A DNA stretch of 64,000 nucleotides from Acidobacteriota bacterium (lineage in GTDB: Bacteria; Acidobacteriota; Blastocatellia; RBC074): NCBI GenBank assembly GCA_016196035.1, contig JACPYM010000125.1, positions 1-64,000 on the forward strand, written 5' to 3'. The notes beneath the pieces are model-generated. The model was not told where the DNA came from, did not search any database, and saw only the letters and a list, made by a program, of their open reading frames with translations. Both the position numbers and the translations under genes were made by a program. Below, piece by piece: positions 1 through 64,000 of the stretch (the first letter of the stretch is position 1; the number at the start of each line of letters is the position of its first letter).

Positions 1-10
1 CAAATGGGGG

Positions 11-105
11 TGCGAAGCCCTGAAAGGGCGGCAGCCAAGCCTCTGGCTGCCGCCCTTTCAGGGCTTCGCACCACGACTCGATATGCAGCTGGGGCTTCAC
101 CCCAG
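11..105. repeat. Long perfect palindrome plus small hairpin
   Basis: A perfect 27-bp inverted repeat (11-37 and 44-70) is separated by only 6 bases. A second small hairpin follows (CTGGGG at 89-94, CCCCAG at 100-105). It is non-coding and lies downstream (3') of the minus-strand gene ending at 184. The stem is far longer than a normal terminator and has no T-tract, so a dispersed palindromic repeat is the better reading. Mechanism of origin is inference. Confidence 0.75.
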
Positions 106-183
106 GCTGTTGGCTGACGCTCCGTTGGAGCTTGGTACGGCAATTCTTTTTCTTGAGGTCTATAGAATTGCCTGTACTTAAAT

Positions 184-429
184 TTAGTCAGATGAATAGC
201 ATTCAACGAAGTACTCATACTCAGTGAGATTGATCTTCCTTCCCGCATACTGACTCAAGACAACAACGTGTTGCTGTTGGACTGGATAGCACTCATACAT
301 GGGATTTTCTACAGGTTGATTGAACAATTGCTGAAGCTCACAGAGGGATATCTCTTCCAACTTTGCCTGCTCAACAAAAGCACTACCTGGAGACTTCTCA
401 TACCAACTTAGAACTCTGTTGATCTTCAT
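184..429 (-). CDS. Small hypothetical protein, possibly DUF7683-like
   Basis: This encodes an 81-residue acidic cytoplasmic protein without signal peptide or membrane segment. It opens MKINRVLSWYEKSPGS and ends with an aromatic/acidic stretch (EYEYFVECYSSD). The layout (WYEK near the start, 'EISLCELQQLF' in the middle, 'PMYECYPV', then a Y-YF-ECY tail) reminds me of the small DUF7683 family, whose members often lie in variable loci. That assignment is from memory and uncertain. The gene is visibly AT-richer than its neighbours, which suggests recent acquisition. The start is preceded by a weak purine-rich GAGAGAG. No toxin or nuclease lies next to it inside the window, so a role in immunity or antitoxin function cannot be claimed. 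Confidence 0.6.
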   Translation of the reverse strand: MKINRVLSWYEKSPGSAFVEQAKLEEISLCELQQLFNQPVENPMYECYPVQQQHVVVLSQYAGRKINLTEYEYFVECYSSD

Positions 430-468
430 CTCTCTCAGGGTTGAATTTAGTTGGGAACGGAAGATGGA

Positions 469-2592
469 CTAGCGCTTCACTTCTGCGGCGCAACGGAAGC
501 CGAGCTTCGGCCCTTTGTCGGTCGGTTTCGCCCAGACGCGCGTGGTGGTCATTGCGCATTCTTTCGGATAAGCGAACGCGCCTCCCCGCACGACTTGATA
601 GGTTCCCTCATAACCCTTTTCGCGCGGCGTTTCCTGGTCGCTGCCGGGGTAGTGGGTGAAATCGGTGGCTGTCCATTCGTAAACATTGCCCGCGAGGTTG
701 AGCACTTTGAACGGCGAAGCGCCTTGCGGATTGGCGGTGACGTTTTGCGTGTGGTCGAGGCGCGCTTCTTTGGTGTTGGCATTGCCCGGTTGCCAGTCGT
801 CGCCCCAGGGATAGAGATTGAGCGGCTTGCCCGGTTGGCCCGCGTCGGGGCCGCGCGCGGCAAACTCCCATTCGGCTTCGGTGGGCAAACGATAGCTGAA
901 CGCATCGCGGCGCTTTTCAGTCAGCCAGTTGCAGTAATCCACCGCATCGCGGTAATTGACGCCAGTGACGGGAATCTCTTCGGTATTGGCCGGCGGTTCA
1001 TCGCCATTCCAATCGGCGGGGGCTTCGTGTTGGGTGGCGCGCACGAACTCAGCGTATTCGCGGCGCGAAACTTCAGTTTTGTTCAGATAGAAAGGCTGCA
1101 CTTCGACCGCGTGGGCCGGATAATCGAATTTGAAAATCCCTTCTTTCCGGCCATTGTTATCAATGCGCACACCCTTTTCCTGCTCCGATAAATTGCGCCC
1201 CATCATAAACGATCCGCCGGGAACGAAGACCATCCCCGTGGGAGCCTCAAGCGTTTTCGGGTCGGTTTTGGTGGCCGCGCCGCCCGCCACATTCGCTGAA
1301 GTCTGACCGAGCCACTTGGGCAACATGAAGATGCCGGCGGCGGCGATGGCGATGGCGATCAAGGCCACGGCGGCCAGCAGCTTCATTGAGGAAGACGATT
1401 TTGGTTCGCTGGGCGGGATCGTTTGCGGCGTGGCGGTCGGCGTTGTCCAGGCCCGCACATTAGTGGGCAGCACCTCTATCTGGGCCGTGGGCACACTGGT
1501 CGGCACGCCTGCGTTGACGACATTGATGGGCATGGTCGCGGCTTCGGACTGAGCGCCAAAGCCGCGCGTGGCGTAATCGTGCGCGAGTTTGCGCAGTCCC
1601 ATTTGCAATGAAGCGTCGAGTTCAAAGATAGCCTGTTTGAATTCGACGGCCGATTGATAACGCTGATCGGGATGTTTTTGCAGCGCACGCATCACCACGG
1701 CATCCAGCGGGCGCGGCACGCCGGGGTTGACGATGGAGGGCGGCAGCGGCATTTGCTCGACCTGCTTGCGGCGGATCGAAGCATCCGGATTGGTCGTATC
1801 ATCCGGCGTAAACGGCAATTGGCCGCAGAGCATTTCATACAGCGAAATGCCCAGCGCGTAAATGTCTGACCGCGCATCGAGTTCTTTCAACCCGAACTGC
1901 TGCGGCAGCAAGATCGCTTCGGGCGGCATATAGGCGGACGTGCCGGGCGTAAATTTTTGGGTTGCCGATTCGCGACGCTGCTGGACTTTGACGATGCCGA
2001 AATCGCTGATCTTGATAGTGTCCGGATCAACCAGCAGCATATTGGCCGGTTTGATGTCGCGATGGACGATGCCGATGCGCTCTTCGCCTTCCCAGCGGTA
2101 TTTGAAATTGTGCGCGTAATCCATCGCATCCAGTGCCTGCACGAACATCCGCAAGGCACGCTGATAGGGCAGCGGGCCGGTTTCATAACGGATCGCCTCG
2201 CTGACGTTCGAGATGCGGCGGCCCTTGTGCTGATAACCGGGCACGTATTCGAGCAGCAGGAAATGTTGCTCGACGTCGTTGATCTGTTCGATGGCGAATT
2301 GCGTGACGCTGACGATATGCGGGTGTTTGAGCTGCACCTGGATATTGGCTTCGCGGATGAACAGGTCTTTTAACAGGGCCGCCTGGCGCTCGCTTTTGGG
2401 CGTGAGCGTTTTGATGGCGACCTGCTGTTTATATTCGGTCAGAAACGCGCTCTCGCCTAGATAAACCTTGCCCATGCCGCCTTCGCCGATTTCTTTAATC
2501 ATGCGATAGCCGCAAACGACTCTGCCGATCAAATCATTCCCAAGCGGGTTCGTCACAAACGCATTCGATGATGTGGGCGGTACTGTGGGCAT
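469..2592 (-). CDS. Ser/Thr protein kinase fused to a C-terminal FGE-sulfatase (SUMF1-type) domain
   Basis: This is a 707-residue membrane-anchored Hanks-type kinase. The kinase domain spans about residues 28-330: glycine loop GEGGMGKVY (36-44), catalytic Lys61, HRDIKPAN with Asp179, DFG 197-199 and PPE 223-225. A Pro/Thr-rich linker leads to one transmembrane helix at about 404-424. An extracytoplasmic formylglycine-generating-enzyme-like domain runs from about 453 (TGMVFVPGGSF, MMGRN) to the end (WEFAARG, GNVYEWTAT, RGGAF, LGFRC). In this family the FGE-like fold is often a ligand-binding or non-catalytic sensor rather than a true sulfatase activator. The likely role is transmembrane signalling, with the FGE domain sensing outside and the kinase acting inside. 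The start codon has no strong Shine-Dalgarno. The gene follows the TPR gene on the same strand, separated by a hairpin. Confidence 0.93.
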   Translation of the reverse strand: MPTVPPTSSNAFVTNPLGNDLIGRVVCGYRMIKEIGEGGMGKVYLGESAFLTEYKQQVAIKTLTPKSERQAALLKDLFIREANIQVQLKHPHIVSVTQFAIEQINDVEQHFLLLEYVPGYQHKGRRISNVSEAIRYETGPLPYQRALRMFVQALDAMDYAHNFKYRWEGEERIGIVHRDIKPANMLLVDPDTIKISDFGIVKVQQRRESATQKFTPGTSAYMPPEAILLPQQFGLKELDARSDIYALGISLYEMLCGQLPFTPDDTTNPDASIRRKQVEQMPLPPSIVNPGVPRPLDAVVMRALQKHPDQRYQSAVEFKQAIFELDASLQMGLRKLAHDYATRGFGAQSEAATMPINVVNAGVPTSVPTAQIEVLPTNVRAWTTPTATPQTIPPSEPKSSSSMKLLAAVALIAIAIAAAGIFMLPKWLGQTSANVAGGAATKTDPKTLEAPTGMVFVPGGSFMMGRNLSEQEKGVRIDNNGRKEGIFKFDYPAHAVEVQPFYLNKTEVSRREYAEFVRATQHEAPADWNGDEPPANTEEIPVTGVNYRDAVDYCNWLTEKRRDAFSYRLPTEAEWEFAARGPDAGQPGKPLNLYPWGDDWQPGNANTKEARLDHTQNVTANPQGASPFKVLNLAGNVYEWTATDFTHYPGSDQETPREKGYEGTYQVVRGGAFAYPKECAMTTTRVWAKPTDKGPKLGFRCAAEVKR

Positions 2593-2631
2593 GGTTGGTC
2601 TTGTGGGATGGAGTTATGAAGGCATGCAATC

Positions 2632-2677
2632 CACTGAAGCGAGGCTGCCCGCTGGCTGGTGCAGCCCCGCTTCAGTG
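2632..2677. terminator. Stem-loop between the TPR gene and the kinase-FGE gene
   Basis: A 17-bp inverted repeat with one mismatch (2632-2648 and 2661-2677; GCAGCC-type GC-rich ends) starts 9 nt beyond the stop codon of the minus-strand TPR gene. No clear U-tract follows on either strand. It may act as a terminator or 3'-end stabiliser, or be another dispersed palindrome. Its position just after a stop matches several repeats elsewhere in the window. Confidence 0.5.
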
Positions 2678-2685
2678 TCATTCCG

Positions 2686-4245
2686 TCACTTCTTCTTCTT
2701 CTTTTTCTCTTGCTCTTGCTTGGTGCTCACGCCGAGCTTTTCCAACTCCTGGTACAAAAGTTTGGCTTCTTTTGCGTTGCCCGCGAGCTTGTAGGTGTCG
2801 GCCAACGCCAACTTGTACGACGTGTTTTGCGGCTCGATCTCACTGGCGCGCTTGAAGGCCTCAATTGCTTCCGTGTAGCGCTGTTGCGCCACAAAGGCGC
2901 TGCCCAAATTGGAAAACGCCGTGGTATTGCGCGGATCGAATTGGGCGGCTTGTTGGAAATGCCCGATGGCCTCGTTCCATTTGCGTTGCGTCGCGAGCGC
3001 GGTGCCCAGATTGTTTTGAATCGTCGAACTGCGCGGCTCCAGGTTCGCGGCCGAAGTGAATTCTTCGATCGCTTCCGGCGGGCGATTCATTTTCATGAAA
3101 AGATTGCCCAGGCTGTTGTGCGGGAAAGCCCATTGCTTGTCATACGAACAGGCGCGCAAGTACGAACGGAGCGCGTCGTCAAGGCGGCCTTGCAGCGAAT
3201 AAATGCCGCCCAGGTTGACGTGCATAAAGGCATCGCTCGGCGACAACTGCACAGCCTTTTCACCCTCGGCGGTGGCGCGCGGGAAATCTTTTAGATCGGC
3301 ATAAACACGGCCCAAAATCGAATGCGCGACGGCTGATTCGGGCGCGAGTTGGACGGCTTGTTCAGCCAATTGTTGCGCTTCGGTCAATTGCTTGGCGGTG
3401 CGCAAGGCATTGGCCAAGCCTGCGTGGGCTTCGCCGAATTTCGGATCTTTCTGGACGGCTACCCGATACTGCACAATCGCCTGCTCGCGTTTGGCGCGGT
3501 CGCCGGTGCGGAACAGAGCGTTACCATAATTGTTATAGATACCCGCATCGGTAGCGCCAGCTTTGATTGCCGCCTGATATTCCGCAATCGCTTCGTCCCA
3601 ACGCTTCAATTCATAAAGTACATCAGCGTGTCCACGCCGCGCTTCGATGGAGTTCGGCTGTTGCGCGATCAATTGCTGATATTCCTTGTCGGCCTGCGCG
3701 TAGTCTTTGGCATCGTGCAAGGCATCGGCCAGGCCCAAGAGCGCATCGGGCGCATTCGGCTCCAAATTCAACGCTTGCCGATACGCCTCGATGGCAGCGC
3801 TTTGTTTGCCCATCGAAGCCGCGATGTCGGCACGGGCCATAGCTTCCTCATACGGCGAGATTTTGGCTAGGGTAGGGGCGTTCGTGGGTAACGCACCCGC
3901 CATATTGACCGGCGCGGCAATCAAGGCGGTATTGCTGGCCGCCGCCGTATTGGGCAACACACTGGGCGTGGGTGTGGCCGCCGCCACGACATTCGGCCTG
4001 GGGGCCGGACGCATGGCCGTGCCTGCCATCGTGCTCACATCGGCAATCAAGGTATCGTTCTTGCGAATATTGTTACGGGCGATGAATTTGCGGATGCGTT
4101 TGGCTTGAAACAGCGGTGCAGGATCATCATTGACGCCTAGATGTCCAATGTCTTGGGCGCCAACGACGAGCAAAAGTTGAAACGCGAAGAACATTAATAC
4201 CAGCCCCGACGCGGACAGGACTGGCAGTGTGGCTTTGAGCTTCAT
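2686..4245 (-). CDS. Secreted or membrane-anchored TPR-repeat protein
   Basis: This is a 519-residue protein made mainly of tetratricopeptide repeats from about residue 120 to 505, recognisable from recurring A-G-Y-A-A-L-P patterns such as 'AIEAYRQALNLEPNAPDAL' and 'AIGHFQQAAQFDPRNTTAF'. A hydrophobic segment near the N-terminus (residues about 5-25) serves as signal or anchor. The stretch before the repeats is Ala/Pro/Thr-rich. The C-terminus is very basic (six lysines). The start at 4245 was chosen because AAGGAG lies 4 nt upstream; an upstream ATG at 4278 lacks one. TPR proteins are protein-protein scaffolds; no partner can be named from sequence. Its position directly before the kinase-FGE gene suggests co-transcription, though a hairpin separates them. 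Confidence 0.85.
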   Translation of the reverse strand: MKLKATLPVLSASGLVLMFFAFQLLLVVGAQDIGHLGVNDDPAPLFQAKRIRKFIARNNIRKNDTLIADVSTMAGTAMRPAPRPNVVAAATPTPSVLPNTAAASNTALIAAPVNMAGALPTNAPTLAKISPYEEAMARADIAASMGKQSAAIEAYRQALNLEPNAPDALLGLADALHDAKDYAQADKEYQQLIAQQPNSIEARRGHADVLYELKRWDEAIAEYQAAIKAGATDAGIYNNYGNALFRTGDRAKREQAIVQYRVAVQKDPKFGEAHAGLANALRTAKQLTEAQQLAEQAVQLAPESAVAHSILGRVYADLKDFPRATAEGEKAVQLSPSDAFMHVNLGGIYSLQGRLDDALRSYLRACSYDKQWAFPHNSLGNLFMKMNRPPEAIEEFTSAANLEPRSSTIQNNLGTALATQRKWNEAIGHFQQAAQFDPRNTTAFSNLGSAFVAQQRYTEAIEAFKRASEIEPQNTSYKLALADTYKLAGNAKEAKLLYQELEKLGVSTKQEQEKKKKKK

Positions 4246-5657
4246 ACGACTCCTTTTGAGGCAGGGCACCAATTGCATAACGCAATGTCTAAGATAGGTT
4301 TTTGGGATTGAGTCAACTCAGCAGCCGGTGAAACAGCCGCGCCGCGCGCTTCACTGCTGCGAGTCCCAGCCGCCATTGTCAAAGCTATTTTTGACGCGGC
4401 CAGGATGGCGTAACTATACACTATGGTCGCTTTTGTTGCCCACTGTTTAATTAATACTTCACGCCGTCTCTGTGTTGAGAGCTATCTGTGCGGGCTGCAT
4501 GCTTCAGCCCAGCACACTGATTATCGGCGCTCACGCCAGGCACTTTAGTTTTCGTAACAACCTACCGGCGAGTGCAGGAAAACCGACACGTGTCCATTGC
4601 TCCTCAAGCAGGCTCAGGCGGCAATTGAGCGATGACCTGGGCGCAGCTTTCCGTGGGCGATTACCGTTTGATGTGGACGCATTGTGGGAGAAGGAGGGAG
4701 GGGCCTGTTCTATAATTCGGGCGAGACAAGAACAGGCCCCGTATTGGGGGGTTCAAAGGAGGAGTTTTGCATGTTCCCTGCCTAAGGGTCGTGGGCAGAC
4801 GGGAGACACGCGACCGGCAAACCTCGTATGCGATGTTCTAGCGACAGAGACATCGCAATGTCGTTTAGCGAAGCGGTGCGGTTCATGGGTGATGGCGCTT
4901 CGCATCAGGCCACCCTCAGGTGGCGGGAAAGTTGTTCAGAGCGCGCTGTCCGCTGCCCACGATCAGCAGACAACGCGCCCCGCGCTCTGCGACCCAGGGG
5001 GCCCGAGCACGAACCAGATATTGCATCGAAGTGCCGCGACGATGGCAAATATCCGGCTGAAGGTTTATCGCACGAACAACTTCACGCTGTCGGCCAAGCT
5101 TGCCAGAACAGCGATGCCCCGGGCGTTCTGACAAACCGACCCCGGCCACGTTTAGTTCTTCGCGCGATAACTCATCAAACGGGTTGTAGACACTTAGTCT
5201 CAAAGATCGTTCTCCTATGGCAGCGTCTTCACGCTCGATGGCGCACCAGTACCACGGAGTGTTTAGAACCGATTGTTTTGAATCGTTTCTTGAGCGGGTC
5301 GTGTGCGGGGTCATTGAAGACCTTGGGCCAGCACCGGGCGGCACTGGTGGCGGGGCGCGCCTGTGCGCGCTTTCAATCTGCTAGGAGCCATCTACGCCAT
5401 TCCGACACCCAACCTGCTCCTGAATGTTTGCACTTGCAACGAACCGCAGCGCACGCCTCTGCCGGGGCCATACCGGCAGTTATCAGTAATGCGTTGTGGT
5501 AAGAAGTTGTTGTTTCTTCATCGTTGCGCCTATGAGTGGAAGAGAAGATGAAACGTTACACATTGCACCAGCGTTTCGCTGAGATAATTTTGGCACTCAA
5601 AGCTGATGTCGGAAGGGAAGGAAAGTGCCCTGTCAGACGAACGCTGACAGCGGCGCA
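4246..5657. other. 1.4-kb gene-poor region
   Basis: No convincing protein-coding gene is visible here. The open frames on both strands lack recognisable family motifs and mutually overlap. The stretch holds a promoter-like palindrome with a Shine-Dalgarno/mini-ORF (4700-4785) and a small GC-rich hairpin around 4488-4515. A minus-strand open frame around 4918-5200 begins after a GGAGAAC and might be a decayed gene remnant, but I do not recognise it. No tRNA, RNase P, tmRNA or riboswitch signature was seen. Confidence 0.6.
4700..4785 (+). promoter_or_regulatory. Palindrome enclosing TATAAT, followed by strong RBS and a 4-codon ORF
   Basis: A perfect 11-bp inverted repeat (GGGGCCTGTTC at 4700-4710, GAACAGGCCCC at 4730-4740) has TATAAT at 4711-4716 in its loop. 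A textbook AAAGGAGGAG (4755-4764) follows, 6 nt before ATG at 4771. That frame stops after four codons (MFPA). No consensus -35 is placed correctly. It looks like a regulated leader or the 5' remains of a lost gene. The sequence elements are directly visible; function is inference. Confidence 0.4.
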
Positions 5658-6671
5658 TTACTGGCTCAAGCGTGTAATGGAGGCGCGAATCGCGGCGGCA
5701 TTGGGGGTGTTTGGTTGCAGCTTGAGATAGGTTTCCAGTTCGCGAATCGCAGCCTGGTTTTCGCCGCGCGCTTCATAGACCTCGGCCAGATTCAAATGCA
5801 CGGCGAGCAGTTTGTGGCCGCTTTGCTTGAGCGCCGTTTGCATTTGCTGCTCGGCTTGATCGAAAAATTTGCGGCGTTGTTGCGGCGTCTTTTCAGCCAG
5901 CCCTAGTTCCAGCAGTGTGATGCCGTGCGCCTGATAGCTTTGCGCATGCGCGGGATCGCGTTGCAGCGCTTCACGGAAAGCGAATTCGGCGACGAGATAT
6001 TTTTGCTGCTTCGACATAATCAGACCGAAGAGCCGATAGATGCGCGCGTCGCCGTCATAGACTTTGCGCGCGCGTTCCAGCGTCGCCAGGGCCGTTTCGT
6101 CATCTTTGCTTTTGTGCGCTTCGTTGGCCAGCGTGAAGAGCGCGTCAAAATAATCGGGAAAGACCGTCAACGCTTCTTTCAATTTGGCCAACCCTTCAGC
6201 AGGTTTGGCGGCTTTGAATCTGGCCTGCGCCTCGGTGAAAAAGAGCCGCGCCGCGAACGGGACGGTTTGCGTGAAAGGCGCATACGCTGGTTTGGGCGCA
6301 GGCGGCGGTGGCGGTTCCTTAAGTTGAATTTCAATTAAGGCAGGCGCAATGTTGCCGCCAGCTTTGGTTGGCTTGGCTGCCGCAACCGTCACCAGTTCAG
6401 CCGCGCGTTGATAGCCCAGATAATTGACGATGACCTGATACTCGGCAGGCGCCAGGCTGTTGAAGGTGAAATCACCGTCACGCGTCGTCACGGTCTGGGC
6501 CATGCGCGCGCCGTTTTGCCATAACTCGACGACCACGCCCGCGATTGTTTCGCCGGAAGGCAGGCGCACCTTGCCGCGCACTTGATTACTTTGCGCCCAG
6601 CCGGGTAACACGCTTAGCCCGAGCCAGCCCAGCAGCAATAACACGCATTTGAATGAATGCCTGGAATTCAT
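5658..6671 (-). CDS. Secreted carboxypeptidase-regulatory-like/TPR protein
   Basis: This is a 337-residue exported protein. A signal peptide is clear (residues 1-26, hydrophobic LLLLGWLGLSVL then AQS). Residues about 30-115 form a carboxypeptidase-regulatory-like beta-sandwich (VRGKVRLPSGETIAGV, 'TTRDGDFTFNSLAPAEYQVIVNY'). A Pro-rich linker (PPPPPAPKP) leads to TPR repeats from about 140 to the C-terminus (AEGLAKLKEAL, AEFAFREALQRDPAHAQ, AIRELETYLKLQPNT). The combination is common in acidobacterial cell-envelope proteins of unknown role. The start ATG lacks a good Shine-Dalgarno, but the signal peptide begins there. It lies downstream on the same strand as the Oar-like receptor at 6999-10433, separated by 327 bases containing a palindromic repeat. 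Confidence 0.85.
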   Translation of the reverse strand: MNSRHSFKCVLLLLGWLGLSVLPGWAQSNQVRGKVRLPSGETIAGVVVELWQNGARMAQTVTTRDGDFTFNSLAPAEYQVIVNYLGYQRAAELVTVAAAKPTKAGGNIAPALIEIQLKEPPPPPAPKPAYAPFTQTVPFAARLFFTEAQARFKAAKPAEGLAKLKEALTVFPDYFDALFTLANEAHKSKDDETALATLERARKVYDGDARIYRLFGLIMSKQQKYLVAEFAFREALQRDPAHAQSYQAHGITLLELGLAEKTPQQRRKFFDQAEQQMQTALKQSGHKLLAVHLNLAEVYEARGENQAAIRELETYLKLQPNTPNAAAIRASITRLSQ

Positions 6672-6773
6672 TTCGGTTCACAAAACATTGGGACAGGATG
6701 AACGGGATTGTTTCAGGATGAACAAGGTTAATTCGATCAGTTTGCACTTCGGTGTACGGGAAAAGCGCGGCGT

Positions 6774-6869
6774 GGGACAGTACCGCGCGCGTGAGCAAGC
6801 GGAGATGGCGCGTTTATGCCGCTGGGCCTTGCTTGATGCGCCGCTTGCTCACGCGCGCGGTACTGTCCC
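6774..6869. repeat. Palindromic repeat, family B copy 1
   Basis: Perfect 29-bp arms at 6774-6802 and 6841-6869 share the core TACCGCGCGCGTGAGCAAGC. The 38-bp asymmetric interior resembles, in reverse orientation, the interior of the copy at 46410-46507. The rest of the gap 6672-6998 (327 bases) contains no other recognisable feature. No transposase is nearby. The two copies differ at paired arm positions in a compensatory way. Confidence 0.85.
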
Positions 6870-6998
6870 GGCGCAACCGTCCCGTCTATGCAATTGCCAA
6901 CCGCTCTAGGGAAGGTGTGCTGATCGTAGGCAGCCAATCCTGTTCACCCTGAAATGAATCTTGTTCATCCCGTCAAAATACTGCCGCAACGCACAGCG

Positions 6999-9900
6999 CT
7001 AAAACTTAAGCCGTCCGCCGATTTGGAAAATGCGCGGCCCGCCAATGCCCAAAATCGGATTGGCCTTGCTGGTCGGTTGTCCGAAGCCCGTATCCAGGCT
7101 GCCGCTGTAGCCGAGCTTGTTCGACAGGTTGAAGAGGTTGAAGACCTCGCCAATCAATTCGAGTTTCAGCCGCTCTTTGACGATGTTGATTTCCTTCGAG
7201 AGCCGCAGGTCGTGCGATTGAAAGGAATCGCCCAGATCGAAATTCGACGGCAAAGTGATGGCCGGGAATTGCCCGCCACGCGGCGCAGCTTTGCCCGCCA
7301 CCGATTGATTGTATTGCGCGACCAGTTGGCGCAACTGATCGGCGTTGATGTCGCGATTGAGCGTGTTGAATCCTGTGCCTGGCAGGTAGTCGTTGTTCGA
7401 GCCGTCGCCATTCAGATCGCTGTTGTTACTGCCGGGGATGCTGGCCGAGAGCGGCGCGCCACTCTCATAGGTCACGATCAAGCCCGCCTTGAAGCCCCAG
7501 GCGATGTCCCACAGCCCGCTAAACGTCAAGGCATGCGGACGGTCGCTGCCGGCATAGCCGGGAAAGGCGAAGGGGCTGGCGATGTCGCGGGTGTAATTGA
7601 AGCTGCGCAGCCGCGAGTATGCATACGACGCGGTGAACTGCGCGCGTTGCGCGAAGCGTTTTTCGAGCTTGACCAGCAGCGCCTTGTAATCGTCGCGCCC
7701 ACTGCCTTCCAGCACCTCAAACGGCCCGTTCAGGCAACGCACGGTTGGATTGGTGGCTTCTGCCGCCGTGGCGCAAGGCCGCACGATGGGGCCGCCCGCC
7801 GCCGGAGCGCGATTCCAGAGCGCGCGGTCGCGTTGAAAGAAGGTGTGCAGATAGCGCCGCCAGACAAAATCGGCATTCACCGCCATGTTCCAGGGCAACT
7901 GTCGTTGCAGCCCAATGCTGGCGGTCGTCGAATAGGGAATCTTGATGTTCGGATCAATCAGCACCGAGGTTTGCGAGACGGTCTTGAAAAAGTCCGCGCC
8001 GATCACGCCGGCTTGGGCCAGTTGGTTGAATTGGTTTTGGATCAGCGCGCCTTGTTGCGCGACCAATTGCAGCGCCTGCGCAGTGGTCAACTTCGTTGGC
8101 AACACTTGCAACGTCGCCGCGCTCAACCGTGCGCCCGTCGCCGGATTGATGACGCCGAGATTGGGCACGACCGCGCCGCCGATCAAGAGCAACTGCGCGC
8201 GTTGATCGGCGGGCAAGCCCGGCGTATTGGCGACCGCCAACAACGCCTGCGAAACTACGGGCAAGGCGCCAGCAACCTGCGCGGGCAGTTGCGGGAAGCT
8301 GATCGTGTTTTGGAAAAAGTCGCCCGGCAAAATCACGCGCCCATTGCCCAGCGGCCCCAGAATCGCGCGTTCAGTCAGCCGGTTGACATAAAGGCTCGTG
8401 TCATACGCCATCGAAAAGCCGCCGCGCACGACCGTCTTGTTGTCGTTTTTGACGTTGTAGGCAAAGCCCACCGAAGGCGCGAAATTGTTTTTGTCGCGGG
8501 CGTTCGGATCAGTCGTGCCGTAAAGACCCGTGTTGGCAAACAGGCTCGACTTTTTCAGATCATGGTTCCAGAGCTTGTTTTCATAAACATACGACAGCCC
8601 GTATTTCAGCGTCAGCCCTTTGCCGATATTCCAGGTGTCTTGTCCATAAAAACGCCAGCGTTGCGTGTGACGGGCGAAGGAAGAATTGAACGGCGGCGGC
8701 TGGCTGCCATCGCCCAGGCCGCGCACGATGAAGGCTACCGGCAAGCCCAGAATGTCGTTTGCGGTAATGCGCGCGCCGGGTGTCGTGAACGCTGCTGGCA
8801 ACGGCAATTTCAAACTGGGCGCGACCGGGCCGAAGATGCCGCGCAGTTGCTGTCCAATCGGATCATTGGCAGGCAAGCCCAAGCCGCCCGCCAGCGCGTC
8901 AATCGCGTCGTTGATGTCTTTGACCGTGCGCGGGTCGTGCGTGACCACGATGGCCGGGTCAACAAAGCTCCAGCCGCCCGTGCCATAAGCCTTCTCCCAA
9001 TTCAGCCCCGTCTGCACAATGTGCCGGCCTTTCGTCCAGGTCAGGTTGTCGGTTGTTTCGTAGCGGAACAAGGCGCGGTTTTGCGGCGCGTCGGTGCTGT
9101 TCCCCATCACGAAGCTGCTGCCGTTGACGCGCACTTGTGCGCCGCCCAGACCGATGCAGCCGGGGCAATCCGCCGTGCTGGGAATCAGGCTCTTGTTGCC
9201 GATGTATTGATAGTTGAAGCTGAGTTGATTGACCAGATTGGGCCGCCAACTCGCCGTCCAGCCGGCTTGTCCCTGATACACGTCATTCTTGTTGGCGCGC
9301 CAGTCCGAAGGCAGCACATTGTTAGTCACGGGCGCAAAGACGCGGTTGTTGTCGGAACTGTAGCGCAAAAAGAAAGTGTGCTTGCTGTTGAGCGTGTAAT
9401 CGAAGCGCAGGTTGTAGAGCCAGCCTTTGTACGGGCTGGACGACACCGTGTCGAATTGCTGAAAGACCGGCGCGCCGGTGTGAATCGTCGAATAGGCCGT
9501 CGTTTGATTGAGCCGTTCCAGATTGGTGAACCAGACCAGTTTGTCTTTGATGATCGGGCCGCCCAGCGTAAAGCCCGCTTGCAAGCGGCGGAAAAACGGA
9601 TCGGGATTGTTCGCCACGCGATTCAAGGTCGGATAGGCCGACATGTGATTGTCACGGTAAAAGCCGAAGCCCGTGCCGTGGTATTCGTTGCTGCCCGTGC
9701 GCGAGACGATATTGACCGCGCCCACCGACGTCACGCCCGTCGCCAGATCGAAATTGAAGCTGGAGATTTGAAACTCCTGCACCGTATCCACCGAAAAGTT
9801 TTGCGCCGCGCCGCCCGTCACCGGATCAACGATGTTGCCGCCATCCACCGTCAGCCGCGTCAGATCGGAGTTGCCGCCGCCAATCGAAACGTTAAAAAGA

Positions 9901-10433
9901 TTGTTGGCATCGCCGGGGCTGCCCGTCGAAACGCGCACACCCGGTTCGAGCGCGGCCAGTTGCAAAAAGTTGCGTCCATTCAACGGCAGGCCGTCCACTT
10001 TCTGGCGCGAGATGACGCCGTCAATCTTGAAGTCGGTAGGATTGACGACGGCGGTCGAATCGCCGGAGATCACCACGGTTTCGGATTGCTGCCCGACTTC
10101 CAGATTGATTTCTGTGGTGGAGGTCACGCCGACCTGAATCGTGATGCTGGACACGGCGGTCTTAAAACCCTTGGCCGTGACTTTGACCTCGTATTCGCCG
10201 GGCAACAGGCTGCTAATCAAAAAGGCGCCGTCGTTTTTGGTGGTGAATTGGCGCGCTTCACCCGCGGCTTTGCTTTTGACCTCGACCAGGGCGCCGGGAA
10301 TGATGGCCTTTGACGGATCAACGACATTGCCCCGCAACGAACCCGTCGGCACTTGGGCGTTGACCGGAGTGAAAATGGCCAGGGTGAGAAACAACAGCGA
10401 GAATTTCAACCTTGAACTGGCGGGATATTTCAT
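6999..10433 (-). CDS. Oar-like TonB-dependent outer-membrane receptor
   Basis: This is a 1144-residue outer-membrane protein. A signal peptide (LLFLTLAIFTPVNAQ) leads into a carboxypeptidase-regulatory-like domain (about 25-110: [32 protein letters not shown]). A plug domain follows with the typical LPLNGRNFLQLAALEPGV motif, then a very long beta-barrel that ends in a hydrophobic/aromatic strand finishing in Phe (GGRLKF). This architecture is the Oar/acidobacterial TonB-dependent receptor family, thought to import bulky substrates or act in adhesion; the substrate is unknown. The start at 10433 was chosen from the signal peptide and an AAGGAG 8 nt upstream; a longer frame reaches 10661. It is one of two such receptors in the window. 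Confidence 0.93.
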   Translation of the reverse strand: MKYPASSRLKFSLLFLTLAIFTPVNAQVPTGSLRGNVVDPSKAIIPGALVEVKSKAAGEARQFTTKNDGAFLISSLLPGEYEVKVTAKGFKTAVSSITIQVGVTSTTEINLEVGQQSETVVISGDSTAVVNPTDFKIDGVISRQKVDGLPLNGRNFLQLAALEPGVRVSTGSPGDANNLFNVSIGGGNSDLTRLTVDGGNIVDPVTGGAAQNFSVDTVQEFQISSFNFDLATGVTSVGAVNIVSRTGSNEYHGTGFGFYRDNHMSAYPTLNRVANNPDPFFRRLQAGFTLGGPIIKDKLVWFTNLERLNQTTAYSTIHTGAPVFQQFDTVSSSPYKGWLYNLRFDYTLNSKHTFFLRYSSDNNRVFAPVTNNVLPSDWRANKNDVYQGQAGWTASWRPNLVNQLSFNYQYIGNKSLIPSTADCPGCIGLGGAQVRVNGSSFVMGNSTDAPQNRALFRYETTDNLTWTKGRHIVQTGLNWEKAYGTGGWSFVDPAIVVTHDPRTVKDINDAIDALAGGLGLPANDPIGQQLRGIFGPVAPSLKLPLPAAFTTPGARITANDILGLPVAFIVRGLGDGSQPPPFNSSFARHTQRWRFYGQDTWNIGKGLTLKYGLSYVYENKLWNHDLKKSSLFANTGLYGTTDPNARDKNNFAPSVGFAYNVKNDNKTVVRGGFSMAYDTSLYVNRLTERAILGPLGNGRVILPGDFFQNTISFPQLPAQVAGALPVVSQALLAVANTPGLPADQRAQLLLIGGAVVPNLGVINPATGARLSAATLQVLPTKLTTAQALQLVAQQGALIQNQFNQLAQAGVIGADFFKTVSQTSVLIDPNIKIPYSTTASIGLQRQLPWNMAVNADFVWRRYLHTFFQRDRALWNRAPAAGGPIVRPCATAAEATNPTVRCLNGPFEVLEGSGRDDYKALLVKLEKRFAQRAQFTASYAYSRLRSFNYTRDIASPFAFPGYAGSDRPHALTFSGLWDIAWGFKAGLIVTYESGAPLSASIPGSNNSDLNGDGSNNDYLPGTGFNTLNRDINADQLRQLVAQYNQSVAGKAAPRGGQFPAITLPSNFDLGDSFQSHDLRLSKEINIVKERLKLELIGEVFNLFNLSNKLGYSGSLDTGFGQPTSKANPILGIGGPRIFQIGGRLKF

Positions 10434-11317
10434 GTGGATGCTCCTTGATTGGAAAGTGCGCGTTGTAAGACCGGTGCTGCCTAGCGGGGGGCCAACCGAA
10501 CCCTCGACTGGGCTTTCGTTAATCCTGCAACGATTGAGCGGCGTGGCGTATCTTGCCCGGCTAGCCAGGATTACAACCGTAGGGTATCGGTTTGATGACT
10601 TCGTTGTGCTTGATCGGGAAAGACGGTCAAAGGCTTGCTCATTCGCATAACCTGCCAGCAAGCTTGTCGTATCATTCGCGCCGCCAAGCGTCTGATTTAC
10701 GCTTTAGAGCCAGCGCATTATAACCAAAACCCCAAGGCTGACAACTCGCCCTGGCCAGGCGGTTTTGGGGTGTCCGTCAAAGCTTTGCGCCGAGGGAACC
10801 CGATGCTTCGGCGTGCGTGGCGCAACCCGCCGAGGTTGCGCCGTGTCGCAGTTACGGCCAGGGCTTCACTTGCAACAGCGCGCAACCCCGGCGGGTTGCG
10901 CTACGTATGCGCCAATCACCGGTCTCGCTGGAAACATCCCGACGCAAAGCTGTGACGGGCATCCGCGTTTTTGTGCGGGCTTGCCAGCCATCTGTCAATC
11001 AGTCTACATTGACGCTGACAGTTGCCCTTGAAATCAGATATTCAAATCGCGCCAGCGCACCGCTATGTCAGCGCACTGCTATGAATGATTGAGTCAAAGA
11101 CTCGCAACAACAAACAGGCCCTGCGGAGCGCGCAAAACTTTGGCAAATTACACCGGTCTTTTTTGAATTTTGTGCTCACGCGCTATGCTCCTTACCTTTT
11201 TGGCGTAGTGAAGCTCACGGTACAAACGTTAAGGTGTTTGCCGCCGCTTTCTGTTCAGCGAGAAGTTTGCGCGTTTGTCCCTACAGCAGGCTTCCCCCTG
11301 AGAATTTCGCAAACCGC
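10434..11317. other. 884-bp divergent intergenic region
   Basis: This region lies between the minus-strand receptor and the plus-strand histidine kinase. It contains the family C nested palindrome (10772-10960). A possible promoter for the kinase lies at 11163-11189 (TTGAAT, 15-nt spacer, TATGCT), which is suboptimal. A frame in phase with the kinase reaches back to 11234 without a Shine-Dalgarno. No other gene is supported. Confidence 0.5.
10772..10960. repeat. Nested palindromic repeat, family C copy 1
   Basis: Outer inverted arms (10772-10790, 10941-10960; shared GTCAAAGCTTTGCG-like core) enclose an inner palindrome (10815-10841 with 10880-10910, core GCGCAACCCGCC). The central asymmetric stretch (TACGGCC-GGGCTTCACTTGC) is conserved, in the same orientation, with the copy at 59286-59469. 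Arms inside arms plus a shared interior mark it as a dispersed element about 190 bp long rather than a terminator. Confidence 0.85.
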
Positions 11318-13189
11318 ATGAGTTGGGATCCAAGTGTTCGCACCAGGCATTTCACCGTGATGACCGCGCTCTTGTTAGTGGCAGTGGCGGCTTGGCTGTG
11401 CTTTAACCTGACGCGCTTGCTCAACGCGCAACTCGTCACCCGGCACCGCGCCATCGAAACGCTGGCCGATCAGGTCACGCTGATTGCCCAGCAGGCCATC
11501 TTGAGCCGTCCGCAGGAAACGCCCCAGGCCGCCGTCGGCCAGGATCGGGCGCTGATTGCGCTGGTCAAAGCCAGTATCGGTGAACGCAAGGATTTCGCCT
11601 ATTGCGCCATCATTGCCGAAGACGGCACGATCATCGCCGAAGCCGATCCGTTCGATTTGCGCCGCCAGACCGACCGGCTCTATCCCTTTGAAGCCTTTGA
11701 AGCCGCGCGCTGGCTCAAGCAATTGGCGGTGGTGTTGCGCCGCAGCGATATTTTTGAGTTGAACCTGCCGATCAGCCTGAGCAACAAACCCTTCGTCAAC
11801 ATTCTGGTCGGCGTGCCTGCCGCTGGGCTGCGCCAGGAATTGATCCCTTCGCTCAAACTGGGACTGGTTTTGTCACTGATTATCTTGGGCGGCGGGATGT
11901 TGTTTGCGGCCCTGCTGTCTGGTTACGTGTTGCGTCCCTTGCGCGAGATTGTGGCCAGCATCGAGAACCTGGAAGAGGAAAGTCTCTCACACGCCGCGCT
12001 GGCCGTCAGTGCCAATCCGGCAACCAGCGGCGAATTGCCCACTGCACCCGTCAACCCGCCGCACGACATGCAAAACATCGCGCAACGTTTGCGCGAACTG
12101 GGCCGCCGCTTCGCCGGCAGCCGCAACGAAATCGAAACCATCCGTGACCAATTGCAACAGGTCGTCGGCAATCTGACCGAACGTGTCTTGCTGCTCGACC
12201 GCGAACAGCGCGTCATCCTGGCCAGCCCCGAAGCCGAAAAGCTGCTCGGCAACGGCAACTTCACCTTGCGCGGTAAACGGCTGCCCGATGCACTCACACG
12301 CACGCATCCGCTTTCGATCATCACCGAACGCGCCTTCAGCGGACGCCAATCGTTGCAAGAGATGGCGACGATTGCCGCGAATGGGGCGGGGCATCCGCAA
12401 ACGATTCTGGCCTCGCTACAACTCTTTCAGGATCGCGGCCAACCGGCGGGCGCGCTGCTGACCTTGCGGGATTTCGAGACGATTCAACGGCTCGAAACGC
12501 AACTTGATTTCGCCAGCAAGGTCGCCGCGCTCAACCGCATCACCGCCGGGGTCGCGCACGAAGTCAAAAATCCGCTGCACTCGATGGTGATTCATCTCGA
12601 ACTGCTGTCGGCGAAACTAGACGCGGGCCTTGATCCCAAACAGCACCTCGACATCCTGACTTCCGAAGTCAACCGCCTGAAGCGCGTCGTGCAAACCTTC
12701 CTCGATTTCACGCGCCCGGTCGAAGTGAAACTCAAAGACATGGACGCCAATACCCTGGTGCGCGAAGTCATCCTGCTAGCCGCCGATGCGCGTGAACAGG
12801 GCGTCAACTTGGTCGAGCAATACGGCAAAAGCCCGCTCACGATTAAAGCCGATTCCGATTTGCTCAAACAATCGCTGCTCAACATCATCGTCAACGGCTG
12901 CCAAGCCATGTCCGAAAAAGGCGATGGCGGCAAACTGACCATCGAAACGGGCCGCCTTCACGAAGACGAGCAGGAGATGGTTTTCATCTCGATCCGCGAC
13001 ACCGGGCCGGGCATCCCTGAGCAGGTGCGCGAAAAGATTTTCAACCTCTATTTCACCACCAAACCCCAAGGCAGCGGCATCGGCCTCGCGCAGGCCTTCC
13101 GCGCCGTGCAATTGCACAACGGTAAGATTCAACTCGACACCGAACTGGGCAAGGGCACGTGCTTTCGGATTCTGCTGCCCAAAGCATAG
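11318..13189 (+). CDS. NtrB-like membrane sensor histidine kinase (orphan)
   Basis: This is a 623-residue two-transmembrane sensor kinase. TM1 lies at about 14-32 and TM2 at about 181-205, with an extracytoplasmic sensor between them. A HAMP-like linker (GYVLRPLREIVASIENLEEE) and a PAS-like region (VLLLDREQRVILASPEAEKLLG) follow. The HisKA box is GVAHEVKNPLHSM with His414, and the ATPase domain has an N box (LLNIIVNGCQAM), G1 (DTGPGIPEQ) and a late GSGIGLAQAF motif. The HEVKNP dimerisation box and trailing G boxes fit the NtrB/AtoS branch that pairs with sigma-54 NtrC regulators. No response regulator is adjacent; the orphan NtrC at 39044-40414 is the only candidate in the window. The start 11318 (MSWDPS) is preferred over 11234 because TM1 follows it at a normal distance. 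Neither start has a good Shine-Dalgarno. Confidence 0.92.
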   Translation: MSWDPSVRTRHFTVMTALLLVAVAAWLCFNLTRLLNAQLVTRHRAIETLADQVTLIAQQAILSRPQETPQAAVGQDRALIALVKASIGERKDFAYCAIIAEDGTIIAEADPFDLRRQTDRLYPFEAFEAARWLKQLAVVLRRSDIFELNLPISLSNKPFVNILVGVPAAGLRQELIPSLKLGLVLSLIILGGGMLFAALLSGYVLRPLREIVASIENLEEESLSHAALAVSANPATSGELPTAPVNPPHDMQNIAQRLRELGRRFAGSRNEIETIRDQLQQVVGNLTERVLLLDREQRVILASPEAEKLLGNGNFTLRGKRLPDALTRTHPLSIITERAFSGRQSLQEMATIAANGAGHPQTILASLQLFQDRGQPAGALLTLRDFETIQRLETQLDFASKVAALNRITAGVAHEVKNPLHSMVIHLELLSAKLDAGLDPKQHLDILTSEVNRLKRVVQTFLDFTRPVEVKLKDMDANTLVREVILLAADAREQGVNLVEQYGKSPLTIKADSDLLKQSLLNIIVNGCQAMSEKGDGGKLTIETGRLHEDEQEMVFISIRDTGPGIPEQVREKIFNLYFTTKPQGSGIGLAQAFRAVQLHNGKIQLDTELGKGTCFRILLPKA

Positions 13190-13290
13190 TAGTCAGTGGT
13201 CAGTGGCCAGTGGTTAGTGGCTAGCGATCAACCAGCCACTGACTACCGACTACTGACCACTGACCACTGACCACTGACTACTGACTATTG
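13190..13290. repeat. Short-unit 'CAGTGG' direct and inverted repeat (element I)
   Basis: Repeated units of AGTCAGTGGTCAGTGG type on the left are mirrored by ACCACTGACCACTGAC units on the right, forming a low-complexity hairpin. It begins directly at the histidine-kinase stop codon (TAG at 13187-13189, which itself fits the repeat phase) and ends 12 nt before the MaoC start. Units are 7-10 bases and abut, so this is not a CRISPR array. Confidence 0.8.
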
Positions 13291-13302
13291 ACTACTTTCA
13301 AC

Positions 13303-13740
13303 ATGGACAAAACCTTCGACGACTACCAACTGGATGAAATCCTGCTCACCCGCACGCGCACGATCACCGAAGCCGACATCGTGAACTTTGCCGGCCTGTC
13401 GGGCGATTTCCACGAACTGCACATGAGCGAGGAATACGCCAAGCGCGGCCCCTTCGGCAGGCGCATCGCTCACGGCGCGCTCGTGTTCAGCATTTCAACG
13501 GGGCTGATGATTCAGATGGGCGCGAGCGAGCACATCATCGCGTTTTACGGCCTGGACAAACTGCGCTTCGTCAAACCGGTCTTCATCGGCGATACCCTCC
13601 GCGTCAAAAAACGCGTGCTCGAACTTGCGGCCAAAGACGACCAGCGCGGCGTGGTCGCGTTTGAGACGACTGTGCTGAACCAGCATGACGAGCCAGTGAT
13701 TGTTTATATTGATCGGGTGTTGGTGAAACGGCGCGGTTGA
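13303..13740 (+). CDS. MaoC-like (R)-hydratase/dehydratase
   Basis: This 145-residue single hot-dog domain protein starts MDKTFDDYQLDE. It shows the MaoC pattern: 'TRTITEADIVNFAGLSGDFHELH' (hydratase-like Asp with nearby His) and 'GRRIAHGALVFSISTGL', followed by a beta-rich second half (FIGDTLRVKKRV). Family members hydrate enoyl-CoA thioesters or bind acyl groups. A position just before an acyl-CoA carboxylase subunit suggests short- or branched-chain acyl-CoA metabolism. The start ATG at 13303 has no clear Shine-Dalgarno; a TTG at 13288 inside the upstream repeat is a less likely alternative. Confidence 0.88.
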   Translation: MDKTFDDYQLDEILLTRTRTITEADIVNFAGLSGDFHELHMSEEYAKRGPFGRRIAHGALVFSISTGLMIQMGASEHIIAFYGLDKLRFVKPVFIGDTLRVKKRVLELAAKDDQRGVVAFETTVLNQHDEPVIVYIDRVLVKRRG

Positions 13741-13789
13741 AGCAAGGGTGTTTGACTTCTTTACCATTGCTCGCCAAGCTAGCGCCGCT

Positions 13790-15412
13790 ATGAAACGAAC
13801 CCCGATTGAACCACCGCCCTCGCACCTGAAAAACCTGGTGCAGTCGTGGCGCACCCTGACCGAACAGCTTCAGCAAGGCGGCGGCCCGGACAAAATCCAA
13901 AAACAACATCAGCAGGGCAAACTCACCGCGCGCGAACGCATCGCCGCGCTGTTCGATGCTAATACACGCTTTCAAGAGATCGGCTTGCTCATCGCCTACG
14001 ATCAATATGAAGGGCAGGCCCCGGCGGCGGGCGTGGTGACGGGTGTTGGCATGGTCGCGGGCAGGGAAGCCGTGATTGTGGCGAACGACGCCACCGTCAA
14101 GGCGGGCGCGTGGTGGCCCGAAACGATCAAGAAGATTTTGCGCGCGCAGGAAATCGCCATGCGTTGCCGCGTGCCGATCGTTTATCTGGTGGATTCGGCG
14201 GGCGTGAATCTGCCGTATCAGGACGGCGTCTTTCCCGGCCAATACGGCGCGGCGCGGATTTTTTATTACAACTCGATCATGCGGCGGTACCTGAAGGTGC
14301 CGCAGATCGCTGCCGTGATGGGGCAGTGCGTGGCGGGTGGCGCATATCTGCCTGCGCTCTCCGACGTGATCTTGATGGTCGAAGGCACTTCGTTTATGGG
14401 TTTGGGCGGGCCGAATTTGGTCAAGGGCGCGACGGGCCAAAAGGTGGACAGCGAGACGCTGGGTGGCGCGCGTATGCACAACGCCGTGTCGGGAGTGGCG
14501 CATTACCGGTCAAAGAATGACGAAGAGTGTTTGCAACAGATTCGCAAGCTGATCGCTGAACTGCCTGCCAAAGCGGCTACGCGTGTGAACATTGCCGAAG
14601 CGCAAGACGCGGCCAGAAACGCCGATGCGCTTTACGACTTGCTGCCCGCCGATCATCGCGCGCCTTATGATGCGCGGGCCGTGCTGGATTGCATTCTGGA
14701 TGCGGACAGCTTTGACGAATTCCAGGCTGACTTTGCCAAAGAGATGATCACCGGCCACGCGCGCCTGGGCGGCATCAGCGTCGGCGTGATCGCCAACAGT
14801 CGCGGCCTGATTTCCAATGGCCCCGGCAAGCCGCCCAAATTCGGCGGCATCATTTATACCGAGAGCGCCGAGAAAACGGCCTACTTCATCGAAACCTGCA
14901 ACCGGCACGGCACGCCGCTGCTGTTCATTCAGGACGTCTCCGGCTTTATGGTCGGCGTCGAGGCTGAAAGCTCCGGCATCATTCGCGCCGGCGCGCGTTT
15001 TGTCGAAGCGATGGCGACCGCGACCGTGCCGAAGATCGTCCTGACGCTCAATCACGCGAGTGGCGCGGGCTATTACGCGATGGCGGGGCAAGGCTTTGAT
15101 CCCGATTTTATTTTCACGCTGCCGACCGGGCGCATGGCCGTGATGGAAGGCGAATCGGCGGTGATGGCGCTCTTTGCCGCGCAGTTGGATAAGCTCAAGG
15201 CCACAGGCAAAGAGCCGGACGACAAGTTGCGCGCGGAGATGGCGCGCGTGCGGGCCGATTACGAACGGCAGCTCGATGCCAAATATGCGGCGGCGCGTGG
15301 CTTTGTGGATGCGGTACTCGCGCCGGAAGAAATTCGCCCCGCGCTGGAATTGGCCTTGCGCACGGCGCTCAACAATCCGGGCGCGCATCTGGGAGCGTTT
15401 GTGCTAGAGTGA
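13790..15412 (+). CDS. Acyl-CoA carboxylase, carboxyltransferase (beta) subunit
   Basis: This encodes about 540 residues of the biotin-dependent carboxyltransferase superfamily, with N- and C-terminal crotonase-like lobes. Visible landmarks are KLTARERIAALFD, the oxyanion-hole region GQCVAGGAYLPALSD, FMGLGGPNLV, and in the C lobe DVSGFMVGVEAE, NHASGAGYYAMAG and GRMAVMEGESAV. The overall pattern is closest to methylcrotonyl-CoA/geranyl-CoA carboxylase beta chains, though propionyl-CoA carboxylase cannot be excluded. The reaction transfers CO2 from carboxybiotin to an acyl-CoA. The biotin carboxylase/BCCP partner is not nearby. The start is ambiguous: ATG at 13790 or GTG at 13748; neither has a clean Shine-Dalgarno. 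It follows the MaoC gene by 49 bases. Confidence 0.92.
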   Translation: MKRTPIEPPPSHLKNLVQSWRTLTEQLQQGGGPDKIQKQHQQGKLTARERIAALFDANTRFQEIGLLIAYDQYEGQAPAAGVVTGVGMVAGREAVIVANDATVKAGAWWPETIKKILRAQEIAMRCRVPIVYLVDSAGVNLPYQDGVFPGQYGAARIFYYNSIMRRYLKVPQIAAVMGQCVAGGAYLPALSDVILMVEGTSFMGLGGPNLVKGATGQKVDSETLGGARMHNAVSGVAHYRSKNDEECLQQIRKLIAELPAKAATRVNIAEAQDAARNADALYDLLPADHRAPYDARAVLDCILDADSFDEFQADFAKEMITGHARLGGISVGVIANSRGLISNGPGKPPKFGGIIYTESAEKTAYFIETCNRHGTPLLFIQDVSGFMVGVEAESSGIIRAGARFVEAMATATVPKIVLTLNHASGAGYYAMAGQGFDPDFIFTLPTGRMAVMEGESAVMALFAAQLDKLKATGKEPDDKLRAEMARVRADYERQLDAKYAAARGFVDAVLAPEEIRPALELALRTALNNPGAHLGAFVLE

Positions 15413-15424
15413 ATCACGTTTTTA

Positions 15425-15616
15425 GCCGCAGATTTTCGCAGTTCGACGAGATGTATTTAAGAATGAAACCCCGCAGAAACGAAGCACACGCAACAGGCCG
15501 TTGCTGCTCTGAGGTCTCTTCCAAACTTCTTCGTGTCCTTCGTTTCTTCGGGGTGAAAGAGTCATCGCCTTTCAATGACTGACTTTGATCCGCGTCCATC
15601 TGCGAAAATCTGCGGC
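15425..15616. repeat. Nested double palindrome (element F)
   Basis: Outer arms GCCGCAGATTTTCGCAG (15425-15441) and its complement (15600-15616) are perfect. An inner imperfect hairpin pairs 15469-15490 (ACCCCGCAGAAACGAAG type) with about 15531-15553, with two mismatches. It begins 12 nt after the carboxylase stop codon and ends just before the SixA ribosome-binding site. Two unrelated stems nested in each other suggest one repeat inserted into another. Confidence 0.85.
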
Positions 15617-15642
15617 CAAGATTCTTGCTGGAGGGGAAACAG

Positions 15643-16173
15643 TTGATCGAAATTTATGTGATGCGCCACGGCATTGCCGCCGATCTGGGCGAAGGCGGTG
15701 TGCTCAAAGATGCCGACCGACCGTTGACGCTGGAAGGGCGCGCCAAACTCAAACAAGCCGCGTTGGGCCTGTGCGAACTGGGGCCGAAATTCAATCTGAT
15801 TTTCACCAGTCCACTATTGCGCGCACGCCAGACCGCCGAAGTCGTCGCCGAGGTTTTAGAACTGCAACACAAAGTCAAAACCCTGGAATCGCTCGCGCCG
15901 GGCCGCCAGTTCGCCCAGGGCGAAGGCGGGCACGCCGAAATCTTCCTCGAACTGGGCGCGTACCAATTCGACCGCGCCTTGCTGGTCGGCCACATGCCCG
16001 ACTTGTCCGAACTGACATCGTACCTGCTGACGGGCAATCGCAATCTGAATGTCGAATACAAAAAAGGCGCGCTCTGTTGCGTCGAAGTGTCCAGCCTGCC
16101 GCCGCGCGGGCCGGGGCTGTTGCGTTGGATGCTGACGCCCAAACAAATGCGCCTGATGAACAAGGGGAAATAG
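15643..16173 (+). CDS. sixA: SixA-type phosphohistidine phosphatase
   Basis: This is a 176-residue histidine phosphatase. The catalytic RHG motif is at the N-terminus (IYVMRHGIAAD). 'FTSPLLRARQTAEVVAEVL' supplies the second Arg, and 'LLVGHMPDLSEL' the C-terminal catalytic His. Short single-domain members like this are the SixA family, which dephosphorylates His-phosphoproteins (phosphotransferase or HPt domains). A TTG start at 15643 is chosen because GGAGGGG lies about 8 nt upstream; a TTG at 15625 would be upstream of that site. The stop lies 6 bases before ppa, so the two are likely co-transcribed. Confidence 0.88.
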   Translation: MIEIYVMRHGIAADLGEGGVLKDADRPLTLEGRAKLKQAALGLCELGPKFNLIFTSPLLRARQTAEVVAEVLELQHKVKTLESLAPGRQFAQGEGGHAEIFLELGAYQFDRALLVGHMPDLSELTSYLLTGNRNLNVEYKKGALCCVEVSSLPPRGPGLLRWMLTPKQMRLMNKGK

Positions 16174-16179
16174 AACACC

Positions 16180-16719
16180 ATGAATCCCTGGCATGAAGTC
16201 GAACTCGGTGAGCAGGCCCCCGAAATTTTCAACGCGGTCATCGAAATTCCCATTGGCTCCAACGTCAAATACGAACTCGATAAAAAGACCGGCCTCTTGC
16301 GCGTAGATCGCATTCTCTTCAGCTCGGTGCATTACCCGGCCAATTACGGCTTCCTGCCGCGCACCTATTGCGACGACAACGACCCGCTGGACGTGCTCGT
16401 CTTGGGCCAGGTCGAAGTCGTCCCGCGTTGCATCATGCGCGCCAAAGCCATCGGCGTGATGCAGATGATTGATCAGAACGAAGAGGACGACAAAATCATC
16501 GCCGTCCACGCCGACGACCCCGAATACCGCGATTACAAAGACATCTCGGAACTGCCCGAATACAAGCTGAAATCGGTGCGGCGGTTTTTTGAGGATTACA
16601 AGGCGCTCGAAAACAAGCAGGTCAAGGTGGAGCGGTTTATGGGGCGCTTCGATGCGCTCAATATCATCGAGCGGAGCATGAAGCTGTACGAAGATATGAA
16701 GCCGCAACTCATCAAATAA
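16180..16719 (+). CDS. ppa: Inorganic pyrophosphatase (family I)
   Basis: This 179-residue soluble protein is the normal size for prokaryotic family I enzymes, which hydrolyse pyrophosphate to drive biosynthesis. It shows '[18 protein letters not shown]', '[24 protein letters not shown]' with the Asp-rich metal cluster (DDNDPLDVL), '[14 protein letters not shown]' and '[12 protein letters not shown]'. All expected acidic and basic active-site positions are present. It lies 6 bases after sixA and is convergent with the minus-strand gene ending at 16750. Confidence 0.97.
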
Positions 16720-16749
16720 CGCTTTGCTTCACCAGCTTGCCGCCCGGCC

Positions 16750-19488
16750 TTATTTAATACTGACCTTGACCGTGTTCGCCGCCTTGCCATCCGCAGTCAA
16801 CACCAAGTCAACCTCGCCACGTCCCGCCAAGGCGCGCGGCAACGGCCCGACATTGATTTGATCGAGGCCCACCAAATCACCCTGCGCTCCGACAAAGCTG
16901 ACGGGCGTCTCGACACCGCCAATCCGGCAAGTGACGGCGGAGAGATTGCTGCGTCCGCGAATGCCGGTGCCGAATAGCAACAGCACGGCCTGCTCAGTGC
17001 TCGCGCCCAAATCTATGGGGATGGGTACGAACCGATTGGCGTTGGCGTCGAACTGCGCGACCGGCTCGAAGCTTTGTGAACCATCGGTTCGCACCCGCAA
17101 GGCGACCGCTGCTGCGACGCCTTGCCCGTTGCCGTTGGCGCTAAACAAACCTGGCGCTACACGAGCGACGTTGATTTCCCCGAACGAGGATTCGTTCAGT
17201 CCGCTTAGCATGAAAACGACGGCTTTGCCCGCTGCGGTGCCTGGCGGCAACTGATAGTTGACTTGACTCGGTGAGACGAAAAAGAGCGGGGCGTTGCGCT
17301 CAACACCGGCACTGTCGCGCACGGTAAGGCGTGTGCCGCCCAATGAAATCGGCAATGGCACTGAGGACGCGGCTTGCGTTGTCGTAGCCAGATTGGCGCC
17401 GAAAGCCGCGACGATGGTTTCGGCGGCGATTTCATTGGCGCTGAAGCTGGCGGCAGAAGTATTCGCCAAGTTGGCCGGTTGCAGATGCGGATTCGTGGCA
17501 GCAAAAACACCGTGCCCGGTCGTTCCCGCAAACAGCAGGTTGCCGCGCATAGCGAGACTGGTGATGTTACTGAAAGGCAAGCCTGCGTTAATGGGCGACC
17601 AGTTATTGCCGTTGTTCGTGGAATAAAAAATACCCGTGGAAGAGGCGGCGTAAAGCACATCGCCATTGAACGCAAAATCATTGACGAACAATCCGGTTTG
17701 CGCGCGCACAAAACTTGCGCCGTTATCTGTCGAAACCGCGATATTGCCCACATTGTTGGCGCTGTAGCTGTAATACACATTGTTTCCACGCGCGGCTACT
17801 TTGAAAGCTCCGACAGGCGTTGCCCCCAGATTCGCCGGGTTGAAATTGGCGCCGCTATCGGTCGAGCGCAACAGGTTCGTCGTGGTTCCGGCGAAAAGGT
17901 AAACGCCATTCGCCGCCAAGCGCGCGGGCGTCGGGGTTAACGACCTGCCGCCGTTCAATTGCGTCCAACTACCGGAATCTGCCGCGAGCTTGTGCACGAT
18001 ACTGAAACTGAGGGCATACACGTCATTGCCGCTGACAGCCAGGTCTGTGATGGTTGAGGCGCTGGTCAAAGCCAAGCCGCGATTGACCGCCGTCCACGTT
18101 GTTCCGTTATCGCTGGAAAAGTACGCCCCGCCATACGCCGTGCCAGCCAGCAAATCGTTGCCGCGTGCGAGCAGCCGCCGCACGTTATAGGGGCGACCAT
18201 TCAAATTCAACGTTGTCATGGGAAGCCAGTTTTGCCCATCATTCGTGGAACGGAAAAAGCCGCTGTCGCCCGCAGAGGCCACCAGCACGTTGTTATTCGC
18301 CGCCAGTGCGGTCATTGCGGCAGCGGTCAACCCGGTTTGACTGGGCGTCCAACTTAGTCGGTCGGCGCTTAGCGCGAACAATCCGCCCGAGGTGCCCAGC
18401 AAGGTTGCTTGTTCTGTGCGCAACAGCGCATAAACAGTGCTGCCCATCGGCAAGCCGCGATTACTGAGGTATTCGCTCCAGTCTCCATTGAACGAAGCGA
18501 TTCCTCCCTGGCAGAGCGCCAAAGGATATGGTTGCGCATTCCCGTCTGCCGCAAATCCCTGGACATTGGTCAGCAAGGAAACCGGCGAAGTACTGCTGCC
18601 TACGTTAAAGCCAATGCTGCTGGACCCCACCGGAAACCAACTCTCACCGTTGTCGAGCGAGCCGTAAACCTGCGGCTGGTTGTTCGAATAAAAGAGCGTG
18701 CCGACATAAAGGGCATTGCTGTTCAGCGTCAAAGCAAACACCGCAGGCGTGCCGTTATTCGGTAAACCTGACGTGAGCGCCCGCCAGGTCTGCCCTTGAT
18801 CTGCAGAGCGAAATACCCCGAGGACTGCGCCGCCTGCCAAGCCGGCGAACAAAGCGCCATCCTTGGACACTATGGCGTTAATTCTGCCGCCACCGGGCGA
18901 GCCGCGTTCCTGCCAACTCAGCCCATTGTCCGTTGAGCGAAAGACGCGCCCGGCAGCGCTGCCTGCATATAACGTAGACTCGCTCTGCGCCAGTGCCACG
19001 AGGGAAACATTCGCCAGCGTATTGTTCCAACGCTGTCCCCCATCATCGGTATAAAAAACGCCGCTGCTGGTCGCGGCAATGACCGCCTTGCCGACTGCCA
19101 AGAGATTGTTGATTGTAACCGTGCTCAGGTTGTTGCCGCTCGCGCGCCAGGTTTTGCCGTTGTCAGTAGAGAGAAACACTCCACGCCCGCTCGTGCCAGC
19201 GTAGATGCGTCCACCTTCGCTTGCCAGCGTAAAGATTGTGCCTCCTTCTAACGGCGCCAGCGCGCGCCATTGACTCGCACTCTGTGCAGGATCAAGGAGC
19301 GCTGCCGTCTGCCGCCCATTCACCAACGGTTCATTTATTGCGCGCGCGTGCTTGCTCGAACCGAAGGAAGTTTCGCCCGTGGAGTGCGCCGTGCGAAGCG
19401 GCAGAAGCGCAAGGAGCGAGATCACGCATACAACCAGCAGCAGGGTTGTCGCGGAGTGAATGGTTGAAGACAAAGTTCGAATCAACAT
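16750..19488 (-). CDS. Secreted BNR/Asp-box beta-propeller protein with TIGR03437-type C-terminus
   Basis: This is a 912-residue exported protein. Signal sequence: residues about 10-35 (TTLLLVVCVISLLALLPL). Residues about 65-660 consist of repeated blades with sialidase-type Asp-boxes (FLSTDNGKTWRA, FYTDDGGQRWNN, VFRSTDNGLSWQE, FFRSTNDGQNWLP), giving one or two propellers of the BNR/Ycf48/VPS10-like kind. The last about 220 residues are the acidobacterial TIGR03437-like domain (PLFFVSPSQVNYQLPPGTA, VAPGLFSANGNGQGVAAAV, LLFGTGIRGRS, VGLDQINVGPLPRALAGRGEVDLVLTADG in pieces). The function of this C-terminal domain is unknown; a surface or sorting role is speculation. Start 19488 has GGAG 7 nt upstream. 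The gene follows the next TIGR03437 protein by 60 bases on the same strand. Confidence 0.9.
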   Translation of the reverse strand: MLIRTLSSTIHSATTLLLVVCVISLLALLPLRTAHSTGETSFGSSKHARAINEPLVNGRQTAALLDPAQSASQWRALAPLEGGTIFTLASEGGRIYAGTSGRGVFLSTDNGKTWRASGNNLSTVTINNLLAVGKAVIAATSSGVFYTDDGGQRWNNTLANVSLVALAQSESTLYAGSAAGRVFRSTDNGLSWQERGSPGGGRINAIVSKDGALFAGLAGGAVLGVFRSADQGQTWRALTSGLPNNGTPAVFALTLNSNALYVGTLFYSNNQPQVYGSLDNGESWFPVGSSSIGFNVGSSTSPVSLLTNVQGFAADGNAQPYPLALCQGGIASFNGDWSEYLSNRGLPMGSTVYALLRTEQATLLGTSGGLFALSADRLSWTPSQTGLTAAAMTALAANNNVLVASAGDSGFFRSTNDGQNWLPMTTLNLNGRPYNVRRLLARGNDLLAGTAYGGAYFSSDNGTTWTAVNRGLALTSASTITDLAVSGNDVYALSFSIVHKLAADSGSWTQLNGGRSLTPTPARLAANGVYLFAGTTTNLLRSTDSGANFNPANLGATPVGAFKVAARGNNVYYSYSANNVGNIAVSTDNGASFVRAQTGLFVNDFAFNGDVLYAASSTGIFYSTNNGNNWSPINAGLPFSNITSLAMRGNLLFAGTTGHGVFAATNPHLQPANLANTSAASFSANEIAAETIVAAFGANLATTTQAASSVPLPISLGGTRLTVRDSAGVERNAPLFFVSPSQVNYQLPPGTAAGKAVVFMLSGLNESSFGEINVARVAPGLFSANGNGQGVAAAVALRVRTDGSQSFEPVAQFDANANRFVPIPIDLGASTEQAVLLLFGTGIRGRSNLSAVTCRIGGVETPVSFVGAQGDLVGLDQINVGPLPRALAGRGEVDLVLTADGKAANTVKVSIK

Positions 19489-19548
19489 AGTAGCTCCGGC
19501 TGATGTGCTTGCTCTCAGCGAGAGTCATTGCCCCACGGCAGACCCGCT

Positions 19549-21510
19549 CTAGGCGCCAAGCATGTCGAATAAAGAAGAATCGTTTCGCGAGCCTGACCAG
19601 TGGCGTTGTGGTCTGCCCAGGGCCGGTTCAAGCAGCACTTCTGTTGCTCGCGCCGGTTCCCATTCGCGAAGTTGACAAAACCATTGCTCTACCTGCACCC
19701 GCACCGCCGCGCTGGCATTGCCTGCCAGATCAACCAACTGCACCTCCACATCGCTGGGCAGGAAAACGGCATTGCGAAAGTTATAGCTCAACGTGAAATT
19801 GACCGTTCCAGCGGTCTGTCCGCTGAGATTCAGGAAAGCGCCGGTTGCTTCGAACGCTCCACAAACCGCAGAGCCCAGAATGCGGAAGCGCAGTTTGGCG
19901 CTGTTAGCCAACGCGCCATTGAACGCAATATCCCCGTCGGCATCGGTGAAATTGAAACGTCCGCTGAGCGTGGCGACACCGCTGGCGAAGTCGGGTTTAT
20001 TGAGACTGGCGTTGGTGATGCTGGGAGTTGGATTGACCGCTGTCCCGCCGATGTTCACGCGAACGGTGTTGGCGGTTTTGCCATCCACAGTCAGCACTGC
20101 ATCTATTTCGCCGCGTCCCGCCAGACTGCGCGGCAGCAGCACATTGGCTTGATCCAAACCGGCGAGATCGCCCTGTGCTCCGGCAAAAGAGACTTCAGCG
20201 GTTGCGCCGCCTAGACGCGCACTGACGGCAGCGAGCGCGCTGCGGTTGCGGAAGCCGGTGCCGAACAACAACAAAAACACGCGGTCAGTGGCTGGCCCCA
20301 GATCAAGTGGTACGGCGACAAAACGATTGCTCGCCTGATCGAAGCGTACCAGCGGTTCAAAGCTTTGCGAGTTGTCGGCTTTGACGCGGAGGGCCACGGC
20401 GGCAGCAAGCCCCTGGCCATTGGCGTTGGCGGCAAACAACCCCGGCGCGACAGTGGCAATGGTCACCGTGCCCGTGCCGCTGATCGTGTTGTCACGCATA
20501 ACCGTGACGATTGCCGTGCCGTTCGCGGTTCCGGCTGGAATCAGGTAGTTGATTTGCCCCGGTGAAACGAAGAAAAGGGGAGCCGGGCGTTCGGCCCCGG
20601 CGCTATCTTTGACCTTGATGTTCGTGCCCGCCAAGGCAGTAGGCAACGGTGAGGCGTTCGCGCTCGCCGTTGTCGTCGCCAGCCCTTGTCCGAAACCGGC
20701 GGCGATGCTTTCAGCGGTTAGTTCAGTACCGAGGAAGCTGGCGGCGGAAATAGTCGTCAGCGGCGCTTGCGTCTGCACGGTAAAGGCCGCCGTCGGAAAA
20801 TCGGTGCAATTAGTCTTGCCGACCGTGATGGGGCCAGTGGTCGCGCCTGTGGGCACTTGCGCCGTGATCTGGGTGGCGTTGTTGACGGTGAATGTGGCGG
20901 TGATGTTGTTGAATTTGACGGCAGAGACGCCGATCAAATTGGTACCGGTGAGCGTGACTGCCGTGCCGACGCTGCCGCTGGCCGGATTGATGCCACTGAT
21001 GGTGTGGCAATCCGGTTGTTGCTGCGCGCTGAACGTAGTGCCAGAAATACTTACACTGCCGAAGAGGATGCCGCCGCCACATTGCGCAAAGCCTACGCGA
21101 AAGTTGCTGATGCTGCCGGTCATGGCCGTCGCCGAACTAAAGGTTCCGCGCGCGCGCGGCGCTTCGCCGGTCACGAAGGCGATCCCGCCACAGCCGACCT
21201 CGGCATCAAATTGATTGTTGCTGATGGTGGTGGTGAAGCCGCACAGCTTGTATACACAGGTGCCCAGGCCCGAAAAGCTCATCCGGTAATCAACTTCCAG
21301 ATTGACGACACGGCCTTGTTCGTCAATCGCAAACTTGATTGGCAAATCCTGCGCGGTGCGGCCCGTCCAACTGCCACGGGTTTGGGCCGGGACGGATTGT
21401 GCCTTTGGCCGCAGCCGCTGGTTGGAATGGTGAGCCGAGAGGCTGACGGACGTGCTGAATATCGTCAGCACGCAAACAAAGCCTAACAACATTCGGTTAA
21501 AGCGTCGCAT
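19549..21510 (-). CDS. Secreted IPT/TIG-domain protein with TIGR03437-type domain
   Basis: This is a 653-residue exported protein starting [18 protein letters not shown] (signal peptide). The N-terminal third is a cysteine-containing beta domain ([37 protein letters not shown]). An IPT/TIG-like immunoglobulin fold follows ([21 protein letters not shown]). Next comes the acidobacterial TIGR03437-like module ([63 protein letters not shown] in pieces), then a C-terminal beta domain ([12 protein letters not shown]). The start at 21510 has GGAG 5 nt upstream; the open frame extends further without support. Probably surface-exposed or extracellular; ligand unknown. Together with the 16750-19488 gene it forms a likely two-gene unit. 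Confidence 0.88.
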
Positions 21511-21759
21511 GTTCACTCCGTTTTTACAGGACAGGGTTTGTGGTGATGGCATTGTCAGCCACGAACGGCGGGTGTAAATTGCCGCCCTCTTCAACAGGCA
21601 AACAATCCAACACCCGCCGCGAAGCAGTTGGGCTTCACTGGCTACATGCGCCAACTGGGGCTGAAGTGGTGGAGTTGCGCAAGAATTTTTTTTCAGCCGC
21701 CAATGCGCTCGTTGCCAGTCAGTCAGTGCAATCCTTTTCCCTTAAGGAGGCCACATCCG

Positions 21760-22374
21760 ATGCTGACCGAAACCCCGCGAGCAGAGGCCGCGCCCGGCGC
21801 GGTGACGCAATTGCTGTTGCAATGGCACAACGGTGATCAAGCCGCCTTCGACCAACTCTTCCCGCTGGTTTACGAAGACTTGCGGCGGCAGGCGCGGCAG
21901 GCGTTGCGCGGCGAGCGGGCCGGGCAGACGCTGGAAACGCGCGCGCTGGTCAACGAGGCCTATCTGCGGCTGGTCGAGGCCGGGCGCGTGGATTGGCATG
22001 GGCGCGCGCACTTTTTGGCGATTGCGGCGGAGGTGATGCGGCGCGTGTTGGTGGAATGCGCGCGCCGCCGCCAGCGCCACAAACGCGGCGGCGAATGGAC
22101 GCGCGTGACCCTGGATGAGTCGCTGGTGATCGAACGCGAAGGCGTGACCGATTTGGTGGCGCTGGATGAAGCGCTCGAATGGCTGCGGCAGTTCAAGCCG
22201 CGCAAAGCCCGGGTCGTCGTGTTGCGTTTCTTTGGCGGGCTGACCATCGAAGAGACAGCGGCGGCCTTGGGGATTTCGACCGATACGGTCAAAACCGATT
22301 GGCAGACGGCGCGTTTGTGGCTGGCCGAACGGCTGGGCGGAAAGGAGGCACATCATGAATCAAGCGCGCTTTGA
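21760..22374 (+). CDS. ECF-type RNA polymerase sigma factor (SigK/TIGR02999-like)
   Basis: This is a 204-residue sigma-70 family protein. Region 2 is recognisable in 'ALVNEAYLRLVEAGRVDWHGRAHFLAIAAEVMRRVLVE' (pieces) followed by a basic segment RRRQRHKRGG. Region 4 is the helix-turn-helix 'RVVVLRFFGGLTIEETAAALGISTDTVKTDW'. This type is widespread in Acidobacteria and Planctomycetes and is usually encoded next to a Ser/Thr kinase instead of an anti-sigma factor. The start at 21760 has AAGGAGG 9 nt upstream. The stop overlaps the start of the kinase gene by 20 bases, so translation is probably coupled and kinase control of the sigma factor is likely (inference). Confidence 0.93.
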   Translation: MLTETPRAEAAPGAVTQLLLQWHNGDQAAFDQLFPLVYEDLRRQARQALRGERAGQTLETRALVNEAYLRLVEAGRVDWHGRAHFLAIAAEVMRRVLVECARRRQRHKRGGEWTRVTLDESLVIEREGVTDLVALDEALEWLRQFKPRKARVVVLRFFGGLTIEETAAALGISTDTVKTDWQTARLWLAERLGGKEAHHESSAL

Positions 22375-25300
22375 CCGGATTGATGCTTTGTTGGAAGGCG
22401 CGCTGGCCGTTGAACCGGCGGCGCGCGCGGCTTGGTTGAAAGAAGCCTGCGGCACTGACGAAACGCTGCGCTGTGAGGTCGCAGCCTTGCTCAGTCTGCA
22501 AGCTGTGGCGGCGCAACTGCCGGAGCGCGCCGATCTGACCGGCGCATTCGTCGAAGAGGCGGCGGCCTTCACCGGTCAGCAGATTAGCCATTACCGTATC
22601 GAAGAGCGCCTGGGCGTGGGCGGGATGGGCGAAGTCTGGCGCGCGTGGGATGAGCGGCTCAAACGCGCGGTGGCGCTCAAATTCCTGCCCGCCGGGTTCA
22701 ATGCCGACCCGGAGCGCGTGCGGCGCTTTGAGGTGGAAGCCAATGCCGCCTCGCAACTCAACCATCCGAACATCATCACCATTTACGAAATCGGCGCGGC
22801 TGCCAGTGAAGCGGGCGGCGCGCATTTCATCGCCACCGAATACGTCGAAGGCCAGACGCTGCGGCAGTGGCTGACCGATCCTGAAACCAAACAGTCGCGC
22901 CGCTTGAGCGTCATGCAAACGCTCGATTGCGCCACGCAAATCGCCAGCGCGCTCAAAGCCGCGCACGCCGCCTGGATCGTGCACCGCGACATCAAGCCCG
23001 AAAACATCATGGTGCGCTCGGATGGGCTAGTGAAGGTGCTCGATTTCGGCATCGCCAAGCTGAATGAAAGGGATGAGGGCGGAGGACTGAGGGATGAAAG
23101 CAGCCGTCCGATTCATCCTTCATCCTTCATCCCTCATCCCTCACTCACCGCGGCGGGGACGATTTTGGGCACGGCCAGTTATATGTCGCCCGAACAGGCG
23201 CGCGGCGCAACGCTGGATGGACGCACGGATGTTTTCTCGCTGGGCTTGGTGCTTTACGAAATGGTGACAGGCGCGCGCTTGCTCGCCGGGGCGCCGCTGG
23301 TCGAAGCGGCGGATGTTTTGCGCGGTGCGCAGGAGCCATTGTCAGCGCAACTGAAATTCGAGCACGCGCCGAAAGAACTCGAACGCATCATCCGCAAGGC
23401 GCTGCGGCGTGAGCGCGCGGAACGCTACGCCACGGCGGGCGAGTTGCTGGACGAGCTGAACAAATTGAAACAGCGGCTGGCCAACCGCACCAGCCGCCGC
23501 CTAGTCGGGTTGGGCGCGCTGGCGTTGTTGTTGGCTACGCTATTTGTGGTGGGGACAGCGCGGCTTTCGATCCATGAAATGTGGGAAGAACAGGTGTTGC
23601 GCGACGGGCACACGGCGGCGGCGCGGCGCGCGGTCTTTTCGCCGGATGGGCGTTTGCTGGTTTCAGTTGGTGAAGACAAGCAAGTGATCGTCTGGGATTT
23701 TGCGAAGCGCGAACGGCTGGCGACCTTCAACGATCACACCGACTGGGTGGCGGCGGTCGCTTTCTCGCCGGACGGGAAATGGTTTGCGACAGGGAGCGCT
23801 GACCAGACGGTGATTGTTTGGGACGCCGTCAAACTACAGAAAGAGGCAGTGCTGCGCGGGCATCGTGGCAGAGTGGTCAGCGTAGCTTTCTCGCCGGATG
23901 GGCAAGTGCTGGTTTCCGCCGATGCTGCTGACGATTCACTGGGTCAAGCCACGCTGCTGTGGCGCGTGGGGAGTTGGGAAAAATATGCGCAGATTCCGGC
24001 TGGTGCTGCTGACGCTAATTCGCCGCTGTTTAGTGCTGGCGGCAAGCGGCTGATCTATCACCGCGATAGTTCGCAAGATCACCTGCCAAATACCTGGGAC
24101 ATGGCGACAGGGCAACCGCTGGGCGATGAGTTCGATTCGGCCTGGGCTGGCAACAACGCCGCGCTCTCGCCCGCTAGCGCGTGGCTGATCAGCATAACCG
24201 CTCAGGGTGAAGTCATCTTTGCCGACTTCAAACGGCGGCGGTTGCTGGGCCGCTTCGAAGCGCATCAGGACAACGGACGCGCGGTTGCCATTTCGCCCAA
24301 TGGGCGGCTGGCGGCAACGGGCGCCGAAAACATCATTCTGTGGGATGCGGTGACGCGGCGGAAGATCACGACGATTGATTACCCGTCCATTGTTTGGAGC
24401 GCGGCGTTTTCGCCCGACGGACGCTGGCTGGTTTCGACGCACGGCGACGGCGGGATTCGGGTTTGGGACGTGGTGGAGCGGCGGCGCGCCGTCGGTTTCA
24501 ACGAACACGACGGCCCGGTGCGCGCCGTGGCCTGGGCGCGCACCGGCAAACGCTGCGCTTCGGCGGGCGAAGATCGTTCGGTGATGGTTTGGAATGCGGA
24601 AAGCCAGCGCCGCGAGATGTTGCTCTTCGGTCATGCCACGCGCGTCGTGGGCCTGGCTTTCGCGCCGGATGGCGCAACGTTGGCTTCGGTTGACCGCGAC
24701 GGAACAGTGATTATTTGGGAACTGGCGCAGCAGCGCGAACGGCTGCGGTTCGCGCATCCGCAGAATGAAGGAGATGCTGCCGCCAACTGTCTGACGATTT
24801 CGCCGGATGGCCGCTGGTTGGCAACTTCGCACGGAGTTTATGACAGCGCCACTGGTCGGCAGTTGGCGGATTTTCAACTCAAGGGGCCTTGGCTCAGCGC
24901 AAACGCAATTTATGGCCTGGCCTTTTCCGCCGATGGTTTGCGGCTGGCGACGGCCAATTCAAATGGCCGTGTCGTCGTGCTCGATACCACGACCTGGAGC
25001 CAGGTTGAAAAGGCCGACTTCACTCCGCGTTCGTTCATCAGTGTCGGGTTTGCGCCTGACGGCAAACAATTGGTGACCGGTGAAGATGGCAAGCTCGTGC
25101 AGTTGTGGACGACGCAGCCGCTGCATCCAACCGAAGTCATTGGCAAACACGACGCGCGCATCAAATCGGTCGCCTTCTCGCCCGACGGCAAGCAGGTCGT
25201 TTCGGCAGGCGATGACAAAGCAATTGCGCTGTGGGATGTCGCCGGGCGTCGGCTGGTGACGCGTATCGGGCTGCACACCGCGCCGGTTTATGCGGTGGCC

Positions 25301-25399
25301 TTTTCACCGGATGGCAAACAGTTGCTTTCCGGCGAGCACGATCATTCGGTGCGGCTTTACACGCGCCAGCGCACGTTGTGGGGGATGAATTGGGATTGA
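22355..25399 (+). CDS. WD40-repeat Ser/Thr protein kinase
   Basis: This is a 1014-residue transmembrane kinase. Residues 1-60 form the helical module typical of sigma-linked acidobacterial kinases (FDRIDALLEGALAV, ACGTDETLRCEVAALL). The kinase domain spans about 80-375: GVGGMGEVW, Lys109 in VALKF, HRDIKPEN 210-217, DFG 230-232 and SPE 278-280. A TM helix (about 383-402) precedes a beta-propeller array of WD40-type repeats to the C-terminus (AFSPDGKWFATGSADQTV, AFSPDGKQVVSAGDD, LWD endings). An odd insert of about 27 residues (about 238-264, Glu/Gly/Ser/Pro/His-rich) lies in the activation loop and coincides with a low-complexity DNA repeat. The ATG has AAGGAGG 6 nt upstream and overlaps the sigma gene. 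The likely role is extracytoplasmic sensing through the propeller, with the kinase regulating the partner sigma factor. Confidence 0.93.
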   Translation: MNQARFDRIDALLEGALAVEPAARAAWLKEACGTDETLRCEVAALLSLQAVAAQLPERADLTGAFVEEAAAFTGQQISHYRIEERLGVGGMGEVWRAWDERLKRAVALKFLPAGFNADPERVRRFEVEANAASQLNHPNIITIYEIGAAASEAGGAHFIATEYVEGQTLRQWLTDPETKQSRRLSVMQTLDCATQIASALKAAHAAWIVHRDIKPENIMVRSDGLVKVLDFGIAKLNERDEGGGLRDESSRPIHPSSFIPHPSLTAAGTILGTASYMSPEQARGATLDGRTDVFSLGLVLYEMVTGARLLAGAPLVEAADVLRGAQEPLSAQLKFEHAPKELERIIRKALRRERAERYATAGELLDELNKLKQRLANRTSRRLVGLGALALLLATLFVVGTARLSIHEMWEEQVLRDGHTAAARRAVFSPDGRLLVSVGEDKQVIVWDFAKRERLATFNDHTDWVAAVAFSPDGKWFATGSADQTVIVWDAVKLQKEAVLRGHRGRVVSVAFSPDGQVLVSADAADDSLGQATLLWRVGSWEKYAQIPAGAADANSPLFSAGGKRLIYHRDSSQDHLPNTWDMATGQPLGDEFDSAWAGNNAALSPASAWLISITAQGEVIFADFKRRRLLGRFEAHQDNGRAVAISPNGRLAATGAENIILWDAVTRRKITTIDYPSIVWSAAFSPDGRWLVSTHGDGGIRVWDVVERRRAVGFNEHDGPVRAVAWARTGKRCASAGEDRSVMVWNAESQRREMLLFGHATRVVGLAFAPDGATLASVDRDGTVIIWELAQQRERLRFAHPQNEGDAAANCLTISPDGRWLATSHGVYDSATGRQLADFQLKGPWLSANAIYGLAFSADGLRLATANSNGRVVVLDTTTWSQVEKADFTPRSFISVGFAPDGKQLVTGEDGKLVQLWTTQPLHPTEVIGKHDARIKSVAFSPDGKQVVSAGDDKAIALWDVAGRRLVTRIGLHTAPVYAVAFSPDGKQLLSGEHDHSVRLYTRQRTLWGMNWD
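23062..23144. repeat. In-frame low-complexity inverted repeat inside the WD40 kinase gene
   Basis: GGGATGAGGG- and GGATGAAA-type units on the left (23062-23099) are mirrored by TTCATCCTTCATCC and CCTCATCCCTCA units on the right (23112-23143). The segment is a multiple-of-three insertion relative to the usual kinase layout, since DFG and the SPE motif flank it in the same frame. It encodes a low-complexity activation-loop insert. It is another case of palindromic DNA tolerated in frame. Confidence 0.75.
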
Positions 25400-25401
25400 G
25401 G

Positions 25402-25528
25402 CAACCTGGGTGCGCAGCGCTTCCAGCGTGCAGTCTTGGCATAGCACCTGATGAATCTGAAAGGAAACCCTTCGGCATTGTTCGGTCTTTCGCCAAGAGC
25501 ACGCTGGAAGCCGTGCGTACCCAGGTTG
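25402..25528. repeat. Palindromic repeat, family A copy 1
   Basis: Imperfect arms (25402-25430 and 25500-25528) carry the family core CTGGGT-CGCA-CGCTTCCAGCGTG. The element starts 2 nt after the kinase stop. Its interior contains AAGGAAACCCTT, the reverse complement of the GGGTTTCCTTT found in copy 2, so this copy lies in the opposite orientation. The element separates the kinase from the convergent epimerase gene. Confidence 0.87.
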
Positions 25529-25535
25529 AGCGCAT

Positions 25536-26528
25536 TCAGTTCCGCTCAGCCAACCCCAGTGCCTTCATCTCATAAGCCAGCGTCTCGCGCAGCCCCTCCG
25601 CCAGCGGCCGCGCCTGAAAGCCCAACTCGCGTTCCGCCTTCGCGCTGCTGCCCAGATAGGTCGCGCCCGCCGAAACGCGCAAGGTTTCAGAGGCAAAGTT
25701 TTCCGGCACCGGCACGAGCTTTTCCATTACGCCCATCATCCCCGCCAGCACCCGCAACATGCCCGGCGAGCCTTTCAAACGCGGCGCTTTGATACCGGTG
25801 ATTTGTTCGGCCAGTTGCAGCGCATCCACCAACGTACACGGCGGCCCGGCGATGATGTAGCTCTCACCGACGCGGCCTTTTTCCATGGCCAGCAAGTGGC
25901 CGCGCGCGGTGTCGGCGACGTGGGCCCAGCAATAGGCGACTTGGTCGGGCACGAGGGGCAGGCGTCCGCGCAGGTAATCGCGCAAGGCGTTGCCGATGGC
26001 GCTGGTGTCGCCGGGGCCGTAATTGACGCCGGGTTGCACGATGACCAGCGGCAGCCCCGCTGCGATCAGCGGCAGCGCGACTGCGTAATGCGCTTGCCAC
26101 TTGGTGCGGTCGTATTCGCTGAGGTGCGCGCCATTGAAGCGGTACGCTTCGTCTACGATTTGGCCGTGCGTGTCGGAGTTGACGGCGAGGGTGCTGGTGT
26201 ATACGCCTTTGGGAATGCCGAGTTCGCGCATGAGTTCGAGCACGTTGCGGGTGCCGCCGACGTTGATCTTTTTGGCGGCGGCTTTGTCGCGCGCGCCGAC
26301 TTTGTACCAGGCGGCGAGGTGAAAGACGCCGTCCACGCCGGTCATGGGCGCGCGCATGCTTTCTTTATCGGTGATGTCGCCGGGCGCGAGTTGCAGGCCG
26401 AGTTGGGCCAGGTCTTGCGCTTGGGCGGAGTTGCGGACGAGCGCGGTGACGTGGTGTCCGGCGGCGGCGAGTTGGCGCGCGACGTGGCCGCCGATGAACC
26501 CGGTTGCGCCGGTGATGAAGTATTTCAT
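25536..26528 (-). CDS. NAD-dependent epimerase/dehydratase (HpnA/dihydroflavonol-reductase-like)
   Basis: This is a 330-residue extended short-chain dehydrogenase. The N-terminal NAD(P)-binding motif is TGATGFIGGHVA. The active site resembles the atypical type: Ser/Thr in 'GVYTSTLAVNSD' and YDRTKWQAH providing the Tyr-x3-Lys pair. 'VIVQPGVNYGPGD' is typical of HpnA and dihydroflavonol reductase-like enzymes. The protein is likely cytosolic and acts on a sugar or isoprenoid-type carbonyl; the substrate is not deducible. The start at 26528 has GAGGAG 10 nt upstream; the frame extends to 26735 without support. Its 3' end abuts repeat A1, and it is convergent with the WD40 kinase. Confidence 0.88.
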   Translation of the reverse strand: MKYFITGATGFIGGHVARQLAAAGHHVTALVRNSAQAQDLAQLGLQLAPGDITDKESMRAPMTGVDGVFHLAAWYKVGARDKAAAKKINVGGTRNVLELMRELGIPKGVYTSTLAVNSDTHGQIVDEAYRFNGAHLSEYDRTKWQAHYAVALPLIAAGLPLVIVQPGVNYGPGDTSAIGNALRDYLRGRLPLVPDQVAYCWAHVADTARGHLLAMEKGRVGESYIIAGPPCTLVDALQLAEQITGIKAPRLKGSPGMLRVLAGMMGVMEKLVPVPENFASETLRVSAGATYLGSSAKAERELGFQARPLAEGLRETLAYEMKALGLAERN

Positions 26529-26836
26529 GCGGGTATGCTCCTCTTGCTGGATGTCTTTGCGGCAATGAATTGCGGCGCGGAATATACAGACTTCCAGCAA
26601 AATAAACCACGAAGCAAACGAAGCAAACGAAGAGAGCGGGGCTTTCGCGGCACCCGCTGGCGCATCTGCTGAAGACGTTGCCCTGATCCAGGAATCAGGA
26701 TTGCCGTGCAAGCGTGCCGGTCTGCGACTTTGCAAAAGCCCAGCTTGGGTTGTGAGGCGGGCGGGCGGCTGATGACGAAACCGGTGGGCTACGCTATGCT
26801 CTGCCCGCCGAAAGCTGGGTTTGCAAAAGGCGCATC
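26529..26836. other. 308-bp divergent promoter region with a half-repeat
   Basis: This region is between the minus-strand epimerase and the plus-strand LuxR/MalT-type gene. It contains ACCACGAAGCAAACGAAG near 26606-26625, closely resembling the inner arm of element G (45358-45387) but without its mirrored partner. A CGCTATGCTC hexamer context near 26790 also occurs in front of the histidine kinase at 11181, a possible -10. No gene is supported. Confidence 0.4.
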
Positions 26837-28387
26837 ATGGCTACTCCCATCCTGACCACAAAGCTATCACTTCCGCCTAAACGACCGGACTGGATCGTGC
26901 GGCTGCGTTTGTTGAATCAGTTGGACAAGGGGTTGGGGCGCAAACTGACGCTGATTTCGGCGCCGGCGGGTTCGGGCAAGACGACGCTGGCGGCTTCGTG
27001 GTTGCACGGCCTGAGCGGGCACAAGCATGGTGCGGTAAACATCGCCTGGCTTTCGCTGGATCAGGAAGACAACGACCCGGTGCGCTTTCTCTCGCACTTG
27101 ATCGCCACGTTGCAGCGGCTTGCTCCGCAGTTGGGGCGGGCGGCGCAGGCTTATCTGAAAACGCCGCACGTGCTCAATCTCAATCATCTGATGACGCTGC
27201 TCATCAACGACTTGGCCAAGCATTCCGAAGCGAGCACCACGCAACCCCCGCAACAAAACATCCTGGCGCTTGATGATTACCACGTCATCAGTCAGCGTGA
27301 CCTGCAAACCGCCATCGCGTTTTTTCTGGAAAACCTGCCGCCGCACTTTCATCTGGTCTTGGCGACGCGCGAAGAACCAGCCTTGCCCTTGCCACGCTTG
27401 CGTGTGCGGCGCGAAGTGACCGAGATACGCCCGCAGGATTTGCGCTTCACCGGCGAAGAGACGGTCGCCTTTCTGAAACGCACGATGGGGCTGGCGCTAA
27501 CCGCCGAAGAAATGCGCGCGCTGGAAGATCACACCGAAGGTTGGGTGGCGGGCTTGCAAATGGCGGCGCTCTCGTTGCGCGGACGTGGTCGCAATGAAGG
27601 GCCTAGTGAAGATGAAGAGCCACCCGTTTTGCAGTTGGCTTTGCCACCGGCTTGGCAAACCGAAGCGTTGGGCAGCGGCGGGCGCGACATCATTGATTAT
27701 CTGGCGGCAGAGGTGTTGCGGCAGCAGCCCGCAGAGATGCGCGCCTTTTTGCGTCAGACCGCCATCCTCGACCGGTTCAATGCCGCGTTGTGCGATGCCG
27801 TCACGGGGCGCGGCGATGGACAGGCCGCGTTGGCGTATCTCGAACGCGCCAACCTCTTTCTGATTCCGCTCGACGAACAGCAGCAGTGGTTTCGCTACCA
27901 TCACCTGTTTGCCGATTTTCTGCGCACCGCATTGACCGAGCCGGAGCAGCAGGCCTTGCACGTTGTCGCCAGCCGCTGGCACGAGGCGCATGGCTCAATG
28001 CCCGAAGCGATCAAGCACGCCCAGGCGGGCCGCGATCACGAGACGGCGGTGCGCCTGATCCGGCGCGGCGCTGAAGAAGCATGCCGCGTTGGCGCATACA
28101 GCACCTTGCTCGGCTGGGTGAACGCGCTGCCGGAAAAAGTCGTGCGCGCGCACAGTGATTTGCTGGTGCATAAAGGCTGGATTCTGTATTTGCGCGGCGA
28201 GATCGTCACCGGTGAAGCCTACGCCGCGCTCGCCGTCGCCAACGAACGCCCGGATGCGCCGCCCCTGCATCGTGGCATGTTGCGGGGCTTTCAAGCCTAT
28301 CTGGCAATCAATCGTGATGAACCGGCGCAAGCCGTAAAGTTTGCCGAAGAGGCGTTGACCTTTCTCAACGAGACCGAATCCTTTTAG
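26837..28387 (+). CDS. MalT/LuxR-type ATP-binding regulator, N-terminal part (interrupted by TAG)
   Basis: This is the first 516 codons of a large STAND-type transcription regulator. Visible features are a P-loop ([17 protein letters not shown]), Walker B-like [28 protein letters not shown] and '[16 protein letters not shown]', then '[19 protein letters not shown]' and '[15 protein letters not shown]', all hallmarks of MalT-like proteins. The frame ends at TAG 28385-28387 in the middle of the helical TPR-like domain. The same frame resumes immediately and continues as the C-terminal half to 29563. Either this is a pseudogene, a sequencing error, a programmed readthrough, or a truly split protein. 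The intact protein would be about 908 residues, normal for this family. The start ATG 26837 follows GCGCATC without a strong Shine-Dalgarno. Confidence 0.8.
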
Positions 28388-28408
28388 CGAACGACGGCGC
28401 TCAGCCAT

Positions 28409-29563
28409 TTGGGACAGGCGCAACGGCTCGTCGGCGACCGGCAGGCGGCGCTTCACACATTGCGCCAGACCATTGCGCTGGGGCAGCGGCTAGGACATTA
28501 CCTGCCTACGTTGGAAGCGTTGGGGTATCTGGCATTGCTACTGTATCAACAGGGGAAATTACGCGAAGCCATCCGTTCGTGCGAGCAGGCGGCTTGCCAG
28601 TTCATGGACGCGCACGGGCATCCGCTGCCCGTCGCGGGGTTTATTTACGTCCCGCTGGGCATGCTCTATTACGAGATCAACGACCTGCCGCGCGCCGCTT
28701 ATCACCTGACGACTGGCATTGCGCTCTGTCAGCAGATGGGGACGGTGTATGCCACACTGGCCGGGCAGCGCACGCTGCTCAAATTGCACGCCGCGCAAGG
28801 CGAACTTGAGGCTGCCTGGGAAGTCCTCGCGGCGGCGCGCGAATTGGCGGAGCGTTCAGAAAATCAACGGCGCATTCGCACCGTGACGGCCATGCGCGCC
28901 GAATTGCAATTGCGGCAGGGCCACACCGCCGCCGCCGCCGCGACGCTCAGCGCATTGCCCGCCGCTGCGGCAGCGCGCTCCGAACAAGAGAATCTGACCT
29001 CTGCCCGCTTGTTACTGGCGCAGGATCAGCCCCAAGCGGCCGCCGCCCTGTTACAACAAATCGAAGGCTTCGCCCGTCAACAGGGCCGCGAGGGCAGCTT
29101 GATTGCGATTTACCTTTTGCAGACGCTGGCCCAGCAGGCGTTGCAACAGCCAGAGGCCGCACGGGCTTATTTGGAACAGGCGCTTTGCCTGGCCGCGCCC
29201 GAAGGCTACCGCCGCCCCTTTCTGGATGAGGGCACGGCCATTGTCGCGCTTCTGCCGCGCAGCCAGCACCTCGCGCCTGCGTTCGTGGCCGGGCTGCTCG
29301 AAGGGTTTTCCAAACAAGCCCACGGCACGCCAGCAGCAGTTGCTTCCGCCGCCAGGAAGCAACTGCTGCTGGAACCGCTTAGCGAAACTCAGCGCACCAT
29401 CTTGCGCCTGGTCGCCGACGGCTTATCAAACCGCAACATCGCCGCCCGCCTCGCTATTACCGAAGGCACGACCAAATGGCACTTGAACCAAATATACGGC
29501 AAGCTGAGCGTCGGCAGCCGCACGCAAGCCGTCGCGCAGGCCCGCCAACTCAACCTCATCTGA
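28409..29563 (+). CDS. MalT/LuxR-type regulator, C-terminal TPR and HTH part
   Basis: This is the continuation, in the same reading frame, of the gene at 26837. It encodes TPR-like helical repeats ([36 protein letters not shown]) and a C-terminal LuxR helix-turn-helix ([42 protein letters not shown]). The first in-frame initiation codon after the stop is TTG at 28409, with no Shine-Dalgarno, so independent translation is doubtful. If expressed alone it would be a DNA-binding fragment without its ATPase control domain. LuxR/MalT regulators are activators that oligomerise on ligand and ATP binding. Followed by the three-tier palindrome H. Confidence 0.75.
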
Positions 29564-30124
29564 CAAATGCAGAAACATGGCCAAAGAGCATGGAGTTCAG
29601 GCTTCAGCCTGTCTTGGAGAGCGCGAGCACAGGCTGAAGCCCAATGGCATTGAATTAAGCGTGACAACGAGGTGTTCAGAGTTCACGCTTCAGCGTGTCT
29701 AAGTCGAATTAACACGCTGAAGCGTGAACTCTGAACACTAATTCAATGCCATTAGGCTTCAGCCTGAACTCCATGCTCTTTGGCGTATGTCCTGAAGACT
29801 TTTCTGTTCTGACCCTAACTTTCGATAGGTGAACCCCTCCCGCCAGCTTGTTAGACTCCACTGACCGCCCGTTCAGTAAGCATCAATAAACTGCGGGTGG
29901 CGCATAAACGCAGACCTCCTGTTGACTCGATAAAACTATAACGAAGCAATCATCTTGGTTCGGGGCTAGCTGTGGGATGACATCAAGGCAGGGCAAAGAC
30001 CCTGTCTGATTATTCAAGCACCAGAATAGCAAGCACCAGATCGGGCGGGTTCAACCCGTCGCCAGATCAACTTCCAACCAGCAACTTTGGGAGCCTGTTT
30101 CGGCGTCCACAAGGAGTCAGCACC
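29564..30124. other. 561-bp intergenic region, repeat plus receptor upstream region
   Basis: The left part is palindrome H (29580-29784). The right part (about 29785-30124) is the upstream region of the Oar-like receptor. The ATG at 30125 has AAGGAG about 10 nt before it. I see no coding sequence or clear sigma-70 promoter. Confidence 0.5.
29580..29784. repeat. Three-tier nested palindrome (element H)
   Basis: Three stems nest. The outer stem is 29580-29609 with 29755-29784 (GCCAAAGAGCATGGAGTTCA core). The middle stem is 29631-29657 with 29739-29765 (AATGGCATTGAATTA core). The inner stem is 29672-29698 with 29712-29738 (GTGTTCAGAGTTCACGCTTC core, perfect 27 bp). The motifs TTCAGGCTTCAGCCTG and TTCACGCTTCAGCGTG are themselves sister palindromes. 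It starts 16 nt after the LuxR stop. The form suggests serial insertion or duplication of related palindromes. Confidence 0.9.
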
Positions 30125-33100
30125 ATGAAAATTTCCGCTCGTCGCACGCTCTTTCTGCTTTGGCTTGCAGTGATTGTTGGGGGACTGTGGTTGAGTCCCG
30201 TGACGCCGGCTTATGCCCAAAACGCCACCGGCGCGATCAACGGCATGGTTACCGATCCGAATGAAGCCGTGGTCGCGGGCGCCAAGGTCAGCGCCACGCA
30301 TCGTGCCACCGGCGCAGTACGCAAGCTCACTTCCAATACCGAGGGCGGCTTTATCTTCGAGAGCCTGATCCCCGGCGAATACGAGGTGAAGGTGGAGGCG
30401 CAGGGCTTCACTTCGCAATTGCAAGTGCTGACCGTGCAGGTTGGCGTGACGGTTTCCGGCAAATTCACGCTGACGGTGGGCGGGGCGAATCAGACCGTCG
30501 AAGTCGTGGGCGGCGGCGCGCCGATTTTGAATACTTCGGATTCCGGCTTGGGTGGGATCGTGACGCAGAAGCAGATTGAAAGCCTGCCACTCAACGGGCG
30601 CAGTTTTCTTTCGGTCGCCAGTTTGGAACCCGGCGTTTCGGTGACATATCAGGCGACTTCGGGTGTGCTCAATCAGAATGACTTTTTCCAAGTGGGCGTG
30701 GGCGGCGCGCCTTCATACATGACCACGATTTCGGTGGATGGCGCGCGCGCGAATGACCGCATCACGGGCGGCACCTCGCAAAACTTCTCGTCTGAAACGG
30801 TGCAGGAATTTCAAATCAGCACCATCGGCTTCGATCTCTCGACGGGCACAGTGTCGGCGGGTGCGGTCAACGTCATTTCACGCGGTGGCGGCAATGCCTA
30901 TCACGGCAGTTCATTTCTGTTTTTCCGCGATCACAATCTGGCGGCCTTTTCGGCGTTGAGCCGTCCCTGCACGGGCCTGGCGACGGATAGTCCGTTGTGC
31001 GCCACCAGCGCGCGCAAACGGCTCGAAGACCCCTTCTTTGTGCGGCGGCAATATGGTGGAACGTTCGGCGGGCCGGTCATCAAGAACAAGCTCTTTTTCT
31101 TTACCAACTACGAACGCAGCGATCAAGTGGGCGCGCAACAGGTCAGGTTCACCGACCCGCTGCTGTTCGGTTACAACCACGTGGCGAAGGTGCCTTTCGA
31201 TCAACATCTGATCGGCGTGCGCCTTGACTACAACGTGACGCAAAAACACACCGCCTTCATGCGCGGCAACATTGACAAGAATGACAGCATTTCGGGCGGC
31301 GGCATGGAATCGAACTGGATCGGTTCGAGCAACTATTCCTATCAAACGCAATTCGGGTTGACGAGCGTTCTCAGCCCCAGACGCGTCAACGATTTTCGCT
31401 TTGCGTATTCCTACTTTCGCAACCGGCTCTTTCCACCCTCGCAAAAAGATTGCGAGGCGCTGGCGGGCGATCCGCGTTATTGCATCGGTGTCGGCAGTAC
31501 GCTGATCTCGTTCTTTGGCGGTTTGAGCATTGGCAATAACGCTAACGTTCCGCAAGACCGCCATCCGCGCACCTACCAATTCACCGACAACGTGAGCTGG
31601 ACGCAGGGCACGCACCGCATCCGCTTCGGCGGCAACTGGGAACACATTTTCAGCGCGGGCAGTTGGAACCGGAATTTTGCCGGGACGTTTGGCGTCTTCA
31701 GCCCGACGACGATTGCGGCCTCGAATCCGACGTTGTATGCCACGCTGCCCGCCAGTTTGAAGCTGGGCTACACCGGCCCGGTGGCGACCTTCGCTGAATT
31801 GCTGCAACTGCCAATGACGGGCGCGTTGACCATTGGTATTGGCGATCCGATTCAGCCGGTCAAACAAAATTTCAACAAACTGGCGCGCAACAACCTGATT
31901 CGTTTTTACGCGCAGGATGGCTGGCAGATCAAACCGAAGCTCACGCTCAATTACGGCTTGGCCTGGTCGTGGGAAGACAACATCGTTTACCACGATTACG
32001 AGCGTTCGCCCTATCTGGTGGCACTAGGGCTGAAGTCCACCAAAGTGCCGCAGGATTTGAATAACTTTGATCCGGCTTTCGGTTTCGCCTGGGCGCTCAA
32101 CGATAAGACAGTCATGCGCGGCAGCGCCTCGCTGCACCACACGTCAGCCAACCGCAGCTATCTGAAATTGCAGGATGAAATCCTGAACGGCCCGGCGGGC
32201 ATCGGCCTGACGTCGTCCAGTTCGTCGGCGTTGGGCAATCCCAAGCTGGGCGCGGGCACAACCTGCAACCCGGCGGTGACGGGCACGTGTATCAACTTTG
32301 CGACGGTGTTGCCGACCAATCTGACCGGCGGGGAGATGCTGGCCTACCTGCCAACCTTGCGCGGCATTTTGGAAGCGCAACAGGCACGCTTTAATGGCAC
32401 GGATTTGTCCATCCGCAACATTGACGTGCGCAAACAGGCACCGACCTATTTGACCGAAGCCGTCTTTGACGAACACTTCCGCACGCCCTACACGATGCAT
32501 TTCAACGCGGGCGTGCAGCGGCAAGTCATGCACAACCTATCTGTCTCGGCGGATTTTGTGATGCGCCGGGGCGTCAAGTTCGGCGCTTACGAAGGCTATA
32601 TGGAAGACATCAACCGCTGGAACCGCTTCAGCAGTTACTCGATCACGCCCGCGACCGGCGTGGCCGCGCCCGTCCGCAATCCGGTGTTGCCCGTTTGCTC
32701 ACAGGCGCAAGCGCTCGATCCGAAGGCGCTCTGCTCGACCAACATCATCTATTACGGCAACCCCAGCATTCTCTCGCGCTACACGGCCTTGCAGGTCAAA
32801 GTGGACAAGCGATTTTCGCAAGGCTTCATGCTGACGGCGGCTTACGCCTTGCAGCGTTACACGACCTACTTGCCGCTGAATGGGGCGACGCCGAACAGCT
32901 TCAACGATTCGGCACAGAATTTCGGCCTCAGCGGCGCCAGCCCGAAACAGCAGTTTTCGTTCAGCGCCATCTGGGATTTGCCGGACACCAAGAGCAGCAA
33001 CAAACTGCTGAAGGGGGTGTTGAACAATTGGCAACTCTCGACAATTTGGCAAATGCGCAGCCGTGACATCAACACCGTGCAACTCGGCACCTTTGACACA

Positions 33101-33619
33101 GACGGCGACGGCACCTTTGCCTTCCTGCTGCCGGGCAGCAAGATCAATGCATTCGGGCGCGGGCAGGGCGCCAGCGACATTCGCAAACTGGTGGATGCCT
33201 ATAACACGACCTTCGCCGCACCAAAGGACACGCCACTGCAACAGATTGGGACGGCGAATCGTGACAAGGTGGGCGCGGCTTATCCTTACATCGTGTTGCC
33301 GGATAATTTTTCCTCTGGCGACAGCTTCATCGCGCACGACTTGCGTGTCACGCGCTCGATTCCCATCCGCGAAAAGGTGCGGCTCAACCTGATTGCGGAA
33401 GGCTTCAACATCTTCAACATCGCCAATCTGGGCGGCTTCAGCGGTTCGCTGGCGAGCGCGGCCTACATTCGCCCGACCGCGAATGCAGCGGGCGCGATCA
33501 CCGCCGCTGGCCGTAACAATCCGAATAATACTTTCGGACAAGCGACCTCGCGCGTCAGCCCGATTTTCGGAACGGGCGGCCCGCGCGCATTCCAATTTGC
33601 AGCACGGCTTAGTTTCTAA
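30125..33619 (+). CDS. Oar-like TonB-dependent outer-membrane receptor
   Basis: This is a 1164-residue protein with a signal peptide ending near AYAQN and a carboxypeptidase-regulatory-like domain (about 33-115: [33 protein letters not shown]). A plug follows with [18 protein letters not shown], then a large beta-barrel, ending in 'FAARLSF' as expected for the outer-membrane insertion signal. It is a paralogue of the receptor at 6999-10433, with the same domain order and about equal length. It probably feeds a bulky substrate to the periplasm. The secreted esterase gene 30 bases downstream may act on the same substrate (inference). AAGGAG stands 10 nt before the ATG. Confidence 0.93.
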
Positions 33620-33649
33620 GCGGCTTAATTTCTAACTGGAGGAATGAAT

Positions 33650-34750
33650 ATGAAAGTGTCGTTGAATTTGCTCAAACTGCCGGCCTTGATCTGTGCTCTG
33701 CTGATCTTGCCGGTCTATGCCAGCGCGCAAGATGAATTCGTGCGCTTTGCGGGCACGACCTGCACCACGACGCCATACCTGCACTGTCCCGACAGCGAAT
33801 GCTCAGGGTCTATCGTGATCAATCAGGGGAATGTGGTGGAGATGAAGACGCGCCGCACTTACTTCCTGGATTATCCGTGCGATCTGAAGAAGGGCGAGAA
33901 AGTCACCTTCATTCTCAGCCTGCACGGCGGCGGTTCGTATGGCAACTGGCAGCGCAACTATTTCCCGCTCATGGATTACGTGAACAAGTATCGCCTGGTC
34001 GTCGCCACGCCCAACGCGCCGACGCGCGCGTGGTCAGAGGCGGACGACACCTATCTGCACAACATCGTCAACTTCGTCATCGAACAGCTTGGCCGCGAGA
34101 ACATCAAAGCCTTCTGGCTCTCCGGGCATTCGCAAGGCGGGATGACTTCCAACCGCATCATCCGCACCGACTTTTTCAAAGACAAAGTGGACGGCTGGCT
34201 TAGCTTGTCCGGCGGGCGTTTGGGCGGCAACCCCGGCCGTTCGGCAACCTTCGCACCGGCTGGCTTGCCGGGCGCGACGCCCCCCGCAGCGGCGGCCACG
34301 CGTCCCGCTCCCGGTGGCGCCACTCCCGCCGCGAATGCGCCGATGATGGCGGCAATGGCGGCTTTGCGCGAGCCGCCAGCGGCTGACTTCTCGTTTATTT
34401 ACGAGACGGGGCAGCGCGAAGTGGATGAGAAAGGCGTGCCCGAAACTTCGGATTGGGCGAAGAAGTATGCCTGCGGCCCGCGCCGCGCACCGATGGAAGT
34501 GGTGGATACCAAAGCGGGCTATGTGTATGACAGTACCCGGCTCAATCAATTGCGCCCCGGTTGGGGGCTGTTGCCCGCGCCCGGGAAAGCGCAGGTCTCT
34601 GTCTTTCCCGATTGCAAGGAGGGCCGCGTCGTCGCCGATGTCGTGCGCCTCGACAAAGGCCACACCGAAGGGCTGGAACCGAAAATCACCGAAGAGTTAA
34701 TCAAGCTGATGCTCACGGCTAAAGGCGGCAAGTTGCAACAAGCCCCTTAG
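33650..34750 (+). CDS. Secreted alpha/beta-hydrolase (PHB depolymerase/feruloyl-esterase-like)
   Basis: This is a 366-residue exported hydrolase. The signal peptide is residues 1-24 ([15 protein letters not shown]). Landmarks are '[13 protein letters not shown]' (oxyanion region), the nucleophile elbow GHSQGG and a late '[10 protein letters not shown]' that can supply the catalytic His. Two early cysteine pairs ([14 protein letters not shown]) may form disulphides. An Ala/Pro-rich insertion sits at about 200-250. The family deacylates polyesters or aryl esters of plant polymers. The start 33650 has GGAGG 7 nt upstream; ATG 33644 is too close to it. It directly follows the Oar-like receptor, so a linked polymer-degradation function is plausible. 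Confidence 0.82.
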
Positions 34751-35130
34751 CTTGGTTTGACGTTCGGTTGGCGGGGAGCCACACGGCGGAACGACTCCGA
34801 TTGTGTGGCTTCCCCCTCGCTACGACAGCAAGTCGCACTCTCTTGAATTCCATTCAGCCCATCCGCACAGCTTGAATTTCCAGCAAGCCCGCCCTCCTCT
34901 TGAAGAGTCAACCTAAATCCTACAAGCTATTCACCCCGTCGCGTTTGGCCGCACCGGAAGAAGAGCGCGGTTCGTCTGTCGTGCATAGAGATTAATTTTC
35001 AGACTTTGCCCAAAACCGGTTCGTCTAAGCGGTCGCACAGTTACGTGACGGCAGCGCGTGCGAAAATGCCGCGCAACAATTTGCTGGGATAAGTTGGCAA
35101 CGGCCGGGGAAGGTGATTCTGATTCATTCT
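34751..35130. other. 380-bp intergenic region with hairpin and a repeated GGTTCGTCT
   Basis: A hairpin at 34773-34815 (GGGGAGCCACAC with GTGTGGCTTCCCC, one bulge) may terminate the receptor/esterase unit. GGTTCGTCT occurs twice, around 34969 and 35020. CGTCTAA at the second copy resembles an ECF-type -10, but no convincing -35 is seen, so autoregulation of the downstream sigma factor is only a possibility. Confidence 0.4.
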
Positions 35131-35703
35131 ATGGAAATCAGCGACGATCAGATCATCGAACGCACACTGGCAGGGGAAACTGATGCGTTCGGTCTGTTGG
35201 TGCAACGCTGGGAACGCCCGATTTATGGGTTGTCCCTGCGTATGCTGGGGCGTGATGAGGACGCGCGCGATGTCTGCCAGGAAACCTTTCTGGCGGCGTT
35301 CCGCAATCTAGGCAAGTTTCGCGGCGACGCCAAATTCTCATCGTGGATTTATCGCATCGCGCTCAATGCCTGTCATTCCAAGTTACGCAAACATGGCGGC
35401 GTGCGCGAATATTCGCTCGACACGGAGGATGCGGACGGGCGCAAATTTGAATTGCCCGACTGGGGCGCCGAGGAAAGCACAGATCGTTTGCAGCGTGACG
35501 AACGGGCCGTGCTGGTGCGCCGGGCGTTGCAAGCGCTGCCGGCTGAGATGCGGCAGGTGTTAATCATGAAGGAATATCACGAAATGACCTTTGCTGAGAT
35601 TGCCGAGGTCTTGCAAATTCCGGTGAGCACGGTTAAATCACGGCTCTATACCGGATTGCAACAGATGCGGGCGCGGCTCGATAAATTGCGCCGCGCGATT
35701 TGA
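35131..35703 (+). CDS. ECF-type RNA polymerase sigma factor (RpoE/SigW-like)
   Basis: This is a 190-residue sigma-70 family protein. Region 2 includes '[21 protein letters not shown]' and '[19 protein letters not shown]'. Region 4 has '[40 protein letters not shown]' (quoted in pieces), a complete helix-turn-helix. It is followed 86 bases downstream by a zinc-finger anti-sigma gene and a Spy/CpxP-like gene, suggesting envelope-stress control. The start is uncertain: ATG 35131 fits family alignment; GTG 35113 is the other option, and neither has a well-spaced Shine-Dalgarno. Confidence 0.92.
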
Positions 35704-35789
35704 ACGGCCGCAACACTGTGCACGAAGCAACCGTCAATAAAATGATCGAGGTACTGGCCGAAAGAGAAAGTGAGCCGAACGGAGAGATT

Positions 35790-36476
35790 ATGAAGTCGCA
35801 ACATGAAGCCCCCAAATGTGAGCGGAAGGAAGAATTGGTCGAGTATCTTTATGACGAGATGCCGTTCCAACGCCGCGCGCTATTTGCCGATCATTTGACC
35901 GCTTGCGCCAGTTGCAGCGCTGACTTGGTCGGCATGGAGCGGCTGCGGGGCGAATTGCGCGTGTGGGATGTCCAGACGGTGCCTCGCATGGAACTGGTCA
36001 TCCCCCGCTCGAAACTCGACGTGCTGAAAGAATTGCTGGGCCTGTTTCCGCTTTGGTCGCGCGCAATGCTGGCGACGGCGGGGGCTGTCGCTACGATTTT
36101 GATCGCGCTCGGCACGCTCAGTCTGTTCAGGCAAACGAATGCCGTGCCGGACAAAATGGCTGGCGGCGCAACGCCTGCCCCGCTGAATGTGCAGCTTGTG
36201 GCACCCCCGCAAATTACGACGCCCGCAGCCTTGTCACCCGCCGAAATCAAAACCCTAGTCGGGGCCGAAGTGGCCAAGGCGCTTGAGCAAGAGCGGCAAA
36301 CGTTGCGGACGCAAATGGCGGCGTTGGATGCGCGCAATCAGGAGCAGCGCGCCCAATTGCAAACGCTCACGCATCAACTGCGCGCCTTGAACGTTCGACA
36401 TCAGGAAATGCTGGCGGCCCAACAGCCTTCGATTCGCAGCATCTTTGCCGAGGCTGAGCCGAACAGTGAAAGGTGA
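35790..36476 (+). CDS. Anti-sigma factor, zinc-finger (zf-HC2) membrane protein
   Basis: This is a 228-residue single-pass membrane protein. The N-terminal ZAS-type zinc finger reads 'LVEYLYDEMPFQRRALFADHLTACASC' in pieces, with the H-x3-C-x2-C signature. A TM helix lies near residues 92-114 (AMLATAGAVATILIALGTLSLF in pieces). The extracytoplasmic part is Ala/Gln-rich and likely coiled-coil (EQERQTLRTQMAALDARN). The start at 35790 is chosen from GGAGAG 5 nt upstream. The partner is almost certainly the sigma factor directly upstream: the zinc finger binds it in the cytoplasm and the outer part senses the envelope. Confidence 0.88.
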   Translation: MKSQHEAPKCERKEELVEYLYDEMPFQRRALFADHLTACASCSADLVGMERLRGELRVWDVQTVPRMELVIPRSKLDVLKELLGLFPLWSRAMLATAGAVATILIALGTLSLFRQTNAVPDKMAGGATPAPLNVQLVAPPQITTPAALSPAEIKTLVGAEVAKALEQERQTLRTQMAALDARNQEQRAQLQTLTHQLRALNVRHQEMLAAQQPSIRSIFAEAEPNSER

Positions 36477-36482
36477 TTGGCA

Positions 36483-37634
36483 ATGAAACCCGCTGTCTCA
36501 AGGACAATTTGGTTGAATTTGGCGACGCTGATCTTATTGCTGACGCAGGCTGCCGTTGCCCAAAATCTGGCGCGCGGCTTGAACGGTCAAGCGCGTAACC
36601 AACAAACGCGCCCCGGTTTCGTCAGCCGGACTGAAGCGAAACCCGAGACGCGGCCTGAAAAAAAAGTACAAGTCGAAGCCGTCAAAATGATAGACCCCGC
36701 CAAACAAACGAAGGTGGCGGATTTCTTCAGCGCCGACGAACAGCAGTTGGCCCGCTTGGGCGTGGGCAATCCGGTGGCGCAGATGCTGGTGTTCCGCGAA
36801 TTGCAGCGCCGCTTTCCCCTCAGCGACAAGCAGCGCGCGGCCATCCTGGCGCTCTTCAAAGAAGAAACTCCCCGGCTGCGTACTTTGCGCGAACAACGTG
36901 GCAAACAGGAACACGCCTTGGAAGAGGCCATCTACGGCGAGAGCTTCGACCCGCAGGCGATTGATCAACTGGTGAATGAATCCGCCGCCACACAAAAGGA
37001 ATTGATGACCCGGCAGGCGACGCTCGAAGCCCGCCTGCTCGGCATTCTCGCCGTCGAGAATCGCGGCCAGGCGCGGCTGTTTCTTGCTTTGTACGAGCAG
37101 GCGTTAGGCCCGCAACGTAATAGCCCGCCGTTGCCGATGCTGCTCAACCGGCAATACAACGGCCCGTGGCGCGTGCTGGCCGAACTGTTTGGCGATGATC
37201 TGGAAATGCTGATCCCCGGCTTTGGCAATCCGCTGACGATTCTGCTGGTCTTGCGCCAACTGGAGTTGGCACCAGCGCAAAAAGCCGAGTTCAAAGCGCT
37301 TTCCCAGGAAGTGCGCAATGAATTACGCACCGAGTTTGAACAGCGCAATGCCGCCGCGCGCGAACAACCCGGGCGCGAACCGCTGGCGGAACGGCTGGAA
37401 AACAAATTGAAAATTGTCGAAGAAAACGCAGATCGTCAGGCGCGGCTGATGAAACGCCAGACGCACGTCGAAACGCGCTTCCGGCAAATTTTGAATCCCA
37501 AGCAGTGGGAAACCTATACGACCCTCTTGCGCGGCATGTTGGTGGGCAATGTCGTGCGTCCGGCAGCGCCGCCCGTCAATCAACCGCTGCTGAAAAACCG
37601 GCCCGTCCGGCCCTTGCTCAAAAATCCTGAATAA
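36483..37634 (+). CDS. Periplasmic Spy/CpxP-like (LTXXQ-type) protein
   Basis: This is a 383-residue exported helical protein. Signal peptide: residues 1-26 (WLNLATLILLLTQAAVAQ). Two similar helical halves are visible: 'FPLSDKQRAAILALFKEETPRLRTLREQRGKQEHALEEAIY' (in pieces) and 'LELAPAQKAEFKALSQEVRNEL' then 'ILNPKQWETYTTLL'. Such L-x-x-Q, charge-rich helices recall the Spy/CpxP family of ATP-independent periplasmic chaperones and envelope-stress feedback proteins, here seemingly duplicated. It follows the sigma/anti-sigma pair by 6 bases, which supports an envelope-stress role. The family call is by pattern only; a generic periplasmic helical protein is the alternative. Confidence 0.65.
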   Translation: MKPAVSRTIWLNLATLILLLTQAAVAQNLARGLNGQARNQQTRPGFVSRTEAKPETRPEKKVQVEAVKMIDPAKQTKVADFFSADEQQLARLGVGNPVAQMLVFRELQRRFPLSDKQRAAILALFKEETPRLRTLREQRGKQEHALEEAIYGESFDPQAIDQLVNESAATQKELMTRQATLEARLLGILAVENRGQARLFLALYEQALGPQRNSPPLPMLLNRQYNGPWRVLAELFGDDLEMLIPGFGNPLTILLVLRQLELAPAQKAEFKALSQEVRNELRTEFEQRNAAAREQPGREPLAERLENKLKIVEENADRQARLMKRQTHVETRFRQILNPKQWETYTTLLRGMLVGNVVRPAAPPVNQPLLKNRPVRPLLKNPE

Positions 37635-37736
37635 GCAACTTCTTGAGGTTCGACAGCCGTTTGGCTGTTCTAAAAGATGCGGGTAAAGTGGTGCGCGTGC
37701 CTGGGCGCACCACTTTCTTTTTGAGTTTTCCGCATC

Positions 37737-39035
37737 GTGACATTCACTCTTGCCGAACAAATCCTGCTCAGTGCTTTGCTGCCAACCGAGGCGAGCCACG
37801 GCCGTTTGCGCCAACTCATGCAAACCGGCGTGAATGGGCAAGCGGTGGACTGGCTGGCGCTGGTCGCGCGCGCCGAAGCCGTTTACCTCGCGCCCTTATT
37901 GCGGTTCAATCTGGCACGCGGTGGTTGTTTGCCGCATCTGCCCGCCGCCGCCCAACACCAACTCGAACAAAGCAGCCAGACCTGGGCGGCGCGCCACATG
38001 GCGTATGTGCACGAAGCCGAGCGGTTGTGCACTGCCTTGGCTGCCGCCGGGATCGTGGCGTTTCCGCTCAAAGGCGCGGCGTTGATGCTGGGCGCTTACT
38101 ATCCGCAAGCCGGCTTGCGCCCTGCCGTTGATCTTGATTTGCTGGTTGATCCCGCGCGCATCACCGAGGCCGAAGCGGTCGCGGCAGCTTGCGGCTACGC
38201 CCTTGAACCGGGCCGCACCAAAGCCCGCCCGCGCCAACGGCTGCCGAATGAACTCAATCACGCGGCTCCGCGACGCGGCGCAAACGGGTTGTTGCTGGAA
38301 TTGCATACGCGCGCCTTTCACGCGGTGCGCGTCGGGCGCGATTTTGGGTTTGCTGAAATGTGTGAGCTTGGCCGTATCCGGAGCGGTAGCGACCAGGTGA
38401 GCTTTAACGCGGGGATTGATTCACCAGCAACCAACCCGGTTGCTACCGCTCCCGGTACCGCCTCAACTCCCTGCGCCCCCGCCGCGTTGGCCTTGCATCT
38501 GGTGCATCACACGCTGGTGGATTTGCAAAGCACGCACGCCATCCTGCGCACGCTGGCCGATCTGCATTTCATCCTGACGCGGGATGGCGCAATTGCCAAG
38601 CAGTTGCGTGCCTGGGCGGCTGAATACGGCTTTCGCGGGGCGGTTGAAGCAGCCTTGCAGGCAGAGCGCTTGCTGGCAGTCAGCGATTTGCGGGGGCTGA
38701 AATATGTCGGAGAACGCACCGACGATTGCACGCTCTTGTTGAAAACGGCCTTGGACGAACGCCCTCAAGGATTGGCCGCTGCCGCGCGGTTGCTTGAGTA
38801 TCTGGATTTTTCGCATGCGCCTTTGCGCAAGCTAGGCAATCTGGGCGCGCTGCTGTTAACCAATCGTGAGCATTTGGCGCAGCAGTATGAAGGGCAGGGA
38901 ACGTTGCTGTGGCGTTATGTACAACGGCCTTTTGTGTTGTTGGGCAAGTTCCCTTGGTCAAGTTTGCGGCCTGCCAATCTGTGGCGAGTCTGGCGTTGGC
39001 GGAAGCTGACGGAAGCCAGCCGGACTGAAGCCTGA
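37737..39035 (+). CDS. Nucleotidyltransferase-family protein (NTP_transf_5-like)
   Basis: This is a 432-residue cytoplasmic protein. The core 'FPLKGAALMLGAYYPQAGLRPAVDLDLLVDP' (in pieces) has the KG...R...DxDxLV pattern of the uncharacterised NTP_transf_5 group, often linked to polysaccharide or modified-peptide biosynthesis. A second conserved block is LLLELHTRAFH. A GC-rich palindrome is inserted in frame at 38374-38459, giving the odd stretch GRIRSGSDQVSFNAGIDS. The start is a GTG at 37737 without a clear Shine-Dalgarno. The function of the family is not established; nucleotide or phosphate transfer onto a small acceptor is inferred from fold. Confidence 0.78.
   Translation: MTFTLAEQILLSALLPTEASHGRLRQLMQTGVNGQAVDWLALVARAEAVYLAPLLRFNLARGGCLPHLPAAAQHQLEQSSQTWAARHMAYVHEAERLCTALAAAGIVAFPLKGAALMLGAYYPQAGLRPAVDLDLLVDPARITEAEAVAAACGYALEPGRTKARPRQRLPNELNHAAPRRGANGLLLELHTRAFHAVRVGRDFGFAEMCELGRIRSGSDQVSFNAGIDSPATNPVATAPGTASTPCAPAALALHLVHHTLVDLQSTHAILRTLADLHFILTRDGAIAKQLRAWAAEYGFRGAVEAALQAERLLAVSDLRGLKYVGERTDDCTLLLKTALDERPQGLAAAARLLEYLDFSHAPLRKLGNLGALLLTNREHLAQQYEGQGTLLWRYVQRPFVLLGKFPWSSLRPANLWRVWRWRKLTEASRTEA
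38374..38459. repeat. Palindromic repeat, family D copy 1 (inside coding sequence)
   Basis: Imperfect arms: GTATCCGGAGCGGTAGCGAC at 38374-38393 and its mirrored GGTTGCTACCGCTCCCGGTA at 38438-38457. The 15-mer GGAGCGGTAGCGACC is identical in copy 2 inside lolA. The insertion keeps the reading frame of the nucleotidyltransferase. Confidence 0.8.
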
Positions 39036-39043
39036 CTTCGGCA

Positions 39044-40414
39044 TTACTCCTCGCCTTCTTCCCGATACAACTTCAATTTGTTGTGCAATGTTTTCAAGCT
39101 GATTTGCAACAACTCGGCGGCGCGCGTCTTGTTGTTGTTGGTCTTGATGAGTGTTTTGAGGATCAATTGGCGCTCGGCTTCTTCGAGCGGAATGCCGACG
39201 GGCAAGGTGATGGTGTCTTCGGCGCGCAGCGAGCGGCCATCGAAGAGTTGCGAAGAGAGATGATGCTTTTCGATGCGCTGGCCGTCGCAGATGATGACGG
39301 CGTGTTCGACCACGTTGCGCAATTCGCGCACATTGCCGGGCCAGGGATGACGCGCGAACACTTCGAGCACTTCGTGTGAAACCAACCGGGCGGGGCGTTG
39401 ATGCCGATCCGTGAGTTCCTTGACCATGTGTTGTACCAGCAGCGGAATGTCATCGCGGCGTTCGCGCAGGGCGGGCAGTTTCATGTGGATGACGTTCAGG
39501 CGATAGAGCAGGTCTTCGCGGAATTCGCCTTTGCGGACGGCTTCGAGCGGGTCTTTGTTGGTGGCGGCCAGCACGCGCACGTCCACCGGCGTTTCTTTGC
39601 TGCCACCCAGGCGGCGCACCTTGCGGTCTTCGAGCACGCGCAGCAGTTTGGCCTGCAACATCACGGGCATCTCGGCGATTTCGTCCAGAAAGAGCGTGCC
39701 GCCGTTGGCCAATTCAAAACAGCCGTCGCGCCGCGCTACTGCGCCGGTAAACGCGCCGCGCTCGTGGCCGAAGAGTTCTGATTCCATCAGCGATTCGGGG
39801 ATGGCCGAACAGTTGATCGGCACAAAGGGCCGGGTGGCGCGTGGGCTGAGCTGATGAATGGTTTGTGCGACGACTTCTTTGCCAGTGCCGGATTCGCCGG
39901 TGATCAGCACCGAGACGGACGAACTAGAGACCTGTTCGATGGTCGTATAAACCTGCCGCATCGCGTGCGAATTGCCGACCAGTTTGCCGAAGACGCCGTA
40001 TTCGCCCAGTTGCCGCCGCAGCCGCACGTTTTCCTGCTGCGTCGAAGACTGTTCGATGGCGCGTTGCAACACGACATTCAACTGCTTCGTGTTGATCGGC
40101 TTTTCAAAGTAATAGAACGCGCCTTCTTCTTTGACGGCGCGCACGGCGTCTTCGATGGTGCCCTGGCCCGTGAGCAGGATCACCGCCGTGGCCGGGTGTT
40201 CTTCGCGCAGCTTTTTGAGCAGGCCGAAGCCGTCCAGCCGTGGCATGAACACATCGGTAATCACGGCCTGCGGGTAAAATTCGCTGGCCATTTCGATGGC
40301 CTCCATGCCGTCGCCCGCCGCGCGCGTTTCATAGCCCCAGGCCGTCACGATTTCGCTCAAGCCGGTGCGGGCCGCCTGTTCATCATCAACGATCAAAACT
40401 CTTGCCTTATCCAT
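39044..40414 (-). CDS. NtrC-family sigma-54-dependent response regulator
   Basis: This is a 456-residue regulator with three domains. The receiver domain (1-120) has phospho-acceptor Asp54 ([12 protein letters not shown]) and Lys105. The AAA+ sigma-54 interaction domain (about 143-370) has Walker A GESGTGKE (173-180), GAFTGA (220-225), the loop that touches sigma-54, and Walker [13 protein letters not shown]-terminal Fis-type helix-turn-helix ([21 protein letters not shown]) completes it. All features needed for activity are present. It activates sigma-54 promoters on phosphorylation. No kinase is adjacent; the NtrB-like kinase at 11318 is a candidate partner. The start 40414 (MDKARV) was chosen by receiver-domain alignment, though no strong Shine-Dalgarno precedes it. 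Confidence 0.95.
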
Positions 40415-40453
40415 AGGGCGTGCAGTGTAGCAACAGCGCGCCACCTTGCCAAT

Positions 40454-40574
40454 CCGGGTATGCAGCGCTTCCAGCGTGCAGGCGTGGCGGCAGGCGAAAT
40501 CATCCCGGAGGGTTTCCTTTCAACATCCATCCGTCCGATTTGATACGGCACGCTGGAAGCGCTGCGTACCCAGG
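40454..40574. repeat. Palindromic repeat, family A copy 2
   Basis: Arms at 40454-40479 and 40548-40574 share GCAGCGCTTCCAGCGTGC. The interior contains GGAGGGTTTCCTTTCAAC, matching copy 1 in reverse complement. It lies between the divergent ntrC-type gene and waaF-like gene and so may overlap their promoters. Confidence 0.87.
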
Positions 40575-40594
40575 ACAACCAGGTTTGAAAATTC

Positions 40595-41719
40595 ATGGTT
40601 CATCCGCAACAATCCGGCACCAATATGTTGCCCCAACAAAATGCACAATCCGCATGGCCGAAAAATATTTTGGTGCGCGGCACTAATTGGCTCGGCGATG
40701 CGATGATGACGACCCCGGCCTTGCGCCGTTTGCGGGCAGCTTTTCCGGCGGCGCGCCTGACCTTGCTGGCGACGCCGCGCACGACCGGCCTTTTTACGGA
40801 TTCCAGTCTGGTGGACAGCGTGCTGATCTATCATCGGCAGGAAGAAGGCGTGCAGGCCTTTTGGCAGATGACGCGGGTCTTGCGGGCGCATCAATTCGAC
40901 TTGGCGCTGCTGTTTCAAAATGCCTTTGAAGCGGCCTTACTGGCGAAGCTGGGTGAGATTCCGTTGCGGTTGGGGTATGCCGCGCAAGGTCGCAGCCTGT
41001 TGCTGACGCATCGTTTGAAACGCGGCCAGCAACATCGTAATCGCCATCAGGTGCACGATTATCTTGACCTCGTAAAGTTAGCCGAACGCGTTTGCCTTGG
41101 ACAATCCGCCGCGCCGTTGACCGCGCCTGACCTCTTGCCAAAACTCAACGCCAGTATTGACCAAATGCAGGAAGCCGAAGTGCTGTTGCGGCAGCAGGGA
41201 ATCGAAGTGCAGCAGCCGCACGCCAAGCCGCTCATCGCCCTCAATGCCGGCGCGACCAACAGCCGCGCCAAATGCTGGCCCGAAGACCGCTTTGCCACCC
41301 TGGCCGATTTGTTTAGCACGCGGTTGCAAGCCCAGATCGTTTTCATCGGCGCGCCGTCCGAACGCGAAAATGCCGCGCGCGTGCTGGCCCAAATGCAAAC
41401 GCGGGCAGCCTTGAATCTGGCGGGTGAAACCAGTCTGAGCCAGTTAATCGGTTTGCTGGCGCGCTGTGATTTGCTGGTCAGCAACGACACCGGCCCGGCG
41501 CACATCGCGGCGGCCCTGGGCCGTCCCACGCTGACGCTGTTTGGCCCGACCAATGAATTTGAGACGGCGCCGACGGGCGAACGCGCCGCTTTGTTGCGGG
41601 TTGACGGCATTGAATGTGCGCGTTGCATGCACCGCGTTTGCCCGATTGATCATCGGTGTATGACGCGCTTGGAAGTTGGGGCCGTGGCTGAACGTGCGTT
41701 GCAATTGTTGCGGGTCTGA
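40595..41719 (+). CDS. waaF: ADP-heptose:LPS heptosyltransferase II-like (glycosyltransferase family 9)
   Basis: This is a 374-residue GT9 enzyme. The N-terminal motif 'ILVRGTNWLGDAMMTTPALRRLRAAFP' (in pieces) is the WaaF signature. The sugar-nucleotide-binding part has LNAGATNSRAKCWPEDRFA and 'LLVSNDTGPAHIAAALGRPTLTLFGPT' in pieces. A C-terminal Cys cluster (ECARCMHRVCPIDHRCM) is common in these enzymes. It transfers heptose to the lipopolysaccharide inner core at the inner membrane, implying a diderm with LPS. ATGs at 40595 and 40625 are both possible starts; the first is reported. The upstream region carries repeat A2. Confidence 0.9.
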   Translation: MVHPQQSGTNMLPQQNAQSAWPKNILVRGTNWLGDAMMTTPALRRLRAAFPAARLTLLATPRTTGLFTDSSLVDSVLIYHRQEEGVQAFWQMTRVLRAHQFDLALLFQNAFEAALLAKLGEIPLRLGYAAQGRSLLLTHRLKRGQQHRNRHQVHDYLDLVKLAERVCLGQSAAPLTAPDLLPKLNASIDQMQEAEVLLRQQGIEVQQPHAKPLIALNAGATNSRAKCWPEDRFATLADLFSTRLQAQIVFIGAPSERENAARVLAQMQTRAALNLAGETSLSQLIGLLARCDLLVSNDTGPAHIAAALGRPTLTLFGPTNEFETAPTGERAALLRVDGIECARCMHRVCPIDHRCMTRLEVGAVAERALQLLRV

Positions 41720-41727
41720 ACCCTGGA

Positions 41728-43767
41728 TCAATCGCTTTCCGGCGGTTTGAGTTTGCCCGTTCCAAAGCTGTCGAAGTTGAATTCGCCCGAACGGAATTTA
41801 ACTTCTCCCGAAGGATATTTCAGGCTGCCGCTGGGGAACTTGAGATCGCCGGAGGGCACCTTGAGGCCGCCGGACGGCAGCCGCAGATCGCCGGAGGGCA
41901 TCTTTAAGCCGCCCGTGGGCAAGCCCAGACGCCCGGAGTTCGTGCGCAATTCGCCCGTCGCGATCTTACGGCTAATCTCCTCAGTCATGGTCAGCGGGAA
42001 GATTTCCATCAGCCATTGCCGCAAGTCCGGCACGGGCCAGTTGACGGCCCAATCGCAAACGCCGCGGCTGCCCTGATCGCCCTTGGCGCATTCGCTGGCG
42101 AAATGATGCAGCGTTTCCAGCGCGGCTTGCGCTTCGGGCGTGACGTCAATCCAAGTCGCGCCCTTTTCGATGATCTCTTCGCGTAATTTGCGCGGCGTGC
42201 GCGACATCGGGCCGAAAGTGCGGCGGCTGTCGCGTGTCAGCACCAATTCATAGGTGCGGTGGCCGTAAAAGCGTTCGAGAATGCGCTGGATTCTTTTGGT
42301 GTAACTCGGCAGGTGCGTGTGATTGACCAGCGTGATGTGCACGTTGTATTCCGAGCCTTCGAAGAGTAAATCAACATCGCGCGGCAATTCATCGCTGCGC
42401 AAGCGCCATTCGGGGCGCGCATAGCCGATCAACGAAGCCAGACAGCGTGGGATGCGTTCGTCGAAGCAGTCGTCTTCGCGCATGTCCGGCAAGAGTTTGT
42501 CGTATTGCGCTTGCCAGATTTTTTTGAACTGCTCGTGTTGGGCCGGCGGCAAATGGCCCGAACCGAGTTGGCCCGAGTTACGCACCGCCTGCAACGCGCC
42601 AGAGGTACCCACGGGCCGCGATTGCTCGTAAAGCAGCGCGCAATGTGCAAACAATTCGCGCGCCTGGTACCCGATGACGGTCAGAATGTCGGATTCATCC
42701 AGCGGCCAGAATTGGTCGCGCCGCTCTTCGCGCAAACGCGCCAGGGCGGGCACGGAATTGAGCCGCAAGGTGATCAAATGCTGCGCCTCGCGCCAGGTCA
42801 GGGGTGCCAACCAAACTTCGTTTAATTCACATTCGTGACCGGCCTCGAGCTTGCGCAAGACTTTGCGCAAGGGATCACGGTATTGCGACTGGGTGCTGGT
42901 GATGAACAGGGTGCAACGCGCCGCCTGCCGCAACTCTTCGTAAATCCGCAGGAAGTTTTCCAACCCCGCCGTGTCTTCCGGGTGGGTTTGCAGCGTTTCA
43001 ACCTGATCGAAACAGATGACAAAAGGCAGTTGCGGCGTGACCAATAAAAGCAGGCCCAGCACCACGGCGCGCGCGTGTTCTTCCAGCGCTGCTTCTTCGG
43101 TCGGCAAGGGTTTGAGATTTAATTGATCCAGCACGAGCGGGTGCAGGGCTTCGCCGCGTAACCAGGCGCAGGCGGTGCGGTCGTTGAAACCCAACAACAG
43201 ATTGCGCAACACGAGGCGCATGTCGTTGCCGATGCGGGAATCGGGATCAATCGCTTCAAAAATTTCCTCGAAGTATTTGAAGAAGGCGGTGATGCTGCGC
43301 GCGTCCTTGCGCATGTGCTCCAGCCATTCGCGCCCTTCGCCTTCGACCAGGCCGTAATGCGTGAGACGGCACAGCAAGAGCCGTTCGAGTTGTGTCAAGC
43401 CGCTCGGCGTCGGGCGCAAAAAATCGTTGACCAGGCAAATTTGCAACTGCCGCCAACTCAGTTTCGGCAGGCTTTGCAAATTTACGGCCAGCAGCGTCCA
43501 GCCTTCCGCCGCCGTAAAATCATTGTCAGCGTTGGCCTGTTCAAAGCGGGTCAGCATGCGCGCCAACAGATGCGACTTGCCGTTGCCCGCTTCGCCATAG
43601 AGCAGCAGCGAACTCGTCTGGCTTTCGGCGCGCAATTGGGCGAAGGCGAGGCAGCAATTTTCAAACGAGATTTGATGCAAGGACGGATGATCCACCTCCG
43701 GCGGTTGCCAGAGGTCGTCAATCGTCCGTTGCCGGAACGGATTTGGGAGGGTGGCGCGGACAGACAT
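41728..43767 (-). CDS. AAA-type ATPase with C-terminal heptapeptide-repeat tail
   Basis: This is a 679-residue protein. Walker A is GEAGNGKS (58-65), Walker B 'PFVICFDQVETL', and a sensor-like ITSTQ follows in 'RCTLFITSTQSQYRD'. The middle is mostly helical and unlike standard families. The final about 60 residues form about eight tandem heptads of the type G-G/D-L-K/R-x-P-S (SGGLKVPSGDLKFPSGSLKY), which may form a beta-solenoid or an extended scaffold. The start at 43767 fits the ATPase domain; the frame extends to 43905. It is transcribed divergently from lolA. Family and substrate are unknown; a STAND- or ORC-like P-loop switch is one possibility (inference). Confidence 0.8.
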   Translation of the reverse strand: MSVRATLPNPFRQRTIDDLWQPPEVDHPSLHQISFENCCLAFAQLRAESQTSSLLLYGEAGNGKSHLLARMLTRFEQANADNDFTAAEGWTLLAVNLQSLPKLSWRQLQICLVNDFLRPTPSGLTQLERLLLCRLTHYGLVEGEGREWLEHMRKDARSITAFFKYFEEIFEAIDPDSRIGNDMRLVLRNLLLGFNDRTACAWLRGEALHPLVLDQLNLKPLPTEEAALEEHARAVVLGLLLLVTPQLPFVICFDQVETLQTHPEDTAGLENFLRIYEELRQAARCTLFITSTQSQYRDPLRKVLRKLEAGHECELNEVWLAPLTWREAQHLITLRLNSVPALARLREERRDQFWPLDESDILTVIGYQARELFAHCALLYEQSRPVGTSGALQAVRNSGQLGSGHLPPAQHEQFKKIWQAQYDKLLPDMREDDCFDERIPRCLASLIGYARPEWRLRSDELPRDVDLLFEGSEYNVHITLVNHTHLPSYTKRIQRILERFYGHRTYELVLTRDSRRTFGPMSRTPRKLREEIIEKGATWIDVTPEAQAALETLHHFASECAKGDQGSRGVCDWAVNWPVPDLRQWLMEIFPLTMTEEISRKIATGELRTNSGRLGLPTGGLKMPSGDLRLPSGGLKVPSGDLKFPSGSLKYPSGEVKFRSGEFNFDSFGTGKLKPPESD

Positions 43768-43861
43768 AAAACCATGCTCAGGGGACGCGGAAAGATAGAA
43801 TTGCTCGTGGGATGGAGTTACTGCGGCGTGTCTAGGTTCGGTGTAGGATGCGGGCGGAGTG

Positions 43862-43867
43862 TATAAT
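43862..43867 (+). promoter_or_regulatory. Candidate -10 (TATAAT) for a leaderless lolA transcript
   Basis: A perfect TATAAT ends 7 nt before the ATG at 43875, so transcription from it would begin at or next to the start codon. No matching -35 at the usual distance is seen, and no Shine-Dalgarno precedes the ATG, which fits a leaderless message. Confidence 0.4.
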
Positions 43868-43874
43868 CGGCGCA

Positions 43875-44636
43875 ATGATGAGTCAATCCAGAATTTTGCT
43901 GACAACGATTAGTTTTGCGTGGTTGGTGTTGAGCGGCGTGGTGCAGTGCGGTACGGGGAGCGGTAGCGACCCGATGCTGCTGCGTCGCCCACACTTGGAA
44001 TTACCAGGTCGCTACCGCTCCCCGTACCGCAACGTGGGCGCGCCGCTCCAAGCCGACGATCTGGCCGCGTTGGTCAACGCTTTGCAAACCAAGTATGACC
44101 GCCTGACCTCGCTGGCCGCCGATTTCACTCAGGTCTACAACGCGCGCGGCGAACGCACGCGGCGCGAGAGCGGCACGCTGCTCTTAAAAAAGCCGGGCCG
44201 CATGCGCTGGGATTACACGACGCCCGAACGCAAACAATTCATCAGCGACGGCAAATGGCTGTATGAATACGTCGAGTCCGAAAAGCTGGCGACCCGCAGC
44301 GCTGTGCGCGAGTCTGACGATTTGCGCGCGCCCTTCGCCTTCCTGCTCGGACGCGGCAAGTTGCGCCGCGATTTCCAGCGCATCGAATTCGCCAGCGAAG
44401 CGCCCACCAAAGCCGGCAATCGCGTCTTGCGCCTAGTGCCCAAACGTACACAGGATTTCCGCGAATTACTGGTCGAAGTCGAACCCGGCAGCTTGCAACT
44501 GGCGCGCCTGGTGCTCATTGATCGCAATTTGGCGCGCTCTGATTTCCTCTTCAGCAACATGCGCGAAAACGCCCCGGCCAGCGAAGCGCAGTTCGCGTTC
44601 AAAGCGCCCGCCGGTGTGAAAGTGGTGGAGCAATGA
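43875..44636 (+). CDS. lolA: Outer-membrane lipoprotein carrier protein LolA
   Basis: This is a 253-residue periplasmic chaperone that carries lipoproteins to the outer membrane. The signal sequence (residues about 5-25) precedes the LolA core: 'LVNALQTKYDRLTSLAADFTQVY', 'SGTLLLKKPGRMRWDYTTPERKQFISDGKWLYEY' (in pieces), and 'FAFLLGRGKL'. A 24-bp palindrome (43948-44030) inserts about 28 codons right after the signal peptide (SGSDPMLLRRPHLELPGRYRS), in frame. Start options are ATG 43875 or 43878. It overlaps the next gene by 4 bases (ATGA). Combined with the WaaF-like gene, it indicates a diderm envelope. Confidence 0.9.
   Translation: MMSQSRILLTTISFAWLVLSGVVQCGTGSGSDPMLLRRPHLELPGRYRSPYRNVGAPLQADDLAALVNALQTKYDRLTSLAADFTQVYNARGERTRRESGTLLLKKPGRMRWDYTTPERKQFISDGKWLYEYVESEKLATRSAVRESDDLRAPFAFLLGRGKLRRDFQRIEFASEAPTKAGNRVLRLVPKRTQDFRELLVEVEPGSLQLARLVLIDRNLARSDFLFSNMRENAPASEAQFAFKAPAGVKVVEQ
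43948..44030. repeat. Palindromic repeat, family D copy 2 (inside lolA)
   Basis: Perfect 24-bp arms at 43948-43971 and 44007-44030 (core ACGGGGAGCGGTAGCGACC). The shared 15-mer GGAGCGGTAGCGACC matches copy 1 in the nucleotidyltransferase gene. The segment lies between the signal peptide and the mature LolA fold, where an insert is probably harmless. Confidence 0.87.
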
Positions 44637-45307
44637 GCGCACCCTTGCTTGACCGGGCGCGCCTGCACATCTTTACCGATTTCGACGGCACGATTACCGA
44701 ACAGGACACGCTGGTTTTTCTGGCGACACGGCTGGGTGGCGGGCCTGAAATGGTGCAGGCCATCGGGCGCTTGCTTAGAACCCACGAAATCACCCTGCGC
44801 GAAGCCATCGCCGCCGAAATGCGCAGCGTCCGCGTGCCTTATGCCGAAGCCGAAAGACTGCTACGCGCCGAAGTGCAACTCGATCCGCACTTCAAACCTT
44901 TTGCACACTGGTGCGCCGCGCAACGGTTGCCGCTGACCATCTTGAGCGCAGGCTTTTATCAAAACATCCACTTGTTTTTGTCGCGCGACGAATTCCCGCA
45001 CATAGAAATTCTGGCGAACGAGTTGCAACCCAACGAGCGCACCGGCTGGCAATGCATCTTCCGCGATAATTCGGATGACGGCCATGACAAAGCCCAGGCA
45101 TTGCGCGCCGCGCGCCAACGTGGACAATATACCGTCTTCATCGGCGACGGCCTTTCGGATCGGCGCGCCGCCGAGGCTGCCGATGAAGTCTTCGCCAAAC
45201 CTGCGCTGGCCGAACATTGCCGCGCGCAGGGCATCGCCTGTCACGAATACCAAACTTTTGCCGAAGTCTGGGCGCAGTTACGCGGCAGGTTTGAGACCGA
45301 ACGTTAA
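44633..45307 (+). CDS. HAD-family phosphatase (MtnX/phosphoserine-phosphatase-like)
   Basis: This is a 224-residue haloacid-dehalogenase phosphatase. Motif I is DFDGTIT (Asp16 nucleophile, Asp18). Motif II is within TILSAGF. Motif III/IV is 'VFIGDGLSDRRAAEAADEVFA' (in pieces). This layout resembles MtnX (methionine salvage) and phosphoserine-phosphatase-like proteins; the substrate is not determinable. It starts with a 4-base overlap on lolA, so the two are translationally coupled. Followed by the nested palindrome G. Confidence 0.88.
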   Translation: MSAPLLDRARLHIFTDFDGTITEQDTLVFLATRLGGGPEMVQAIGRLLRTHEITLREAIAAEMRSVRVPYAEAERLLRAEVQLDPHFKPFAHWCAAQRLPLTILSAGFYQNIHLFLSRDEFPHIEILANELQPNERTGWQCIFRDNSDDGHDKAQALRAARQRGQYTVFIGDGLSDRRAAEAADEVFAKPALAEHCRAQGIACHEYQTFAEVWAQLRGRFETER

Positions 45308-45310
45308 TCG

Positions 45311-45529
45311 GCCACAGAGTCACCGAGACACAGAGGAAGAACTGCTAGTTGTTTGATAACCACGAAGCAACGAAGACCGCGAAGAAGATGAGAAGAAGGA
45401 AAAGAGGCCGCTGATGATAGCTCTCCGTCCTTCTTCGCGGTCTTCGTTGCTTCGTGGTTATAAGACTTTGGCAAAGGACTTTTTCAGACCGCTTAAAAAT
45501 AAAACTCTGTGCCTCCGTGACTCTGTGGC
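45311..45529. repeat. Nested double palindrome (element G)
   Basis: Outer arms GCCACAGAGTCACCGAGACA (45311-45330, extending to 45335) pair with 45505-45529 with two mismatches. A perfect inner 30-bp palindrome (45358-45387 with 45430-45459; core ACCACGAAGCAACGAAGACC) sits inside. It begins 4 nt after the HAD gene stop and ends just before the J-domain gene. The same ACCACGAAGCAA-type arm occurs alone near 26606. Confidence 0.9.
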
Positions 45530-45548
45530 GAATTCTTGAGAGTTACGC

Positions 45549-46277
45549 ATGGCTGAATTGATCTTGAGCAACGGCTCTGACCAGCGCGAGATTGCGCGCA
45601 AGCGGGCTGAACTGAAAGAACTCGAGGCGCGGCTGGCGGAAGCCGAGCCGCAACTGGCGACCTTGCAAAGCCTGATGCGTGTGTTTGAGACGCGCTACCT
45701 GCAAATCATCGGCGCGCGTTATGACGAACTGGCCGAGATCGAAATCGAGATCGCCAAGCTGCAAGGCTTACTGCCAGACGAAGACCTGCTCGACGGCGAG
45801 TCGCTGGCTGATGACGAAGTCGGTTGCGGCCAAAACCGCTTTCACGCTGACAAACTCAAAAAGCTTTACCGCGAAGTCGCGCGCAAGTTTCATCCCGATC
45901 TGGCCGATGACGAATCCGACCGCTTGCACTGCCATCAACTCATGATCGAAGCCAATCGCGCCTACGAAACGGGCGCGCACGCAACGCTCGAAGCCATTCT
46001 GGAAGCGGGCCAAGCCGTCGAAGCGTGCGCCACCGGTTCACCCGAATTGATCTGGCTGATGCGCCGGGTGGCCGAAACCAAAGAACAAGTCTCGAAGCTG
46101 GAGATGGAAATCGCCGCGCTCACTTCGTCAGAGCTGTACCGCTTGAAACTGCGCGTCGAAAATGCGGATGCGATGGGCGCGGATCTGTTCATGGATTTGC
46201 TCGCCCAAGTGGATCGGCAAATTCGCAAGGCGCGCAACCGGCTGGAAGCGTTGCAAGGCGTGATGCTGACGGCATGA
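45549..46277 (+). CDS. J-domain (DnaJ-like) protein with coiled coils
   Basis: This is a 242-residue cytoplasmic protein. Residues about 10-75 are a coiled coil (RKRAELKELEARLAEAEPQ). A J-domain follows (about 98-150), including 'LKKLYREVARKFHPDLADDE' with the essential HPD at 115-117. A second helical/coiled part ends the protein (TKEQVSKLEMEIAALTSSEL). J-domains stimulate DnaK ATPase; this one lacks the Gly/Phe and zinc domains, so it is a targeted co-chaperone rather than a canonical DnaJ. Repeat A3 begins at the first base after the stop. Confidence 0.88.
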   Translation: MAELILSNGSDQREIARKRAELKELEARLAEAEPQLATLQSLMRVFETRYLQIIGARYDELAEIEIEIAKLQGLLPDEDLLDGESLADDEVGCGQNRFHADKLKKLYREVARKFHPDLADDESDRLHCHQLMIEANRAYETGAHATLEAILEAGQAVEACATGSPELIWLMRRVAETKEQVSKLEMEIAALTSSELYRLKLRVENADAMGADLFMDLLAQVDRQIRKARNRLEALQGVMLTA

Positions 46278-46397
46278 CCTGGGTACGCACCGCTTCCAGC
46301 GTGCAGTCTGGGCGTCGAACGGAACTAGGCCGGAGGTTTTTTTCAGTCTCAATTGGTTTAATGCCAAGTCTGCACGCTGGGAGCCGTGCGTACCCAG
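46278..46397. repeat. Palindromic repeat, family A copy 3
   Basis: Imperfect arms at 46278-46305 and 46370-46397 share GCTTCCAGCGTGCAG. The interior has CCGGAGGTTTTTTTCAGTC, related to copy 2 (same orientation). It abuts the J-domain gene stop codon. Confidence 0.87.
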
Positions 46398-46409
46398 AAC
46401 GCGTTGTGC

Positions 46410-46507
46410 CGGGGCGGTACCGCGCGCGTCAGCAAGCGGCGCGTCAAGCTTGCGCCATTGGCTGAACCGCTCAGGCTCCGCTTGCTGACGCGCGCGGTAC
46501 CGCCCCG
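46410..46507. repeat. Palindromic repeat, family B copy 2
   Basis: Perfect 30-bp arms at 46410-46439 and 46478-46507 (core GGTACCGCGCGCGTCAGCAA). Copy 1 at 6774 has an inverted, similar interior. Base differences between the copies are matched on both arms. Confidence 0.87.
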
Positions 46508-46565
46508 CTGCCCGGCTTTTCCCATACACTGATGTGAAAACCGATTTAGGTTCAAGGGAGAGATT

Positions 46566-48131
46566 ATGACTACCTACTTCCGTCTCGTTCTCGTTCTCTT
46601 GCTGGCAGTGCTGCCCGCCCTTGCACAACAACGAACGCCGCCCGCGCCAACCAACGGCTGGCCCACCGCCACACCCGAATCCCAAGGCGTAGATTCCGCC
46701 CAACTCGCCGCCGCCATCGAACAGGCGCGCCGCTTGAACATTCACAGCCTGCTCATCGCGCGCAACGGCTATCTGATTGCGGAAGCATATTTCTTCCCCT
46801 ACGACGGCAAACAGCCGCACGACCTGGCCTCGGTGACGAAGAGCCTGACCGCGACGCTGGTCGGCCTCGCCATCGCGCAAGGCAAGATCAAGTCTGTGCA
46901 AGAACCCATGCTCAGCTTTTTCAAAGGCCGCAAATTCGCCAACCCCGATTCACGCAAAGAGCGCATCACCATCGAACATCTGCTGACGATGTCATCGGGC
47001 CTGGATTGCGCGGGCCGTGGCGAACCCGCGTTGTGGGGCATGCTCAGCGCTGACGACAACGTGCAATACATGCTTGACCGTCCGATGGTCGCCGAACCGG
47101 GCAGCACCTATGGCTATTGCAGCGGCGGCATGCATCTGCTCTCCGCCATCCTCACGCAGGCGACGGGGATGAAGACTGCGGCCTTTGCGCAAAAATATCT
47201 CTTCGGCCCGCTCGGCATCCGCACGCTCAACTGGCCGCAAGACCCGCAGGGCGTCAATCATGGCTTCGGCAATCTGCACTTGCTGCCGCGCGACTTGGCG
47301 AAACTCGGCTTGCTCTTTCTCAACCAAGGCAAGTGGAACGGCCAACAAATCGTGCCTGCCGAATGGATCAAAGCCGCGACGAGTTCGCACATCAAAACGG
47401 GCGGCGCGGGCACCAGCGATTACGGCTACGGTTGGCGCGTGCCGCCGCCCGGCAGTGCGGTGGCGTTTGAAGCCAGCGGACGCGGCGGCCAGCAACTCAG
47501 CATCTTGCCGTCCAAGAACACCGTGATCGTTTTGAACGGCGGCGGTTTTAGCACTGCCGAAGCAATGAAGCTGTTGTTGCCCGCGCTCCAATCCGAACAA
47601 CCCTTGCCGGAAAACCCTGCGGCCTTTACCAAGCTGAAAGCCGTCATTGCCGCCGTTGCGCAACCGCCCGCGTCCATCGAAACGGCCCCGTTGCCCGCGC
47701 TGGTACAAGCCATTTCCGGCCAACGCTACGAACTCGAAGACAACTGGCTGGGTCTGCACGCGCTCACCCTGACCTTTCGCAACACGGCAGGCCCCGCGCT
47801 GGCGAAACTGGAATTCGTCCCTGCGCTCAAACAATACCAGTTCGGCTTGTCTGCCAAAGTGCGCGGCCTGGGCGTGCTGACCGAATCGCGCCCGGTGGGC
47901 CTTTACGGTGTCCCGCTCATCACCAACGACGGCATCATGGGTTCATCGGTCGGGCTGAAAGGGAATTGGGAAGACGCGCAGACCTTCGTGTTGGACTATG
48001 ACGAGATCGCCAGTACCAACGGCTATCGCTTGCGGCTGAACTTTACGGAAAGCGGCGTGAGCGTGCAGGCGAAGGAGCGGACGGGGTTGTTTGATGAGAA
48101 GTTTGGGGGGAAACTGGCGGGCAAACACTGA
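46566..48131 (+). CDS. Secreted serine hydrolase of the beta-lactamase/class C penicillin-binding fold
   Basis: This is a 521-residue exported protein. The signal peptide is residues 1-20. The SxxK nucleophile motif is SVTK at 89-92, and a Tyr-x-Ser motif sits at 184-186 (GYCSGGMH). 'DYGYGWRVPP' is typical of this family. The last about 150 residues are a separate beta-rich domain (GLHALTLTFRNTAGPALAKLEFV in pieces). Members are esterases, D-amino-acid or peptidoglycan-active enzymes, and in NamZ/NagZ muropeptide-recycling clusters a homologue (AmlE-like) is common. With the symporter and NagZ-type hydrolase nearby, a peptidoglycan-fragment role is a reasonable guess. The ATG has AAGGGAGAG 6 nt upstream. 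Confidence 0.85.
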   Translation: MTTYFRLVLVLLLAVLPALAQQRTPPAPTNGWPTATPESQGVDSAQLAAAIEQARRLNIHSLLIARNGYLIAEAYFFPYDGKQPHDLASVTKSLTATLVGLAIAQGKIKSVQEPMLSFFKGRKFANPDSRKERITIEHLLTMSSGLDCAGRGEPALWGMLSADDNVQYMLDRPMVAEPGSTYGYCSGGMHLLSAILTQATGMKTAAFAQKYLFGPLGIRTLNWPQDPQGVNHGFGNLHLLPRDLAKLGLLFLNQGKWNGQQIVPAEWIKAATSSHIKTGGAGTSDYGYGWRVPPPGSAVAFEASGRGGQQLSILPSKNTVIVLNGGGFSTAEAMKLLLPALQSEQPLPENPAAFTKLKAVIAAVAQPPASIETAPLPALVQAISGQRYELEDNWLGLHALTLTFRNTAGPALAKLEFVPALKQYQFGLSAKVRGLGVLTESRPVGLYGVPLITNDGIMGSSVGLKGNWEDAQTFVLDYDEIASTNGYRLRLNFTESGVSVQAKERTGLFDEKFGGKLAGKH

Positions 48132-48178
48132 GTATTATCGAAGCCATAGATTTCGTAGACAAAGATTGAGGAAGCGTC

Positions 48179-48373
48179 ATGTGCATTGAATGTGTATTTG
48201 AAGGTGGTGTGCTGAAACCGTTGGAATCCGTTGATCTCGTTGAAGGACAGCGGTACATCGTATTTTTTGAAGAGGTTCGCGGCGACGAATCGGCAGAGGA
48301 AAAGAAGCTGTGTGTCAGCGATTACAAGCGTTGGCTGATGAATGGGAGCGCAATCGAGGAAAGTAAACATTGA
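48179..48373 (+). CDS. AF2212-like (DUF104) antitoxin
   Basis: This 64-residue protein begins MCIECVFEGGVLKPLESVDL. 'VFEGGVLKPLE-VDLVEGQRY-V' is the signature of AF2212-like antitoxins, which normally pair with a PIN-domain RNase downstream. Here no PIN gene follows. The next gene, 50 bases on, is a PD-(D/E)XK nuclease with the same AT-rich composition, so an unusual toxin partner is possible but unproven. The region is compositionally distinct, consistent with horizontal arrival. The function in this location is otherwise unknown. Confidence 0.75.
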   Translation: MCIECVFEGGVLKPLESVDLVEGQRYIVFFEEVRGDESAEEKKLCVSDYKRWLMNGSAIEESKH

Positions 48374-48423
48374 GCATGTAGTCCGTTATCAATAGGCACG
48401 AATTGGAAGAGAATGGTTGAGAT

Positions 48424-49614
48424 ATGGGGCTGAGTTTATTGTTACAAAGCTCGCGCAGCGAGATCGAAAGTAAACACGTTCAACAGATTATTGCCTTTGC
48501 TGGGCAAGGGAAACTACTGGATGAGAGTGCAACCAGTAATGAGTTTCGGGATTTTCTGAAACAAGTTTCTTCTGAAGTACTCGAAAGGTTTGCTAGCGAA
48601 TGTTTGACCACCAAGTTTGATGATTCAGGCTTGGCGTTGCAGGACGTTGTAAATCAAGTTGGGAAAAGACTTGGATTTTTAGTAAAAGACGGGCGTTACC
48701 GCGGGACAAAGAGGGACATCGGATATGACGGGTTATGGCGTTTTCCAGATGGGCACAGTGTTATCGTTGAGGTGAAAACAACCGACGCATACAGGATCGA
48801 CACTTCTAAGATCGCTGATTATCGTAAAAAATTAGTAGTGGCAGAAGAAATTGACGAAGACCACTCCTCGATCTTAATCGTGGTTGGCCGAGAAGATACT
48901 GGTGACTTAGAGGCACAAATAAGGGGGTCTCGTTATGCTTGGGATATTCGGCTAATAAGTGTGGATGCATTATTGAAGCTGATGTTCTTGAAGGAATCTG
49001 TTGATGACCCAACTATCATACAGAGAATTTGCGCGATCTTGATCCCAAGAGAATTCACTCGCGTTGATGGAATCATTGACATTGTATTTTCTGCGGCAGC
49101 CGAGGCCAAAGTTGAAGATGAACTTGTTGCTGAAACTGAAGACGAGGAAATGCCAAATAAGGACGAAGCTCCTGGCAAAGTAATTCGACCAGCCGCCTAC
49201 CACGAAGCTTGTGTTGAGCTATTTTCTCAGGCTCAAAAAGTAATTCTTGTAAAACGAACTAGGAACACTTTTCTTTCCCCTGATGGTCAAACTGCTATTG
49301 TGTGTGCGGTTTCCAAGACTCATCAACTTCAAGGCAAACAGAATTATTGGTTTGCATTCCACCCCCACCAAAAAGAATTTCTTGAGTCCCATCCCAATTC
49401 TTACCTAGTGCTTGGTTGTGGTTCTAGCAAACAAGTACTGGCGCTTCCTTATTCTGTGGTTAATGGGTTGTTGGGCGATTTGTGGACTACCGAACTTGAG
49501 GATCGGATGTATTGGCATATTCGCTTGCAGCAAGAAGGCGCAAAGCTCCGATTAAACCGAAAGAAGGGCATAGGGAATTTGGATTTATCTGCCTATTTGC
49601 TAGCTGTAGCTTAG
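48424..49614 (+). CDS. Stand-alone PD-(D/E)XK nuclease (restriction-endonuclease-like), AT-rich island
   Basis: This is a 396-residue protein with a recognisable nuclease core: Asp102 in RDIGYDGLWRF and Glu116-x-Lys118 in VIVEVKTTDAYRID, the metal-binding PD-(D/E)XK pattern. The N-terminal 80 residues are helical. A Glu/Asp-rich linker at about 235-255 leads to a C-terminal domain (about 260-396, including NYWFAFHPHQ and YLVLGCGSSKQVL) that I do not recognise; it could read modified DNA or bind nucleotide. Base composition is far more AT-rich than neighbours, signalling horizontal transfer. No methyltransferase or translocase accompanies it. The likely role is DNA cleavage, in defence or as a toxin with the antitoxin-like gene upstream (inference). 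Confidence 0.8.
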   Translation: MGLSLLLQSSRSEIESKHVQQIIAFAGQGKLLDESATSNEFRDFLKQVSSEVLERFASECLTTKFDDSGLALQDVVNQVGKRLGFLVKDGRYRGTKRDIGYDGLWRFPDGHSVIVEVKTTDAYRIDTSKIADYRKKLVVAEEIDEDHSSILIVVGREDTGDLEAQIRGSRYAWDIRLISVDALLKLMFLKESVDDPTIIQRICAILIPREFTRVDGIIDIVFSAAAEAKVEDELVAETEDEEMPNKDEAPGKVIRPAAYHEACVELFSQAQKVILVKRTRNTFLSPDGQTAIVCAVSKTHQLQGKQNYWFAFHPHQKEFLESHPNSYLVLGCGSSKQVLALPYSVVNGLLGDLWTTELEDRMYWHIRLQQEGAKLRLNRKKGIGNLDLSAYLLAVA

Positions 49615-49645
49615 GCCACCTTCAACTCTCTCCTCTAAACACAAA

Positions 49646-51061
49646 ATGGCTGAAGAAAAATCACAACTCCTTCGCGGTCTCACCCTCACCGGCACCACCG
49701 CGCTCGTCATTGGCACCGTCATCGGCACGGGCGTCTTTCTGAAAGCGGCCCCGATGGCGCAGGGCGTAGGCTCGCCCGGCTTGGTGTTAGCCGCGTGGGT
49801 AGCCGCCGGGCTGCTGTCGCTGGCGGGCGCGCTGACCTACGCCGAACTCGGCGCGATGTTGCCGCACGCGGGGGGCGAATACGTTTACCTGCGGCATTCT
49901 TACGGCGAAGCGTCGGCGTTCCTGTTCGGCTGGCAACGTTTCATCGTGGCGGGTAGCGCTTCGATTGCGGCGCTAGGCGCGGGGTTTGCGATCTTCCTGT
50001 CGCGCTTTGTGCCGCTGGATGCCGTGTGGGCGCGGCACGATTTCAACTTCCTGGGGCAGATGATCAATTGGCATTTCGGCGCGAAAGAGGTCGTCGCGGT
50101 TGCGGTGATTCTGTTCCTCACCGCCATCAACTGCCTGACCGTAGCCTTTGGCGGCAAGGTGCAGGCCTTGCTGACGGTGCTGAAAGTCGCGGGCATTGCC
50201 TTTGTGATCTTCGGCGTGTTCTTCGCTTCGCACACGGCGTCGTGGGCGCATCTGGCGACGCCGGCGGGCGCGCCGCAATGGAGCGGGTTTGCGCTCTTCG
50301 GCACGGCGATGCTGGCGGCGCTGTGGGGCTACGACGGCTGGAACAACATGCCGATGGCGGCGGGCGAAGTGCAAAGTCCGGGCCGCAACATCCCGCTGGC
50401 TCTGATTGCCGGGATGGTCATCGTGATGGCGATCTATTGTTTGTTGAACCTCTCGTATTTTTACGCGCTGCCGTTTCAGGAAGTCGTGACAGCGAATTCG
50501 ACGCAATACCGCGAGGCGCTGCCTGCCGCGTCAAAAGCGGCGCAAACCTTTCTGGGCGATTTTGGCGGACGCTTCGTTTCGATTGTCTTCGTTGTCTCGG
50601 CGTTCGGCGCGCTGAATGGTTCGATCCTGTCGAATGCGCGCGTGCCATATGCGATGGCGCGCGATGGGATGTTTTTTGAAAAGATGGGCGCGTTGAGTGA
50701 GGGAACGCGCGTGCCCGTCTTCGGCTTGATCGTGCAAGCGATCTGGTCGTGCGTGCTGGCGCTGTCGGGAACGTTCGATCAGTTGACGGATTGTTTGTTG
50801 TTCGCCTCGTGGATTTTTTATGGCTTGGTCACGTCGGCAGTATTTGTGTTGCGACGCAAGCTGCCGAATTTGGAACGGCCCTACAAAACATTCGGCTATC
50901 CGGTCGTGCCGCTGATCTTTGTATTGGTGGCGTTGTGGCTAATCATCAACACGCTGTTTACGAAGCCGGTGGAATCTGTAGTGGGGTTGGTGCTGATGGC
51001 GTTGGGGCTGCCACTCTATTATTACTTTCGCGCCCAGCAAAAGAATTTTGTTAGCAAGTGA
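49646..51061 (+). CDS. APC-superfamily amino-acid permease
   Basis: This is a 471-residue membrane protein with about 12 predicted helices. The first helix carries 'ALVIGTVIGTGVFLKAAPMA', the G-I/V-G-x-G unwound substrate site of APC transporters. A later 'GYDGWNNMPMAAGEVQSPGRN' is typical of the LAT-like branch, and a conserved loop 'ALNGSILSNARVPYAMARDG' is also present. It probably carries neutral amino acids by exchange or proton symport. It starts 32 bases after the nuclease gene but matches the GC-rich background, so it is not part of the AT-rich island. Confidence 0.92.
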   Translation: MAEEKSQLLRGLTLTGTTALVIGTVIGTGVFLKAAPMAQGVGSPGLVLAAWVAAGLLSLAGALTYAELGAMLPHAGGEYVYLRHSYGEASAFLFGWQRFIVAGSASIAALGAGFAIFLSRFVPLDAVWARHDFNFLGQMINWHFGAKEVVAVAVILFLTAINCLTVAFGGKVQALLTVLKVAGIAFVIFGVFFASHTASWAHLATPAGAPQWSGFALFGTAMLAALWGYDGWNNMPMAAGEVQSPGRNIPLALIAGMVIVMAIYCLLNLSYFYALPFQEVVTANSTQYREALPAASKAAQTFLGDFGGRFVSIVFVVSAFGALNGSILSNARVPYAMARDGMFFEKMGALSEGTRVPVFGLIVQAIWSCVLALSGTFDQLTDCLLFASWIFYGLVTSAVFVLRRKLPNLERPYKTFGYPVVPLIFVLVALWLIINTLFTKPVESVVGLVLMALGLPLYYYFRAQQKNFVSK

Positions 51062-51553
51062 TGAATTCTCCCTTTATTGCTGGCTTTTCGGCTGAAATTA
51101 AATCTTGCCCCTATCTTGACCGTCAGCACAGAGAGGCGTAAGGTGACCGCAGTGATCGTACTTGCAGGCTCAAACCATTGATCATTAGCGACGATGGAAC
51201 GAGCAACCTTATTAACTGTGCTGGCAAGTCGCTGGCCCCGACAAAGGAGGTGCTGCATAGCAATTGAGTCACAACTGAATCATACAAACCGAACGTTGAT
51301 CAAACGTTCTTGAATGCGTCTCTTGACGCATCGGTTACTAAATCAAAGAGCCTGCCAATTTACCGCAAGGGAGTTGGCAGGCTCAATTCGTTAGTAACTC
51401 AATGTTTCTGCCCGGCCCATATTCTAGCTGGTTCGCTGCACGCGCCCTTTCCCTTTTCCTGCCTTACCTGTACAAAGAGTCAAGTACTTGTGCGACACCC
51501 GCACGCATCGAACGAGCAACAGCTTTACTTCATCACTTCAGGGAGAAAGTTCA
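51062..51553. other. 492-bp intergenic region with strong RBS-like site and a structured leader
   Basis: AAAGGAGGTG at 51243-51252 is an ideal Shine-Dalgarno, but only a TTG-started 4-codon frame (about 51264) follows. Four hairpins come next: GAACGTT/AACGTTC (51291-51309), ATGCGTC/GACGCAT (51314-51331), and a perfect 11-bp GAGCCTGCCAA stem (51348-51384) enclosed by GTTACTAA/TTAGTAAC (51334-51398). It lies upstream of the symporter gene and may be its structured 5' leader. No known riboswitch class is recognised. Confidence 0.5.
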
Positions 51554-53041
51554 ATGGGATTCTCTGCCATTGATTACATCGTCTTACTGCTTTACCTCGT
51601 GGGCATCACGGTTTTTGGCACGCTCTTCCGGCGCACGCAGAAAACCGTCAAGGATTATTTCGTCGGCGCGAAAAATATTCATTGGCTGGTCATCAGCCTT
51701 TCGATTGTCGCCACAGAAACCAGCACGCTGACGCTGGTCGGTGTGCCCGCGATTGCCTATGCGACTTACAAGCACCCCGAGCAGGGCGGCAATCTGACGT
51801 ATCTACAAGTCGTCATCGGCTACATCATCGCGCGCATTATCATCAGCCTGCTGTTCATCCCAGCCTATTTTCAAGGCGAATTGCTGACGGCGTATGAGTT
51901 GCTCAAGCAGCGCTTCGGCGTCGGTACGAAAAATTTTGCGGCCTCGCTGTTTTTGATTATGCGGGCGCTGGCCGAGGGCGTGCGGATTTATGCAGCCTCC
52001 ATCGTGCTGAGCGCGGTGCTGAAATCGAGCTTTCCCAGTCAGCCGAATCTGTGGTTGTGGTCAATTATCATCGTTGGTTTGCTGACGCTGGTTTACACCT
52101 TTGAAGGCGGCATCGCGGCGGTGATCTGGACGGACTTGGTGCAACTGATCATCTATGTCGGCGGTTCGTTGCTGGCGGCGTATATGCTGATCAAGCTGGT
52201 ACCGGGCGGCTGGAACGAAATTGCGGCGCAAGCGACGGCGGCGGGCAAATTCCAGATCGTCTCATTTAGTTGGGATTTCAGTTTGCCATTCACCTTCTGG
52301 GCGGGTTTGTTGGGCGGAACGTTTTTGACGATGGCCTCGCACGGCACGGATCAATTGCTGGTGCAGCGGCTTTTCACTTGCCGCGACATGCGCGATAGCC
52401 AGAAGGCGCTGATCTTCAGCGGCTTTTTTGTTTTCTTCCAGTTCGCGCTCTTCCTGCTGATCGGCGTGATGCTGTTTGCGTATTACAAAGCCTATCCGCT
52501 GGCGGTGCCGCTGGCGAGCAATGACGAAGTCTTTCCGAACTTCATCGTGCAACGCTTGCCACACGGCATCTCTGGGCTGGTGATCGCGGCGATTTTTGCG
52601 GCAGCGATGTCAAACCTGAGCGGCTCGCTCAATTCGCTCGCTTCGACGACGGTGCTCGACTTTTACAAACCGCTGGTGAAACCGCATGCCGACGATGCCA
52701 GTTTGCTCAAACTTTCGCGCTGGCTGACGGCAGCTTGGGGCGTGTTGCTGATTCTGATCGCCATCATCTCGCGCAACTGGGGGTCGGTGTTTACCGTAGG
52801 GTTAACGCTGGCTTCCTTGGTTTACGGCACGATGCTGGGCGCGTTCCTGCTGGGCGTACTGACAAAACGCGCCAACCAGCGCGGCGTGATCTGCGGCATG
52901 CTGGCCTCGCTGGTGACGATGACGGCGGTCAAGTTTTACACGACGATTGCGTGGACCTGGTATGTGTTGATCGGGACGGTCGTTTGTTTGGTAGTGGGAT
53001 ATTCGCTCAGCGCTTTGCTGCCAGCCAAGCAGACCGAATAG
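51554..53041 (+). CDS. Sodium:solute symporter (SSS family)
   Basis: This is a 495-residue membrane transporter with about 13 helices. The start MGFSAIDYIVLLLYL is followed by 'VATETSTLTLVGVPAIAY', a typical SSS helix-3 region. The second half has 'LVIAAIFAAAMSNLSGSLNSLASTTVLDFYKPL' in pieces, matching the conserved SSS signature. It imports sugars, amino acids or muropeptide-type sugars with sodium. GGGAGAAAG lies about 5 nt before the ATG. It stands 72 bases before the NagZ-type gene on the same strand, so the transporter probably handles the hydrolase's product (inference). Confidence 0.92.
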   Translation: MGFSAIDYIVLLLYLVGITVFGTLFRRTQKTVKDYFVGAKNIHWLVISLSIVATETSTLTLVGVPAIAYATYKHPEQGGNLTYLQVVIGYIIARIIISLLFIPAYFQGELLTAYELLKQRFGVGTKNFAASLFLIMRALAEGVRIYAASIVLSAVLKSSFPSQPNLWLWSIIIVGLLTLVYTFEGGIAAVIWTDLVQLIIYVGGSLLAAYMLIKLVPGGWNEIAAQATAAGKFQIVSFSWDFSLPFTFWAGLLGGTFLTMASHGTDQLLVQRLFTCRDMRDSQKALIFSGFFVFFQFALFLLIGVMLFAYYKAYPLAVPLASNDEVFPNFIVQRLPHGISGLVIAAIFAAAMSNLSGSLNSLASTTVLDFYKPLVKPHADDASLLKLSRWLTAAWGVLLILIAIISRNWGSVFTVGLTLASLVYGTMLGAFLLGVLTKRANQRGVICGMLASLVTMTAVKFYTTIAWTWYVLIGTVVCLVVGYSLSALLPAKQTE

Positions 53042-53113
53042 TGGGCTTGTCAGATATAATTATTTTCGTTTTCTGTCTTGTCCCTTGCGCCCAAAGTTTT
53101 GAGAGGTGTTTTT

Positions 53114-54991
53114 GTGCAGCTACGATTTCTGGCGATCATTTTTGCCTTCATTCTTGTCTCCATTCCAACCGCCGCCACGCAGACTAAGCCGTATCAACCC
53201 GTAGACCGTCCACTCTCCAAAAAAGAAGAGAAGTGGGTGCGCGACACGCTCAATAAAATGACGCTCGACGAAAAGGTCGGGCAGATGTTTTTGGCTGATG
53301 CTTATTACACGGGCTTTTGGAATCGCGAAAGCGCAGCCTACAAAGAACTGCAACATCGCATCGCCGACAACAAGGTCGGCGGCATCCTCGTCTTTCGCAG
53401 CGACGTCTGGCCGACCGCTGTGCTCAACAATCGCTGGCAGGAATTAGCGCAAACGCCGTTGCTGATTTCATCCGACCTTGAGATGGGGATGGGCATGCGC
53501 TTCGACGATACGCCGTGGTGGGCACCGAATATGGCCGTGGCCGCGACCGGCGATACCAAATGGGCGCGCTTGCACGGCGAAGCCACTGCCAAACAGGCGC
53601 GCGCGCTGGGCATCAACTGGCTGTATGCACCGTCGGTGGATGTGAACAACAACCCCGACAACCCCGTCATCAACGTGCGTTCGTATGGCGAAGACCCGGC
53701 GCAGGTTTCCATCTTCGCTAAGGCGTTTATCGAAGGCGCACAAACGGCGGGCGCGCTCGCCTGCGCCAAACATTTCCCCGGCCACGGCGACACGGCAACT
53801 GATTCGCACATCGGCTTGCCTATTGTTGACGTCAGCCGCGAACGGTTGGAGAAACTCGAACTCGTGCCGTTCCGCGGGGCGATTGACGCGCGTGTAGCCT
53901 CGATCATGTCGGCGCACATTGCATTGCCACAGATCGAAACCGAATTGGCCGCTCCTGTGCGCCCCTTACCCGAAAATGAAGTCGCCGAATTCAAATCACT
54001 GACCGAAGAGACCGGCGTTCGCGTCACGCTGCCCGGCACGCTCTCACCCAAAGTGCTGACGGGCATCCTGCGCGAAGAACTCAAAGTCAACGGCATCGTC
54101 GTGACCGACGCGATGAACATGGCCGGGGTCGCCGCGCGCTATACCCCCGCCGAAGCCGCCATCCGCGCGATCAAGGCAGGCGCTGACCTCATCATCAAAT
54201 CGCCCGACATTGACGCGGCCATCGCGGGCGTCAAACAAGCTGTGACGACCGGCGAAATCTCCGCCGCGCGCCTTGATGTTTCGGTTGAGCGGATGCTGCG
54301 CGCCAAAGCTGCGTTGGGTCTGAACGTGCGCAAGACGGTTGACCTTAACGAAGTTGACCGTCTGGTTGCCGCCTCTGAATTCAACGACGTCGCCCAACAA
54401 ATTGCCGACCGTTCGATCACGCTGGTGCGCGATTATCAAAAGCTGCTGCCACTCGATTCGAGCAAACCCGCGCAACTCTTTCACCTGACATTTACCGATG
54501 AAGAAGACCCGCTGATCACCAAACCCTTTGTTGATGAATTGCGCGCCCGCGCTGGCAACATTCAGCTTGAAAGTCACCTGCTCAATCGCAATGCCACCGA
54601 CGCGCAGATCGCCGCCGTCCTGGAGAAGTTGGATGCGCGTCCGCACACCGCCGTGCTTTTCGCCATCGCTGTCCGCGCCCGCAGCGGCAAAGGCAGCGTC
54701 GCCTTGCCGCCCATTGGCAAACGCATTGCCGAAGAGTTGATCAAACGGCATATGACCACGCGGCTGCCGCTCGTGACGATTTCGTTCGGCAATCCGTATT
54801 TGCTGAACGCGCTGCCCGCTTCGCCGTCATACCTGCTGGCGTGGAGTCCGTTCCCAGTCAGCCAACGCGCGGCGGCCAAGGCGGTGTTGGGTGAGATTGA
54901 AATCAATGGGAAATTGCCAGTGACGTTGCCGGGATTGTATGAGCGAGGCAGTGGGATGAAAGTGGAGCGGAAGCAAGTGCTGCCCAAGTAA
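53114..54991 (+). CDS. Glycoside hydrolase family 3, NagZ-type beta-N-acetylhexosaminidase
   Basis: This is a 625-residue exported hydrolase. A signal peptide covers residues 1-22. The GH3 domain holds the NagZ-type KHFPGHGDTATDSH motif (219-232; His/Asp dyad) and the likely nucleophile Asp332 in IVVTDAMNMAGV. A C-terminal alpha/beta domain (about 395-625) resembles the two-domain Bacillus NagZ/YbbD layout. It removes GlcNAc from muropeptides or chitooligosaccharides in the periplasm or outside. The GTG at 53114 is the preferred start, having GAGAGG 7 nt upstream; the frame begins at a TTG at 53078. A TATAAT at 53055-53060 is a possible separate promoter. Followed by a bidirectional terminator. 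Confidence 0.9.
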   Translation: MQLRFLAIIFAFILVSIPTAATQTKPYQPVDRPLSKKEEKWVRDTLNKMTLDEKVGQMFLADAYYTGFWNRESAAYKELQHRIADNKVGGILVFRSDVWPTAVLNNRWQELAQTPLLISSDLEMGMGMRFDDTPWWAPNMAVAATGDTKWARLHGEATAKQARALGINWLYAPSVDVNNNPDNPVINVRSYGEDPAQVSIFAKAFIEGAQTAGALACAKHFPGHGDTATDSHIGLPIVDVSRERLEKLELVPFRGAIDARVASIMSAHIALPQIETELAAPVRPLPENEVAEFKSLTEETGVRVTLPGTLSPKVLTGILREELKVNGIVVTDAMNMAGVAARYTPAEAAIRAIKAGADLIIKSPDIDAAIAGVKQAVTTGEISAARLDVSVERMLRAKAALGLNVRKTVDLNEVDRLVAASEFNDVAQQIADRSITLVRDYQKLLPLDSSKPAQLFHLTFTDEEDPLITKPFVDELRARAGNIQLESHLLNRNATDAQIAAVLEKLDARPHTAVLFAIAVRARSGKGSVALPPIGKRIAEELIKRHMTTRLPLVTISFGNPYLLNALPASPSYLLAWSPFPVSQRAAAKAVLGEIEINGKLPVTLPGLYERGSGMKVERKQVLPK

Positions 54992-55031
54992 AGAATGTGG
55001 TGAAGCTTCAGAACCGAGGGTGAAAAAATGC

Positions 55032-55082
55032 AAGAGCGCTATGCCTGTCTTGGTTAGATAGGTGTAGCGCTCTTCAGCTTTT
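55032..55082. terminator. Bidirectional intrinsic terminator
   Basis: Stem 55032-55050 with 55056-55074 (AAGAGCGCTA core, a few G-U or mismatch pairs) has T-residues after it (TTTT at 55079-55082). On the opposite strand an A-run at 55024-55028 gives a U-tract. It separates the convergent GH3 and SPOR genes. Confidence 0.8.
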
Positions 55083-55100
55083 CTGTATGGTTACCGCAGT

Positions 55101-56231
55101 TTATTCCGGCGTCCGGGCTGTTTGAATAATGTGGTCAGCCGTCAGGGCGACAGTTTGCGGCGCATCTTTGGAAAAGAACGTGACCAGCAGCAAGATGCCT
55201 TTGTTGGCGCGGATGATGACGCCTTTGCCGATGAAATCGAGCGGGGCCGGTTGGTTGGGCACCTGAAAGGCCGCTTTCAAATCCAGGAAGGTTTTGATCT
55301 GTTGGCCTTCGGTGACGACGCGGCGCGAGAGGGCCTGCATGTTCTGAATGCCGTTGCCGGAACCCATGCTCTTGAGGATCAAGTCCACGATCATGTCGTT
55401 GTCGTGATCGGGGCTGTTGGCCTTGTCGAGCTTGTTCCAGATGGCGTTCAGAAAGGCCGCGTCTTCATTCGATTTGAACATCGCCCCGGCGCTGACTTTC
55501 TGCGACTGCATCTCATTGGAATTGAGCGAACCGCCAACCCAGTATTGCGGAATTTCAAATGAATAGCCCGCCGCTTGATCCTGATACCGCGAATATCCCG
55601 CGCCAGCATTGGCCGGATTGCCCGCCGGATTACTCGTAGCGGTTGCGGGCGGGTTGGCGGCAGCAGTGGCCGGTGGCATTGTGGACGATGCGCTGACGGG
55701 CGTCGTATTCGCTGTAGGTTTCGACGTAGTCGTCGAGTTCGGCGTCAATGTGGCCGTACTGGCCGTGTTGGGTTGCTCTTTGGATTTGGCCGTTGGGGGC
55801 GCTGTGTTAACGGGCGCGGGCGCTGTTGGCGCGGGCTTGATCATGGGCGGCGCGGCGGTTGTTTTGGGCGTATTGCTTGCCACATTCGCAGGCGCTTCGG
55901 CATCGGGCTTTTCGTAGTTGGCGACGTAATACTCGCTGAAGGCGCCTTGTGCTTTGAGTTGCTGGCCTTTTTGTTCGGCGGCGGCACGGCTGGCGAAATT
56001 GCCGGTGCGCACGCGGTAAAAGACGCCTTTGCCGGCCACGTTGCTTTTGACCAGATAAACGTCCAGGCCTGCGGCTTTGAGTTGCGCCATTTTTTCTTCG
56101 GCTTCGCTGCGCGTCGGATAGGCGCCGAATTGCAGGGCAAAACGTCCGGCCTGGGCCAATGCGGTCGCGGCCAACACCAGCACGAGACAGATTGTCAGAA
56201 ACGAGAGTGAAAACGTGGGTCTATTTTTCAT
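55101..56231 (-). CDS. SPOR-domain exported protein
   Basis: This is a 376-residue protein. The N-terminal signal or anchor (residues 6-26, LSFLTICLVLVLAATALAQ) is followed by a SPOR domain (about 29-100: FALQFGAYPTRSEAEEKMAQL, 'VFYRVRTGNFASRAAAEQKGQQL'), which binds denuded peptidoglycan glycans. A Thr/Pro/Ala-rich linker (about 105-225) leads to a C-terminal domain (about 230-376; AAGYSFEIPQYWVGGSL) that resembles PsbP/LpqN-like folds only loosely. A likely envelope-associated role near division or remodelling sites. The start 56231 fits the signal peptide; AGGTGG stands about 12 nt upstream. Confidence 0.8.
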   Translation of the reverse strand: MKNRPTFSLSFLTICLVLVLAATALAQAGRFALQFGAYPTRSEAEEKMAQLKAAGLDVYLVKSNVAGKGVFYRVRTGNFASRAAAEQKGQQLKAQGAFSEYYVANYEKPDAEAPANVASNTPKTTAAPPMIKPAPTAPAPVNTAPPTAKSKEQPNTASTATLTPNSTTTSKPTANTTPVSASSTMPPATAAANPPATATSNPAGNPANAGAGYSRYQDQAAGYSFEIPQYWVGGSLNSNEMQSQKVSAGAMFKSNEDAAFLNAIWNKLDKANSPDHDNDMIVDLILKSMGSGNGIQNMQALSRRVVTEGQQIKTFLDLKAAFQVPNQPAPLDFIGKGVIIRANKGILLLVTFFSKDAPQTVALTADHIIQTARTPE

Positions 56232-56367
56232 AAGCTGATTTCCACCTAACACCATAATCCAGGGCACTTCGATTTTTAAGTTTGGGATGTCGGTTTCAAA
56301 TGCAGGGACGCGCGTATTATGCATGAAGTGCCCGGGTATTTGAACCGGAAAGTGAGCTTTGAAATAA

Positions 56368-56461
56368 CGTAGGGGCAGACCTGCGTGTCTGCCCCTGTCG
56401 CGCTAGACGGAATCGAAGTCTACAAATGCCACCGGGGCAGACACACAGGTCTGCCCCTACG
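56368..56461. repeat. Palindromic repeat (element E)
   Basis: Arms 56368-56395 and 56434-56461 (28 bp, one mismatch; core GTAGGGGCAGACCTG) lie 9 nt beyond the stop codon of the BACON-repeat gene (minus strand, ending at 56470) and 137 bases upstream of the SPOR start. A single copy in this window. Similar 'TAGGGGCAGACCTG' stems are, to my recollection, seen in other environmental genomes. Confidence 0.85.
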
Positions 56462-56469
56462 ATGTGATT

Positions 56470-59118
56470 TTATTTGAACATCAGCTTCACCGGGTTGGCT
56501 TTCTTGCCATCCACGGTCAATAGCACTTCCACCTCACCGCGCCCGGCCAGGCTTTGCGGCGCGAGCACGTTCAGTTGATCCAGGCCCTCCAAGCCGCCGA
56601 CCTTGCCCGCGAAATCGGCGTTGAGTTGCACGCCGCCGATTTCGACCGTCACCGCTTCGATCTTGCTGCGGTAACGGAAACCCGTGCCGTACAGGACGAG
56701 GTAAACCGCTTCGCTGGCATCCGACACGTCAATCGGCTTGGCGACGAACTTTTTCGTTTGCGGGTCGAGTTGCGCGAATGTTTCGTAGACCTGCTGCCCA
56801 TTCGCTTTGACGCGCAACACCAGGCCGGTGGCGATGCCCGCGCCATTCGCGTTCGCCGTGAACAGCGCGGGCGCGACCGGCGCGATCTGCACGAACTGCA
56901 CCGAGATGTGTTTGCTGCCGCTCTGAATCATCACCAGCGCCGGGCCGAGCGCGACTTTCTCCGGAATCAGGTAATTGACCTGATTGCCCGACACGAAAAA
57001 GAGCGGCGCTTGATGCAATTGCCCCAGGGCGTCCTGCACCGTCACGACCGTGCCCGCCAGTTCGGTCGGCAGCGGCACTTTGTTGGCGGCCATTACTTGC
57101 GTCGCCAGATCGTTGCCAAAGGCCGCGACCATCGAGGCCGGCGCGAGCGTTTCGCCGGTGAAGCTCGCCGCCGAGACATTCGCCAGCGGGCCGTAAACCA
57201 TAAACGCTTTCTCGTTCGAGAATGCATTGGCGTTCAAGTCCAGCACAGTGACGGCGGCTGCGCCTTCGGCCATCAGGTCGCTGGCGGGAATCGTCGCCAG
57301 CAGTTCGCCGTTGCTGATGTAATTCGTCGGGCGTTCCTGCCCGTTCCAACGCACGCGGCAATTGTTGTTGAAGTTGATGCCCGTGACCTTCAGCGCGAAA
57401 TCCTTGCTGCCCAACGCGGTGAAACCGGGACTCAAGTTGGCGATGACGGGCGCGGGTTTGGCGTTCGCGGTTTCCTGTGTGAGCGCGAGCGTTTTGCCCG
57501 CGACATCCATTTGGCCGCTACGCGCCGCGCCGTTGTTGGCGGCGACGGTGTATTTGACGACGCCGTTGCCGATGCCGTTCGCGCCGTTGGTGACGATGAC
57601 CCAGGCGGGCGGATTGTTGATGAAATAAGGGCAAGCCGCGTTCGAGGCGGTCACGTTGACGACGCCATCGCCGCCCGTGGCCGGGAACGCTTGCGAGGCC
57701 GGGTTGATCGTGAACGAACAGCCCGCCGCCTGACCGATGATGATGTTCTTGCCCGCGACCGTGATCGTGCCGGTGCGCGCGGGGCCGTTGTTGGGCGCGA
57801 CGGTGACAGGGACGTTGACCGAACCCAGATATTTCTGCACGCCCGGCCCGTTGCCAACGGTGATCCAGGCATCATTGCTGGAAGCTGTCCACGGGCAGTC
57901 GCTGCCGGTGGACGATACATTCACAGCGCCGGTATCACCGTTGGCAGGGAAGCTCTGACTGTTTTGATTGACCGTCAGCACACAGCCGCCCGCTTGGGTG
58001 ACGGTCATTTGCTTGCCGCCAGCGGTGATGATGGCCGTGCGTTGCGCGCCGGGGTTGGCGTCGTAGGTGTAGGCCATCTGTTTGTCACCCGCGATGTCCG
58101 GATGGTTCGGGATGTGCAGCCAGGCGGCGTTGCTGTCGGCGTGCCATTTACACATGTTCGACGTGGTCGTCACCGTGAACGAACCGATGCCGCTCGTGGC
58201 GGGCAGGCTCTGGCTGGCCGGGCTGAACGTATAGTCGCAGCCTGAGCGTTGATGAATTGCAATCGAATTGAACCCAGCGGAAATCAAACCGTCGCGCGCG
58301 GGGCCGGGATTCGCGTCCACCGTGAAATTGAATTTGCCGTTGGCGCTGGCGCCGATGTGCACCCAGGGCACCAGGCTGTTGGCGTTGAAGGTGCACGCGG
58401 CATTGCTCGGTTGCATGTTGACCTGATTGCCGCCGCCCGCTTCGGTAAAGGTGAAATCGTTGGGCGCGGCGGTGAAGGTGCAGCCCGCCGCCTGATTGAC
58501 GGTGTAAGCGTTGCCGCCGATGTTGATGACCGCCGAACGCGCCGGGCCGTTGTTGCTGCTGACCGTGTAATTGATCGTGCCGTTGCCCTGGCCGCTGGTG
58601 CTGCCCTGCGCCACTTGTATCCAGGCCGCGTTCTCGCTGGCCGTCCATTGGCAGAGGATGTGCGAAGCGGTCACATAGGTCGTGCCATTGCCGCCCGCCG
58701 CGCTGAAATCTTTTGAGGGCGGGCTGATCGTGAAACCGCAGCCGCCGACCTGAGTGACCGTGACGACTTTGCCCGCGATGGTGATATTGTCCAAACGCTG
58801 CGGGCTGTGATTGGCGTCCACGATCACGGTGACGACGGTGCTGGTGAGGCCGGCGGCGGGCACGATGTGCAACCAGGTCGCGGGCGTCGTCGCCGTCCAG
58901 GCGCAGCCGATGTTGGAGACATCCACATTGAGTTGGAATGAATTGGCCGCCGCCGCCACGGTCTTCGTGAGCGGCGAGACGGTAAAGGTGCAAGCGACCG
59001 GCTCAACGACTGGCACAACGGGCGCCGCGCTGGCCTGCTGCAAAAAGTAATTCGAGGCCAAGCTCAAGCCAGTCACGGCGAGCACAGCCAAAATGAAAGT
59101 TTGAATGCGAGTTTTCAT
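56470..59118 (-). CDS. Secreted six-BACON-repeat protein with IPT and TIGR03437-type domains
   Basis: This is an 882-residue exported protein. Signal peptide: about residues 8-32. Six tandem repeats of about 87 residues follow (about 42-570). They start with C-x-[FY]-T-[FIV] motifs such as [30 protein letters not shown] and [10 protein letters not shown], and end VTQVGGC, IHQRSGC, IGQAAGC: the BACON/all-beta carbohydrate-binding-associated repeat. Next comes an IPT/TIG-like domain ([20 protein letters not shown]), then a TIGR03437-type C-terminus ([48 protein letters not shown] in pieces). Start 59118 has GGAGGAGGAA 7 nt upstream. Probably a surface or secreted carbohydrate- or mucin-binding protein. 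Confidence 0.9.
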
Positions 59119-59558
59119 GATCTAATTCCTCCTCCCCCGTTTTCTGTCGGGCGCGCGACCGCCGCGCGGTGCGCCGCCGGTTGGCCGGGCGGGGACGTCC
59201 GGCAACGGGGCGGAGTCTAGCCAAGTGTCCGGTGATGGCTCATGCCTGGTTTGGTGATGTTTTGGTGATGTGCCGGTGCGGCGGGGTGGGCGTCAAAGTT
59301 TTGCACAAAGGCAAGCCGGGCGGCGGCGGCGCGCGTAGCGCAACCTGCCGAGGTTGCGCGGTGTCACAGCTACGGCCCAGGCTTCACTTGCGACACCACG
59401 CAACCTCGGCAGGTTGCGCTACGCGCGCTGAACTGTTCGTTTCCGCCTGCGCAAAACTTTGACGCACACCCGGTGCGGCGCGCCAGCTTGTGCTTCCGGT
59501 CAAACGCCGTAAGATTGGCTCTGCATCATTTTCCCGCTCCCCCTGGAAGCTTGCTTCA
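59119..59558. other. 440-bp divergent intergenic region
   Basis: Between the minus-strand BACON-repeat gene and the plus-strand sigma factor. It contains the nested palindrome of family C (59286-59469). No promoter can be assigned with confidence and no gene is seen. Confidence 0.5.
59286..59469. repeat. Nested palindromic repeat, family C copy 2
   Basis: Outer arms GTGGGCGTCAAAGTTTTGC (59286-59304) with 59450-59469. Inner 35-bp arms 59331-59365 and 59392-59426 have a single mismatch (core GCGTAGCGCAACCTGCCGAG). The interior TACGGCCCAGGCTTCACTTG matches copy 1 in the same orientation. Confidence 0.88.
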
Positions 59559-60623
59559 ATGATTCAAGCAGAGGTTCAAACAGGCACCGCCACAACTGAC
59601 CCCTTGCTCGCGCCCTGGTTGGCGGCGGCGGGCGATGAGGCCGAGCTATGGCTGACCCAACTCATTGGCACTGAGCTTAGGCCGCTGATGGCGGGCGTCA
59701 TTCGCTTCAAACTGCGCCTGGGGCCGGACGCGCCGGATGCCGAAGACCTGCGGCAAGAGGCGCTGGCCGAACTCTTGGGCCAATTGCGCAAGTGCCGCAC
59801 TGCGCCCGCGCAACACGCCATCGGCGACGTGCGCGGGCTGGCCGCTACCATCACCTACCGCGCGTGTTACCGCTGGTTACGCCGCCAAGCGCCGCGCCGC
59901 ACTGCCTTGCGCAATCGGTTGCAATACGTGCTGACGCGGCAAGCAGGTTTGGCGTTGTGGCCCGCCGTCTCAAAAGATTTGGTCAAGCGGGTGCTGAGCG
60001 GATTGCTGGCCTGGCGTGGGCGGAATGATTGGGCTTCGGCAGCGCAATTGCAGCAACTGGCTGCGGATGAAACGTTGCGCGCCTGCGCCGGGCGGATGGG
60101 CGAGGGCAAAGGCCCCGCCGCGTTCGGTGAATTCCTGCGGGCCGTTTTTACCAGCGCACGCCTGCCGATTGAATTTGATGAACTGGTGAGTCTGAGCGGC
60201 GCGTTGCTGCAAGTACGCGATGAACAGGCAGTTTCTACGGCGACTGAGGAAGGCGGCGAAATCCCGCTGCCTGCCGCGCCGGACGATGTGGCCTGGCAGG
60301 TTGAAAAGCGCCTCTTTTTGCAACGGCTGTGGGAAGAGGTGCGGTTGCTGCCATTGCCGCAACGCGCGGCGCTGCTGCTCAATTTGCGCGACGCGGGCGG
60401 GCGCGGGTGCATCGCGCTTTTCCCCACGCTGGGCATCGCCAATTTGCGCGCCCTGGCCGCCGCGCTCGAACTGCCGCTCGAACGGTTGGCAGCGCTCTGG
60501 AATCAATTGCCGCTGGATGATGCGACGATTGCCGAATTGCTTAAACTGACTCGTCAACAGGTCATCAATGCGCGCAAAGCGGCTCGCGAACGGCTGACGC
60601 GGCGGCTGCGCGGATTCCTTTAA
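59559..60623 (+). CDS. Divergent sigma-70-family sigma factor
   Basis: This is a 354-residue protein. Its first part resembles sigma region 2: 'DAPDAEDLRQEALAELLGQL', then 'RGLAATITYRACYRWLRRQAPRR' in pieces. A central stretch of about 180 residues is unlike standard ECF proteins. The end is a possible region-4-like helix-turn-helix: 'DDATIAELLKLTRQQVINARKAARERLTRRL' in pieces. It is followed by a double zinc-finger, membrane-bound anti-sigma factor, which strongly supports a sigma role. Length and the central insertion are unusual. The start 59559 has GGAAG 10 nt upstream; ATG upstream of this at 59490 is unsupported. Confidence 0.7.
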   Translation: MIQAEVQTGTATTDPLLAPWLAAAGDEAELWLTQLIGTELRPLMAGVIRFKLRLGPDAPDAEDLRQEALAELLGQLRKCRTAPAQHAIGDVRGLAATITYRACYRWLRRQAPRRTALRNRLQYVLTRQAGLALWPAVSKDLVKRVLSGLLAWRGRNDWASAAQLQQLAADETLRACAGRMGEGKGPAAFGEFLRAVFTSARLPIEFDELVSLSGALLQVRDEQAVSTATEEGGEIPLPAAPDDVAWQVEKRLFLQRLWEEVRLLPLPQRAALLLNLRDAGGRGCIALFPTLGIANLRALAAALELPLERLAALWNQLPLDDATIAELLKLTRQQVINARKAARERLTRRLRGFL

Positions 60624-60681
60624 CTGAAAGCATGGAAGGGATTAGGGCCAGTGGAATGCTCTGCGGCAGACGCCACCGAAA

Positions 60682-60711
60682 CCATTTTCTAAAAATGGCA
60701 ATGACTTTTTT
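60682..60711 (+). terminator. Weak terminator-like hairpin after the divergent sigma gene
   Basis: A short CCATTTT/AAAATGG stem (60682-60698) is followed by a run of Ts at 60705-60711. The stem is AT-rich and weak; it may only attenuate transcription before the anti-sigma gene. Confidence 0.3.
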
Positions 60712-60753
60712 CACACACTGGTAATAAGCCGTAACTTTGGGCAACTTACCTGA

Positions 60754-60834
60754 ATGACCAAGCTCAACACTGTCGCAGAAGCGTTCCGCGATACGGCTTT
60801 AACCCTTGCTTTGCACACACAAGAAATCAATTGA
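60754..60834 (+). CDS. Possible 26-codon leader ORF overlapping the anti-sigma start
   Basis: An ATG at 60754 opens a 26-residue frame (MTKLNTVAEAFRDTALTLAL then HTQEIN). Its TGA at 60832-60834 overlaps the TTG start of the anti-sigma gene at 60831 (ATTGA). No Shine-Dalgarno precedes its ATG. Because the downstream TTG also lacks one, translational coupling is attractive. Coding status is uncertain. Confidence 0.35.
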   Translation: MTKLNTVAEAFRDTALTLALHTQEIN

Positions 60835-62087
60835 CCGAGCATCTTTCCACAATTCAGTTCGAAGCGTACCAGCAGCAACGGCTGGCCCCGGCAGAACTGA
60901 TCGCCGTTGACGATCATCTGACCGCGTGCGCCGCCTGCCGCCAACGCTTGGAAGCCGCGCTGCCCACCACGGCCATTGCCTTTTATTCCGCTTGGCAGGC
61001 CGAGGAAAACGCGCCGCACCTGAGCTTCGACCAACTGGCCGCCTACGTTGAGAACACGTTGACCGGTGACGAACAACAATTCGGCACGGATCACTTAGCC
61101 ACTTGCGCACATTGCGTCGTCGCCGCCGCTGACCTGCGCGCCTTCAAGGTCGAAGCCGCGCCCGTGCCCGCACGCGTCCCGCCACCGGTTGCCGCAGGCT
61201 GGTGGGACAAAGTGCGCGCGTTGCTGTCACCCATAATGCCCGTGCCCGCTTTCGGGTTCGCCGTGGCTGGGTTGTTATTGATCGTCTTGCTGGGCTGGTT
61301 GTGGCGCGCTGTTTTTGTCAAACCTACACCCGCGCCGCAATTGGCGCAGCAAACCGCCACGCCGTCTGTGACGCCTGTGCTCACCCTGACGCCCACCCCC
61401 GCCGCAGCGCCCTTGCTGGCGCAACTCAACGATGGCGGCGGGCAGATTACGCTCGACCAGCAGGAGCGACTGGCCGGTGTGGAGGGGTTGTCACCCGCGT
61501 ATCAGCAGATGGTCAAAACGGCTTTGATGACGCAACAGATCGCCAAACCCGCCACGCTGACCGGCTTGAATCGGCCCGGCAGTTCGCTGATGGGCGCGGA
61601 TGAACAGGGGAATCAGTTTGCCTTGCGCGCGCCGGTGGGCAAGGTCGTGTTGACGGATCGCCCGCTTTTCCTGTGGGCGCCGCTGGCCGGGGCCGTGAGC
61701 TATCTGGCCGAAATTTACGACGAACGCTTTTCGTTGGTGAGGAAAAGTGGGGAATTGAAAAACACGCAATGGCTGCCCAGCGAGCCGCTCGCGCGCGGCC
61801 AACTCTACGCCTGGCAAGTGAAGGCGAACAAAGACGGGCAGGAAGTGATTGCGCCCAAACCGCCCGCCGCGCAAGCGCGTTTCCGTGTGTTGGCGCAAAC
61901 GCCGGCTGACGAAATCGCGCGCGTCCGCCGCACGCACGGCAATGCGCATCTGCTGTTGGGCCTGCTTTGTGCGCAAGCGGGTCTGTTGGATGAAGCGGAA
62001 AAGGAATTGCGCGTCTTGCAGGCGGCCAATCCGGACGCGGCCAGCGTGCGGCGGTTGCTGGCGAATGTGCAGGCCTTGCGGCGCTGA
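60831..62087 (+). CDS. Membrane anti-sigma factor with two zinc-finger (zf-HC2) motifs
   Basis: This is a 418-residue protein. Two H-x3-C-x2-C zinc fingers are visible: DHLTACAAC (about 28-36) and DHLATCAHC (about 86-94). A TM helix (about 137-160, FAVAGLLLIVLLGWLW) separates the cytoplasmic zinc-finger part from a Thr/Pro linker and an extracytoplasmic domain that includes 'AGAVSYLAEIYDERFSLVRKSGELK' in pieces, ending in a TPR-like helical pair (NAHLLLGLLCAQAGLLDEAEKEL). The likely partner is the divergent sigma factor upstream. The start TTG at 60831 is the only initiation codon in this frame after an upstream stop at 60732, and it overlaps the stop of a 26-codon frame. Confidence 0.85.
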   Translation: MTEHLSTIQFEAYQQQRLAPAELIAVDDHLTACAACRQRLEAALPTTAIAFYSAWQAEENAPHLSFDQLAAYVENTLTGDEQQFGTDHLATCAHCVVAAADLRAFKVEAAPVPARVPPPVAAGWWDKVRALLSPIMPVPAFGFAVAGLLLIVLLGWLWRAVFVKPTPAPQLAQQTATPSVTPVLTLTPTPAAAPLLAQLNDGGGQITLDQQERLAGVEGLSPAYQQMVKTALMTQQIAKPATLTGLNRPGSSLMGADEQGNQFALRAPVGKVVLTDRPLFLWAPLAGAVSYLAEIYDERFSLVRKSGELKNTQWLPSEPLARGQLYAWQVKANKDGQEVIAPKPPAAQARFRVLAQTPADEIARVRRTHGNAHLLLGLLCAQAGLLDEAEKELRVLQAANPDAASVRRLLANVQALRR

Positions 62088-62131
62088 AGCTGTCTTGATT
62101 GAGCGCCACGCCGTGCGTTTTCTGTGCGGAT

Positions 62132-62365
62132 TTACTGGCGAGTTGCGTCGCTGAGCGCGATGACGCGTTTGAGTTCTTTGCCCGCCAAGCCAAAAAAGAC
62201 GGCCATCTGCTTGAGTTGTTCCGGGCCTTTGTAATCGGCGGGTGAGGCGCAAAAACGCTCGATGCCAGGTGTGAACCCAGGGCATTTCATTTTCTTGGGG
62301 ATGGTGTGTCCGGCGGAACACTTGTCTACCTCTTGTTGTAAGAGGCAAAAGTCGCACAGTTTCAT
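62132..62365 (-). CDS. Small cysteine-rich protein
   Basis: This 77-residue protein opens MKLCDFCLLQQEVDKC and has further Cys in KMKCPGF and ERFCASP, making five cysteines: C-x2-C, C, C, C. The spacing suggests a metal-binding or redox knuckle, though I do not recognise the family. The remainder is helical (GPEQLKQMAVFFGLAGKEL). The ATG has GGAGGG 4 nt upstream and overlaps the stop of the upstream 66-residue ORF by 4 bases, so the two are coupled. It is the last gene of the minus-strand rpoZ operon. Confidence 0.7.
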   Translation of the reverse strand: MKLCDFCLLQQEVDKCSAGHTIPKKMKCPGFTPGIERFCASPADYKGPEQLKQMAVFFGLAGKELKRVIALSDATRQ

Positions 62366-62562
62366 CGGCCCTCCGCTGCGTGGTCCGTTTCCGCCTGCGC
62401 CTCGGTCTGCGCCTGGGCCGCTGGCGCTGGCAGTCCCGCCACTTCATCGCGTTCAGACTGGGTGACCAGCCGTTTCAGGGCGCGCAGCACGGGTTTTTGG
62501 TCGGGCGGATAACTGACGGTTGGTTTGGGGGATTCAGCCTTGGCGGGCGGTGGTTTCTCCAT
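62362..62562 (-). CDS. Small Pro/Ala/Glu-rich protein
   Basis: This is a 66-residue, low-complexity hydrophilic protein (MEKPPPAKAESPKPTVSYPP, then RALKRLVTQSERDEVAGLPA, then an Ala/Gln/Glu-rich tail). There are no membrane or enzyme motifs. It has AGGAAG 8 nt before its ATG and overlaps the next gene by 4 bases. It may be a disordered adaptor; function unknown. The tight spacing inside the rpoZ cluster supports its being real. Confidence 0.55.
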   Translation of the reverse strand: MEKPPPAKAESPKPTVSYPPDQKPVLRALKRLVTQSERDEVAGLPAPAAQAQTEAQAETDHAAEGR

Positions 62563-62582
62563 GTGCTTTACTTCCTTTCCGC

Positions 62583-62834
62583 TTAATTCTGCTCGCGCTT
62601 GACGAACCAGATGCCTGTGACGATGGCATTTTTGGCACGGGCCATCTCACTGGCTTCCTCAATGCTCTCGGCGTACAAGCCCTCTTTGCGATAGCTTTGC
62701 AGCAGCGAAGCGCCGAATTTGCAGGCTGGCCCCAGCAGCCGCAGTTGCGGGTCATCGGTCATGAATTCATAGGGCAATTCACCGGCGGCCAGCCGCGCTA
62801 GCGCATCATTGAGATCAATGAGAGTGACGATCAT
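62583..62834 (-). CDS. Small hypothetical protein of the rpoZ operon
   Basis: This is an 83-residue protein beginning MIVTLIDLNDALARLAAGEL and ending with AIVTGIWFVKREQN. Mixed alpha/beta, no signal or membrane segment. It lies 34 bases downstream of rpoZ and 20 bases upstream of the Pro-rich ORF in the same operon. No family recognised. Confidence 0.65.
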   Translation of the reverse strand: MIVTLIDLNDALARLAAGELPYEFMTDDPQLRLLGPACKFGASLLQSYRKEGLYAESIEEASEMARAKNAIVTGIWFVKREQN

Positions 62835-62868
62835 GATTTTGCCAACCTTCTGCTTCCGCTGCGTGCGG

Positions 62869-63072
62869 TTAGGCGCGGCCTGCCGCTACTTCTTCCGTGC
62901 TCGGCAAGAGTTCATATCCGATCAACCCGGCTTCGACTTCTTGAACGGCGATGAGCGTGACTTTGTTATTCCCGACTTGCACGAGTGGGCGCGCGCCTTT
63001 TTCCAATTGTCTGGCGCGTTGCGAAGCCACCAGCACTTTGCGGTACTTGTTTTCAATAATGTGTGGTTGCAT
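62869..63072 (-). CDS. rpoZ: RNA polymerase omega subunit
   Basis: This is a 67-residue protein. The block KYRKVLVASQRARQLEKGAR, then PLVQVGNNKVTLIAVQEVEA, then GLIGYELL aligns well with the known omega pattern (VLVAARRARQ-x-GG-x-PLV, NDK-T-IAL-REIEEGLI in E. coli). Omega helps assemble beta-prime and, in some bacteria, takes part in (p)ppGpp response. AAGGAG stands about 11 nt upstream of the ATG. Three small genes follow within tens of bases on the same strand, forming one likely operon. Confidence 0.88.
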   Translation of the reverse strand: MQPHIIENKYRKVLVASQRARQLEKGARPLVQVGNNKVTLIAVQEVEAGLIGYELLPSTEEVAAGRA

Positions 63073-63126
63073 TGATCTTTTACTCCTTGGCGGGCCACAT
63101 AGCCAGCCTGGAACGGATTTTGAAAT

Positions 63127-63164
63127 GCCACTTTGTGTCCAAACTATGGACTCGGCAAAGTGGC
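63127..63164. terminator. Candidate stem-loop between the radical SAM gene and rpoZ
   Basis: A perfect 9-bp GCCACTTTG/CAAAGTGGC stem (63127-63135, 63156-63164) with a 20-nt loop lies 64 bases downstream of the minus-strand radical SAM stop and 55 bases before the rpoZ start. No U-tract follows, so it could be a terminator or an operator. Confidence 0.35.
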
Positions 63165-63228
63165 GCGAACCGCCTGTGGCGGTCAGGGAGAGAACTGTTT
63201 TCGCACGACTCGATTGCGGCGCTGCGCC

Positions 63229-64000
63229 TCAGGTTTTGGAACAGCCTTCGGTGAGTTTGCGAAAGTGATAACCCAGCGCGGCCAGCCTGACCGCTTCGGC
63301 GAATTTGGCGCGGTGGGCGATAAACGCCTGGCGCAGGTACCGCCAAAACGCACCGCGCGCCGGGTCGCGCACACCCAGCGCCAGTACCACGCGCGCGAGG
63401 GTCACGACATCGCTGAGGAAGCCGGTGCGGCGTGGCTCCTTTGATCCCACGGTGACGCGCGCCAGGCTATCGAGCGCGCGTTGATAGTATTCGCCTGGGC
63501 TGTAGATGGTGCGCAGAATGGTCTGGTAGCCAGCGAGCAACCGCGTCGCCTCCATCTTGGGGATGAAGTTCAATGTGCCGTCGGTGTTGTTGCCCGTGCT
63601 TTCCATCAGCAAGCGCCCTTCGCGTTCGAGCCGCCGCCAGAGTTGCGTCTGCGGCAACGCTGTGAGCAAGCCAACCATGGCCAGCGGGATGGCGCTGGCG
63701 CGAATGAATTCGATCTGCCGCGCGAAAATGTCGGGCGGATCGTTGTCGAAACCGACGATGAACCCCGCCATCACTTCCATGCCGTAACGCTGAATCTTTT
63801 GCACCGAAGCCAGCAAGTCACCGCGCGTGTTCTGTCCCTTTTGCGCTTCGATCAAACTGGCTTCCACCGGCGTCTCGATGCCGAGGAAGACGCGCCGGAA
63901 CCCCGCGCGCTGCATCCCCGCCAGCAATTCGTCATCATCCGCCAAATTCACGCTGGCTTCGGTGATGAAGGAAAACGGCTGGCCGTGCTGCGTTGACCAC
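63229..64000 (-). CDS. Radical SAM protein (B12-binding/DUF4070-type), 5' end outside the window
   Basis: This is the C-terminal 257 residues of a larger protein whose N-terminus, including the CxxxCxxC cluster, lies past base 64000. The visible part has the end of the radical SAM barrel: SFITEASVNLADDDELLAGM, then 'RRVFLGIETPVEASL', 'VMAGFIVGFDNDPPDIF' and 'LLTALPQTQLWRRLEREGRLL'. A helical C-terminal region (TILRTIYSPGEYYQRAL) is typical of the DUF4070 group. These enzymes usually also carry a B12-binding domain. The substrate is unknown. The internal GTG at 63951 is not the real start, since coding similarity continues to the window edge. Confidence 0.88.
   Translation of the reverse strand, partial: WSTQHGQPFSFITEASVNLADDDELLAGMQRAGFRRVFLGIETPVEASLIEAQKGQNTRGDLLASVQKIQRYGMEVMAGFIVGFDNDPPDIFARQIEFIRASAIPLAMVGLLTALPQTQLWRRLEREGRLLMESTGNNTDGTLNFIPKMEATRLLAGYQTILRTIYSPGEYYQRALDSLARVTVGSKEPRRTGFLSDVVTLARVVLALGVRDPARGAFWRYLRQAFIAHRAKFAEAVRLAALGYHFRKLTEGCSKT

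Follow-up and report, generated by a model that had tools for sequence, protein, structure and literature searches.

A three-tier palindrome in a Blastocatellia genome, probably a nest of miniature mobile elements

The locus and its palindrome

The stretch of DNA analysed, hereafter the window, comprises the first 64,000 nucleotides of contig JACPYM010000125.1, from an Acidobacteriota bacterium of the class Blastocatellia whose 9.6-Mb assembly of 139 contigs is called here the home genome. Within it, a LuxR/MalT-type regulator gene, which has its stop at 29563, and a gene for an outer-membrane receptor, which starts at 30125, flank a three-tier palindrome at 29580-29784, called H, which starts about 16 bp past the stop codon of the LuxR-type gene. 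H is built of an outer (29580-29610/29754-29784, 94% arm match), a middle (29625-29657/29739-29771, 91%) and an inner inverted repeat (29672-29698/29712-29738, 100%). Folding, computed for single strands, gives an outer stem with a side hairpin that leads to coaxial middle and inner stems, with an energy of -92.3 kcal/mol versus a mean of -28.6 for shuffled sequences (z -18.8; 0 of 200 shuffles reach H). The inverted repeats and the fold bear out the three consecutive stems noted in a preliminary description, which foresaw that H would extrude as a large cruciform, and the start and end given there are the exact termini of the 82-bp outer element described below. That description also claimed two sister motifs differing by paired G/C swaps. 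Both are present, TTCAGGCTTCAGCCTG at 29596-29611 and TTCACGCTTCAGCGTG at 29682-29697 and, inverted, at 29713-29728; the two positions at which they differ are partners in the stem, so that the difference amounts to one swapped base pair.

As RNA, H has a predicted folding energy of -144.8 kcal/mol (z -17.9). It was rejected as an intrinsic terminator, no GC-rich stem followed by a T run being found, and as a known RNA family, Rfam having returned microRNA hairpin models only, below the gathering score, which is an effect of the palindrome. No terminator-like or promoter-like site was found at H. A separate, perfect inverted repeat with 18-bp arms, CCAGCAGCAGTTGCTTCC, lies within the LuxR-type gene (29330-29372). 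The orthologous gene pair is present in the same order (67% and 62% protein identity) in G008, a genome from another genus of the same family, where H is absent and a different short inverted repeat, recognised by eye, takes its place.

A search of the home genome with H returned three sets of matches, to query positions 1-62 plus 175-205 (outer tier), 95-157 (inner tier) and about 63-174 (middle plus inner tiers). The observation that would have spoken against the preliminary description, a lack of partial relatives and an inner stem never seen alone, was not made: partial relatives are many, and copies of the inner stem lacking the outer and middle tiers exist. About 50 sites were read, and the copy numbers given are minima among the matches listed. 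The corresponding elements, A (outer), C (middle) and B (inner), are located in Table 1; among the matches listed, H is the only place in the home genome where all three occur together.

Table 1. Components of H in window coordinates
Feature	Positions	Strand	Basis or remark
Left part of A (arm, first REP, spacer, most of second REP)	29580..29641	+	62 of A's 82 bp; match to uninterrupted copies
First REP of A, GTTCAGGCTTCAGCCTG	29595..29611	+	Exact-motif search
First copy of the target duplication, GGCTGAAGCC, the hairpin of the second REP of A	29632..29641	+	10 bp immediately 5' of the MITE end
113-bp MITE, shell C with cargo B, inside A	29642..29754	+	Equal-length copies in the home genome and G008
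MITE left terminal repeat, CAATGGCATTGAATTAAG	29642..29659	+	Terminal-repeat comparison
REPIN B, inner tier: two inverted REPs, variable loop between	29674..29736	+	About 40 copies read (home genome and G008), many without shell
MITE right terminal repeat, degenerate, 3 mismatches	29737..29754	-	Comparison with left end
Second copy of the target duplication, GGCTTCAGCC, with the loop inverted compared with the first	29755..29764	+	Mismatches to the first copy: 2 if read as a direct repeat, 0 if read as an inverted one
Right end of A, TGAACTCCATGCTCTTTGGC	29765..29784	+	Joined to 29580-29641 gives the full 82-bp A
Possible right-end remnant of a G shell, GCGTATGTCCTG versus GCGTAAGTCCTA/G	29783..29794	-	Suggested by comparison with G-shell copies; overlaps A's end; left partner not clear

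Two REP families and the elements built from them

When 29642-29764, which is a 113-bp element plus 10 bp, is excised from H, what remains is an 82-bp element, A, without a gap and with 77-91% identity to at least 13 uninterrupted copies in the home genome. All other A copies there, among the matches listed, are free of the inserted unit, C(B). Because A is restored on excision, the order of insertion reads as A first and C(B) second. A consists of two inverted REPs and is classed as REPIN-like by its architecture alone, A-type REPs having been found near no Y1_Tnp gene in the home genome, in G007, a relative within the same family, or in G008 or G009.

The B elements (63-66 bp) likewise consist of two inverted REPs and display the architecture of REPINs, namely inverted REPs, a short variable spacer and many dispersed intergenic copies. 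The same REPs were found beside a RAYT gene for B in G008 only, where a degenerate Y1_Tnp/RAYT gene with one in-frame stop, matching NCBIfam REP_Tyr_transpos with an E value of 5.5e-11 that falls under the curated cut-off, has a B element on either side. The RAYT genes of the home genome were rejected as the source of A and B since no A or B REPs lie within 1.5 kb of them. Across the class, the REPs that flank related RAYT genes have GTTYNGAGTTC or something close to it as their head, while their stems differ but are self-complementary. GAGTTC is the head in B, in A and in the RAYT-flanking REPs, and the canonical GTAG/GTGG tetranucleotide is missing at the hairpin foot; B is therefore REPIN-like but of a non-GTAG type. 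In 61 distinct sequences picked by head alone, 78% of the stem cells are paired, versus 57% in column shuffles (maximum 63%), which ignore relatedness, and 25 fully paired stem-loop forms are present. A transposase that recognises a conserved head plus a hairpin would be expected to leave such covariation.

These elements share with REPIN/RAYT systems the inverted-REP hairpin unit in many intergenic copies, the compensatory stem changes and the REPs flanking a Y1 transposase gene with an NHYH motif, but differ from them in the head (GTTYNGAGTTC or GGAGTTC here, GTAG/GTGG in the canonical systems) and in that B and A of the home genome sit mostly within MITE shells (PMC3116915, PMC2817692). Tyrosine transposases with inverted repeats are already known from Acidobacteria (PMC3733652, PMC6006769). 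One B copy of the home genome (L019, C18:1463-1525) has arms that continue outward on both sides in a series of GTTCAGAGT-like units, giving the impression of a palindrome that has grown.

The motif GTTCANGCTTCAGCNTG occurs at least 85 times in the home genome, for the most part in inverted pairs separated by about 32-35 bp, versus 0 occurrences of the reversed control pattern. Most of the REP stems read CACGCT, the form of B, CAGGCT, the form of A, or CAAGCT, which represents a third type. Since CAGGCT and CACGCT represent two REP families with many copies each in the home genome, the swap is older than the nesting. On this comparison, the G/C swap separates two established REP families and is not drift inside H, where the sole swap-like change is the inverted two-base loop of the second target duplication. 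Of the serial insertion and compensatory drift first proposed for H, insertion has thus stood, on the separate families, the gapless restored A, the terminal repeats and the target duplications, while drift applies at the level of the REP families and not within H.

A miniature transposon that carries a REPIN

Shell C, made of CAATGGCATTGAATTAAG and its complement, encloses B, and the resulting 113-bp C(B) unit has at least 7 copies in G008, with perfect or almost perfect terminal repeats. Since this unit is found in another genus, B travels inside C. C(B) has the attributes of a MITE: terminal inverted repeats, no gene and target duplications whose length is fixed. Of 23 copies of the MITE and its relatives, 13 are flanked by duplications of 10-11 bp that contain no more than 2 mismatches, compared with 21 of 506 cross-paired controls, and 8 of the 23 by perfect ones, compared with 2/506; a clear duplication is absent in 10 of the 23. 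The target sites of the family are often GC-rich hairpins (CCCTTTCAGGG, CCCCATTGGGG, GGCTTTAGCC, CGCTTTAAGCC). In H, GGCTGAAGCC and GGCTTCAGCC are exact reverse complements, imperfect as a direct repeat, and the two-base loop of the second copy was probably inverted later, via exchange between the palindrome arms. As judged by eye, the B loop is reversed relative to shell C in L011, L013 and L015, unlike in L009, L010, L012, L014 and H, which is a sign of palindrome-arm exchange in these three copies.

Shell C was likely moved by a transposase of the IS4-subgroup type, as its ends and duplications suggest. This subgroup has ends of the form -AATR--------WTW----, direct repeats of 10-13 bp and, in some members, strong insertion specificity (PMC2266710). 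The shell C ends match every conserved position of the published table, and the 10-11 bp duplications also fit; the H insert differs in being only 113 bp long and non-autonomous, with no transposase gene with C ends found (PMC2266710). An autonomous transposon with C ends and a DDE/YREK transposase was sought in the draft assemblies G000, G007 and G008, by looking for pairs of ends spaced as in an IS, for DDE_Tnp_1 loci and for terminal repeats, and also by scanning genome_contigs for exact matches, and none was found; most matches of the exact scan are single, lie in unrelated phyla and look like chance. Landing in palindromic GC-rich REP hairpins recalls the REP-targeting insertion sequences ISRm22, a member of the IS4 family that inserts at the axis of REP palindromes, and ISPpu9, but the inserting element here is a MITE carrying REPIN cargo, and the repeats of ISRm22 are 6 bp long versus 10-11 bp for the shell C family (PMC1525189).

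Shells and cores combine in other ways as well. In G007 a CACGTAGTAGCC core lies within a C-type shell, and in the home genome a CAATGAGG variant of that shell holds a CGACAAGC core. Inside the D shell, TTCTTGCTGTAAAT, is either B or a core of the GTAGGGGCAGACC or GTACCGCGCGCG type. The G shell, AGGACTTACGCA, has at least 77 exact ends in the home genome; of 20 copies read by eye, 19 contain a CACAGAGGCAC core and one, L287, contains A and is bordered by a 5-bp duplication, CTTGT, again seen by eye. The copies L269-L288 of the home genome represent a family of G-shell MITEs, mostly about 120-130 bp long, with the terminal inverted repeat YAGGACTTACGC and, by eye, 5-bp target duplications in several copies. 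At a G008 site (L185), C(B) lies inside a larger element with CAATGACGTTAAGTTAAG ends, itself inserted in a GGCTTTAGCC hairpin and bordered by a 10-bp duplication without mismatch.

The window contains further structures of this kind. In a second nest, at 45306-45534, an inverted repeat at 45351-45466 is enclosed by another, of CACAGAGTCACCGAGACACAGAG, which is similar to the G-shell core; a third nest, at 59284-59471, consists of GGGTGGGCGTCAAAGTTTTGCACA arms around an inverted repeat with 40-bp arms at 59329-59428. Copies of the GTACCGCGCGCG palindrome, whose family sits elsewhere in C-type and D shells (L068, L116), are present at 6774-6869 and 46410-46507, and a copy of the GTAGGGGCAGACC palindrome, elsewhere a D-shell core (L099, L107, L112), at 56368-56461. 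BIMEs and YPAL resemble H as mosaics of short palindromes, and YPAL targets span or adjoin dyad symmetry, but BIMEs are side-by-side arrays whereas in H one element lies within another with recognisable ends (PMC2817692, PMC2229807).

Origin of the nest and its meaning

H is very probably a nest of selfish miniature elements produced by successive transpositions. Element A, which is REPIN-like and was perhaps carried by a G-type MITE, would have landed about 16 bp downstream of the LuxR-type gene. The 113-bp MITE, presumably moved in trans by a DDE transposase with IS4-subgroup-like ends and already loaded with B, a REPIN of the kind moved by RAYTs (HUH tyrosine transposases), would then have entered the GC-rich hairpin of A's second REP, duplicating 10 bp; lastly, the loop of one copy of the duplication may have been flipped by palindrome-arm exchange. 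The points of this course that can be read directly from the DNA are the separate families, the restored A, the ends of the MITE, the duplications of related copies, B beside a RAYT gene in G008 and the ortholog free of H.

A role in the host, H being under selection as a transcription terminator, an mRNA stabiliser or a regulatory RNA between the LuxR-type and receptor genes, is an improbable alternative. Its position just after a stop codon, the great stability of the predicted RNA and the different short inverted repeat at the same place in G008 would suit such a role, but neither a terminator-like nor a promoter-like site was found, the Rfam matches are sub-threshold, H is missing from the ortholog and its parts are repeats dispersed at unrelated sites. 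There is no need for a host function to explain H. More doubtful still is that H formed elsewhere as a single three-tier element and arrived whole. Stable units of two tiers are known here, C(B), which moves in one piece, and G(A), with its 5-bp duplication; yet in the home genome, among the matches listed, A, C and B meet nowhere but at H, and the other A copies listed lack C(B). Growth of the palindrome at one site through template switching in replication, with no transposition at all, is hardly credible: the loops inverted between copies and the duplication copy that forms an inverted repeat, a mark of palindrome-arm exchange, would fit it, but a 113-bp unit with constant ends recurs with flank duplications at many unrelated sites in two genera.

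Read as a nest of successive insertions, H joins two kinds of miniature elements, the RAYT/REPIN kind and the DDE/MITE kind, in one mobile unit. REPINs and MITEs are known kinds; the apparent novelty lies in REPINs as cargo of MITEs, one of which lands in REP-type hairpins. No earlier description of a REPIN as MITE cargo was found in the literature searched, a limited search that does not prove novelty. The chances are about even that two routes of movement are open to REPINs in these bacteria, one through RAYTs and one inside DDE-type MITEs (shells C, D and G), whose REPIN cargo would be interchangeable and of which at least one would prefer REP-type hairpins as targets, one kind of repeat supplying targets for the other so that three- and four-tier nests build up. 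From such a nest the order of the transpositions can be read in a genome without experimental genetics.
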